From NCBI GenBank assembly GCA_964035545.1, contig OZ037765.1, positions 4,833,698 to 4,897,697 of the forward strand: a stretch of 64,000 nucleotides of DNA. Direction: 5' to 3'. This stretch comes from Bugula neritina (Eukaryota > Bryozoa > Gymnolaemata > Cheilostomatida > Bugulidae). The position numbers and the translations under genes were made by a program. Below, piece by piece: positions 1-64,000 of the stretch (within the stretch, counting starts at the first letter, position 1; every line of letters starts with the position of its first letter). Below the pieces are notes generated by a model. The model saw nothing but the letters and a program-made list of their open reading frames with translations, was not told the origin of the DNA and made no database searches.

Positions 1-180
1 TGTGAAACTGCAATGTTAGTCAACTGACAAACTTTATGTCCTAGTGTAATTTTTGTAAACTGATAGCTATAAATGTCAATGTGCAAGCGATTGATTGTCC
101 ATAGTTGTACATATGATGTACACTTCTTATCAATGCCGATACATTTACTCTCTGTACACTTACTTTGTATACACTTACAG

Positions 181-1872
<1,692 letters not shown>

Positions 1873-2435
1873 TGGCCGCAGTATGCCGACGTAGTTGATG
1901 CTACAGCTGCATGATGATTTAAACTATTAAACTCAATTTATATATGCGAAACTGCTTCACAATGCCAAATACCTTGTGGGAAGTGATTTTATAATAGAAC
2001 TTGCAGAACTGATAAACTGCAATGTTATAATGTGGAGTACTAGCCAACTATAATGGTGTATAGTACAAGTATATAATATGCATGTTTGTAAGAAACCGCT
2101 GTCAAGTGCATAAGATTTTTCTACTGTTGGTTGTTATGTAGTCGGGTACAAGAATTATGTTATAAAATTTGGGAATGTGTGATTAAAGGTACATGATTTA
2201 GTATTAGGCTATCTGAAATGTGTTCAGCTGTTTTACATACAAGGTTTTAGAATCACTTCAATTAGTACTGGTTATTTAGTTTGTATATTATTTTTATTAT
2301 AATCTTAAAAATGAAATTCCATATCATACTGTAAATATGAATATTTCAAGTTTGATAATTTGAAATAGATGTATTTTTAAAGTGTATTTTTATTTAACAT
2401 GGTATCTGTACATTTTGCTAATCTACTCTAAGCCT

Positions 2436-2441
2436 AATAAA
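2436..2441 (+). terminator. candidate polyadenylation signal for p38
   Basis: AATAAA hexamer 564 bases after the p38 stop codon, with no further gene on this strand before the convergent GNL3 3' end. It is the first canonical hexamer I noted in the presumed 3' UTR; usage is inferred. Confidence 0.4.
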
Positions 2442-3120
2442 CTGGTTTAATACAAAATGGCAACCTGATTTGTTGCTTAGTAAATCCAACCATTTGGTCC
2501 ATAGTTGCCGCGATTATTAGAAAAGACAACTCTAAAATAATGCACTAGATAACAAAATAGCCTTAGACCAACTACACTAACATAATTGGCAATATCTCTC
2601 GCATATGCTTTAGAGTTTAGACTATTATTTGATTTCTACCACTGTCTCCTCAATTTATTGAGTGAAGTGCTGTATGAAACTAACGATAATAAAATGCTAT
2701 AACCTAAATATTTCAGCCTACGACAGTTCTATTTTCTGTACTGAGCATTCATTCATGGCAATATCACTTTTCAATTTCAGTTATTATTTCATATATTGTC
2801 ATAGATACACATTTTGTCTTTTAAAGTCTTCTGTGACTTAACAAGTGTCTACCTATAGTCGGTGTTTGCATCTATCCTTGAGTAAATTCTTCTAAATTAG
2901 ATTAGATTCAGCATTTTCAAACCCAACTTTAATATTTAAGACCTAGTGGTCAATGTCTGTCCCAAGTGTCTGAACCCATGACTTGAGATGTAGGAAACAA
3001 AACAATCTTAGTTAGGTAATGGTTATACTAGCCTTGGTTATTCACCAACAACTAACCTATATGGGCAAATGATGATTTGAGTGATGTCTAATGACATTAG
3101 GAACAGTTGTAACTTTTATA

Positions 3121-3126
3121 TTTATT
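3121..3126 (-). terminator. candidate polyadenylation signal for GNL3
   Basis: TTTATT on the plus strand reads AATAAA on the minus strand, about 170 bases past the GNL3 stop. The 1873-3296 interval between the two convergent genes otherwise shows only A/T-rich sequence. Confidence 0.4.
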
Positions 3127-3296
3127 CTATTTCTTTTCATTAAAAAGACAGAGTTTTATATTTAACAGTAGTAAATATAAATGTTAATTTAAATGTTGAA
3201 AAATATCAACATTTCTGCATTTTTGATAAAAGTAACCCATTTTTTTGGTTGACTACTTATTAAGTTAGCTTATATAAAAGTCCAGTTCTGAACTCC

Positions 3297-6200
3297 TCAG
3301 CTTCCCAAGTCACCGAGTTTAGTCTCCAGAGCCGACGTTAGGTCATCAGACAGTTTGTCTGTAACAGAAGATGTCTCAATACAGCAACAGCTGCTGACAG
3401 TGCAAAGTCTGTTATGTTGAACAGTCATCTAACTAATACTATGTACAGTTCTTATTCACAGTGAGATGCAAAACTAACTGACAGAAGATAGTCACAAGTC
3501 ACAAACACAGAATTATAATAACTGAACTATCAGTGAGGTGTAAAGCAATTCTAAAAGCTTCCAACAAATTAAATACCGAAACAATAGAGTTTGAAAAATA
3601 AAAATTCATAACAAAACTAAACTCGAAGTAATAAGAATACCTGCTCTCTTTTTCTGCTTCTTCATCTTCTTGTATTCTTTCATTCTGCTTTTATTCATCT
3701 GCAACTTGTCTGGAGTGACAGGGGAGCGAACTGCTAAAGCCACATTTCGTCGTGTTTTTCTGCGAGGAGTCGGATCTGGGAGCACTACGTTGTCCAAAAC
3801 TCCTTTTTTGCCCTACAATTATCAGAGCACTACATTTTTACTGAGAGAGATGATATCAGCTGTACTAATTAAGGCATACTTATATTTGTTGACAAAAAAG
3901 GGCACAACTCCGAATATGAGCGCTCAACAATGAAAATTACTAATTTAATATGTTCAGAATTGTGTGTACCTGAATTGTGTTTAAAATAATATAAGCAAAA
4001 AGCAAATAGCCTAATCTAAGTTGTGCTGTAAACAGGAAAATGATTGCTTATTAACCGATACTTAGTACTCAATTAAAAAAGGCACCACATTACATTTTAC
4101 AAAAAGAAAAACATGAAAAATGGAGGTTACACTTGGCCTTAGCATTATCTCCAGTTTTATTTGCTAAATGTAGTTTGAGTGAATTCTCGAAGAATTGTCT
4201 ACAAAAGCTGATAGGTTAGAAATACTACTCCGTAATTTCATTATAGCTAACCAAAATCAACATATTAAAAACTAGAGCAAAGGTTTAAATTTTCTAACAA
4301 ATAGAATGCAGTTACCTTGGAAGTGACTGTAGAAGCTGAGTCATCGGTTGCCATGGTTTCCTCATCATCCGACTCCTCCCCCATCTCCTCATCCTCTACC
4401 TCAGCACCAGCTGTGAAACCTTCACTATTAACTACCATAGCATTGGATATGTGCGGCTTTAATCCTACAACAAATAGCAAGACTTTATAACAGCCAGACC
4501 AAGATTTCAGCCAAAATATGCAGACATAGCAAGCATTATACTGTAGGGCTGTACAAAAACTGCAGTATAAAGTATACAACAAAATTCAATATACAAAGTA
4601 AAACGAATAGCAAAACTTTAAAACAGTCTGACCAACATTTCAAATAAAATATGAGAACAAGGAAAATATATTAGGAATATATGACAACTACAGCATATAG
4701 TATATAATATACAGAGTATATAATATACAGAGTATATAATATACAGAGTATATTATACAGAGTATATTATACAGAGTATATTATACAGAGTATATTACAG
4801 TTAAACATAATAGAATTAGATTAACCTCTGATGTCATCATTTTCATCTTTAGTGAGCGACTCGATATCAAACTCTGCCGACATGGAGGAGACAATCTGTG
4901 CACTGAGGTGGGCGGGCAGAGTATGCTGCTCAGGTGGCTGCGTGTAGTAGGTGATCTTGCCCCTGGCAGCATATATATGATATTGATATTATACACTATA
5001 CTATGGCAGCATATATATGATATTATACACTGTACTATGACGGCATACATATGATATTATACACTATACTATGGCAGCATACATATGATATTATACACTG
5101 TACTATGGCAGCATACATATGATATTATACACTATACTATGGCAGCATATATATGATATTATACACTATACTATGGCAGCATACATATGATATTATACAC
5201 TGTACTATGACGGCATACATATGATATTATACACTATACTATGGCAGCATATATATGATATTATACACTATACTATGGCAGCATACATATGATGTTATAC
5301 ACTATAATATGACAGCATACATATGATATTATACACTATACTATGACAGCATACATATGATGTTATACACTATAATATGACGGCATACATATGATATTAT
5401 ACACTATAATATGACAGCATACATACATATATATTGTGGTGATTGGTAGGTGGAAATGGAAATAGTTTAAACATAGGCCAATCCAGTTCATTATACACGA
5501 AATAAATTGCAATGTCATAACGTCTATTATTAATAAAGCACAAACAGTATTTAGATTAATTTAAATGTCATCCCAGGACTTTAGAAAATTATTACTGATA
5601 ATTTATGGTTGGGACTAAAAGAATATTTTACTGTTTCGTTTTTTCTGGCCAAAACCATGCTATTAAAAATTTAATGAGTTTCAATTGTAAAACATTTTAT
5701 CTTACAGTGCTTTTAACATATTTTGTAGCAGACAGAGAATAAAAATGAGAAACAAAGTTTAGATGAGAATATAATAAAGAAGTGAATCAATAAAAAAATT
5801 ATTCGCGGATCTTCACGGAAACCGCATGGCAAAAATAAACCAAACTTACAAATTCCAATCCTGTAGTACCATGCGGGCAGCTTTAGTGAGATTTGGTAAC
5901 CCCCCTTTCTTGAGCATGCCGTACCGCTTGGCTAGCAGCACCAGGAAATTATTACAGTCTGTGTACATTGGTATCTGGTAACAAGCAGACAAACACACTG
6001 ATAAGGATATAAAATGACTAGTCGGATAATTTTGCTACATGTTTCTACATAAAGATTTAGATGCCACATTAAAAACAAGCAGTTTCATTTAACAATTAAG
6101 AAGTTACTGTCACAGGGTCAGCAAAGCTATTATTAAAATATTATCAAGTACTAGAACCCCCTTTCCCCCTCCGAACAACCACTCTGGTTGAGTCATCAAA

Positions 6201-9200
6201 TACCTTGTATTGCAACATCATCTGGTCCTTTCGACAGCGACTAAGAATGATCTCTACTGGAGCTGTCGGGTCTTCGATTTGCTCAACCTTCACGGCGTTG
6301 CGCAGAATAGTGTGAGCAGAGGCTTCGTCGCCTGTTGCCATGACGATACCGGGACAATCCAGCAATCGGACATTCTTATCCAGTTGCACCTCCTGCATGG
6401 ATCTGAACAGAGCACACAAGTACTAACAGTACGCAGTTAACTGACACACTCATGCTGTGGTAGAATTTACATAAATATACTTTATAACAATTCCATTAAC
6501 TCCAAAATAGTCAGTATTGTCTAGTGAAAATTGAACACAGTGAAAACAGAAATGAGAAAAATACAAGATGACAGATGTCAGAAGATATGACAACTAGTGG
6601 CATGTAATTGACAGCTAGTGTCAGGTGAAACATGTGAAACTCACTTGGTAACTCCAGGCGTGTTACCAACCAGACAGGACTTGCTTCTTTTAAGACTGTT
6701 AATAAGACTGCTTTTGCCCGTGTTTGGAAATCCTGGCAAGTAAAAAGTGTAACAAAAGATGAAAAAAATATCAATTAAAAGTATAGCAGGATAATTAAAA
6801 GCTGTAATAACTGAAAACAGAAAGTATTGAATGCAACACCTACCGACTACTCCCACTCTAATGGCGGTTTTCAGATCTCTGTTTCTGCTGTAGTTGGCCA
6901 ACAGTTTGAGTAAGACGTCTGCTCCCAGACACACTGATGTCTTCAACAGACTGTGTGAGGCATTGGCTACAGGCACAGTACTTCGTGAGAGGTTGTCGTT
7001 CTGTGTCTGCGTACTGCACTTGAAGGCAATAGTGGGAAGTTCATTGCGCAAGTGTTTCAGCCATGCCTGCACATTGTCTACAGAAAGTTATGTAATGCTT
7101 GTATTCTATCACAGGACTAGTAGAGTCAATTATCTCACAAAATACAGTAACATCCAGCAAACTAAAACCACGTGCAATTGTTCAATGATGCATTAATTGT
7201 TATAATTGATAAAAGAACTTGGAAAAAAAGTAGGCAGACAAAATAGAAACCCATTAACTAATGGACCAACCACCTAACTATGTGACATACCTTTAGGCAC
7301 GAGATCTATTTTGTTGAGTACCAGAACCAACTTCTTATTGGCTCCTGCACTGACTACAGCCTGCTCCACCTGAGGACACCGACTTCCAATAGGATCCCTC
7401 GCATCCAGTACCTCCAGAATCACATCTGCGGCTTCCACCACCTGCCGGCACGAAATACAACCCCTCAACACAATATAGTGAATGTAGAAACATTACTTTG
7501 CAACCTATTTCTCACTTTAGCTATTACTCAATAAATACTTTGGGTGAAAATTTAATAAATATTACAAAATAGACCCTGTTGGTACTGCAAAACATGGCAC
7601 GCAAAAAAACGGCATCCCTTCCATATGATTTCCATAGACATTATTGCAGAAAATACTTTTACTCAAAAAAGTGGCTTTTTTAAATCGGAGTGGTTTAAAA
7701 ATTGAGTGTAATGAAAACTTTATTTATGCTGCCACATGCCTCAACATCCACAGTAAATAAATCAGTCAGTAGCTCAACAGGTTATAAGCTACAAGCTGAA
7801 AAAACCAAACCAAAACAGAAGTCAACACATGAACCTGTAGTAAAACAAATACAAAGGTAAAAGAGACTGGTGGATTTTCCAGCCAGGATGGTAAGCAACT
7901 TGGGCAGTAACAAATACGTAGACTGACCTTTCTAAACTCTTTGTAGTACGCCTTCAGGGAGCTTTCAACTGCCTTCCCAGAACCAAACTTAGATTTCTCT
8001 GCTGAAACAAACTCTTCATTGCTTTCAAATTCAGCCGCTTTGCTTTCTGCAGACTTTACCATGTCAGCTAGACTTTGGGGGGCAACATTGCCTGTGCGCT
8101 TGGCTTCTTTAAGCTGAGCTCGAGCGTCTTTACGCTTCTGTTTGTTTTCTTCTTTCAATTGCTCTTTCTAACAGAACACATAATTTCAATCACGACAAAA
8201 ATACAAATTATTGTGTAGAATACATATCTATTGAAAGAAATAATACGCGGTCCGGCAATCAGCTAAACATAGCAGTAGTGATAACACTTACATCATTTAT
8301 TATGTCTCTACTGAATGGATATGAATGGAATAAAAAGTCCCCAGATTGCACATACATGAATTACACACACTGTACATGATTTACAGTTTACTTATGCAGT
8401 GTCTTGTACATACCAGTTCTCTTCGTCGCTTAGCCTCTTTCAATATGTCATCTTTAAATGGAAGGCTATTTGGGACACCCGGATCTTTTCGTTTTAATTC
8501 TGAAACAATTAGTTGAAAACAAATTTGCTTAGAATATAGAATATTTAAGGTTGAACCTACATCTCGTTCGATAACTTCTTTTCATGACTTACACTATGTT
8601 TTTAATTTTTATATTTTGCAACATAATAGTTAATTAATGGAGGACCTGATGATAGGTTGCATCACTATCAGTTTTACAATGAAAATATAACTTTCTAAAA
8701 TTGAACTTGTTGAACTACTTGTTATAGAACAAAAATAACATGCCATTGATGGGAGTTTTAACCCTGACAGAACCAACTGAATTAGCAGTGTGGAACTCGG
8801 AATTATCCATTACATTAAACTACACTTGCCTATATAGTAATGGTTCACTTGACAACATATTGCATTACTATTAGATTTCAACTGGAAAGTAAATATAACT
8901 TTCTAATAACTATGATGAGACAGTTTTCTATTTTTGGTGGATGACACTGATATTGTTCCATTTCACAAATATTATTAGTTATAAATATAGCATTTAGTTT
9001 AACCAACTCTGTTTGTTTGGAGTTTTCTTCGCTTCCTTCCTCAACTTCCTGTTGTGTTCTCTGACCTGAAAAAACATGATTGATATATTTTATTACATTT
9101 CAGTTACAATAAAACCTCCAATACATGTGCTACATACAGATATTCACATACCTTACGTTCGACTTTCACACGATGTCTGGTTGTCTGTCGCTTGCTAGCT

Positions 9201-9521
9201 TTTTCTATAAACAATAAATTAAAACTAAATTAACTAAAATAATAATTAAAAATAACGAAATTCATAACTAATCTTGGATATAGTCATTCAGCTAAGTAAA
9301 CATAAACCACAAGGTTACAACAATGTGTGTTTAATAATTGGCAGATAGGAAAATGGTTGTTGGTACAAGTATTTGTATGAGCATTAAAAAACAAAACAAT
9401 TAATATAAGATTGTGCACATACGCTGATGCACCATGATCATTATGTGGTCACCTACATTTGAATAACAATTTAAATGTATTTTTATATAATTTACTTACT
9501 TTTGAACCCTCTTACAACCAT
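3297..9521 (-). CDS. GNL3: nucleostemin / GNL3-GNL3L family nucleolar GTPase, complete (14 coding exons)
   Basis: Minus-strand exons in coding order: 9521-9500, 9204-9152, 9065-9008, 8499-8414, 8167-7928, 7441-7291, 7077-6844, 6732-6645, 6402-6204, 5974-5850, 4962-4826, 4464-4316, 3812-3641, 3358-3297. All junction phases fit and give 591 residues, against about 550-580 for human GNL3/GNL3L. Seen in order: a basic N-terminus with KKASKR (nucleolar signal, nucleostemin style); [13 protein letters not shown]; a Lys/Glu-rich coiled-coil region (about 60-130); AYYKEFRK then [10 protein letters not shown]4 motif NKID (about 195) placed before the G1 P-loop GFPNTGKSS (about 282) and G3 DCPG (about 326), i.e. 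the circularly permuted YlqF/YawG order; [18 protein letters not shown]; an acidic stretch; a Lys-rich C-terminus ending [11 protein letters not shown]. The family acts in ribosome biogenesis and in p53/telomere-linked control of proliferation. The middle and C-terminus resemble GNL3L and the N-terminus resembles GNL3, as expected for an unduplicated invertebrate ortholog. The ATG at 9521 is the first in a 7-codon first exon. Confidence 0.93.
4699..4800. repeat. AT-rich tandem repeat in a GNL3 intron
   Basis: Tandem copies of a 10-16 base unit built from AGTATATAATATACAG and the shorter AGTATATTATACAG, ending about 25 bases before the GNL3 splice donor (donor GT at 4825-4824 on the minus strand). 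Confidence 0.8.
4966..5432. repeat. 34-bp minisatellite in a GNL3 intron (about 13 copies)
   Basis: Tandem array with a period of 34 bases (for example GCATACAT recurs at 5043 and 5077). Each unit has GGCAGCATACATATGATATT followed by ATACACTATACT. Copies differ at a few sites (ATACATATG/ATATATATG, ACTATAC/ACTGTAC). It begins directly at the 3' splice site of the intron 4963-5849 on the minus strand and fills over half of it. Confidence 0.9.
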
Positions 9522-10139
9522 GATGACGATTGTAAACTTAGCGAGGCCACTGGTGGTGCTGTAAGTGCAAGTACTCTGTCTAGTTTATGACACTCACACT
9601 ATCACCTTTTGGATAATTATTGCCAGAAAGGTGGTGATCGGTATATAACTATAAAGATAAGAGTTGATAAACTTCAGTATTACAGCGAGTTCATCCTACA
9701 AGTAAAACTTATGTATTTTGCTTTCAGACTGAGAATCAGAGCGCGACTGACTAAGTGCAATGTGTTATTGTAGTAACTTGGGCCAAGAAACTTAAACTTA
9801 AGTCAGAGTCCGACCAAACTCAGTCAACAGTCAAAATGTGACTGACTGAACACTCTCAGCCTCAGGTTTAGAAATTACATGCAAAACTAAATGAGTATGA
9901 TTATGATAAAATGGTAATCAGAAATGAGTATGACCGAGTGTCTCTTACTCAGTGGACTGAGCCATTTAACTAGTCAAACTGAACCTGGGTCAGAACAACA
10001 TGGAGTTTGAGAGCAAAAGCATAACTATAACTTTAGTCTATTAGAAATACTAATAGTAATAGATTTGGTAACACCCACAATATTAATAACAGTTAATACT
10101 AAAATTAAAACTAAAAGTAACAGCAATTATAAAAGCGTC

Positions 10140-10340
10140 AGGCCCAGTGGCAGTCATTTCCTAAGACTCATTATCAACAGTTACAGTTAGACTCAACGTC
10201 AGTGACACTCACACTGACTGTCACTGAGTCCGATTGTCACACTCATTCAGTCTGAGTAACACACACTGACACTCACACTGTGAGTGAGTCACAGTCTGAG
10301 TCAGAGGCTGACCCTGTCACTGTGAGTGTCATTTACTGAT
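10140..10340. repeat. degenerate GACTCA/CACTGA repeat block
   Basis: Dense scrambled repeats of ACTCACACTG, GACTGTCACTGAGTC and related words, rich in both orientations, so the block could form imperfect hairpins. A related but sparser version (ACTGAGTCAGAG-like words) extends back to about 9730. No coding or RNA signal seen. Confidence 0.55.
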
Positions 10341-12828
10341 TTAGTTTTACCATTACAGTTACTGTTAATGTTAAGTGTTAAGCATAATCATAATGTTACA
10401 TTTACTTTTAGTTTTACTGATTTAGATTACATTTAGTTTTACTTTTAGTTTTACTCATTATCATAAAAGACATTATGATTAACTTTAAGAATAAGTTTAA
10501 GTCATTTCACATTGACAGTTCTCTGTGTTAGGTTTCACATTTGCTTTTGGCGTTAATTTGTTGACTCTTTTTAACACCGGTTTAATTGAAATGAACAATT
10601 TCTAAAATGTAGCACATGCGATTGTTATGAAAGTTGGCAAAGTTAATTTTCAAACCTGAAACTGAAAGGTAAAAAGTTAATACGATTGCAATGTTTCGGT
10701 GTTACGCCATGTGACGTACTACTACTAGTACTAGTGGATTTGCTATTGCTATCAGCACGTGGGAAGTTTATTACTGGTTAGTTCGCCTTTAAAATACTCG
10801 CCCATTAATGTTGTACCTACTACAAATACCGAATTGTAATTGTATTGATTTAATAATAATTTTATTTTTTATTAACCAATAAAATGAACAAATTTCTATT
10901 TTATTACAATTAGTTGCGCTTTTTATTTTTGTTTCAAATCGTACAAAAAATGAGAACTCAAGTAGTTTATACCTTGACAGTAAAATATGTTCATGTTGTT
11001 TTGGCCCTAAACAAAGTGAGTCGAATTATCATATTCAAAACCCTGGGTGGGATAACTCTAAAGTACATTCTTCAAGCCTTCAATCCGGATCGTGTGATGG
11101 TCTAAACTCCAAAGGGTTTTATTGCAGCTTTTGATTATCTCCCTTACATTTAATTTCACGAACTCGTGTTTATCAGAAGACTAAATAGGTCATTCTGATG
11201 TGCATAAGATTTGCCTTTTATTAACTGTAAAGCTGGTGGTGGCCAACATGTTACATGTTTCTTCATGTTTCTAGCTCACAGGCTCAACAGATAGCTGTAG
11301 GTTACAGACACCATGTGATTGGCAATACCATTGATATATCATATAATAATTATTTCATTGAGCAATACATTGACAATACATTCCTATTGAAACAAGTATT
11401 TATATGCGACATTTTTTCAGGTTGCAATAAGTCTTTTACCAAAAAATTCTTACATATAATGTAACATTCTTTGTAAATATCGGTTTTTCATATAACATTA
11501 TAAAACATTTCCATATCAACTTTTTATTAAACATAACTTTTCTATATGCATGCATCTATATAAGCATAACCACATATATACATTATAAATTTGGAGTTAT
11601 AAGAAACTCAACTATGAAAGATTATAAAAGCTGATAAACTTATAAATTCATTTAATTGAACTTATTGCAGATTGTATCAGTAATATTTTATATTGTATAC
11701 AATTTGTTTTAATTGTTTATCAGTCTGCAAATTAGTATATGAAAAAAATCACCAACAAATTACAAACTTGCTAGTTTTTATAATGCTAATGCAGCTGAAC
11801 AATATTAAATATAGTTATCAACAGCTAACGAAATATGCCAGCATATTTTTATATGCTATACTTGAATGTATAGTAATTTAGTTTAGCTTTTGGTTTTTGA
11901 ATTTTTAATGCCTAGTGCAGTTTAGCATTACAACAAGGTAATGCGCTGAAACTTTACAAATGACTTAAAGCCAGTTTGTTTATAAATATCATTTATATTT
12001 TGCAGTACATAATATGGTGGGTATAACATTATAATTACTGTATAGCAAGTTTACAATGTGGCCCTTGCCATGAAATATTCCCGTTCAGTGGCCATCGATC
12101 TGAAAAGGTTGGACACCCCTGGTGTATAGCATGGAATTTATGTTGCTGCATGTGAAATATAATACCTCAAAATAAAGCATTTTATGTAATAAACTAAATA
12201 CTAGCAATTTTACATAATTATACAGCCTGTTTTTTCTCTTTGCATGCAGTTTCTTTGCATGTAACCAGCTGTATGTTTTTCTTTATACTAGATAAATGTA
12301 AATCTCATATTCTGCACATTCACTTTTAGAAAATACAAATTTATTGAAACTAGCAAAAAACTTTCAACAGCTGTTTTTAAATAATGCTAAAAAGTAATGT
12401 AAGTGGGTTTCAACTATTGTGTTGAAATGATTTTCAACATTATTCTCCTATCCAAATTAATTCAAATAAAAACAGCGAATGAATCTCAAATGGGCATCTA
12501 GTGGTAAAGCTTCCAAAAGCTATAAATTTACTAAGTAACACCTGACTAACTTGATGTTAGGCTACCTCATCAAAGTGCTACTACAATTTTTACATATCAA
12601 AAAGAGTGCAGTAGGTTATGGCTGCTTTATTGGAATGATTCCCTATAATTTATTTAACATTTATTGATCTCTTTTATTGTTTGCCAATGGCTGCCTGCTT
12701 TTAGCAAAAGTAATTGCTAATCGAGCAAAAGTAGCAAACAAGATATTATAATAATATTATATTGCTCATTTAAATCATAGACTACCATCTGACATAAGCT
12801 TTAATAGCTAATACAAGTAATAATAGCT

Positions 12829-13014
12829 ATGCCTTTCAGATTGCTGGTACACATCTGGATGTTTCATGACATTAGGAAGGAAAAGTTATACGGAGCTCGC
12901 GGCTTACTTAAAGCTTACTATGAGCCTATTTATAAGCAAAAGGTTAAAGTTCACAAATTTATAGGCAACTCCGGCGAAAAAGTCGCTACAAATTTAGCCC
13001 GACTACAGCAATAA
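12829..13014 (+). CDS. unassigned 61-codon ORF
   Basis: ATG to TAA with a compositionally protein-like, basic translation (contains YGARGLLKAYYEPIYKQ and FIGNSGEKVATNLARLQQ) and less A/T than its flanks, lying in the GNL3-PBRM1 intergenic region. I do not recognise the family. There is a possible acceptor CCTTTCAG just inside it (12831-12838), so it could be an exon of an unannotated transcript, a small single-exon gene or a fragment of a retrocopy. No membrane segment is seen. In-frame stops close upstream limit an N-terminal extension. Confidence 0.25.
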   Translation: MPFRLLVHIWMFHDIRKEKLYGARGLLKAYYEPIYKQKVKVHKFIGNSGEKVATNLARLQQ

Positions 13015-13299
13015 AGTTGTCTTTTCTTCTATAACAAAGATCCACTGCAAAAGCCAAGGTCTTCCTAAACAAAAAAAATTGGTCAACATCGGCATATCCA
13101 GACTCAGAGTGAAGGTGCAAAGCTAGTTGATTTTATAGAAACATAAATAAGTATAATTTAATATAACTAATTAATATTAATGGGTATGGTGTTATTATTT
13201 ATAATTGCTATATTTGTAGCATGGTCATAATATTTATATTATTTTAATTTTCAAGTATACCCATTGGCCATTGGCCATTAAACTTTAAGTTTAACTTAG

Positions 13300-13680
13300 T
13301 TAGTATTTACTATTACTATTAGTATTACTACTACTATTACTATTAGTATTACTATTACTATTAGTATTAGTATTACTATTAATGTATTAGTAATAATAAT
13401 TGTTGTATTTATAATTTATATAGTATACAATACGAGCGTGATTCTGAAACTGAATATCAATAATCAATATGAATATGCATGATCATGATTCTCAAAGTTG
13501 ATAATAATTATATTGCTAATCAATATCATTATGATTATGGTAATCACTTTTTGATAAGGATTCAGATTGTCACTTATAGTATAAGTTATAGTTATACTTA
13601 TAGTTATCCTTATACGTTATAGCTATACTTATACGTATAATTATACTTATACTTATAGTATAACTTATAGTAATATCATT
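13300..13680. repeat. AT-rich short tandem repeats upstream of PBRM1
   Basis: Two clusters: TATTACTATTAG/TACTATTAGTAT trinucleotide-like repeats at about 13300-13390, and TATAGTTATACTTATA repeats at about 13570-13680. No protein or RNA feature is visible in this stretch. Confidence 0.7.
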
Positions 13681-14004
13681 ACCATTATAATTATGATTAC
13701 TTGTAATATGAAAAATAAATAGTTGAATAAGATTATAATTATAATTTGATCATCACAATTGTGAAGCTCAAACTGAATTTGAATGTAATTTTCAATATGA
13801 TTATGATTAACCATTACTTTTGTAATTTTTCTTTTCTTATCTTTTTTCTTCTTGTTTGCAAAGTCAAAGTGCTGTTTGGGTGTACTTCTGATTTAATAAT
13901 TTCTAGAACTGAAATAATCTTGACGGTATTAGCTTTTGTTTATGCTTTCCTTTTTTAAACAATGTTACTTAGCTGTAAAGAAGAACAATTTTGTAGTTTA
14001 CAGA

Positions 14005-17000
14005 ATGCCTACCAAGCGTAGGGCATCGACAAGCACGGATGATAGTGCCCCTATAGCCACCCGTAAAGCAAAAAAGCCTAAACCTGTTGACTACAATCAG
14101 GTAATGGTACAATTCGTGTCCAGTGTTGTTTATTACGGCTCTCTAAAACTCCAAGTTTCAATATTTTCTTTTGTGATGAAAATTTTAATATTTAATATTT
14201 GGAACTTAATGCTATATAATAAATTGATAATATAATTCATTGTATATATGCCTTGTCATCAAAGCTCTGTGGTATTATAAATTTATCTACTAATTTTAGG
14301 CAGCCATATGTCAAGAGTTGTTTGATAAAATACGAAATCATAAATTACCAGAAGGCAGACTTTTGTGTGAAACACTCATCAGAGCTCCTAAGCGAAGGTA
14401 ATACTTCAGGTTTGATTCATCAGACGCTTCTGGTGTTTTCTAGTCCCCACCTCACCTATCTCCACCCTGTCTTGCTCGGGTAACGGGTAGTATTTTCTAA
14501 TGTCTGAGGAGAATTTTTCTTTCAAATCTACTTATGGAAACAGTTTGCTCGTTTTTAAATAGATAGTTTTATTCTTATACCTACTGTCTTTACCAGCAAA
14601 TAGTGAGAAGTGAAAAATCACTTTGCACTAAGCTGGTGTTTCATTACGCCTGATGAATAACTATTTTAAATTTACTTATAGAAGCAATATGTTTTTATTA
14701 GCAAACAATATGAAGCAAAATACATGTTGCATTAAGCTTTATTTGGTAGGACAACTCCAGAGTACTATGAGACTATTAGTGATCCCATAGACCTCTTAAA
14801 AATTCAGCAGAAGTTGAAGACTGATGAGTATGAAGAGATCGAGCAACTGACAGAAGATGTTCAGCTCTTAGTGAGAAATGCCAAGGCTTACTATCAAGTG
14901 AGTTGATTTTATGACTGACTTGAGACCAAGTACCACTTGAGTCGGTGCTGATTAGACTTGGTTCTGATGGTCTGATGCTTGATCCACTAGACTTCTTTTT
15001 GCTGTAGTTTTGATTTCAGTTTTGACATAATAGTTTGCTAAGACTATTATAAGACTAATTCATAATTAATGTCATAGATAAAAGGATTAATATTATTGAT
15101 AATTAATATTTTCATAGATGAAATATTTAGCATAAAATTTGTGTGATATTTAATAAACAACTTTCTTTACCAGAAATCTGCTCAAGAGCACCAAGATGCC
15201 ATCAAACTCTGGGACTTATACCAGACGACCAAGTCAGAACTTATTGCTGCCGCATTTGGCGAGAGCTCAACAGCCGAGCCTCCAAAACCTATTGATCCAG
15301 TCATCCAAGCCAAGTGCCAGCAACTTCTGGATGCATTCAAGAAGTTGAAGAACGGCGACAGGTTGCTCTGTGAGGTTTTCATGACTCTTCCAGATAAAAA
15401 AGTAAGAGTTCTACTTCCACATTTGAGGTTTAAAGTTAAAAGGGGCTGTTTAATCTTTTCTGAAAGTAAAGATGAGTTTTTCAAATAATATTTCTGCAGA
15501 ATGCGACCCATCTATCTAACATTAAGTGTAGCTAGTTGGTATGCCATTCCCGGTTCATAGCCAGTGTCAAATTTGAAAATCCCAAGCAATAAAGTATTAG
15601 AAAATCAACCTAACTCGTGAGGAACAATATTTAAAAGAAATTTCTCAGATTCTGTTTAAAGCCTGTTTAAAAGCGTAGTATACTGTCTTCAAATATATTC
15701 TACATCTGCCCTGACTTGTAGAAAATAAAATGTTACTCGTATATTTGTACCAAGATTTGTTGTAAAGTAAGAAATATGTCACTTATCTACTTTTCAAAAC
15801 TGATTCAGCTTGTTTTGTTAACATTAGCTGTTATCTTCTCCATGATTACCATTAACTATAGACTATGGTCTATATAAATATCACAGTTAGTTAAGTTAGT
15901 TATTATTTTGGCCTTTTGGTGGGGTAAAAAAAAGTTGAGATAAAAATCTCCAAGTTGGTTGATGACTCATCATTGAACATGTTAGTGTGTGCCTACTGCG
16001 ACTTTCTGTGCAGTGAATACTTATTGAAATGTTTAGTATAATAATGGTTTGCCATTTGTTTGCTGAGGTTGCTGTTGATCTTATCAAGTTAGTGACTGTT
16101 TGTTTCAGGTCTTACCAGACTATTACCAAACCATAAAACACCCTATAGATCTAGACTCAATCAGTGAAAAACTGAGCACTAGCTCCTACGACTCGGTGGA
16201 CCTCCTCGAGCACGACTTGAATCTGATGTTGAAGAATGCAATGGAGTACAATGAGCCGGGCTCCACTATATACAAAGACGCTGAGACCCTTCAGCTAATG
16301 ATGCGCGCTGTGATGAGTGACATCATGCTGGCCAGTCCCAGTGTTGGCACCTCTAAAGCTGACAAGAAGTACATCTTACATCACTTTTATCCCTAAAATA
16401 CGCAGTTTTAAACATGTGTTTCCACAGTAAAGTACTGAGGCATTTATACTGATCAGCAAATCATTGCTTTGCCATCAAATTTACTGAAATATTATAATTG
16501 TGTTTCTACAAAGTAGACATGAATAAGAATTGTTCTTAAATTGACATAGTTTTTCTGTTAAAGGAAATGCATTGTAATACTTTTTGGTAGTTGTCTTCTT
16601 TTTAAGGGACAAGGCTGCAGTAAAAATAATGACTAAATAACTAATAACTAAATGAACATATTTAATGGAGCTAGAAAGTTGTTGAGGGGGGGGGGGTTAA
16701 ACCCTTGTACCCTTGCATCATTAGTATACACTTATGCTCTACATTACCTGGTCAACTCTAAATAGTAAGACCGAATAGCAAGCTTACTACTAGCTCACTC
16801 CACACTAAGTAATGTTTCCTTTAAAACTGTAGATATTATATAACATAATATATTGTTGTTCATAGCTGTCAATGGGAGGTGAGATATTTTCTCAGTAAAC
16901 ATATTTGACTCCCAGAATATATGGCTTTAGGAGTTATGGGTTGTTGATTTATCCCTAAAGTGAATGTAGCTCTGTTCACTTAGTAAAATATAGATTAAGT

Positions 17001-20000
17001 TTCACTGATGGTGTGGCATATGTAGATCTAGAAGAAGCTCTGTAATGGCCAGTGCTGCCGCTGCCGACCCCATGGAGGAGGAAACAGACACCGATGGGGA
17101 TGACATAGATGAAGACAATAGTATGCTGTCTATGGGGGATGATGATGTCACGGCCGGCAATCCCTATTGGCTCTTGTTCAAGGCTATCGCTACCTTTACT
17201 GATGAGAATGGCAAATCTATAGCTAAGCCTTTCCTCAAGCTGCCAAACAAGCGGTGAGTGTTCCTGACATGCTGACCTCTGTAGCTGACTATACAATGCA
17301 GTGCACTCTCAATATATACTATACATACTATACATACTATACTATACTGTACTATACAGTCTCAATACATGCTATACATACTATACTATACTGTACTATA
17401 CAGTCTCTATACATGCTATACAGTCTCTATACTGTACTATACAGTCTATATACATACTATACATACTGTACTATACAGTCTCTATACATACTATACAGTC
17501 TCTATACTGTACTATACAGTCTATATACATACTATACATACTATACTATACTGTACTATACAGTCTCTATACATACTATACAGTCTCTATACTGTACTAT
17601 ACAGTCTATATACATACTATACATACTATACTATACTGTACTATACAGTCTCTATACATACTATACAGTCTCTATACATACTATACTATACTGTACTATG
17701 CAGTCTCTATACATACTATACAGTCTCTATACTGTACTATACAGTCTCTATACATACTATACAGTCTCTATACATACTATAATGTAGTTGGTTTCCCGAC
17801 TACTACGAAGATATTGCTAACCCCATCTCCATGACTCAAATCAAACAGAGGATCAAGAAGAAGAAATACAATTCTCTCAATGAAATGGCCGCAGATCTGA
17901 ATCTCATGTTTGAGAATGCTAAAGAGTATAATGCAGATGAGTCAAAGATATTCCAGGTATATATGACATTATCACGTATAACAGTGCTCCCTCCGTATCT
18001 CACTAAGCTGCAGTGCTCCCTCCGTATCTCACGTATTACAGTGCTCCCTCTGTATCTCACTAAGCTGCCTCAATTCATGACACAGTAGAATACCAGATTT
18101 AACCAGCGGATCCGTTACATTTGGCCATTTTGTCCTTATACACACACATACATAAGCCACAAAATAGGGGCCCAAACCCTTCTCGTGACCTATGGAATGT
18201 CATGAGAAATGGAACTAAGAAATACGGAGGGGCACTGTATAATATATTACTCTATTTATTATAATGCAGTATTTTAGATTTCTCAGTGAGATAAATTGCT
18301 GTATTACAATATATATTATTGTAAGATATTACCATGTTGAGTATGTAGTGCTCCAAAGTCACCATAACTGAAACCTTCCAATGGTTATATTTACAGAGTT
18401 TTAATATTTATAATTATATATTTTACTGCTTTGAAAATTAAATTATATTATGCGACTCATTTTTTATTGTTGATGCAAATTTCTAGTTGGTATTGTAAGT
18501 GTACTTTAAATGCACGTACTGTGTGGCAAGTCTTCATGTTGACAAGTGTCTGCAAGTGTCTCATGTCGACAAGTGTGTGCAGGTGTTCCTGTGATGTATA
18601 TTGTACGTAATATTTCCCAGAATGCCATAGAGATGCAATCAGTCATGTGGAAAAAGAAGAAACAAATTGAAGAGACGATGACGGTACGTGTGAGTAAGAA
18701 TAGAGATGGACAAGATGCTGGTTTGTCACAGCTGGGAGATTTTATTGGGGCATCAATTTAGCCATAACTGACCTCCTGTGTTTGTTTATATGTAGTGTGA
18801 TAAATTTTTTAATTTTGATTTTACATCTAACCATCTCCTGGTTATACTTTTTGGTAACATACTTAAAGTGAAGCTCAAGTTAAATTTGAAAAAAATTATT
18901 TTCTGTAAAGGGACAAACAATTTTTTTTGTAAATTGTAATTTATATGAATGTTTTAGTCTGAGAATGACGATCTGCAGGCGAATTTGTCGTGCAATTTAA
19001 ACATGGTAAACATGTGTGCTGTTTCACACTGCATCCTCCCTCTCTTTCAGTTTGATGAGTGATTCCCCTACTAGAGTGCTTAGACTCTATCAGCTGGTCT
19101 CTACTTGAATCATTTCTGTTGCCCAGTCTTTTCTGCATTTAGAATTTAGCAGTTTCCATACTTAAAACAATTTTCCATACGAAGCAGTCTACAGCTGCGA
19201 GATTCTACTTTCATTATTGCCTCAAGTAGCCCTAGTATAGCTCTTTAGTGAGGAGACAACTCTATAAATTACTACATAGTGTACATTTCAAATCTCAATA
19301 AATATGGCCATGTTCTTCTCACTATGAACTTTGTGTATGCCTGAACTCTACCTGTCTCTGTTTCATTATCATGTTTGCTGCCACCTGGAAATCTTATATC
19401 AGTAGATCTTTTTCACCAGATCCAACCTGCACGATGTTCTGTAAATATATAATACGGTAGAAATGTTTGAAAACTGTAGTATTGCGTGTTTTTTAAGCGT
19501 TGCAAGAGCCTCCCCTCCTTCATATCATGAAATTGAAATTCCTAGCACCTTTATGTTGGACAAGTTCAGTGGTGATAATTTATAAAAGTCTACATTCTGT
19601 GTGACGGAAGACCTTCAAGTCTTGTATTATATTTCATCTCATTACTTTATATACTCAACTACATTTAATATTTTTTAGACTGAAGGTATTGATATTACTG
19701 CATCGACCCCCAAAGTTGCTGCCAATAGACGGTCTGGTAAAGCTAAGGGAGGTCGGAGTGGGAAAACTTCAGGTTAGTTGGTGTTTGCATCTGCTACCCA
19801 GTGTTGTGTGTAAAGAAACATTAGCCTAGTCTCGGCTCCTGCAGCCCACTGTATGGGTGATATTTGTTTAAAATTGTCCCTGAGCTACACAATTCTTATT
19901 GTATATATGACAGGTGATGTAGCAGGGGAAGATAACACCATAGCCTCAGGGCTATCTTCATCTCCTTCTCGTCGGGCTAAAGGTGGGAAGGCGAGGGGAA

Positions 20001-23000
20001 GGGTATTTCCTACAGACCCCTCGGAGCTGTCTTTAAAGAACAGACTACTGGCTATCTTCAATGTAGTTTATGACTGTGAGGTGAGATAGATAGTTGTAAA
20101 TTCGTTTATTTAACGGTTTTGGTATTCTTTTAATGTTACAACTGGCAGATATATTATTTACATTTGGGTGGTTTTTATGTCAAATAATTAGTGAGCTAGA
20201 TTTAATTTAATTTTAATTTTATATTCAGTCACTTGAAAAAAGTTTCATTTTTGTGTTTCTCAGGATAAAGATGGCCGCTCTTTGATTGGTCCGTTCATAG
20301 AACTTCCTTCTAAGAGTGACTACCCTGATTACTACGACTACATCACGGAGCCTATAGACATGACTATGATTGAGAATAAGATCACAGCTGACAGGGTTGG
20401 TAATACAAACATTCTGTCTTTATCTTGTTGTATATGGATTCTATTCAGCCCTGTATCTGTACATCTCATGTGGAGTCACATTGTACTGTTTTGTGTCTGT
20501 TCTAGCGTCGCAAGGGATCCAGCAAGATCAGGGTAGTGATTCTGTTATTATTTGGTTTAAAGAGTTATTTGTTTCCTTTCTATTTTGATGACTTCTGCTG
20601 TATCAGCTCTCTCTCTGTGAACGTCTGCATGCTGAGTAGGGTAACGGAGCCAGTCTTGGTCTCGCTCTGCTGATGTCTTGTTTTGTTTATCTGTCAAACT
20701 AGTGGATCACTTGACGGCAGCAGTGGTCATATCATTAGGAGTTTTGACTCACCATTCGACTCATATTGTGTTAGGCTATTAGACAGAGCTATTGGTGATG
20801 TTCAAGAAGGCATCTGGTCACAATTGCTCATGTCAGACATGTTGCGAGCATGCTTTGAGGTGCAGTTCCTAGTCCAATTAAACCGGGGGTTGTGTCTACA
20901 AATAAATTTCAGTTCTTATTGAACCACATAGTATCAGGTTTCTTGGCAACACACCAGATAATGTCAGATGATTTCAGACCACCTGGTGGTACCTGATCAC
21001 ATGATCGCGTGGTCACATAATATTAGACCACCTGATCACATGATATTAGACCACCACCACCACCTCATTTCAATTTACCTAAACTGCTTACCTTTATTAT
21101 AAAGTAAAAACAATAATGACAGTAACAAGGTTATCTCCTGTCTCAGTTTCACAGATGTGAAGTTTTGGGTATTCATGGGTACTTGGTTCAAGCATCACTT
21201 ATTTGTCTGTTTTTATTCAATATAACAACATTTCAGCCTCTTTACAACAACATTTATAATCTTAATATTTTCTATGTTGATATTTGAATGTTTGAATATA
21301 TATTTGGGCCTTTAAAGTGTTACAACAGTTGTAATAAATACTAGCAGCTTTTCTTTTAATTACTAGACTCTGAGCCATAGACTTTGTTTTATGTATATGC
21401 AGTATAATAGTGAAAAGGAGCTAATGATGGACTTGAAGCTAATGTTTAACAATGCTAGACAGTACAATGAAGATGGCTCACAGATATATAATGATGCCAA
21501 CACACTGGAGAAAGCTATGAAGAAGAAGGTTATGGAACTGAGTATTGCTGACACTCCCATAGAACCTTTTAGTAAGAGGTTTGTACTTTCCATTCCCTTC
21601 ATTGATTAACACTCCTGTATTTCCTTGTACGTGATTGGCTGTAGCCTTCTGACAAACTGTTTTATTGTGAATATTCCGTACCATTGAGTGACTGTGAAGT
21701 GTTATTGGATATCTTTTGCAGCTAGTTTACAATAAATAGACAACTATTATTAGATGAATTGTTGGAATATTTTTGATAGTTGTCTTCTTCTTAAGGGACA
21801 AGGCTGTAGTAAAAATAATATTTAAAATAACTAAATGAACATATTTAATGGAGCTAGAAAGTTGTTTTGTGTAACATAAACAACAATAATTGAGCAATTT
21901 ATCTAACATACTCTTACATGGTGATTGAAAACTTCGTGCCTCATCAACTATGTGTTTCATTAGGCTAAGAAGATATTGTGTTTGTAATTATAACTATTTT
22001 ATCTCTAAAAATAAAGACTACTCAAATAAATTTTCAAAACTGAAAGTCGTTTATCTGCTACTACTCATTACTTTATGTCAGATTTATGTGAAGCTATTAG
22101 TTTTGTTGTGTTGAGAAATATTGAATAAACATAAACAGAGGTAGTTTCTTTGTTGCAGAACATTCGCGACAGTCAATTCTAGTCTGAATGAGAAGCTCAA
22201 TGATCTCTACGAGACAATCAAAGTGTTCAAGGATCAGCACAGCAGAGTTCTGTCCACACCGTTTGTCAAACTTCCCACTAAGCAGGTCAGCAGCATTACT
22301 AAGAGTCGTATATGACGTATCTGTCTAGATGTTGTAGCTCAGCGGCTTTGATTAATTAATTTGAAAATGTTTTGAAGTTTGTTAGACTGGTGTTTGTTTG
22401 GTAAAATTTAAAGTCAAGACTATAGATCAGTGGTTTTAATCGATTAATTTGTTGATTAAAAAAAAATTTTCTCGAAATTTGCTAAAAACATTTTGTTTGG
22501 TAAAGTGAAAGTTAAGATTATCTAAATATTGTTACTGGCAGACTTGTGTCCGGGTGTTTACAGGAGTATGCCGAGTATTATGAAGTAATTAAGAAACCGA
22601 TGGATATGAACAAGATTTACCAGAAGATACAGTCCAGTAGTTATGATTCGTTGGAGTCTCTTCTGCTAGACATTACTCTCATGTTTGACAATGCTATGAT
22701 ATTCAATGAGCCCGAGTCCATTCTCTACAAGGTAATGCTATTACAGTGTACTTGGTGTAACTTGAGGTGTACTTGTGTGACTTGAGGTGTACTTGTGTTA
22801 TTGGATGTGTACTTGGTGTGACTTGAGGTGTACTTGTGTTACTAGATGTGTACTTGGCGTGACTTGAGATGTACTTGTGTGACTTGAGGTGTACTTGTGT
22901 TACTAGATGTGTACTTGCGTGACTTGAGGTGTACTTGTGTTACTTGAGATGTACTTGTGTTTGTAGGACGCTGCAGTGCTCCTCAATGAGTTCCTCAAGC

Positions 23001-26000
23001 GATACGACTGTCTGGACGACCAATCACAGTACGGTATACCAGACGTAACGACTCAGGTGCAGAAGATGTTGAGCTCTCTCTACAATACAACCATAAATCA
23101 TACGGTAAGAGATCATTGTCACCTGATTACATCATCAGATCACGTTGACCAATCACACGCAGACTTTGGGTGCTTGGAAATAATTCGGAAAAATTACTAT
23201 TTATATTAATATACTGTCACTTATACCAAGAGCTGGTTATTCTAACCACTGGAAATACTGTATTTATGTGTAGCACAGATTCAACACAAGTGCCATATGC
23301 TGAGTTTGTTGAATTTAAATGTGCTATAGTTTTACTGTTGGCTCTGAGATATACTCTGTTGTTGCTCCTATTAGAACATCATAAGGTCTAGAGTCTAGAT
23401 GTATGTTTAATTGACAGGATGAAGATGGAAGGTTTTACGTGGATTCAATTAATGAGTTGGATAGCCCAGCCAGCAGGTATGTGATCGGTTTCTAGTTATT
23501 GTAGATTATTCAGCAGAAGTAGTACTATTTGTAATACTGTGCTATTCGTAATACTGTACTATTAGTAATAATGTACTATTAGTAATACTGTGCTATTAGT
23601 AATACTGTACTATTAGTAATACTGTGCTATTAGTAATACTGTACTATTAGTAATACTGTGCTATTAGTAATACTGTACTATTAGTAATACTGTGCTATTA
23701 GTAATACTGTACTATTAGTAATACTGTGCTATTAGTAATACTGTACTATTAGTAATACTGTGCTATTAGTAATACTGTACTGTTAGTAATACTGTGCTAT
23801 TAGTAATACTGTGCTATTAGTAATACTGTACTGTTAGTAATACTGTGCTATTAGTAATACTGTGCTATTAGTAATACTGTACTGTTAGTAATACTGTGCT
23901 ATTAGTAATAATGTACTCTTAGTAATACTATGCTATTAGTAATACTGTACTGTTAGTAATACTGTGCTATTAGTAATACTGTACTGTTAGTAATACTGTG
24001 CTATTCGTAATACTGTACTATTAGTAATACTGTGCTATTAGTAATACTGTACTATTAGTAATACTGTGCTATTAGTAATACTGTACTATTAGTAATACTG
24101 TGCTATTAGTAATACTGTACTATTAGTAATACTGTGCTATTAGTAATACTGTACTGTTAGTAATACTGTGCTATTAGTAATACTGTGCTATTAGTAATAC
24201 TGTACTGTTAGTAATACTGTGCTATTAGTAATACTGTGCTATTAGTAATACTGTGCTACTAGTTATACTATGCTATTACTGCATCACTGCATGCAGCTAC
24301 AAATGTCATGAAGGTTATTTAAAAAGCATTTATCAATGTAACAGTAAATTTGTATGTTGCAACTATACTTAAGCAAGTGCGATGTCAGGTAGAGAGTGCT
24401 TTCAAGAGTTATATATAAATATAACTCTTATAAATATATAAATATTACTCAGTGTACAAATAATATCTGTTGAGTGCGACTTGCATAATATTTATCACAC
24501 GTAGTATTCTTGGTAGTTTTAGCCATTTATTAAGTGAAAAGACAACTCCCATGCTCTTTGAAATCAAATTGTTATCTGAAATTAGATATTTTGTATTTTA
24601 TTCCCTATCCTTGGCCAATAGCATGCTTTCTATTTTGTTTGCAGCTCATCTTTCATGGCTATTGGCCAGAACTTGAAGTACAAAAGATATAGAAGACTGG
24701 ATATTTTTCAAGATGACATGTTTGCCGTTTGTGAAAATGTGAGGAAAATATCGCGATCGGATTCACAGGTGGGCCTCTTTGTTTGTGTTCTAGCTAGATC
24801 ATATTCTTATTGCTATTCTTGTATTTTCTATTATCTTTTGTTGTATTCTAGCGTATGCTCTTTTATTGTGTTATATTCTTTTTTCTGTTATTATTTTTTT
24901 TATTTTCTTTTATGGTATTCTCTTTTGTTCTACTGGATTTTCTTCTGTATTTTATGTCCTCCTTTCTACTATGTTTTGTTTTCTTTTGTTTTATTCTTTT
25001 TTAATATCTTATATTTTTTATTATATTTTCTTTTCTAATATTCTTTTCTGTTTTCTTTTATTCTATTTCTTTCTATCATCTTCTATTCTTTTCTGTTTTG
25101 TAATTCATCATACTTTCTCAGTAATTAAGTTTGATTTTTGACCCACCACGGCTGTGCTGCGTAAAACTATAGTCTCTTCTGAAACATTTCAGGCCTTTGA
25201 GGACTCTGTTGAGATTCAGAAGATCTTCATTGCGGCTCGTGATGACATGTGTAGAAATGGCGAAGGCTCGGGCTTCTCATCGCCTGCTCTCGCGTACAGT
25301 CTCAGACGTCTTACTAAATCTATTGAAGAGATCACTGCTGAGAAAAGCAAGAGTGAAACTAGTGACAACTTTGACGACCCTTCAAAGCGCAAGGTGCGAG
25401 TTTCTGTTTATAATAATATCTCATATGTCTTGACACCTCATTCTATGAGATCTTTAACCAGTGTCTATTTCTAATAGAAATATGTTTTAATTGAATAACA
25501 GAAAATAGATATGAATATTCATATAGTCCCAGTATTAATGAGTATTTAGAAACTGTAAGAAGCTCTATACTATAACACTCTGTTCTTTTAACTCTAAGCA
25601 TTGCAGTTTTCTCCACATAACGACTTTCTACTCATAATTAGCTTGTTCTCCCTACTGCAAGTACAAAGTAGCATCTCTCAGAATATTTTTGCTGTCGGTG
25701 TTTATGTAGCTATAGTTTGCTGTCTCTGTTTATGTAGCTATAGTTTGCTGTCTCTGTTTATGCAGCTATAGTTTGCTGTCTCTGTTTATGTAGCTATAGT
25801 AAGCTGACTCTGTTTATGTAGCTATAGTTTGTTGACTCTGTTTATGCAGCTATAGTTTGCTGACTCTGTTTATGTAGCTATAGTAAGCTGACTCTGTCTA
25901 TGTAGCTATAGTTTGCTGTCTCTGTTTATGCAGGTGCCCGATAGGTATGAGGCGCAAGAGTTGATAGAGAAGGATGGGCAGAAGTATGAAGTTGGTGACT

Positions 26001-29000
26001 TTGTGTACGTCACTGCCAAGTGAGTGTCACTTCTTCAATATTCTCAATTATTATGGCATTCTTTGCAAATCTTTTAAACTTAGTTATTTTTAATTTTGAT
26101 TGTTTATTCATTTTGTTTTGTTGATTTTTATTTACCCTATATAATAGCAATAATTTTTTTTTTGATTTTTGACCACATTTAGACATTTATTTTTTTATTA
26201 TGTGTTATTCTATATTCATTTACTATATTTTATTCAATAGCAGTTTCTGTATTATCTCTCCATATATGATCTCATTCACTCACTGCCACTCACTGCCACT
26301 TACTAGTAGTTTTTACTCACCTGTTTTATTTTCTCTATAGAAGTGGCGCCAGCTTAGCTCACATCATAAACATTGAGAGGATGTGGAAAGATGGTGATGG
26401 TTCATCCTGGTTGTTCGGCAGATGGTTTTATCGACCCTCCGAGACAGTGCATGGCTCCGCTAAGCGTATCATGAATCAAGTCAGTTCCAATTTTAGTCTT
26501 TATATGAGTTGAAATGTCTTGTGAATACAGAGTGGTGTATATATATACCTCTCAAAGTGTTGTGTTTTAATTTTATATTGTATCGTTCACACTGTGTTTA
26601 CAGGAAGTTTTCTGTGCTGACGTGTTTGACAGCGTGCCCTTCCAAGCTGTGATTGGCCGCTGCTATGTTATGTACATCAAAGATTACGTTCGCTGTCAAC
26701 CTGAGGTAATGTTCCAGAACTTTCTGCAAGTTATCAGTAGATGATGCCTGTACAATAAGAACTGGAGCTGTAGCTCCAGTTAAACTTTCTTATTACTGAC
26801 TGCTCCAGTGCACACCCTGCCTATTGCATTCTTGTTTAGGGGAATGAGACTATTTTAGCCTTTGGCACATCATTTCATAACTTTGAAGAGTAGATTTACT
26901 TACTAGTCACTATATTTTACTCTAGTGACTGTTTTAATGTTGGTTACTCGGGCTAGTTGTTGAGAGGATAATTATGGGGTGGAAGGGCACGCGTCCCCTT
27001 ATTCTAAGCTGTGGTGTGTCTGCTACAGGGAATTCCAGAGAAGGACGTTTACTTGTGCGAGTCCAGATACAGCAAGAAATCTCACGCTTTTTACAAAGTT
27101 AAGAATTTAGCTAATGTAGCCGTAAACTCCAACATTGAAATAAAGCCCAGGGCCGTACCCATGTTAACTACCCGGACACCAACCACTGTGGCTACCAGTA
27201 AAAGAGAAGATAAGCCTGCGATTATTGCCACGTCAAACAAACCAATCATTAAAGACAGGAAGGTTAGCTGAATCTTGTTTCTAGTAACACTTTCGGTGCG
27301 CTGAACCATGAATCTCCACCATAGAGTTGAAGGATAACTTGACAATCTTCACAAGCAAGTATTTATGTTTTAGTCTGTGACGTGCAGTGTGAATGACGGT
27401 GAGCCGGGACACATTTACTACGAGCAGTTTGTAGCTGAGAACGGTATGGCATACAAGGTTGGGGATTTTGTATATTTGAATGCATCAGCTGTGGCTCACC
27501 TCCCCAACTCTACTGCGTCTGGACCTCAGCCTATTGCGAGAATAGAGAAGCTCTACAAAGATGAACGGTTGGTTTAATGCTATACAAGTTAGAAATAACA
27601 GTTGAAAATTATTTCAGAGTTATCTGTTAAGCGAATTTGTATTCAGCATGTAGCTGTAATATAGGGAGCAGCCGTGGTCTAGGGGTTAGAGCATTTGCCT
27701 AGTAGATCTTGGGTTCAAATCCCAACAAAGGCCATTGGTGATGTTGGGAAGAGCATCCAGTCATAATTACTCCTGTGTCACATTTGAATATATCTTTAGC
27801 CGATTTAACAAAAAACTCTCAGGGATTTCTCGCAGGGATGGCGACTATAAACTTGTGTGAGTTTTATGTAGTTGTAATATACTCGGAGTCAGCTGTGAAT
27901 GGTGTGTTGCAGTGGCTGGCTGATATTCATGGGCTCTCTCTTCCTGAGACCTGACTCCATAGACCACACTCCGGCCAGACTTTTCTACCAGAAAGAGGTG
28001 TTCCTCTCGGCTGCTGAAGATAAGAAGTTCAATCTGGCTTCTGTGGTTGGAAAATGTTCAGTGTTGTTCAGCAAAGACTATTCTACTTGTGAGTGGCATT
28101 GCAATACTATTCCTATGACTCTTGATTTGACTGTGACTCAATGACCAACATCATATTAATCAATGTTGATGTTCAAATAATTTGCAGTTGTCCAAAGATG
28201 GTTTCATTCTTGTAATGTAGACATCATTTTCTGTTGATTGTTGTCATAGAGTCAACACTCGTATGCCATTCCACTGAGCTCTAAACTCTGTCTATTAGAG
28301 CTCTGTGTGAAGGAAGGAAGTGATTGGTTGTTGTAGATCGTTTGACTGAGTATCCCGAAGAGCACGTGTACGTCTGCGAGTGGAAGTACATAGAAGGGGA
28401 AACTGAGAATGTCACAAGGAAAATCAGCAAAGGATTTCGGACTCCCCAGATTTCCCCTGCTGTCTGCGATGATGAAATATTTTACTTTTCTAAAAAACTG
28501 TCAATAAAGAGAGTAAGTTGCAGGCTTGTAGTGTGTATCGTAGTGCGTTTTGGGGTGTGTATTTTACTGTGAGTTGTCTAAGAGCTGTAGTACTGACTAC
28601 TTTACTATGTGGGTTACTTATCAACATCATGTTGAAAGTTTGGATTGATTCCATCAACATTGTTTCTAAACTATCCTTCAAAGATCACGTTCCTGATGTG
28701 CAGGAAAAATCAAAACAAAGTAGCATCGAGGCTAAAATATCAACCTGGTTGGGCCGGTTATGTTTTTAGAATGGAAAGCAATCACTTGCCTAGAATGGTG
28801 CATATTGTTAATTTTATGAGCTCCACCTTCTATATATAGGCTTACAGTAGATGGTGCAGTATTATGTTGGTTTCATGCGAGCAGTGTATTGGCTTTTGCC
28901 GTGACGCTATACCTTTGACCTATGACCTTTGCAGGTGCCGTCTCCTCAGCTCACTAAGTTGTGTGCCGAGTCTTATATTCAAGATCATGAGGAGGAAGAC

Positions 29001-31631
29001 AGCCGGGAGCAAACGCTGACTCCCATACATTCCAACTTTGATGCTGTTGGGAATGACAACTCCCGAAACGCTGCTTCTCCTCTAGCTAGCGGTGAAAAAT
29101 TTGGCAAAAAGGTTAGTTGAATTTTGTATTTTGAGGTTTCGTTGCTGATTGTCATTGTTTACATCTGCTCATTGACTGCTACATTTATTCAATTCAAATT
29201 AAAATGTGTCTATAAAATACTTGCCAAGTTGTTGGTTAAATATTTTTTCACGACTTTAGAAAAAGAAGAAACATCACATAACGAGCTTTCAGTTGTTTGC
29301 CAATGATGTGCGAAGAGGTATTCAAGATGCAAATCCTGGAGCGTCATTTGGTGAAGTCAGTCAGCGAGTAGCTGCTAAGGTATGCCGCGAATCTCGAGTG
29401 TGTCTTACGAGTTTCACGAGTGCGTTTGCCAAAGGATCTGTTCTTATTTGCTCATTATTGTGAATTGTGAGCCAAGATTTTACTTTGGTGAAGTGAAAAG
29501 ATATTTCTGTGTAATGTAATGTGTTAATGTTTTAGATTATACGAATGCAGGTGATTTGTTGAAGTTTACTGTTACATTATTCATAAGTTTTTTCTTTGAA
29601 CTATTTTACACATCACTTTTTGCTATCTAGAATGATGACTACGTGTTTATGTTTGTTATATGTGAAAGGTTTTGTCTACTATTTTTTTTGAGCTGGCTGA
29701 GTTAAAATTTTATGCCAAATTTTGCCAGTTGCTAGTATAGAACTCAGCGAGTTTGCGCATCTCACGCACTGCAGCAGGCATTGTATAGTAAACACTTTCT
29801 GGTGTAGTGGAGAAGTTTACCTGATGAAGAAATCCAAAGGTACAAGGAGAAGTCTGTACAACTTCAGAATGAGGCTAAAGCTAAAGAGAGAGCCGAGGCT
29901 ATGGAGGCAGCTGCGAGGGCAGCACCCGCCCCGACTCAGTTCAACAAGGATATGTTCGCACAGCCTGGGCCACAGGCTATGCTCTCTCAGCCCCCGCACT
30001 TTCAACCCTCTCAACAGCCTCAGTTCCAACAGTTTTCACAGCAGCGTATGATGCCGGGTTAGTCACATGATTACAATTTCTTTTAATTGTGTTTAGTTTA
30101 ACAGTTTAAACAGAAAGAAAAGTTGTTTCTCTGTAACCTTTACTATTTAACATAGGGGTGCGGCACAGGGGTGTGATATAGGGGTGCGGCACAGGGGTGT
30201 GATATAGGGGTGCGGCACAGGGGTATGACACAAGTCATGGGGTTCGAGTTCTGGCCATGATGTCAGGAAGAGCATCTTGTCATAATTGCTCTTGTTGCAT
30301 CAGGTAAAGCCTCAAACCATGTCACCAGTGCAGAGACGCAGTTCTTAGCCCATTTAAATACCTTGTTGTCAGGGTTTCTCACAGCGACTTGAAACAAACG
30401 TGATTATAGAGGTGTGCTCTAGCTGGTTGATGAGCTCAACAAGTTGTATAGGTTATGTTTATATATACACAGGAACGGTGATCATACCAGGACAGCCGAT
30501 GCAGCCCGGCTATGCACCCAGACCCATGATTACGGCGGATGGTCAGCAGTGGGTTCCAGCCCCTGCTGCTCCGGGACAACCCCAGCCAATGTACACCAGT
30601 CAGAGCCCTATGCCCCTGCACACCAACATGCCACAGTACCACTCACGACAGAACATGACAGGTGGGCTAAGTGTCATGGGGAATAAGTCATCTTTCTGTT
30701 TGGGAAACTCAGACATTATTTCTTGCTTCTAATGAGGTACCAAAATCGCTGCTGGGTGTATTTTAGGGTCCCCGATGCACAGACCTAGTCCTGCCCAGAC
30801 CCCAGACTCTAATAACCCCCAACAGATGGGACAACCGATGCAGGTGTTTCAGATGACACCGGTCAGTCAAGTACCTGCTATGGCAGGTCAACAGGTGTCT
30901 GTAGCCACACCTCCACAGCCACCTAGACCACCCAGTCCTAAGTTTGTCAGTGTGGACATGCCACCGCAAAAGATTACTCATTCCAGCGTTTACATGAAGT
31001 ATGTTATGTTTTAGTTAATTGTATTGTTGTTGGTTGAATCAAATAATATTTTGATGTATATTTTTCTATTAGTAGAAACTCTTTTCGAAGTGCAGTCTAT
31101 AAATCTAATTGTTATTACATAAAATACATACTCAATTTACTCAATTAAAAAGAAGTGAATGAGATACTATTATATTGCTATTATTTCTGTCAACTTTTTA
31201 GCAAAGACATTAGCTGCACATCATTGAAAAGATAACTCTTGATAATATCTAAATGCTGTAAAATTATGAGACAACTGCTAGTCATGTTAGGCATCTAAGG
31301 ATTTTATATTTCATTTACAGTCACTTGCACTTATCCCCGCAATAACAGATTATAAAGCATTGTGTAAAGCACAGTGGATAGGTTACAACTGATGGACATG
31401 TTTTTCAGGTACATTGGAGGATTGAGAGGGGATAATCCCGTAAAAGTAAGCAATTGGGAAAGAGAATTACTGACTGAAAAGATGATGGAACCGCCAAACC
31501 CTAGTCTTCTACCCACACATTGGCTAGCTAATGGTGCTGGGGCTCATGGCGACGCCCTCAGTGCCCTTCACGCACTCAGAGATGTTATGGTGCAGGACAC
31601 ACTCAAACTCAAACGGGCTTACCAGTTGTAA
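14005..31631 (+). CDS. PBRM1: polybromo-1 (BAF180), PBAF chromatin-remodelling subunit, complete (31 coding exons)
   Basis: Exons: 14005-14100, 14300-14397, 14750-14897, 15174-15401, 16109-16368, 17032-17253, 17788-17956, 18621-18683, 19679-19772, 19914-20080, 20264-20395, 21403-21578, 22159-22285, 22564-22731, 22967-23104, 23418-23476, 24645-24768, 25193-25393, 25934-26019, 26341-26479, 26604-26705, 27029-27262, 27374-27567, 27913-28088, 28337-28512, 28935-29111, 29260-29379, 29808-30057, 30473-30661, 30767-30998, 31409-31631. All phases fit; 1655 residues (human about 1,690). Domains: BD1 (about 35-135), BD2 (140-265), BD3 (330-425), BD4 (500-605), BD5 (620-725), BD6 (745-850), BAH1 (900-1020), BAH2 (1090-1250), HMG box (1318-1385), a Pro/Gln-rich stretch and the conserved tail with LPTHWL and LRDVMVQDTLKL. 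BD2-BD5 keep the Tyr-Asn pair that contacts acetyl-lysine (EYNEPGS, EYNADES, QYNEDGS, IFNEPES). BD1 has YYQ instead, as the human BD1 has YY, and BD6 has Ser (KISRSDS) at that site. The protein targets PBAF to acetylated nucleosomes. It is divergent from GNL3. Confidence 0.95.
16579..16685. repeat. dispersed repeat, copy 1 of a ~100-bp pair
   Basis: About 100 bases from TTTTTGGTAGTTGTCTTCTT to GGAGCTAGAAAGTTGTT, found again with few differences at 21767-21866 in another PBRM1 intron in the same orientation. It shares AAGGGACAAGGCTG and AAATGAACATATTTAATGGA. It does not resemble the tRNA-like SINE. A run of ten G follows this copy at about 16686. Confidence 0.75.
17294..17780. repeat. minisatellite filling a PBRM1 intron inside bromodomain 3
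   Basis: Almost the whole intron 17254-17787 (534 bases) consists of short words ACTATACATACTATACAGTC and TCTATACTGTACTATACAGT arranged in higher-order repeats. The array runs to within a few bases of the acceptor AATGTAG. Because the units lack stop codons it is open in all three plus-strand frames, but retention in the PBRM1 frame would read CGG TGA and stop at once. Confidence 0.9.
20786..20840 (+). repeat. divergent SINE body fragment
   Basis: Contains TATTGGTGATGTTCAAGAAG then GCATCTGGTCACAATTGCTC, a diverged match to the body of the tRNA-derived SINE seen intact at 27663-27868. No tRNA-like head remains. Lies in a PBRM1 intron. Confidence 0.5.
21767..21866. repeat. dispersed repeat, copy 2 of a ~100-bp pair
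   Basis: Second copy of the element at 16579-16685, same orientation, within the intron 21579-22158 of PBRM1. The two differ by substitutions and a few bases of insertion in the A-rich middle. Confidence 0.75.
22335..22525. repeat. degenerate tandem duplication (~100 bp) in a PBRM1 intron
   Basis: Two diverged copies sharing GATTAATTTG, TTTTGTTTGGTAAA and AAAGT(T/C)AAGA words in the same order, one around 22346-22420 and the next around 22440-22520, just before the bromodomain 5 exon at 22564. Confidence 0.5.
22736..22966. repeat. ~20-bp tandem repeat in a PBRM1 intron
   Basis: Tandem units of GTACTTGTGTGACTTGAGGT with variants (TTACTAGAT, TTGGTGTGACTT). It fills the short intron 22732-22966 from donor to acceptor. 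Confidence 0.85.
23516..24275. repeat. 17-bp minisatellite in a PBRM1 intron (over 40 copies)
   Basis: Array of TAATACTGTGCTATTAG alternating with TAATACTGTACTATTAG and TAATACTGTACTGTTAG, so the higher-order unit is 34 bases. It spans about 760 bases of the intron 23477-24644 within the bromodomain 6 coding region. Confidence 0.93.
24770..25100. repeat. pyrimidine-rich intron stretch
   Basis: Strongly T/C-biased plus strand (words TATTCTTTTCTGTTTTCTTT and TTTTATTCTATTTCTTTC) across the intron 24769-25192. It acts as a very long polypyrimidine tract before the acceptor ATTTCAG. The translations of this stretch are Phe/Leu/Tyr-rich artefacts. Confidence 0.7.
25690..25932. repeat. 28-bp tandem repeat ending at a PBRM1 splice acceptor
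   Basis: About eight copies of a 28-base unit containing TTTATGTAGCTATAGTTTGC and TGTCTCTG. The last copy changes TATGTAG to TATGCAG and that AG (25932-25933) is the acceptor of the exon at 25934, so other repeat copies carry near-identical potential acceptors. Confidence 0.85.
27663..27868 (+). mobile_element. tRNA-derived SINE-like element (best copy)
   Basis: The 5' head resembles a tRNA gene: GTGGTCTAGGGGTTAGAGC (A-box region) and, about 30 bases on, GGGTTCAAATCCC (B-box, T-arm). A body follows with ATTGGTGATGTTGGGAAGAG, CATAATTACTCCTGTGTC, TTTAACAAAAAACTCTCAGG and a tail ACTATAAACTTGTGTGAGTT. Further copies occur in both orientations at 30232-30415, 35405-35565, 38636-38795, 43924-44118, 47799-48007 and 56590-56785. 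Lies in the PBRM1 intron 27568-27912. Confidence 0.8.
30154..30231. repeat. 26-bp tandem repeat, three copies
   Basis: Three near-identical copies of AGGGGTGCGGCACAGGGGTG plus TGATAT in the PBRM1 intron 30058-30472, directly before a degenerate SINE copy. Confidence 0.85.
30232..30415 (+). mobile_element. degenerate SINE-like copy
   Basis: Diverged copy with GGGGTTCGAGTTCTGGCCAT, GATGTCAGGAAGAGCATC and GTCATAATTGCTCTTGTTGC, then TTCTTAGCCCATTTAAATAC and GGGTTTCTCACAG. The tRNA-like head is mostly missing. Plus orientation. Confidence 0.65.
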
Positions 31632-32225
31632 AGTTATTGTACAGTTGTCTTTGTCGTATTCCAATTTATTTGCATGTATTTGAGACGCATTCTAATTTGA
31701 TTTTAATTGCTCCCTACTCAGTTATTTTAGCCTATTTACGTTCCTCTCGTCGTAATGTAGTTTTAGAAATGTTGAACATATAAATTCACCATTTATAAAC
31801 TTACTGTGTTTTTTATTGTGTAGATAGCTTTTCTCTTTATTTTGTATTATATTTAATAGCAATTATAAACATTTAATTCAATTGTAAAAAACACAGGTAC
31901 AGTTTCATTTAATGAAGAGTAGGTTTACTTGAATATTTTTAGTTTTATTACACTTGTAATGATGTACTGACATACACACGCACACCTTCAATTGTGAAAT
32001 TATTTTGACTAGTGGTTTTGTTAGTTGTACCCAACACAATTCTGTCGTTATCTCATCTTTAAACAAATCAAAGCTACACACCAACCACACAAGTAAAAGA
32101 GGTGAATATTCAACAAAATAGTTGGAGTTGTGTGTACTGCATACTAAACACATTTGACCTTTTGCTGATCGTACAGGTAAAATCAAGCTAATCTATACCT
32201 GCACAAATTCTAATATGTAACTTGA

Positions 32226-32231
32226 AATAAA
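32226..32231 (+). terminator. candidate polyadenylation signal for PBRM1
   Basis: AATAAA 595 bases after the PBRM1 stop and about 230 bases before the next start codon on the same strand. Usage is inferred; the intervening 31632-32461 interval holds no other feature I can see. Confidence 0.3.
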
Positions 32232-32461
32232 TAATTTTAATTCATGCGTGCATGGAACAATATAATGGCATTGGATTTTCATATACATCTTGCAAATCAA
32301 TAGTGACTATAAAATGAAACAAATACATTATGATGATCACTGGATGTGAAATATTGATTGTCTTTGTTGGAAATATTGATGTAAATTTGTATTGTTTGGC
32401 GAAGGAAAACACTTGCAGACAGCTAGCTGTGGTAGCCATTAGCCATTTCTATTTTCACAAC

Positions 32462-34250
32462 ATGTCAGCAAGATTGTTCACCTCGTTTCTGGTTATAGGA
32501 GTTTTTCTCCTGAGTCGTACAGGTAAAATTAACTAAAGTATAAGTAGAATTATGTTAGATATTATGTTGTAGGACTTCTTCCATTCTAATATACTTCTGT
32601 ACATGTATTGGTGCACCATATGATTACTCTTTTAATGAAATTAACTAAAATTGTTAGTCAATTCATATATTTTCATTATATTATACTTTAGTTTTAAGTA
32701 AGCAACTGACAACCGGATCAAAATCAACGGAGTATAGCTTTTCAATGGTGCAACATTTACCATGCAGCTCCTTGCATCTGCTATTACTTTTGAGTCAATG
32801 CTGTATTGAAAGTTTCCGTCGTCTACATGTAAAATAACAAACTTTAAAGGAAGGGCTTCATTCCTAACCTGTGTTTATATGTTGCAGTTGACAGTGAGAT
32901 TTTGAATTACGACAACCCCGACTGTGTAATAGACGACTCACTTCCACCAGAACAAGAAGGAAACTATGTGGACTGCAACACGCCAGAGTCGATAGCCGAT
33001 AATAAAACTCGATGCTGTCAAGTTGAAGACTCAAAGGGTTGCTGTACCAATGAAACTAAGTGTGTAGAAAGAGAGGCATACGCTACTAGCTTCAATATTG
33101 CCCTTGTAGTCATGTGACTAAACATTAAATGACTTAAGTCAATTCTATCTAATATCAACATAACTTTGTATGAAATACTTTATGAAAGAGAACATCATAT
33201 CTTAATGAATATGTTCAACTGATATATAGTGAAATCAACTGTAGTGATAGTTTGCTTCAAATTGCATGTTTAATATGTTGTAGTGCGAATAAGATGGTTG
33301 CCATAGGAACCAGTATTGCTGTCATAACAGTAGCTATAGGGACAGCCTGTTTCATTGTATTCTGGTGTAACCCGGATACTCTGCCTTGCCTCAAGAAATG
33401 CCCGTAAGTATTTAGTACATTTGATTGAGAAAAGTCATAAGAGGAATAACAAAAAATTTCAATAGCAAAAGTTCTTTAGTTTTTTTCAAGAGCTTTGACT
33501 AGGGGTGCAGGTTAAAATTCTAGCTAGATCATGAAATTTTTGCAACATTTTTCATTTAGAACACGGGCTATTCTCAACTTTGCTGTAGATGCTTTCTTTT
33601 GTTGTCCATTTTTATTATTAAAACAATGAGAGATTTTGAGCCATGTAAGTTGGCAAGTTGCTAGAAAAATCTGTAACATTATGAAATACAACATGTAGTA
33701 TACTAACATACAGTGTTATAGTAAATAGTGGAATAGATATAGCTACAGTGTACCTGAATTCTTACTGCCAGTGCAGTTTAGTTATTAAAATAGTAAAATG
33801 TTTTCTCCATCAAATGATACTCAAAGTTGTGTTTTAATATTAATGTGCAAGAAAAAGAGAGTTGTAACTGTTCCAATACTAACTTTTTCGGTTTTGAAAT
33901 TATTTTTTATGCTTTGCTACATGAACTTATCAATTGCTATCACCATCTCGGAGCATTATTTAGTAGTATTGTAAGTCGGAAACACAATGAGATGTACATA
34001 TACAGAACATGACCTACAACATGTGGCTTCGTGTAGGTGTAAATGCTGCCACAGAGGCACCAATGAGTTCAGTGGAGAGATGACAGATTTGACTGAAGAC
34101 ATCAAGAAGATAGGGATACAAAACCAGAACTATCTGAGAGAGCCCGAAGAGGATGAGTTTGCTCCACCAGAAAGGTATGACATGCCCGAAGAGCTCAAAG
34201 GAAAAGTAGAAGACGATTGGTGGGGTTCCCCACAAGGAGCTGCTTTTTAA
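32462..34250 (+). CDS. unassigned small cysteine-rich type I membrane protein (4 coding exons)
   Basis: Exons 32462-32522, 32888-33113, 33284-33403 and 34037-34250 join in phase to give 206 residues ending at TAA 34248-34250. Seen: a hydrophobic N-terminus MSARLFTSFLVIGVFLLSRT (probable signal peptide); an acidic ectodomain of about 70 residues with C..C...RCC......GCC....KC spacing (RCCQVEDSKGCCTNETKC); a hydrophobic span (MVAIGTSIAVITVAIGTACF, about 100-125); a cysteine-rich juxtamembrane stretch CLKKCPCKCCHRG, a likely palmitoylation zone; and an acidic Pro/Glu-rich cytoplasmic tail ending DDWWGSPQGAAF. The layout recalls Shisa or WBP1/VOPP1-type adaptors (Cys-rich ectodomain, one span, short tail), but I see no motif that decides the family. 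The start could extend to an upstream in-frame ATG at 32330, but the chosen one begins a good signal peptide. Confidence 0.7.
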
Positions 34251-34657
34251 ATGCCCATCACTGTTCACCAACTGACAACGAAACTGACAACAAAGCTGAC
34301 AACAAAGCTGACGAACTTTAATCTTCAACGAATACATTGTCACAGATGTAGCAAATTCGATCACTTTTAAGTCACAAAAAATTTGTTGGCTATCAAATTT
34401 GGTACCACAAGTTTACTCTGTGGCTGCAATTAGCTGTAAGTTTAACACAAGCAACAGCTATTGATATCACCAGTGTAGATTTAATTGCTATTCATAAGAC
34501 TATGAACTACTATAGAAAGAAATTTTCACTTTATTTTGCTACTTGAACCAAATATTTTCTTATATACATCACATATATAACCTTTTCTGGCGATACTTTG
34601 TATAATTATATATATATATCATATATTTTTACAGAGCAAATCAACGACAGGCATTCC

Positions 34658-34663
34658 AATAAA
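34658..34663 (+). terminator. candidate polyadenylation signal for the small membrane protein gene
   Basis: AATAAA 408 bases after the stop codon. The interval 34251-35132 between this gene and the convergent TRAPPC9 stop shows A/T-rich sequence, including a TATATATA run near 34605, and nothing else. Confidence 0.4.
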
Positions 34664-35132
34664 TATAATGTCAAAGCACATTGAACAACTATTTAATAAT
34701 ATAGCAAGATACATGCGGTACTGCATTAAATATTGATTAAAAAATAAGGCTGCAAGACTGGAATGTTTAGCTTGTATATAAAAGCATATAATTTATGTTA
34801 ACAAATGCTAAGCTATCAATACTGCCATAGATTAGTGTATAAAATGAATTCATTAATCGTTGAAAGTGATGGGTATTAACATCTAGTTCTAACTTCTGAC
34901 ATCTTGAAAACCTTATAGAATTCTACGAGTCAGGAAATTGTAATATAATGCCTAATCATCTACGTACTAAAAATAACGTATACTGTATAAGAAATATATG
35001 TATAGCAATGACTTGTGATTAATAAAAATTCAAAAGATAATTCTCAAATGAATTAAGACTGGTTTGGTGACTGGTGCAGGTGAACACCATTTGTATCGGA
35101 AAATTTTGCTTATTGATTATTTGTTAGTCGAG

Positions 35133-38100
35133 TCATGTGACGTGAATAGCAACGCCTGAGTCAATATTGAGAATAGGTTTACCATTGGTAACGCAATGAC
35201 ATTCTACAATAAACTGTCCACTATACAATAACATAATCACATGCTCCAGTTCAAGGCACTCTTCACTGTTGAACTACAAAAAGATCATATAAAGTTCAAG
35301 GTTGAGTTGGCTAAGACACAGAATCCATTAATATAATAGAATAATAATATAACATCATAATATAATGTAATATAACATCACCAATGGCCTTTGTCAGAGT
35401 TCGAGCTCTGACAAAGGCTATTGGTGATGTTAGGAAGAGCATCCAGTCATAATTGCTCCTGTGCCTCATCTGAATAAGTCCTTAGCCCAATTTAACAAAA
35501 AACCTCTCTATCAGGGGTTTCTCACAGGGATAGTGACTATAAACTTGCATGAGTTTTTTTTATAACAATATAATATAACAATAAAGTATAACAATATAAT
35601 ATAACAACATAATAATATAATATAACAATATAACATAACAGTATGACAATATAATATAACAATAAGAATGCACAGAACATACTAATAGTATACTACTTTA
35701 TCAAACCTGACATCGAAGACAATTATTAACTCAGCAGAATCGTGTCATTCAGTAATAATTTTACTTTATATTTGGTACAAAGTAATTAAAACATGGAAAA
35801 CTTTATCACAACATGGAAAAATTGACTTACATTTAGTCCTAAGTGTGAGGATTGACCTATGTGAATGAAACTAGAATTCTCCTGGACCTCAACACGGTTT
35901 GCAGCCACTTCCTTCAGCACCACTATCTTGAAAGTTACATTTTCATATTCTATTCCTGCATAAATCAGTAGCAAAAGCAAAAGTTAGATTGTAATCTTAC
36001 TGGAAGAAGCAATTGTAATTCTAATACCCAGCAGGCAACATGTAACATTTTTCTCCATGATATGTGCTTAAATTTTGCATTCAATTCAAGTTTGATTGAC
36101 TAGAGTAATATACAAGGAGTTACCTGAAATATTTGAGATTTTATACAAGAATTTGATTGGCTCCCCAACTAAGTATCTTGAGCAAGAATTCTTCGTAACT
36201 TGACCTGGGAACAGAGAAAGTGCAAGAAATTCAAAACAATGAAAGACATTGTTGAAGTTACATAAACTAAAGTTTAAAAAAATTCAAAACATATGAAACA
36301 CGTATAATATTAGATTGTAAGGCGCCGCGAAGATTGAAAACGTTCTTTTCTTGAACAAAGAAAAAGTTATAGAGGAGAGTATCTTGCAATAAACAGCAAA
36401 ATACCCAGCTGTAGTACTTAGTAATGCATACACAGGCCTACCTGAAACACTAAATGGTCTTCTCCTCACTTTATCAAGTTCTAGGTCACTCCAATGCAGC
36501 CTCTCAAATGACACTAGCCCCACTTTCTGCCTCTCTGCTGAAAACCAGTCTAGCTGAGAGTTTCTCCTGATAGTCTGTTTACACTCCTCTAAGGAGGCGG
36601 TACTGCCACATTTGGTGATGGAGCAGTGAGCCCTATAGTCAGTCATAGTACGATTGTGGTGTATTACACGGGGTAGAGCAGATATATAATGAGTTATTCA
36701 AAGGCAGTATGAGTATGACAGGCAGTGTGACAGACAGACAGTGTGACAGACAGACAGTGTGACAGACAGTGTGACAGAGTGATTAGGTAACAGAAAGTGT
36801 GACAGATAAACAGTGTGACAGGCAGATCATGTGACTGACACAGATAGAAAGTGTGACAAATAGTTTGATAGAACAGGTGACTGACAAAAGGACAGACAGG
36901 GTAAAGTGAGAGAAAGAGTAAGGTGAGAGAGGGTATGATGTTAGCAGATGGTGGATGAGTCACAGAACATGTTGAAGTAGGACTGTAGGCAGCTGAAAGG
37001 CTGACGAGGTGTTGGAGAGAGAGTGATACCAATTACAAATAAATTATTTTTTTTAAATTGAAAATTGCATCAAAATTACAAAAGGTAGAAGAAAGCAACA
37101 GAATCTTTTTCTGGCAATAAAATGGATTGGAAGACACAATAAAACATATATCATAAGTCTGTCTGGCAGAAGGATTGGAAATGATATTTAAAGCTTAATT
37201 TTGTTGAAAATGTTCATCTTTACATATAACATTGAGAAGAGTTATATTAGTATAACATAAGTACATAGAAACAATAATACAATTGTATGGAAAAATGCTT
37301 TAAATTTCTAACATGTCTGTATATTTTATATATAAGGATAGAGTAGCAGGCCTGTAAAAGGATAGTGACACACAAACAAGCATAATTTGCAAATATTTGA
37401 ATATTTAAGTTATAAACACATGCAGGAAAACTCTACGACAACGGAACTGTGTACAGCTACGTAAACATGCAGTAACTTGCGTTAGTAAACTAAGGTGACA
37501 CAAGTCCTAACTACAACAACAACGGGGTGTGTAAATATGTAGTCAGTTCAAGCATCGGCTAGTAGTGGGTAGAGAATATACAACTACCAACCCATTAGAA
37601 ATAGAGCTAAAACATAACAACATAGAGCATAAAGTAGTTCACATTTCAAACAGAGCTCTTTGGTATTGAACGGTCAACATTTATTTAAACATATGAGAGA
37701 AGACAACTCTGATGAGCAAACTAAAGCGAGGTAGAATACACTCACACACTGGCTGCTGGAAGAAAAGAAAATAACTAAAGTAGCATGGAGTTGGCAGGGC
37801 TACAAATTACAATTCATCGACAAAATAGTTAAGGATTTGCAATGGTTTGTTTCAAGTCATAAATTAGACATCAGTGACTGAGCTCTAGAGTAAAAAAAAC
37901 CAACTTCATTCAAAGGTTGACCAATATGTTACTCTACCAACTAAATTGACCTTTGATCAAATTTTTAGCTACATCCCTGTCTATATTGCTGAATTAAGCT
38001 AGCTACACCCCCGTCTACAACCCCCAGTTGACTTAGCTACACACCTGTCTACAACCCCCAGGTAAGCTAACTACACCACTACTTACCATTCAGACTGCAT

Positions 38101-41100
38101 TGGTTTCAGTGAAACTACACTGTCGGAAGACTGGACATTCAGCGTCATGTTACCCTCATTGAACACCTTGTAGGCTACGCGGCACGTGTCCATATCCACA
38201 CTACAACATGCATAGCACTGTGACAAGACCCAAGGCTAATGCAGGTGCAAGGTGTGTCTGTAACTCATCATTTAGGATTATTGGTAAATATTGGAGTTGT
38301 CTTTCTCGCACTTTACAATACGAAATATAAGTCTGAATACTGACATACTTGAATATTTCCTGAGCTATAATGTTGATAGAAGGAATGAGAACGGTGTCTA
38401 TAGCCATGAAAGTCTCCTTGTAATAACTCATCTTCTCTCCCTCCTCCCCAGTACAGGTTATCCTTATCAACGACTGAATTAGCTGTGATCAACAATCAAT
38501 GATTTTATTACAACTCATCACATAATTTCAATAATTATTTCTGATTCGTAGACCTCCTAATGCAAAACACAGATGTCTAATATTAAATATAATATATAGA
38601 ATGCAACTTTGAAAACTGGCCTCGGAAAACACATAGTCAGTGGTTTGAGTTCAAACACTAGTGGTGATGTTAGGAAGAGCATACAGTCATAAATGCTCTT
38701 GTGTCACATCTCAATAAGTTCTTAGCTCATTTAACTAATCTTTCCATCGGAGGTTTCTCACAGAGATAGTGACTATAAACTCGAGTGAGTTTTGATAGAA
38801 TGCAACTTCTGAAGCAACAAACAATATCTGGCTCTATTGAATCTGTAGTCAGTACAAACAACAAGACACAGCAAATCAGGTTGAGGAAAGCCGAAGCCGT
38901 ACTGAGGTTTCAGCCACATTCCTGGCACAATGCACTCTTCACTTGGAAGAATCACAAATCACACACTTTAACAACAGAGCTCAATTTAATTATAACAATA
39001 TTTATAGTTGGTAGTACTATATAATTATATAGAGGTTAGGCAAATTCAGCATAACTATTATCTATTCTCTCTCATGACTATAAAACTTGATTCTTTCAAT
39101 TTTATTGTACCTAACTAGTCACAATACCACAATCAGCGATGCATATCTGCATGCAATGAATAAAACTCACACGATACCGGTACACCAGAATAGAAGCATA
39201 AAATAATCATGAGGAGGCAATTCTAGGTGGGCATATAATACAGAGTAGGGTACTATTCCATGCAGAGAATATTGAGGCTAGCTGCTTGCTTATTACCTTC
39301 ACTTTATTTATAGCCTGATATGAAGACAGTGGTAACATGGCTTAACCAAGGAACATATGCTAACAGCCTTTGCCATACAATGAAATGGACAGACGCCTGC
39401 ACTTGGGCCATTCTTACATAACAGTCAAGTTTCACCACCATTTTTGAACAAGATTAGCAGTAGAAATATATTGAGTCTTCATCGTTAAGTTTTTTAGATG
39501 CACTGAAAACTTAAAATAGTAAATTTTGCTATAAGAGACAAATTTATTTTAATTGTTTGTATTAAATTTTAGCACTGATAGATTTCCTGTTGAATTGTAC
39601 ATGATAGTTTAGATTATTTAATATAATATTATAAGGCCTGGGAGCAGCTCAAACATGTATCATGTAGATATACTTACAGCAGATGATGTTGTATGCTTGA
39701 TCTCTCCGCTGTGAGTAGGAGATATCAATGAAGTGTCTGGCAGGTCAGAGTGTTTCATAACACCAACAGTCTTTATGACAATATCCGTCTCGCTCTCGGG
39801 TGAAAGAGGTAGGCTGTCCTCCAGATGGGACAAGTCTAGCGTCAATATTTGTCCCAGTATATCTGTACACATACAATTAGATGGTAAAACATATACCAAA
39901 CCGAGCTTGATAGAATTATTTTAAATGTAGAAAAAGGAGTAAGTAGAATAAAAAATAGGCATAAACTGAGATTTATCTTCTCTTTGCTAATAAGTAATTC
40001 TATTATTATTGAAATATTGCAATAAGATAAGGAGTTGTCACACACCACACAGTGTAGATTAGCTGTAAACTTTCCTATCATCCGATAACCATGTAATATA
40101 CTAGTTTACAATTTATATCAAGTATAATTGTAGTGTAGGTCATGTGATTCCTTACTGTTATGTTTCTCGCTCTCCAAGGTAGCCTCTAACTTAGTTATAG
40201 CCACACACCCAGTGTTCTTCAACTTTATGCTATATTCGCGTCTGGAAAACATCAAAAGCCTTATATTAAAGTACTAATATTTAACTAATCACTCTTAGTC
40301 ATGAGATAGCAATGTCTAGGGTCTCGCTTTGACTCGATTGTTCACAAAACTCGTCTGTAAAGAAACATTAAAATAATACAAAAGTCGTGACAATAGAACT
40401 GCCAATCACGCAACTGAAGTTTGCTTATTACCTCCAACATCAGAGTATTAAAGTAAAACTTTTGTGAGACACAACAGTTAAAAATGTGACTTAGTTGATA
40501 TTTTTTGTTAAGCAGCAAAAAATTAAATGATACGGTTAGAGACAGACAGACAGGGGATAGTGAATTGTCAACTTTCAATTAAAAAATATTATAATACAAT
40601 TGGTATTCATTGATCAACTTTTCTATGGCTTTTTTAATCATGTCACTTTTACATGAGCCAAAAGCATCAAGTTAAAATGAGTAGAGGAAATACAACAGTA
40701 CTCAAAATCCTAGAATTAAAATGTTATAACTTCCCTTGGGACAACCTGTTTCCTTTAGTGAAAACTTGAATAACAAGCTGCTCATGCTTACTGTTCAAAA
40801 AATAGTTTAATTACATGACAAAATCATATTAAATTCTTCTGAAATTATTAATAAAACAACTTTTCTTGCACACAATAGTAACAGCTAGCAGGTAAAATGA
40901 AACAAAATAAATTCTTTTATCACATTAAAAAATAATAAATTTGCAACTTTGAGTATTTTTCAAAAAATAATGAGACGAGAAAAAATCCCAAAAAAAAGCT
41001 TGCAGCTCAAGATGGCCGTGACGAATTGATTGGCCACCTGGGTGCGGAAAGGAAGTAGATGATCTCGGTATATAGATATTGTATTAATCATAGAGAGGGA

Positions 41101-44100
41101 GATTAGATGTGTGTGAATACATATATCTGAGTGTAGTTAAGGCAGAACTGAGGCAAGTGTCAACAGGACCTTAACCTTGCTCTAGAAGGCTAACTCCCCT
41201 CTAACAACACATATCCCGTGACATGCACATTCAGATTAGACGAGCTGAGTAGATTATCCACATGCCATCAGTTTCAGCCATCAGTTCGGCAGTCACCAGA
41301 TGTGCAGGGCAAGTTGACATGGCCGAAATGTGTCAACTTACAAATTTTACTGCCAACAAAAATTTAACTGTCAGCTGAATGCTTTGGCGAAGAGTTCAAC
41401 CAGACTTTAGATGGTTTTTTGTGTAAAAAGCATTTTTTGTGTAGAAGTACATACACCGCACTTACACGTATAGACGTACACTGTACTTACATGTATAGAC
41501 GTACACCGTACTTACACGTATAGACGTACACTGTACTTACACACAGAGATGCACACTATACTTACACATAGAAATGTACACTGTACTTACACGTAGAGAT
41601 ATAGTACACTGTACTTACATGTAGAGATATAGTACACTGTACTTACACGTAGAGACGTACACCGTACTTACACGTATAGACATACACTGTACTTACACAG
41701 AGATGTACACTGTACTTACACAGAAAGATGTAAACTGTAGTGACACGTATAGACATACACTGTTACTTACCTTTCACCAATATAAATCTGTAGTAGAGCA
41801 CTGTTTAGTATCTGGTTATCTCCCCTTGTGACCCTGTAGGGACTTTTGGGAAGGTCAGAGTAGGGGAGCAGACTCGGGAGGTTTGGGGCCACGTCAACCG
41901 TGAAGACGTTCTGCTTGATTTGAGGAAGTTGAGCAAAGAGACAGCGACTGACTACACCAAACAGAGTCATCTGGTAGCCTGTGAAACAGACAAATTTTCA
42001 ACAGCTATGATCTTAAATTACTTTCAAGGTCAGAACTATAAATGCCCTTATAATGAACAAGTTAGATAGATCTTAGCCTAATTTTCGTCTAAATTTGCTT
42101 TATTAATTATTTAATGAAATTTGTATAAAAAGTTTTGTGATGTTTAACTTTGCACTTTCAATATATTTCTAAAACCTGTGAGCTTTACCAAAGCGTTGGT
42201 GTGTATCGAATAACCTTCTTTGCAAGGTTACAAACTGTGCCAAATTATTGGTCTAAACTTATATTAAATAGCAACTATACCATAATTTAACAAGTAAAGC
42301 GCATTTTGCTAAAATATGGCCAAAATGCAATGAGCGTGGTGAAGTGTTTTGGTACAGAATTCTGGAGGATTTAATGAAATATTTCCATTCAATCAAATGT
42401 GACACCAGTACATGTCATTCTCGAATAAGCTGCATTAGGCTGATTGATTTATTCATCCCCAATAGTTTAGCAATCATTATAAACAAATTAGAATAAAAAA
42501 TTTGTCATTGATTTCTCTTCAAATTATTTCTGCAATAAATATTTGGGTGACTAAGCAGAGAGTTTGCATATGATTCTTTCTCAATGCCAGGCCCAGCTTC
42601 CAGTGCAACTCAAGTTGGCACAAAATGCCAGTTTTAGTGAGCCTTTGAAAGTTGACAAATTTTGAAGGTTTCTTTTGCTCTGAGAGTGACGAGCTAACTG
42701 CCAATCATTTCATTATTCAACATGTCACTCAAGTTTGGAATAATTTTATTATTCAAATGTTGAAATATTAACACACAGGTGCAACATTTTAAAGTTAGAC
42801 GAGGAATTCAAGCTAGAGGAAAGTTTTACCCGTGATCCTAAAGGTACCGGGCTGGCGGGGCGTACACAGGATGTTGATAAAACAGGGTCCAGACTTTGGC
42901 GGGAGAGTTCGGTTAAAGGGGTGAGACTGAAACTTGACTCCTTCAGCTATTAGACACTGTGAAAGAAAAAAATATATATACATATTTATATATATTTATA
43001 TACATAATAATAAATACGTTGTGTATTTGGAAGTGAAAGGCTATTGCGTGTTGAAACATGGTACATTTCAAAAAAACTTTTCAATCGACAGCAAAATATA
43101 TACATATCCATTTCACAGCCCTTCATTTTATTTGTCAATTTTTGTAGAAAATAACACTTATTTATTATTCAATTACATCATTTCATATTGATTCTACCAC
43201 TTATCGAGTAAACTGACACTAATCTCAACAAAAAATTGAGCAGCAAGATTTTTCCAATTGAATATTACTTTCAAATAATTTTAAACAACTTTTAACCTTT
43301 CCCAATTCTAACCTCCAACATTAATCTCACACATAAACACGTGGATGTAAGGGAGGTTACAGACATGTCTGACCAGACAACATACAGGTCTGAGTAGACA
43401 ACATACAGGTCTGAGTAGACAACATACAGGTCTGACCAGACAACATACAGGTCTGAGTATACAGCATACAGGTCTGAGTATACAACATACAGGTCTATAA
43501 CATTCTGAGAAAAATCAAAATCTAAATGAAATGTGGGCTTCACATTTTGAATTGCATAAAAGCTTTCAATCTGTGAGGCACATACAATGCCAGCAAAGTT
43601 TTTGGCAGACACGCTCAAGTTCAATTTGGCCTCACACACATCGACTTGGATGACATTCGTGATAAATATAGCCCTTGGACAACTCAGGAATCACATGATG
43701 TGTAATTCATCAACAGCTCAACTCTACGAGTGTGACACGAGATACTCACAATGTCGGTGACTTTCAGCGCCAAAGGAAGAGGATTGCAGAGATGTACCTC
43801 CACACTCCCAGCAGTTCCCTGCACCCAGCTGAACTCTGCCAAAATGTAACACGTTTAATGTAAATGTAGTTGAAAGGATGCTTAAAACTCTGCACATCTT
43901 TTTTTTAATTTTATGTATGTTTTAGCAGCCGTGATCTAAGGGTTACAGCGCTTGCTTAGTAAACATCAAAGGCCATTGGTGATGTTAGGAAGAGCATTAA
44001 GTCATAATTGCTCCTGTGTGTCATCTAAACACGTCCTTAGCCCGTTCTAACAAAAACCCTTTCCATCAGGAGTTCTCACAGGGGTAGTGCTTAGTGACTA

Positions 44101-47100
44101 TAGACTAGCGTAAGCTTTTATGTTTTAGCATGACTACCAATATATCTGTATTGAGTTGGTGCAAACCAAAAGCTATGTATGCAAAACAATTAGGTAATAA
44201 TAATCAGTGTCTTTTTTTTTCAAAAAAAGTAATACAAATGTCAATATAGCAATGTAGATGGCTAGTAATAGAAGCAAATAACATGATATAAATAATTAGT
44301 TTAAACAAAAAAATGACAAATGATATTAATGACAAAAGAACACGATTGTGGAGCGTGAAAAGAGTGAACTGGTGTTTGTTAAATATATAGGTTGAACATC
44401 ATATTTCATATAATAAATTCTTCAAGGTGTTTCATCACACAATATTGTATTATTTTTAAACAAGTGAAACTTTTCTATAATTTGTGTTGAATCAGAACAA
44501 AGGAAATGGTTACAGGATATGAGAGTATGTTGAGTAGAACTTGGCAGAGTAATGAATAGTGCAAGTAGTACTGAACCTACCATATTCAGCAACAGATGGT
44601 GATCGGCTAAGTTGAGGCTTCAAGTTCATCGGGGTGTATATAAACACGCTATCGCTGGGTAACACCTTTTTCAATTTATGGGGCTCTAAATGAGGAGGCA
44701 ACTTCAATACTTCAAAGGAACTAGAAATTTATAACATACAATTATGTAATAATACATACAATATGCAGGCAACAAAACATGTGATTATATAATGCAACAT
44801 AACAGTCGAATTTGCATTATTGCTTATGAAGAATGTTTTATTTATTACAAAAAATTGTGTGAAAAAGTTTTTATCAAATAAATTAGGAATTAGTTTGCAT
44901 AAATAACATCAAGTTACATAAATTCCGTGTTCATAGCTCCAATACTTCATGAGTATTGGATAACCAGCTACACATAAGACTCTTTACTCAATTCACCAAA
45001 GCTGATGGAATATGGAAAAAGAATATACCTAAAGTTACAAGGTATTACATGCCAAGCCATGCAAGTGCCACTAGCTAACACATGTATCAATATCTAAACA
45101 AGGAAAAGTGTGAGGATATTAAATGACATATTGGCTAGATATAAATGAGCAGCAGGCGCATCTGAGTGGCAGACGTATCTGAGTGGCAGACATATTTGTT
45201 GTGAGGATTGCTTCCTCTGTACGAGGATGCAATCTTTGTGTTTAGCAAATGGTATTGACAGGTATTGATCTCAGATACAACTTTATAATGGTGTACTGAA
45301 ACATACCATTTAAAATTCTCATACTAGTTTTAATAGTGAGTTATTCTAACCTTGAATAACAAATTAAAAGTTTAAGCTCAGCATAACAAAAATGTTGTAC
45401 AATTTACCGCAAAACTTTGAATCAAGTTGTAAACACATGACTATTTCGCAAAATATGCACGCAAATTCGAGCTAGTTTAACACGTAATGCAAACGTTGCT
45501 TCTCCAGTGTAAAAGGGAGGTCATAGAAGGCCGTTGCTTACGCCTCAAAGTTTAAATACGATGCCTAGAAATTGCACCAAACACAAACACCTGTGGCGAT
45601 GAGGTGTAATGAAGAATAATTAATCGTTTCATGGTTTGACACAAGATGAGCAAAATACAAAACAGGATATCAGCAAGGCAGAGAGTCGTCTCATAAATAT
45701 GTCGGCAAAAAGAGAAATTATCTCGTCTACAGTTTTACTCGTCTGTCTAGACGAAATAAGATTACCGTAACTTTTAAAAGACGGCAAATGCTAAAAGTGT
45801 AACAGCTTGACACGATTCAGCTTCGTTGTTTGACCACATAACTTGTTTTTAAAGCCTGAAATAATGTGTACCTCCACTGATAAATGTGTTCTTGAAATAA
45901 AAATATACGCGGCTTATTGACTTATGTTAAAATCTATGAGAACAACTTTATTTAAAAATTGCAGTACCTAAGTAATGGAAAGCATGTAAATACAACGGGT
46001 GGTAGAACTTGTCCCGTAGCTGTGGTGAGAGGTAGACCTCGGTCTATTTCAACTCGGGTACATGATTCCAGAAGCTGAACAACATCAATGAGCTCTTCTT
46101 CCTGCATCCAGTCATAAAGAGCGTGTAGCCTCAGTGATGAATGCCTAAAACAAGAAGCCATACAAGCAAGTTTTTCCATCACCAATCTGTGAACTGGGCA
46201 TTACAAATTCATTCAACATAGGTGGTCTGTCCATCGCTTTATTCTACCGCCACATCTGCAAGTGTGGCATTCAGCTGGCAGTATATCTTATGTAAGTGGT
46301 CTTTTTACCCAAATATTGAACCCACTACCCCTTAGCTGAATCCTTACAGCCTTCCTCTGTGGTCTTTACCTAGATGGCATTTTGTAATGTTGATGCATTG
46401 AAACGGCAACGCAAAAAAGAAGAAATTGAAAAACGATTATGATAAAAAGAGAAGAATGCATTTCCATCTCAGAGATGTAAATGCCATAATGGGATGAGAA
46501 GGATATTGTCCGAGCTCAATATACTTTACCTCCATCATTGAGAGCTCCTAATTCCGATTGATCCAAATTTAATAAAATAGTCATAAACTTATTACTTGGG
46601 CGGCCATGATGCATGCTAATATTAAGTTGCTTAGAGTTCAACTCCTGCGTGACATGAGAACAGATTTATAAAGTTTTGATTTAATAATAATATAGTATTT
46701 TATAGGACGGCCACTCATCCTTTAACTAGATGTTTAGTATTATAGGCCGATGCTGTACATGGAAATGATATAATACAGAAAAGTTACAGTTCTATTTACA
46801 GCTACAGTAAAGTTATATTAGGACAACTGTACTACAAATATTGGGAGTAATTCAGTTAAGGCTATCATTTCGTTGATATAATAGCAGCTGACCTTGCTAT
46901 GATTGGTTGAGCTCCAAGCTGCCTGGCAGCAAAGATCAGCTCATGGAAGACCCGAGCTCGAATGCCATTCCATCCAGTATCCACTTCTACAAGAGAAGAG
47001 AAAGCACACACCCCATGAGAGTAAGACAATACAAATGCCCAAGGTCAAAAAAGGTCATGAAGTGTTTTATTGTTTACATGTCACATGAAATCAAAGTTTT

Positions 47101-50100
47101 TTTTGGTATAAATATGACACAATTTTAAGATTTTCAGCCAACTTACAGGTTTTTTCTACTGCTTGACTAAAAGGGCAGGAAATGTTTAAGGAATTGAAAA
47201 AAGTATTAGAAAGTATGACACATACTAAAGTCTTGCCACACTATATTTATAACACCTACTTTATTAAAAATATTACTCAAAACTGGCTAGAAAATTCAAT
47301 TTTCACCCCAAAGCAAATAGAGTAAGTCATTATATGCTATAAATAAATTTTCTAAACATTTCAAAATATTCAACTTTTTTAGCGAGAAGACTTGTGAGTA
47401 GATGAATATTATTGTTACAACATAACCAACTGTCAGGTAGCGCCTTGGCTAAAAGCAGGTAAATTGGCCAGTTTTACAGCAGCGGCAAAACAGCTAGGTA
47501 TGTTGTAAAACACAAGACTGACACTCGGGAATGTGTCAGTTGGCTAATTACCTCTACCTCTGGCATATAATCATATGATCAGAGCTCTTGGGAGGGGCTA
47601 ACTACCGCAAGCAAATAGTGAAACAATGTTTTTACAAAACACAGACTTGGTGTTTTGCCGTCACAACAGGTACGGTGAGCAGCAGCTTCTCAGGGTGTCA
47701 GCTTTTGCTGTCGGCAGCGAGTCAAGGGTGCTCAAGTCTACGAACCTGGTTTTGAAGACTTTCAACGTCTGCTCAGTGAACACCACCAACATAAAAGCTC
47801 ACGCAAGTTCATAGTCACCATGCATGTGAAAAAAAACCCTGATAGAAGGGTTTTTTGTTAAATCAGGCTAAGAATTTATTCAGATGAGGCACAGAAGCAA
47901 TTATGACAAGATGCCCTTCCTAACCTCACCAATAGCCTTTACTGGGGTTTGAACCCATGAATTTGTGTTTATTAAGCAAACGCTCTAACCCCTAGACCAC
48001 GGCTGCTTCCCCCTCCCCCAGCACCACCAACAAATGACAGTATCGAATAACTTTAATATGAAAACTTTTAGTGACTGCAGTGTAGCATAGAACGGACTAG
48101 TTCTAGCTACTATGACGAGGCTGTCAACAGACCCCCCCCAACCATACAGCTAATAGACTGAGAGCATGTGTAATAAAGAACACACCTGAGGTGTGGTAGT
48201 CGGAGCCGATGAAAGACATGTTGAATCCTGAGAAAGCTTGAAGCAGCAGTTTATAACACTCGCTCCACGCAGGTGACGGCAGCAGAGGGTTCACGCAATG
48301 CATCGCTGCCACTCGCTTGAAAAATGCTGCCTTTCTGTGAAAATTTAGTTGGCTGTACAAATCTCCAATCACATCAAATCTCTCCACCTGTTAAAGCATA
48401 GCTGAATATTTCAGGTCACAATATCAACACTTCAGGTCACATGATCACCACAAAAAACTTGCACATAGAATAATCGTCATAACTAAAAACCAGAATCTAC
48501 AGAAATACATTATATAAAAAAATTAAATAATTTTTTACCAAAGAAAACATAATAAAAATTACAAATACAAGCAACAGAAAATGATGATTGAGTAAAGATT
48601 TTAGGATTTAGAAAGCAAGGAAAGTGAGTAATGGTACTTTGTAGACTATTACTATATTGTATTGTACTATATTATATTATATTACACTATATAACTACAT
48701 TATATTGTATTGCACTATATTATATTATTATGTTATTATTATACTATATAACTACAGTATATTGTATTGTACTATATTATATTATATTATTATATTATAT
48801 TACACTATACCACTACATTATATTATGTTGTATTATATTATACAGTATTAAATTATTATTTTGACTTATACTTTAAATTATATTGTATTATAATATAATA
48901 CTACATATTATATTATTGTATTATATTAGCCTATTGCACACATATAATTTATCTTGACATAAAAAATTTCATTACTGTTGTTTTACTGCTTTCAGTGTAA
49001 GAAGAATTTTTTCTATAAAAACATTTGCAACCCAGTGAATGCATTTTGTTGAAATAACAAACATAAAACTCAATAGTGCATCTGTGTGGTCTGACACAGT
49101 GTATGAGTGACACATATAATGCTAAACATGACACGTATGCAAGTCAAATGGCATGTTTTTACAACATAAATTCTGTCACATCAATGATTCAAAAATATTA
49201 ATTAAGAAAATCTTTTCATTTTGCTCTCATATAGGATCAAGAGCTTAGAAAACCTTCTCAAAGGCCAAATCCTGGTCTACCCCATTATTTTCAAGCAACT
49301 AGACTGTGACACCTAGGTGACCTTCGGCCAGAAATTTCTTGTATTCTAAATATAGCTCTTTAATAACTTTTTTTCAATGAATAACCACAGGCATTACAGA
49401 AGGTATTAGTTTGATGGAAAAAATCATGAAACAATAAAAAATACTAATAAAACCAAAGAAAAGTTTCAATAGAAACTCAAAATTTACATGAAAATTTTGA
49501 TAGGAAATTGACTGAAATGCACACTCACTGACCCTTTCTTTATAGGTGAAATCATCCAGGATTACGTAAGCTACATCGTGTAAGAATTCTGCAGCTGTTT
49601 TGGTCTTCTGTAAATAAATTTTAAGTACAGAGTAAATACTTCACAATTAACTCATTAAAGCATTACATTTATAAAAATCAACATTTTATAAACCACAACC
49701 TTTTAATCCTCTCAAAAATTAGAATAGCTACAAAACTTTGAAAAATTTAAGTTTATGCTTTTGAAAAAATTTGTAAGAAGTTTATGTGTGGATTAAAAAT
49801 AATAAAAGTGTAGAGAGTAAAAATATTTTTCGATATTTATTTGAAGGTTGTTAAATTAAATATGAAAAATGTTATCTCAAACTCATAACCAAGTTAGTAT
49901 TCAACGTTTACATTAGTTAATTAAGTATCATTCAGAAATCTGTATTCTGCATGTTTTTAAATGTAAAATTAAAGAAATTACTGTGCCTTGAACTTGCTAC
50001 AGAAATTAGCTGATTATTAGTCCACTATAATGTGTTGAAGTAAAGTAAAGCTTGGTTTAAACAGCTTTGCTTGTAAAGCTATATGTGTTTGTTGAGAATT

Positions 50101-53100
50101 TAGGTAAAAATGGCACAGGTAATAACGGCACAAATGAAAAAGTAGGTAAAAATGGCACACTGATGTTAAATTTTCTCAAACACAAACCTACACCCACATC
50201 CCAATATTGAAAATGTGTCATTTTTACCTCCATACTATTTTTGCCTACCTACTATTTTTACCTACTTTTCTATTTGTACCATTATTACCTGTGCCATTTT
50301 TACTGGTCACTGGTAGTTAAATACTTTAGCACGCGGTGCCAAGGCTATGAAAATGCTATTGAATATTTATTTAAAATCTTTCTTGAATGAGGCAAGAATA
50401 AAACATGATAGGGGAAGCTGCAAAGTATCAGTGGCAGTATCATATTAATAGCCAGTATGCACATGGTCAGTGCATTGTAACAGTGACACATATATTGCAT
50501 TATTATGTACAGTAATACACTCCAGACACCACTTGAGTCTATTCTGTAAATATGTCACGTTGAACGAGTGTTACATAAAGCACTGCAAGTATGAAGCTCA
50601 ACAAAGATGAACTGTTTCATCAACTTCTTAAAACTTTGACATTTCTAAGTATTATTATGCTGAGGAGCATTTGAGTTTGACTCTAATGGTCTAATTGAAA
50701 GATTAATTTACAGAGAGACTTTATAACAAGAGGGTTAGACACTTGGAAAGAGCCGACCACATGTCACACTGGCATCTTACTCTGCTATACACTTAACTCT
50801 GCTATTGTTACCTTCATACTCAACCAGCTTGCTCACATCTTTGATTTTTCACACCATGTGTGTGTTGTTCTTAATCTGAGTGTATTTATACATATTATTT
50901 CTATAATATCCTCCGTAGTCATAATACAAAGCTTCGGAGTAATGTCAGTTTATCTTTGCAAGAATTTCAACAATAAGTGCCTAGGCTTGTTCAATGATTA
51001 ATTAGCCAAATGAGAATTGGCCAAGGTTTCTGCCACCATAATTAGGCCACCTATGTTGTGACACACCTGAAAACTCTGTTTCACTTTCAATACACAGCCT
51101 ACTCCTTCCCATTACCTATGATTACCATATTTATGATAAGTATGACACCATCAGGTAACAGGGATAAAACAATTTATAATTATTTTAACCCTCTCATAAA
51201 AATCAATTTTAAATTTTATGTTATAGAAAACGTATAAAATCTGATAATTCAATGTTTAAAACCCTGAAAATGTTTCCTGCTAACAGAATTTTTCAGGCAG
51301 CAATAAAAAACAGTCACACATAAAATAAGACATTTAATTTTTATTTATTCCATATATATAATACAAGTTGTATTACTTGAAGAAGGAAAAAACAGACACA
51401 ACATTTTCTCATCAGAAAGAAAACAAATGAACAAAACAATATATAAGAAATGTCCAACAACAATCATATTAGATAAAATAAATTAGAAAAATATAAACTA
51501 TTGAAAAGTTCCTATATAATCTGAATAGGCTTCTAACACAAAACCAGTTTGTATCTTGGGTTACATGATCTATATTGAGCTTATAAAATATCTTAAGGCT
51601 TATTTAGTTGCACTATTACCAGCAGCACTTTGCTAGGAAAAAAGGGCCAACGGGGCCAGCACTACTGGACCATGGCAGCTTCTATATGTACTCTAAAGAA
51701 CAAGGAAGTTATTATCATAAAGGCTTAAATGTCACTGATACAAATCATTTTATAATTGAAATGGTAATGCACTGATCTGTGGTAAATGGCAGTAAAATGA
51801 TTAATGAAGTAAATGGGAATATTTAGGGGGCAATTTTTTAGTGTTATGCGTTCTGTTTCTGGTGTTAGCAAACCAAGTGTCAACTTTCACAGAAGAAATG
51901 CCACACAGAGATGCCAGCTCTTTTTTCTCTTCGTAGGTAGGGTATGGTCTATACTCGTGCTCTTTGAACCATTCGTTTAATATAAATTTAGCTTTAGGAC
52001 TTAGGTATCGCTTGCCGCTAGATGTGTGTTCAGAACAGCTCTCCGCAGCATCGCTTGGTTCTGGACTACTCGAGGTAACATTTTTTACAACATCTTGAAG
52101 ACTTTCGATAACCGACTTATTCTGTGTGAGGTCAGAAACCAGTTCACTAGATTTCTGGAGGCATCGAGCTACAACCTGCTCCAGACTGGGTTTAGTATTG
52201 GTGGAGGGGCTGCACTTGCTCGGTTCAGGAGAAGATCTGGAAGGAAGATCCTCTAGTGTGGAGCTTTCACTGGGTGATTGAGCACACACCGTCTCCACGT
52301 CAATCAGCTCTTCTTTATTATCTTCAGCTGCCGGTGTTGGCTCAGGTTCAACAGCTTTATTTTCGGCAGCAGTACTGTTAGAAGAACCGCTCAATGGCTC
52401 GATTTTATATTTATGCATAAGCCTTTTTTTCATAGCCAACTTGCTATTCAGCATATGCTTGCCACCATTATAAGTAAGTGTGTTGAAGGACCTTGCTCTT
52501 GTGTTGGCCATCCATTTCTTTACCTATGCATATATCAACGTATATTAATTAGAATGCTACATACCCCTCTGACATGTCACAGCCCAATTAATACCGAATA
52601 AATCTTACCAAAATACTATGTTATGTGGACTTAGTGGCAGCAGGATTGGCAACAAAATTAGCCCTTATTTATGTGAAATCAAGCTGAGCGAGTGGCATTC
52701 CCATGTATAAGCACCATGAGATAATGATAAGTAAGTATGTAAAGTCCATGCCACTCATCCTATGACACTGACTGCCTGTTAGCATGTCAAACGTTGACAC
52801 TTTTTAGCAGCCAATGAAAATGACACCAAAGACCTGAAAGCAGACTTAGCTGCTGAAGGGCTATCAATTTCCAATAGACCCATCAACTCGCAGCTACTCA
52901 ATAATCATCATAGCTTTATGACTCTCATTACTGGGCAACTGCTTTGAAGAACATTAATTCTAGATCTTACACACTACAAGTATTCACACCACAACACGCA
53001 ATTAGCTGGTAATCATGGTGTTACAGGCCAGAGGTGTTATAACCAATAACTGCACTTCCTCCACGCAAAATGAGGCTTCGCAACGGGAAACCTTACGTGT

Positions 53101-56100
53101 ATTATCACCACAACAAATAAATTAAGTTAATTTATAGCAGAGAAATCACATTTTTTACAGCTAAAAATGTATAATTACAATAGGTGAGCATAATTACTGC
53201 TATAAACGTAACAACAAATGTATTACCTGGTTATGGGAAATTCCCCCTGCCAAGGCCAAGTCTTTTACCTCCTCGTCAGTTGCATAAGGGTGGTCCCGGT
53301 GTTGCTGATACCAGCGTTGGAGAATAGATACGGCCTTTTTTGACAAAAATCTGCTTTTCTTTTGTACACCAACATTTGAATTAGCTGGTTTATTTTGAGA
53401 CCCACTAAGATCAAGTGGAGCTTCTATGTTCTCTAGAAGAGCGGAGGGGGTGCTGGAGGCATTGGTAGAAGGCAGGGGAAGGCTGGAACCCAGGCCTCCA
53501 GGCAGATTAACTAAAATAATATATAAGTCATTATTTTTCCACGACTTGAATGATTTCGTCTTAACATCTGCTACAATACCAAGGCATTTTTCTACTGTGA
53601 GTGTTTAAATTCTCATTTTTGTGTCATTGTGACAGTTAGGCACTTGGGTAATTGCTTGATATTAGATAAGTTTTGCAAATGTAAACACAATCGTGTAGTT
53701 AAAAATAACAGCTTGAGGCAGTGTATCAAAGTGTCACCCGTATTTACTCATATTTAGAGCATTTCAACTTGAGAAGTTATGATTAAAGAGATATAGTTAC
53801 ACCTGCGGGGATGATAATCTATATCACAGCACTATTCACACAATACCTCTGAGAAACTGTAAAAACTTGAAGAGGTAAAATAAACGAGAGCCAAGCATCA
53901 GCTGCACTGGCAAATTAGCCAGCATAATAATTAATATTAGGCTAACCTGCGTTGAAAGATATGCATAATTTTACATAATGCTCATGAGAAAAGGCCAATT
54001 AATATAATTTTTTGAAGTGTCATTTCTACGGTTGGCAAATTAGATTATATAATCGTATAGGATTCAAAACCAACAATTTTTCACAGGTTTTTGATATTCT
54101 GCATAATTATCTAAACCCCAGAATAATGAGAGGTCTTATTGTACACGCCTATAAAATCATCATATATTAAAGATAATCAAGGACAATATTCAACAAAGTA
54201 AAAAACCCGGATCTTTGATTATAAAAAAGATTTGAGAGTAAAATTAGGTGCTTGAAAGTTTTTCACAAACATGATAAAAACAGAGTATAAAAATTTTGAT
54301 AAAACAACTAGGAATAGTTTATTGGACCTAGCAAGTGTTTGTAGTTTCAAGGTCAGTGAAATATAGAGAGCTATTTTGTATATAGAAATACAGGTTGCTC
54401 TTTTATGTAGAAACACAGATAGCTGCTGTGTATAAAAGACTACATATAAACACTTGATGAAAAAAAAACCACTGGTTGTGTACCAAATTTGAAATACAAT
54501 TTTAAATATAAGTTAAAAACAAAAATTGAGTTGTGTTGAATAAAACATAAAAAACTGACTTTAGGTACAACTACAAGAGCAACTATGTGTAATCAGTAAT
54601 AAGGTAATACTTTAAGGCACCAAATGTTTTAGAAAGTGAAATTATTTTTATATAATATGTGCACAATCATATACACGCATTTTCATAAGCATTTCTATAT
54701 ACACATTCTCAACAAAAACCTAAGCATGTAAAGCAATATAAAATTAACAAATACAAATGAAATATTTATGTTTGAACAATACTTACCACCAGGTTTCATA
54801 GCAACATCTGGCATCAAAAGTTTAGTCTTTTTCATCAGTGTGTCCAGAGTAACCTTCATCTGATTGATAAGGGTTTCTCGCTCCCGATTATAATGCCAAT
54901 TTATAAGCTGACTGGCATCAGCTCCATGACTGTTAAACGCCAGCGCCTTATACCTCTGAACCTCTATCTGGTCAGTATACTGGTAATACGTAGTAAGCAG
55001 CGCGGGGAAATAAGACTGCAGTTGAATCAGCATCATTTGCAGTACAGCGTGTTCTTTAGCTAAACCGTCGCTAACAGTGGTAAACGAAGAGTCTAAAGAT
55101 CTAGGTGAACTACTAGTACTACTAGTTTCTGTCAGCAACGAATATGGCACATTAGATCTAACACAATCTAAAGCTAACGTAACTTGTAAGTCGTTAAAAA
55201 GAGGATGACTTTTTAGCTGTTCAAGTCTTTTTCGATGATCACTATTGCTTTCACTATCTAGGCTACCAGCCCTTTCGGCTTTGATGGTTGGTGAAGACAT
55301 TTCGAGTAGAGCGTCGCGTTCGCTACGTTTGCTCTCGTGGAAGAGACTGTGAATCGCCAGAACTGGAAGCTCGCTACTCATAATAATATAGCTGATTGAG
55401 AGAGTAACCAATCAGCTATACTCATTCATTGTATCAATATAATAGCAATATGAGAATAGAGCTGCAATAGAGTGAGACTTAATACTCGTGGAGTGCTTAG
55501 TTCGACTGCCTCTGTCACTCCTTTGCATCATAAGTAGCATGAAAACGGTAACAGGAAAAGAATGCCAATAGGTGTTTGTCTGTATGCCAATCAAGCAATG
55601 ATGAGTATTATTCAGCGTGTCAGCAATAATAAACATGTCACACTATAACCTGCCTGCCACACACTCAAGAGTGGATACATTAGCATGTCAATACACTTTG
55701 CTCTAACTGCCCACTCCCAACTTTACTTACACCAAGTAAAATTACATCAAATAAATATCTACATAAAAGGTAAAGAAATAAGTATATAATCATTGAATAT
55801 AAAAACCTAAATATCAAGTCTTATTTTCTGAATTGAAAAAAATATAAATCCGGCCCTGTAAAAAGCATGATCAAGCGTAGCACAAATAATTACGAGCATC
55901 TTTTACACAATCTTTGAGAAGTGGGTGATTAGCTTTTCACGGTGCCGATAGAGTGTATCAAAGAACAACGTGTTTAAACAAACCATCTACTTATGTAAAA
56001 CAAGCTAATCTATTGATGCATTTGAGAGCTACTAAGGCAGTTGGCCAACACAAAATCTCATAAATGAATTTTTTAACATCAAACCTTCAATAAATCATGA

Positions 56101-59100
56101 ACCCTTGGCTAGAGCATGGTTACCACACACTAAATAAAAATATGAAATGGTTTTAATTCAGAATTGTAATCTTTGTCAATAAATAGTCCTTTAGCTAAAT
56201 ATAAATTTTTTTCTAGTTTTAACTTTTAAATTAATAATTATTGACTTAGAGTAAATGGTAGTGCTAGAAGTGCTTCATGAACTTATACGTGGTATTCAAT
56301 TTTTTGTAAATTTCAAATTTATGAAACTCTAAATAAAGTCAAAATTAATTTTAACTTTAATTACACGTCTCAGCAATTTTAGCTGATATTTAATTTTGAG
56401 ACAACTTTCTCAATATCAAGATAGAAGTGAAAACATGTCTCACTCGAGTGTTAAAATATTTATTTAAAATAAAAACTTTGGTTTAAGCAAATATTTCAGC
56501 AACAAAGAATTGCACTACTAGCAGTATAATGTAATTATGCAAGATAATGCCATTTATTACCTAGCCGCATATTATCCTATATAATTATAAAACTCACTCA
56601 TGCAAGTTTATAATCGCTACTCCTGTGAGAAACCCCTGATAGAAAGAGTTTTTGTTAGAACTTATTTAGATGAGTCACAGGAGTAATTATGACCGAATGC
56701 TTTTCCTAACATCACCAATGGCCTTTGTCGGGTTCGAACCCATGACTCCGTGTTCACAAAGCAAACAAACGCTTTAACCCCCTACATAATTACATTATCT
56801 TACATAATTATAATATTCTCTAAAATGCGTCTAATAAAATTCTTTGTTGCAAAAATATTTACTCAAACTAAAGTTTTTATTTAAATACATATTTTTGCAC
56901 CCAAGTAAGGCCTATTTTCAATTTTCTACTTTGATAAAAAATGTTAAGTGAACTTTCTAAAAACCAAACTAAAAAACACCTAATTTCAACAAATGATACA
57001 GTTGTGTCCTACCTTTCTAAAACCTCAAAAAAAACCATCTTAATGCCAAAGTAATTAGAAGGTGGCTTGTGTAATTATGACTATTTAGATTTTACTACCT
57101 TATTACTAACAAATGTTCTCATGCACGGGTACCGTAAACATTTCAAACATTCTGAAATTGTGATTGAAAATGAAAAATATTAAAACATGGCATTAGTTGA
57201 GCTTTTCTCAAAACTATTTCAGGAATACATGATTTATGGCGTCAAAAATGTTTTTGAAAAAGTGCAGGTGGGTATTATTTAATTTCCACTAGTTAGGAGA
57301 AAGGTGAGGGAGTGAAGAATTATAAGTACTAAACTTGGTTGATGGGCAACAATGCAGTGAGTTAAGACTACTATTATGATAGAGCCATTGCAATAGTAAT
57401 TATTACACTGTAAATAAATTACCAGTACCACATTGCTGAGTGTATCCCCATAGATTATAGCATATTACCGTATGGTAAGCTTACAGCTAGTCTGTGTGAA
57501 AAGTAGTTCATTCTCCATAAATAAGACAGCTCAACGTCCTTAGACTCATTCAATAGAAACAGATTTTAATCTATATTTGTGAGCTAGTTTCATCAGATTC
57601 CTATGCCTGAGGTGTTACTTTTTATTTCTGAAGAAAAATGGCATCCACTCAAAAGTGACCATTAAAAATATGAGAACTAAACTTTTTTAGCAAAACATGT
57701 ATGTATTTTCATAGCTTGTGCTTTAATGGAATATAATTATTATAAAGTAAAAAATATTATACAAAACTATTACTATAACGGCTTAAAACTCTCATACAGA
57801 GTGAGAATAGAATAATAATACTAAAATAAAACTTAAAGACTGAAACCCCTACTGTTTACATGTACAAGTTTTCATGAAGAGTAGCATAAACTAATATTTA
57901 AAAACCTAAAATATGTATTTAGCCGAAAATTATAGATAGACTCAGCAAGAGAAATAAAACTGAGTGAGAGATGGAAGGAATACATGCTGTTAAAGTGTGA
58001 AACGACTATACACGCAGCACACTGAGGAGGTGTTAGAATTACATAATGACATTTAGATTTTAGCTAATTAATAGAGTGCTCCACAGTTAATTACGATGGT
58101 TAAAAGAGTGTTACACAAAACGAATTAGAAATGACACACCAGAATAATATAACTTTATTAGAAAATACAATCCTATGCTGATATATACTGTATATCAGAA
58201 AAGGGGATAACATATAATCTGGGCAATGCTAGTAGATGTCACATCAATTGTTTTGTGAACGCCTTTGTACTAAGCTATAAAGTAGATCAATTTCATGAGT
58301 GCACTTCAAAAGGATGCCACGGAACGACTGGAGCACTGATCCTACAGCACCTAGCCAGTGATTTTTCAAACCGAAAAATAATGGAAACGCCTCAGTGCTA
58401 ACCCGTTCCACCACTTTCATTAGCTAGTCAAGTTATAGATTACTTAGTTGTAAGAGGGAATGCATGCACAAGTATAACAACATTACTAATTATATACATA
58501 TGCCAGTCAATTCATATTTTCAAGATTTATATACCTTTTAAGATTGTAAATTTAATTACAACTTAAAAGCAGCCAACACTCCAAACATATGCCCAAGAAA
58601 ACAAATGTCTAAAAACAACACTAAAGTGTACTATTTACTTGTGTGTAGTCTTAGAGATGCTTACTATGTTATATCGGGCTATTAGTACGTTAATCTAGAA
58701 TTCAAATATATATTTTCAAAAATTATAAGTTATTTTTTTGGTCACAGATTGAGTATGTTAGATCTAAACGTGTATAAAATTTGCTGTTAGATGAGAAATG
58801 ACCTCCAACAAAGAACAAATCCCAGTAATTAATACAAATACCCAGTAATATGCAGTATCTAAGGGTATTACAACATACTCTGTGGTAGAGGTTGCACTCT
58901 CAAGCCAAAACAAAGGTGATAGTATTTGACAAACCTTGTGAGTAATGAGCAACCTAGTGGCCTTCAGACTTGCCTCCATCTTTATTATGGCGGCTGCCGG
59001 ATACTATAAAACAGCAAATATATTGTTTTATTATCTGTTATAAAATAAACAATGTGGTGATTAAATAAAAAATTTACTTGTACCCACATATACTGACAAA

Positions 59101-62100
59101 AAATTATAAATGCCTGCATATTGCTGTTGAATGAGAAAAGATTTCTTATTGCGTTTTAGAAAAATATCATTGATTTACAATTTTACTCAAAGCTTGTTTA
59201 ATTTTATACATGTACAAAATTAAACAAGCTTGGAAGGCATATGCACGTATAAATGTAGACTACAGCATTGCAACTTTATAACAGGTGCTTCACAAGAAAC
59301 ATACTTTTTTATGCACGCAAAAATTTAAAGCATTTAAAAAAATTAATTGCTGCCTTAAAAAAAATGGTTTTGCTTTTCAAAAAAGAATGAACGCAAAAAA
59401 TTGAATTTCTAGTGACCAGTTAATAGAAAACTATTAATTTTTAAGTTTTGGCGTATAAAAGCTGAAAAATATAATTATTTCGTGTCAGTGAAAAAGATTA
59501 ATTTTTTGCGTCTATGATGGCTAATAAATTTTATTACAAAGTGACTTTGGCAGAGTATGTGTCGTAACACCTTTTGTTCACTAACGGTAGTGTTACTTCA
59601 TTTTCCTATACTAATCTCAGTTATGAGCACTTGTAGTTATTCTTTGCAGCTTGAGCAATAGAAATAACCCACACATCTCCGACGGCAGGCATTCTAATTC
59701 ATTTGACAGATTTTTTCACCCAAGAACTAATTTCCAATATGTGTCAGTTGATTGCTCAAGGCGCCGAGCCTGCAGAGGCACCACCTAGATGTGCGACGGT
59801 AGGCCACCGCATAGCCTGGGCTACATCCTGAAGTCAACAAATGTCACCCACAATTAACAACTTTTTAATGTACTCGGAATGCTAATTTATTAACAAAATC
59901 TTTTGGGAGCATCCGTAAAATGAACTGGGTTCACACAGCTCATGAATAATATGCCGATAGATCTTCATCATAACCAAGCATCAGCCATTTTAAATGAGGA
60001 AGATTTTATCATCACGTATTTTTCATTTCTAATATCTCTTTATCTTCAATTACATTACAATAAAATGCTAATTTATGTTTCATGTTTACAGGCCTCTATA
60101 GAAAACCCATTGTAACCAATGAAACATTGAGAAAAAATCAATCTAATGACATTGCAAAAATGAAAATTGTATCATTAAATATTATATCAGAGGTGAAGAA
60201 CTGTGAACAAAACTGAAATCATATATACTAGGACAGAAGTTGAAACAATAAAAACTAACACAATAGACCACAGTGTTGAGGATACCAGGATATATTATTA
60301 GACACTTATACTTCTCAGCAGTCACAGTTGCTGGCATATCACCAGTAGCCAATTGCTATGCGTTGCCAGCTCTAGATTGAGTCGCTCTAATATCCAGTTT
60401 GTTGCCAACAAAACACTTTTTTGTCCTTTTCATGAAAATTTTAGAATTTTTGGAGAAATGTTCAAAGAAAGAAATTGGAGAAAAATTTTATAATTCTTTC
60501 CAGCATGTATTTACATCTTTTTGGATAGCAAATATAACTGCTACTTATTTTGAGAAAGATACAAGTACTAAGACGAAAAACTCAACTCAATTGATTATAG
60601 CATAACTCAAGCAATTATCAAGCTAGTAAACAAGTTTTTGAGAAAGGATAAAAAGTTAAACATGGACAAAAAACTTTATATTTAGATTTGAATTAAATAC
60701 AATGTTTGGTTTTTTATCCTTTAAAGAGTAAGTTAGTTATCAAATTTTCTGTTCATAGACCGAGCTACAATAAATATTCTATTTCCCATCTTAATTTAAA
60801 TACTTTTATATATGAAATAAAAAGTTTAAACAAAATTTCAACAAACTTCCACAGTGTATAATATATCAGAAAAAAATTTCAGTCAATAAAAACTATATTA
60901 TACAAAGTGATATCAATATTTATTTGAAGTGAAGTTTCAAAACCGTAATTGCTTTGGCCATTGGAAAAATAAAAATTTTAGGAACATGTCAAGTTATGAA
61001 ATAGTAGGACATGGGACTGTATCCTGGTCCACCTAGACATCATATGGCATCAGAGTTGGGGTTTAACTTGAGGTTAGCAATTCACAAAAGACCTGATAGG
61101 CTGAGCTAAGTGGTGAAGTCATAAGGATTAGTCATAAATTCACATGTCACACCAGAATGTTTAATAAGTCTCAACTGCCACTCGGCTAAGATTATAGCAG
61201 TAGGTGACAGGTGCTTGCAACAAGGCGTGAAATTCTGAGTTACACTTTTTTTCTTAATAAAAATTTCCATCTCTTTTCAGTAAACAAGCAGATACGCATT
61301 TGCACATCAGTAAATATTACCATCTAGCTAAACCCATTGTTGTAAAAATCATTTTTATAATCCCACATCAATATAATTTATTTGAAACAAAGTTTTACAA
61401 AAAAAATGGTTTATACATCAGTCTTCAGAGTAATAAAAAAGCAAAAAGGAAACAGAAATTAGATCTCCTTTTAATATAATGGCCAGCTAAGGCTAGGGAG
61501 TAACAAGCTACAGATTCCTAGAAAGTATTACTGTTGCAAATGCTCATAGTGAAACACAGTTGATTACTGAAAAATTAACTCCATTACAATTTTAATGCAT
61601 ATAAGTTAAAAGAAACTTGAACATGCTCAAAGTATTATAGTATTTAATGTTTGCTAAATTTTTTAACAATGCAATCTTTTATTTTATCATAGTTATTATG
61701 AATACAAAAATATATTTACGAAACAATATGTCATGTATTTTTTGCAACTGTGTAAATGAAATAGAATAAAGTAGTCTTTTCAATAACCCTCCATCATGCC
61801 AAAACATATAGCATAGACATTTCTCACTACTAATTATGTTTTACCAATCGTTACAACAACTAACACCATTTCATGCCAACTGTCTACAGAATTAGCTGCT
61901 TGATATTAGTTGATATAGTTTTGTATAAAGAGTTGTTATTGTTGCTCTACGCTGTTTGAAGATGTCACTTCATATTAATCACCTAATTAAACTGCCCTCC
62001 ACATTTTGCCTCCGTGGCACATAATTTCTAGGCTTTACCAATTCAAGGAGGTTCCTACAGCTTAATTATTACCTCAATATGGCAGCATTACAGTCATTAT

Positions 62101-63362
62101 TAGCTACTGCAAACCTGTCACCTATCTACACAGCAATTACATGAACTATTCAACAAGGCTTTATTACAAAACAACCACCTCATATGATTTGGGCCCGGTT
62201 TTTAAAAATGCTCACCCCCAAATATAACTGTATTCCAGTCAACTATTAATGAAATATACACATTATTACACAGCTGTGTAACAATATTTAAATAACAATA
62301 AGTATGATACCCATGATCTACAATACCACGACACATAATGCATGGCATTTTCTAAATAAGCAACATAATAAAACGTATCATCATGGCACCGCACTGTGTT
62401 ATTATTTTAGTGCAAGTGGACATGTCAAATGAAACTGTATATTTTATATCTCTTCAGTATGTGCTTTTAAACACTCCATTGAGCTATACACTACTTTCAT
62501 AGAAGTTTCATGCGTAACTTTGTACACCTATGCAAATTTCATACAAATCCTTAACTGACAAAATACCAACGACTAACAATATGCAGGTAGCTCTATTTTT
62601 AAAAATATATTTTTGCATCCTTTTAGATTTAATTAAACAAGAAATGTAGTGATTCCCTATTCAGAGTATTACCAAATATTTTTGCAATTCAACAAATAAA
62701 GAAAAAACGTCCCCAACATATATAAAAAGAAAAGGTAATCAAAATCTGAGCACCAGGTTTTCATTAAAAGTTTTAAGTTTTCGAAAAACCCAACATCCTG
62801 GTGCACTTGTTTTTGCATCACGTCTTAGTGATATCATGTTATAAGTGGCATGATGATAAGCAGCTAGGCCGTGCATTTCTATGGGTGTTAACCAAAATAC
62901 TAAAACCGCAAATACACAGACTGGCAAGATACCCTCGCGCAAACAAGATATTTCAAATTGAAAATTGCAATACATTAATTGGAAATGCACCAATTTTCCA
63001 TCAACTACATCAATGAGCTTAGTGGTGCTTCCCTGCATTCACACATCTCTAGGGTCTTCGCTAAGCGACAAATAATGGCGACAGCGTGATATTGATAACT
63101 TTTCTAATAAAAAAATAATTGCGTCTAAACTGCTGAGTAAGCACTCTTACAGTAAGCTGAAGAGAATTTTGTTTAGTTCGATAAGAAAAAAGATTACGAT
63201 CCAAATGATAAGCAGATGAGTTGAAGTAAAACCGCACCTTGTCATAGCAAGCAATGGCTTCCCGGTATTGAGCAATCACGTCGGTAGTCGTCACGTTGAG
63301 CTTCGCTTTCGTTGATGCCAAATCCAAGTGACTAAAACTGTTTTGTAGTGAGAGAGAAGGGT
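35133..63362 (-). CDS. TRAPPC9: TRAPPC9 (NIBP/Trs120), TRAPP II complex subunit, C-terminal part (18 coding exons; N-terminus outside window)
   Basis: Minus-strand exons in coding order: 63362-63238, 59003-58935, 49607-49533, 48387-48186, 46986-46893, 46144-45968, 44720-44581, 43835-43750, 42956-42830, 41978-41771, 40241-40156, 39862-39678, 38473-38349, 38200-38087, 36632-36442, 36204-36124, 35955-35831, 35273-35133. Every junction phase fits; about 782 residues plus stop (human protein 1,148). Seen: the helical-repeat region with VIAQYREAIACYDK, then NFHRKAAFFKRVAAMHCVNP, nearly identical to human; VLPPVVFTCFPLLR; LPPHLEPHKLKKVLP; FSWVQGTAGSVEVHLCNPLP, the start of the beta-sandwich domains; and the C-terminus with YLVGEPIKFLYKISN and FIHIGQSSHLG. 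The family scaffolds TRAPP II at the Golgi, which activates Rab11/Rab1-type GTPases, and NIBP also binds NIK and IKK-beta in mammals. The 38087 to 36632 junction is the least certain, since the human protein has extra residues there. A homeobox gene lies inside the 9.3-kb intron. Confidence 0.93.
35375..35430. repeat. inverted repeat: two SINE body ends head to head
   Basis: A 25-base left arm (35375-35399, starting ACATCACCAATGGCC) and right arm (35406-35430, ending CTATTGGTGATGT) are reverse complements with one mismatch around the 6-base loop TTCGAG. Both arms are SINE body sequence, so the left arm is the stub of a minus-oriented copy joined to the plus-oriented copy that follows. Confidence 0.85.
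35405..35565 (+). mobile_element. SINE-like element, 5' truncated
   Basis: Starts in the body (ACAAAGGCTATTGGTGATGT) and runs through GAAGAGCATCCAGTCATAAT, AACAAAAAACCTCTCTATCA and GGGTTTCTCACAGGGATAGT to ACTATAAACTTGCATGAGTT plus a T run. No A-box half. Located in a TRAPPC9 intron, followed by ATAACAATATA repeats to about 35660. Confidence 0.75.
36713..36850. repeat. GTGTGACAGACAGACA repeats in a TRAPPC9 intron
   Basis: Irregular tandem copies of CAGTGTGACAGACAGA and variants in the intron 36633-38086. The Ser/Leu/Cys-rich minus-strand reading across it (36694-37032) is a repeat translation, not a gene. Confidence 0.7.
38636..38795 (+). mobile_element. SINE-like element, degenerate head
   Basis: Body words GTGGTGATGTTAGGAAGAGC, GTCATAAATGCTCTTGTGTC, ATAAGTTCTTAGCTCATTTA and TTTCTCACAGAGATAGTGAC, ending ACTATAAACTCGAGTGAGTT. 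A weak T-arm GAGTTCAAAC remains. Plus orientation in a TRAPPC9 intron. Confidence 0.7.
41440..41765. repeat. ~25-bp tandem repeat in a TRAPPC9 intron
   Basis: Degenerate units of ACTTACACGTATAGACGTAC plus ACTGT, with variants ACACAGAGATG and ACACGTAGAGATATAG. Ends next to the donor of the exon 41978-41771. Confidence 0.85.
43370..43497. repeat. 21-bp tandem repeat in a TRAPPC9 intron (about 6 copies)
   Basis: Units of AACATACAGGTCTGAGTAGA plus C, with variants CTGACCAGAC and CTGAGTATAC. The length is a multiple of three, so it stays open and yields a YVVYSDLY-like periodic minus-strand reading that is not a gene. Confidence 0.88.
43924..44118 (+). mobile_element. SINE-like element with tRNA-like head
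   Basis: AGCAGCCGTGATCTAAGGGTT (A-box region; the best copy has GTGGTCTAGGGGTT), then AGGCCATTGGTGATGTTAGG, GTCATAATTGCTCCTGTGTG and TTCTCACAGGGGTAGTGC. The B-box part is deleted (AAACATCAAAGGCC). Lies in the intron 43836-44580 of TRAPPC9. Confidence 0.75.
47799..48007 (-). mobile_element. SINE-like element, minus orientation, with intact tRNA-like head
   Basis: On the minus strand the head reads GCAGCCGTGGTCTAGGGGTT, followed by GGGTTCATGG and GGGTTTCTCAC-type words; on the plus strand the B-box appears as GGGGTTTGAACCC at about 47944 and the A-box as AACCCCTAGACCACGGCTGC near 48005. The body has CCTTCCTAACCTCACCAATA. Located between the TRAPPC9 exons at 46986 and 48186. Confidence 0.78.
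48640..48930. repeat. TATATTATATTACAC microsatellite-like tract
   Basis: Nearly 300 bases of TATTATATTA, CACTATATAACTACA and TTGTATTGTACTATA words in a TRAPPC9 intron. Ile/Leu/Tyr-rich plus-strand readings here are repeat artefacts. Confidence 0.8.
50102..50305. repeat. foldback (inverted) repeat, possible MITE
   Basis: The left part (about 50102-50160) has GTAAAAATGGCACAGGTAAT and AAAGTAGGTAAAAATGGCAC; the right part (about 50215-50305) holds their reverse complements ACCTACTTTTCTATTTGTAC and ATTACCTGTGCCATTTTTAC. About 58 bases pair imperfectly across a spacer of about 60. GTAGGTAAAAAT-type words also repeat in tandem inside the right arm. Confidence 0.75.
51340..51349 (-). terminator. candidate double polyadenylation signal for the nested homeobox gene
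   Basis: Plus-strand TTTATTTATT reads AATAAATAAA on the minus strand, about 450 bases past the stop at 51801. It would end the nested gene independently of the TRAPPC9 transcript. Usage is inferred. Confidence 0.4.
51801..55381 (-). CDS. double TALE-class homeodomain protein, nested in a TRAPPC9 intron (3 coding exons)
   Basis: Minus-strand exons 55381-54787, 53510-53227 and 52523-51801 join in phase (1+2, then 0) to give 533 residues. Homeodomain 1 (about 249-310) is split by the second intron: SRFLSKKAVSILQRWY, HRDHPYATDEEV with the TALE three-residue loop extension, then ISHNQ / VKKWMANTRAR. Homeodomain 2 (about 464-523), wholly in the last exon, has YLSPKAKFILNEWF, EYRPYPTYEEK and VKVDTWFANTRNR. 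Both keep Trp48, Asn51 and Arg53 and carry Ala at the TALE specificity position 50; domain 1 has Met in place of Phe49. N-terminal LKSHPLFNDL (about 56-65) recalls the HPLF motif of MEIS/PKNOX (MEIS-A). The linker between the homeodomains is Ser/Pro/Glu-rich. Expected role: a sequence-specific nuclear transcription factor. The start could instead be the in-frame ATG at 55411, but the shorter start follows a possible acceptor. I cannot assign it to Irx, Meis, Pknox, Tgif, Pbx or Mkx; a lineage-specific divergent TALE gene fits best. Confidence 0.85.
56590..56785 (-). mobile_element. SINE-like element, minus orientation
   Basis: On the plus strand: CATGCAAGTTTATAATCGCT (tail), TGAGAAACCCCTGATAGAAA, TTTTTGTTAGAACTTATTTA, CTAACATCACCAATGGCC and a perfect B-box palindrome GGGTTCGAACCC. 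The head's A-box is partly lost (AACGCTTTAACCCCCTA). It lies inside the large TRAPPC9 intron upstream of the nested homeobox gene. Confidence 0.78.
59190..59231. repeat. 42-bp near-perfect palindrome
   Basis: AAGCTTGTTTAATTTT at the left end and AAAATTAAACAAGCTT at the right are exact reverse complements around ATACATGTAC, in which only one base pair mismatches. It lies in the TRAPPC9 intron between 59004 and 63237 with no gene beside it. Confidence 0.9.
59650..59830. other. GC-rich island with short inverted repeat inside a TRAPPC9 intron
   Basis: CTTGAGCAAT (59650-59659) and ATTGCTCAAG (59751-59760) form a 10-base inverted repeat, followed by a stretch far richer in G+C than its surroundings (GGCGCCGAGCCTGCAGAGGC, GCGACGGTAGGCCACCGC). 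No ORF or known RNA is recognised; it may be a mobile-element remnant or a structured RNA. Confidence 0.35.
60300..63237 (-). other. TRAPPC9 intron, nothing recognised
   Basis: A/T-rich intronic sequence between the exons ending at 59004 and beginning at 63238. I see no coding, tRNA-like or tandem-repeat structure. Positions 63363-64000 are likewise intron leading to TRAPPC9 exons outside the window. Confidence 0.6.
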
Positions 63363-64000
63363 CTTCAATACAAAAAGAAAATAAAATGATATTAATGCTT
63401 ATACAAAATTTCAAAGTCTTGCTATCAAATATAGAAGTGTGGGCTAAATTAAAAAATTAAAATCTTTACCAACCTTAATAAAAAGTATTTCATATAAAAA
63501 TTACGCTTTTTAATTTCAAAACGCATTAATAGCAATGAGCAAGCCGAATGCAATTAGTTTTCACTATATTTAGATGTTGTCCTCTTTATTTAATAGAATC
63601 AATAGTTTAAGAACAACAGCAGTGAAACTACATCAACTTATAGTGAAGATAACTCCAAAATGTCAAACAATACTGGTTAAAACATAGATTTTCCACTGCA
63701 AAGAATTTGATACATCTGTGCTGATGGTAAAGTTTAAAATATTTTTATTACTCAATTCTGATTTACAAATAAGTCATGTGATGATACGTTCTAAATATCT
63801 AAACATGCAAGCTAAAACTTCTCAAAGAAAATTGCCGCAAAGTTAGACCAACCAATAAAATATGAAACCAAGCATAAAATAAAAAAGTGTAAATCCTAAA
63901 AAGAGATTGATTGCTGAGCAGATAGATACAGAAAAAAATATTGCAGCCTTCATTAGACAACTTTTTTTTCAAGTTGCATCACAGTACTTGTATGCAATGA

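Follow-up and report, generated by a model that had tools for sequence, protein, structure and literature searches.

A two-homeodomain TALE gene, probably a SPILE-B ortholog, inside a TRAPPC9-like gene of the bryozoan Bugula neritina

The locus and its genes

The window analysed here, 64,000 nucleotides of contig OZ037765.1 of Bugula neritina (assembly GCA_964035545.1), carries on its minus strand a gene for a protein with two homeodomains. Three exons (55381-54787, 53510-53227 and 52523-51801) join in frame into a coding sequence of 1602 nucleotides, that is, 533 residues and a stop codon, with GT-AG at both junctions (54787/53510 in phase 1, 53227/52523 in phase 0). Exon 1 opens with a start codon at 55381, an in-frame stop lying shortly upstream, and encodes a conserved N-terminal domain (residues 45-195, 55249-54797). 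Past intron 1 (53511-54786), exon 2 carries a PLDLS motif and the first 47 residues of the first homeodomain, HD1. Intron 2 (52524-53226) splits HD1 between Q44 and V45, at the same site and in the same phase 0 as in a PBX gene of this genome, and also as in an MKX-like gene if the second exon of the latter is assumed. Exon 3 supplies the end of HD1, a linker, the second homeodomain, HD2, and a short C-terminus with the stop (51801-51836). A database protein of Watersipora subatra (P0001, 554 residues), 53% identical over 92%, unites these three parts, N-terminal domain, HD1 and HD2, in one chain, and the exon chain is therefore no chance reading. At the sensitivity of the searches, B. neritina has no second copy of the gene. 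Ensembl may already list it without a name in its annotation of this assembly.

The host gene was sought by tblastn, the query being an approximate TRAPPC9 segment. Collinear minus-strand blocks follow downstream of the nested gene at 48423-48196 (E 1.7e-17), 46975-46877, 44713-44627, 43836-43750 and 41991-41842, and a weak collinear one (E 0.63) lies upstream of it at 63282-63130. The nesting proposed in the preliminary description is supported by blocks on either side. No family model passed its cut-off: PF08626 has a single genome-wide match at E<=1, a minus-strand one with E 0.07 some 2 kb beyond the right end of the window and so further upstream, and this model did not report the block at 48 kb. 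Pfam returned no TRAPPC9 match on 20 flanking open reading frames and four exon pieces, and two of these pieces compared with PDB sequences gave nothing relevant. Judged from these sequence matches, a two-homeodomain gene nested in the same orientation inside a TRAPPC9-like host is a supported arrangement.

Two TALE homeodomains and a long linker

Pfam matches two stretches of the protein with Homeobox_KN (E 2e-25) and likewise with Homeodomain (4.8e-12). HD1 covers residues 247-309 (247-293 at 53367-53227; 294-309, with helix 3 VKKWMANTRAR, at 52523-52476) and HD2 residues 460-522 (52025-51837, with WFANTRNR). Both are complete, with P-Y, W-x-x-N-x-R-x-R and the residues N51, R53 and R55, and their 63 residues can be aligned with those of PBX/Exd, PKNOX and TGIF with no gap inside, the loop with its three-residue extension included, so that neither falls outside the TALE class. 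Together with the joined frame, the two Pfam stretches confirm what had been proposed, a single 533-residue protein with two TALE homeodomains and fitting splice phases.

In the predicted Watersipora structure the homeodomains have block pLDDT values of 90 or more, and the best PDB structure match of that model, its region unspecified, is Exd, with 0.5 A across 57 columns and an E of 1.2e-3. Exd/PBX is also the best PDB sequence match of HD2. The likeness extends to the intron position in HD1. The Bugula protein differs in having Ala, not Gly, at position 50, a second homeodomain and no PBC domain by Pfam. DUX proteins, a multi-homeobox example in the available text of PMC6118893, likewise combine two homeodomains but belong to the PRD class.

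The A-N-T-R common to both homeodomains had been read as a sign of internal duplication. W-M-A-N is found in 40 of 40 HD1 sequences and W-F-A-N in 42 of 43 HD2 sequences. The shared A-N-T-R occurs in a single protein out of 40, and WFANTRNR in one HD2 out of 43, both times that of B. neritina; Watersipora and three bryozoan-like sequences have WFANKRNR. Being confined to the B. neritina protein, the shared A-N-T-R is no trace of duplication.

The linker is 150 residues long (310-459, 52475-52026), compared with 17-46 in the 38 two-homeodomain proteins found by the search described below. Alignment with P0001 to P0004 reveals two bryozoan-conserved motifs in it, KPSLEQVVARCLQKSSE (404-420, 52193-52143) and NKSVIESLQDVVK (428-440, 52121-52083). 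Before HD1, PLDLS (230-234, 53418-53404) matches the motif type that binds CtBP, which would be its function here. It recurs at residue 225 of the Watersipora protein; among 35 proteins over 450 residues, eight have it and the other 27 do not, and the six non-bryozoan carriers have it near the N-terminus, not before HD1. The long linker with its conserved motifs and this putative CtBP-type site are the features that stand out in the gene.

Assignment to SPILE-B

Two-homeodomain TALE proteins of annelids and molluscs form the clade TALE-IV (Barton-Owen et al. 2018, PMC6118893), a type named SPILE-B in PMC8524836. As far as the available text of these papers goes, the family is marked by two homeodomains, a conserved stretch after each and, in most B-clade genes, a PADRE-like region. 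NfSPILE-B and MvSPILE-3/4/5 have a conserved region upstream of HD1, as the Bugula gene does (PMC8524836); some annelid TALE-IV members have half-size homeodomains caused by introns (PMC6118893). A degraded homeodomain, such as some annelids have, is absent from the Bugula protein. A literature search (Morino et al. 2017 lay outside its scope) found no bryozoan SPILE or TALE-IV gene, and Bryozoa were outside the TALE-IV sampling, the word occurring 0 times in the available text of PMC6118893.

Searching with the homeodomain pair of the mussel Potamilus returned 39 proteins. By pattern, 38 of them contain two homeodomains and the remaining one, P0018, contains one; the 19 that carry an organism name are all from molluscs, 18 bivalves and one chiton. 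Our reference rows are database proteins that fit the published description of SPILE-B, not the papers' own sequences. They share with the Bugula protein W-M-A-N in HD1 and W-F-A-N in HD2, and in both, HD1 is followed by N-T-L-x-x-x-G-x-x-H and HD2 by a P-x-Y block. Apart from the linker, what differs is a T that HD1, and in Bugula also HD2, carries at position 52, and a shorter C-terminus without the mollusc tail NYF-x-x-KFPEY. The N-terminal domain is also common to the mollusc proteins: a profile of 27 hits gives it 55.8 bits, where 500 shuffles reach 5.5 at most, hhalign gives a probability of 98.7 over 128 columns, and AlphaFold predicts helices at 105-120, 126-149 and 154-189. It is probably the 'modified PADRE' of SPILE-B, an identity that we infer rather than draw from a published PADRE alignment.

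Of the 38 proteins, 35 have an HD1 that resembles the HD1 of the window more closely than their HD2 does; the window's HD2 is closer to HD1 in one (six for the Watersipora HD2). The trees took 12 of the 38 two-homeodomain hits and no annelid TALE-IV or single-homeodomain SPILE rows. Phylogeny, suggested earlier as a check on both homeodomains, is clear for the first: bryozoan and mollusc HD1 form one clade (100/100). HD2 rows make no single branch in the best tree, but constraining them to one costs nothing (p-AU 0.488). An earlier tree that included a very long row from the same genome (L005) placed canonical TALE beside HD1 (82/79); in the main tree, rebuilt without it, HD1 and HD2 stand apart from eight canonical TALE homeodomains (96/91). 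An ancient homeodomain duplication is compatible with this tree, in which there is no single-homeodomain SPILE outgroup. A profile search with seven proteins recovered only the four known bryozoan-like proteins and missed even the mussel ones, so that its silence on annelid, brachiopod and nemertean members means little.

Because the N-terminal domain, the stretches after the homeodomains and the HD1 clade are common with mollusc proteins, and a duplication within Bryozoa is disfavoured (see below), the gene is very probably the B. neritina ortholog of SPILE-B and no new invention. The preliminary description named SPILE as a candidate family; the gene matches the published two-homeodomain type, SPILE-B/TALE-IV.

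Possible function

The best explanation, taken as a whole, is in our view likely: an ortholog of SPILE-B/TALE-IV, a TALE transcription factor of lophotrochozoans in which one chain combines a helical domain at the N-terminus with two homeodomains. Each homeodomain would bind one half-site of TGA type, the whole protein thereby reading a bipartite site, and the flexible linker may allow variable spacing between half-sites. PLDLS before HD1 might recruit the co-repressor CtBP, making the protein mainly a repressor. By analogy with limpet SPILE genes, it would act zygotically in early blastomeres and separate quartet fates; at the 16-cell stage of a limpet, SPILE-B is reported in the second quartet, and in a mussel the B-clade genes are reported in 2d (PMC8524836).

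It is possible, though we would not expect it, that the SPILE-B ortholog has lost its role in the early embryo and acts at a later stage, perhaps in the larva or in budding tissue. Protein and linker are divergent, searches of the B. neritina genome found no other clear SPILE gene, and bryozoan cleavage is biradial, not spiral (PMC5408385). For Membranipora the same paper, in its available text, reports conservation both of early quartet fates and of several markers, which rather fits a retained role.

Alternative origins

That a single-homeodomain TALE gene doubled its homeodomain within Bryozoa, unrelated to SPILE-B, is very improbable. There is a precedent in the independent second homeobox of the Helobdella TALE-XIX gene (PMC6118893), and the long linker, the scattered HD2 rows and an identity of 46% between HD1 and HD2 in the window, slightly above the 40% of Watersipora and of the mollusc-search mean, might be read in this way. 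A tree constrained to a bryozoan-only duplication is, however, worse by 18.5 lnL (p-AU 0.030), and the mixed HD1 clade and the regions common with mollusc proteins also argue against this separate invention, which had earlier been left open.

A MEIS/PKNOX paralog with a second homeodomain deserves as little credence. A short HPLF motif, from which a MEIS-A-like N-terminus had been proposed, is indeed present, and a MEIS/PKNOX-type gene of this genome has it in its N-terminal exon too. Such a terminus is not detectable: Meis_PKNOX_N has no match in the gene at E<=1 and does not appear in its family comparison among the 25 families listed out of 55, while two other MEIS/PKNOX-type loci of the genome do match. 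Set against the SPILE-B profile of this region, the N-terminal exon of one of these (L036) reaches 1.5 bits, a value that nine of 600 shuffles exceed; L034 offers no usable reading, and the reading L037 is probably not coding. The homeodomains do not join the MEIS/PKNOX/TGIF group, the canonical rows standing apart as given above, and that group has WFINARRR where helix 3 reads WMANTRAR and WFANTRNR here. Names within this genome are tentative: we call L001 TGIF-like and L002 PKNOX-type from characteristic motifs and from the loci that match Meis_PKNOX_N, while among PDB matches L001 has PKNOX1 ahead of TGIF1, and the partial L002 has MEIS ahead of PKNOX1.

Homeodomains on two transcripts, or a decaying gene, can hardly be the explanation, since helix 3 of HD1 and HD2 lie in one unbroken frame of 240 codons and the frame, checked for disruption in related species, is kept in Watersipora and through HD2 in the three bryozoan-like sequences P0002 and P0003 (from the end of HD1) and P0004 (from the linker).

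Meaning for spiral patterning

The two-homeodomain SPILE-B type, so far described in molluscs and annelids, is very probably present in Bryozoa, and the double-homeodomain form would therefore be older than the split between bryozoans and molluscs. As bryozoans are without spiral cleavage, embryonic expression of the gene would be informative. Membranipora, with its spiral-like blastomere fates under biradial cleavage (PMC5408385), is where the gene becomes a direct candidate for a quartet determinant. A bolder reading, which we hold to be rather unlikely, is that Bryozoa, having given up spiral cleavage, kept SPILE-B as the one clear SPILE gene. As a repressor dependent on CtBP, it would still specify a quartet in the biradial embryo, reading two TALE half-sites by means of its lengthened, motif-bearing linker. 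If true, the gene would preserve a molecular remnant of the spiral patterning of quartets after the cleavage geometry itself had been lost.

A two-homeodomain TALE gene in a cheilostome bryozoan

The source of the gene is a cheilostome bryozoan. Three minus-strand exons (55381-54787, 53510-53227 and 52523-51801), spliced at GT-AG borders, form an open frame of 533 residues, where Pfam homeodomain families match in two places (HD1, residues 247-309; HD2, 460-522) and no other Pfam family appears at E<=1. The preliminary description, one protein with two TALE homeodomains and fitting splice phases, therefore stands. HD1 is interrupted by a phase 0 intron at the Q44|V45 boundary and HD2 has none; the same phase 0 split is found in PBX and in an MKX-like gene of this genome (the latter with an assumed second exon), and the IRX intron falls at this codon too, though in phase 1. 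Direct reading finds N51, R53 and R55 in both homeodomains.

The gene seems to be nested in TRAPPC9, as first proposed, and to share the strand of its host. Collinear TRAPPC9-like blocks occur downstream, at 48.4 to 41.8 kb (best E 1.7e-17), and a weak one upstream, at 63.3 kb (E 0.63), both with a TRAPPC9 segment as query. The genome yields one PF08626 match at E<=1, which falls short of the cut-off (E 0.07); it lies on the minus strand, some 2 kb past the window's right edge. Because Pfam did not recognise TRAPPC9 on individual pieces of flanking sequence, the name of the host depends chiefly on similarity to that query segment. Separately, positions 48628-48895 (plus strand) are a TA-rich, low-complexity stretch with open frames mostly of I, L and Y.

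Probable orthology with SPILE-B

Clade IV of TALE genes was defined by Paps et al. (2015; PMC5322547), who also named the PADRE region, in clades VI and VII. The TALE-IV sequences come from annelids and molluscs, and most of them carry a pair of homeodomains, each followed by a conserved stretch; NfSPILE-B was assigned to this group, and a Helobdella gene is reported to have acquired a second homeobox independently (Barton-Owen et al., 2018; PMC6118893). Features given for the SPILE-B clade are a pair of homeodomains and a modified PADRE region (Morino et al., 2021; PMC8524836). The bryozoan gene fits this published description, its N-terminal domain being probably the modified PADRE, and hence is very probably a member of an already known gene type. 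Our literature search, with Morino et al. (2017) outside its scope, found no paper on a bryozoan member, and the words TALE and SPILE are absent from the accessible part of a bryozoan Hox/ParaHox survey (PMC10675955).

A full-length protein search returned five proteins: a Watersipora subatra relative of 554 aa (53% identical over 92%), three others whose linker motifs are the same, and a two-homeodomain protein of the mussel Potamilus. The homeodomain pair of the latter, used as query, retrieved 39 proteins including its own, 38 with two homeodomains by pattern and one with a single one; 19 carry organism names (18 bivalves and a chiton) and 20 do not. W-M-A-N is found in HD1 in 40 of 40 cases, W-F-A-N in HD2 in 42 of 43.

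SPILE, initially raised as a candidate home, is supported by phylogeny at HD1. A tree of 39 homeodomains (14 HD1, 17 HD2 and 8 canonical TALE; 63 columns, bootstrap not fully settled) joins the bryozoan HD1 and those of 12 mollusc-search proteins in one clade at 100/100, with the canonical rows apart at 96/91. The HD2 rows do not form one branch in the best tree, but the data are compatible with a single HD2 clade (p-AU 0.488). In an earlier tree that included the very long row L005, a divergent TALE locus, this HD1 clade is again recovered (98/94), but the canonical TALE rows fall next to HD1 (82/79). By plain identity, the HD1 of other proteins is the closer of their two homeodomains to window HD1 in 35 of 38 cases, but to window HD2 in only one; the Watersipora figures are 36 and 6 of 38. 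An N-terminal domain common to the mollusc proteins is also present: a profile of 27 Potamilus-search proteins scores the window at 55.8 bits, while 500 shuffles reach 5.5 at most. The HPLF motif, first read as MEIS-A-like, falls in an [HN]P[LMF]F region that is also conserved in these mollusc proteins. In this genome Meis_PKNOX_N matches are confined to two MEIS/PKNOX-type loci; one of these has an exon with HPLF, whose score against the SPILE-B profile is no higher than that of shuffles.

A tree with a duplication restricted to bryozoans loses 18.5 log units (p-AU 0.030). The A-N-T-R shared by both homeodomains was first read as suggesting an internal duplication. Of 40 two-homeodomain proteins, the window's alone has A-N-T-R in both, which, as judged from these sequences, we take as recent convergence and no sign of duplication; the other bryozoan-like HD2 read WFANKRNR. 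The gene is very probably a SPILE-B ortholog.

The linker sets the bryozoan proteins apart: 150 residues in Bugula neritina and 177 in Watersipora, against 17-46 in 38 others. Motifs around SLExVxxRC, K[ST]xxESLxxVV and ID[VI]ET are kept in all five bryozoan-like sequences. IDVET[VI] (52287-52304 in the window) also lies N-terminal of HD1 in two database proteins, P0011 and P0012; it could have changed position or originated two times.

Other loci of the genome

The genome searched amounts to 215.8 Mb in 295 contigs (the window being C1 4833698-4897697) and differs slightly in small pieces from the published tzBugNeri2.1, of 216.00 Mb in 320 scaffolds (PMC11480708). Under tentative names, drawn partly from PDB matches and partly from motifs, its homeodomains comprise TGIF-like, PKNOX-type, MEIS-type, PBX (two copies), IRX and MKX-like ones, and L005. 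An exon-wise search, limited to best candidates, found no second SPILE-B. L005 (G000:C3:25810257-25810373, minus) is a very divergent single homeodomain, PYPSRVVRQYFAVEGGLLLKQVDKWFENQRR, within a 146-codon open frame; it is the next best genome match to HD1 after the gene's own HD2, and is possibly another SPILE-type gene. Two PBX-type homeodomains lie about 6.5 kb apart on one strand of G000:C8, near 11057420 and 11050930 (L008, L018, L030); the first is split at Q44|V45 and the second appears to be too, judging by its acceptor alone, reflecting either tandem duplication or alternative homeodomain exons. A full-length mitochondrial-type cox1 at C6:11174072-11175412 (chromosome 6 by order) scores 433 bits against 435 for C295:12636-13976, and is either a mitochondrial insertion into the nuclear genome or a join made during assembly. 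Further cox1-like genes, on C17 (without TGA codons) and on C65 and C196 (pieces with TGA codons), perhaps mark cobiont contigs in the assembly.

Structure and possible role in the embryo

AlphaFold predicts the homeodomains of the Watersipora ortholog with block pLDDT of 90 or more (63.6 for the whole model), and the best PDB match of that model is Exd (0.5 A over 57 columns). The N-terminal domain modelled from the window's exon 1 has three long helices predicted with confidence (overall pLDDT 70.3, pTM 0.50), a model with no informative PDB structure match. PLDLS, a motif of CtBP-binding type, stands ahead of HD1 in the two full-length bryozoan proteins and lies near the N-terminus in six others, of which two carry names, both of bivalves, and four resemble one another closely around it; it is absent from 27 of 35 proteins over 450 aa. 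We infer a transcription factor that would read two DNA half-sites through its two homeodomains, might repress through CtBP and would act in early blastomeres. SPILE-B expression lies in the second quartet of the 16-cell limpet embryo, and that of the three mussel genes in 2d (PMC8524836). Because bryozoan embryos are reported to keep quartet-like fates after the loss of spiral cleavage (Vellutini et al., 2017; PMC5408385), embryonic expression of this gene would be informative, and a clear test.
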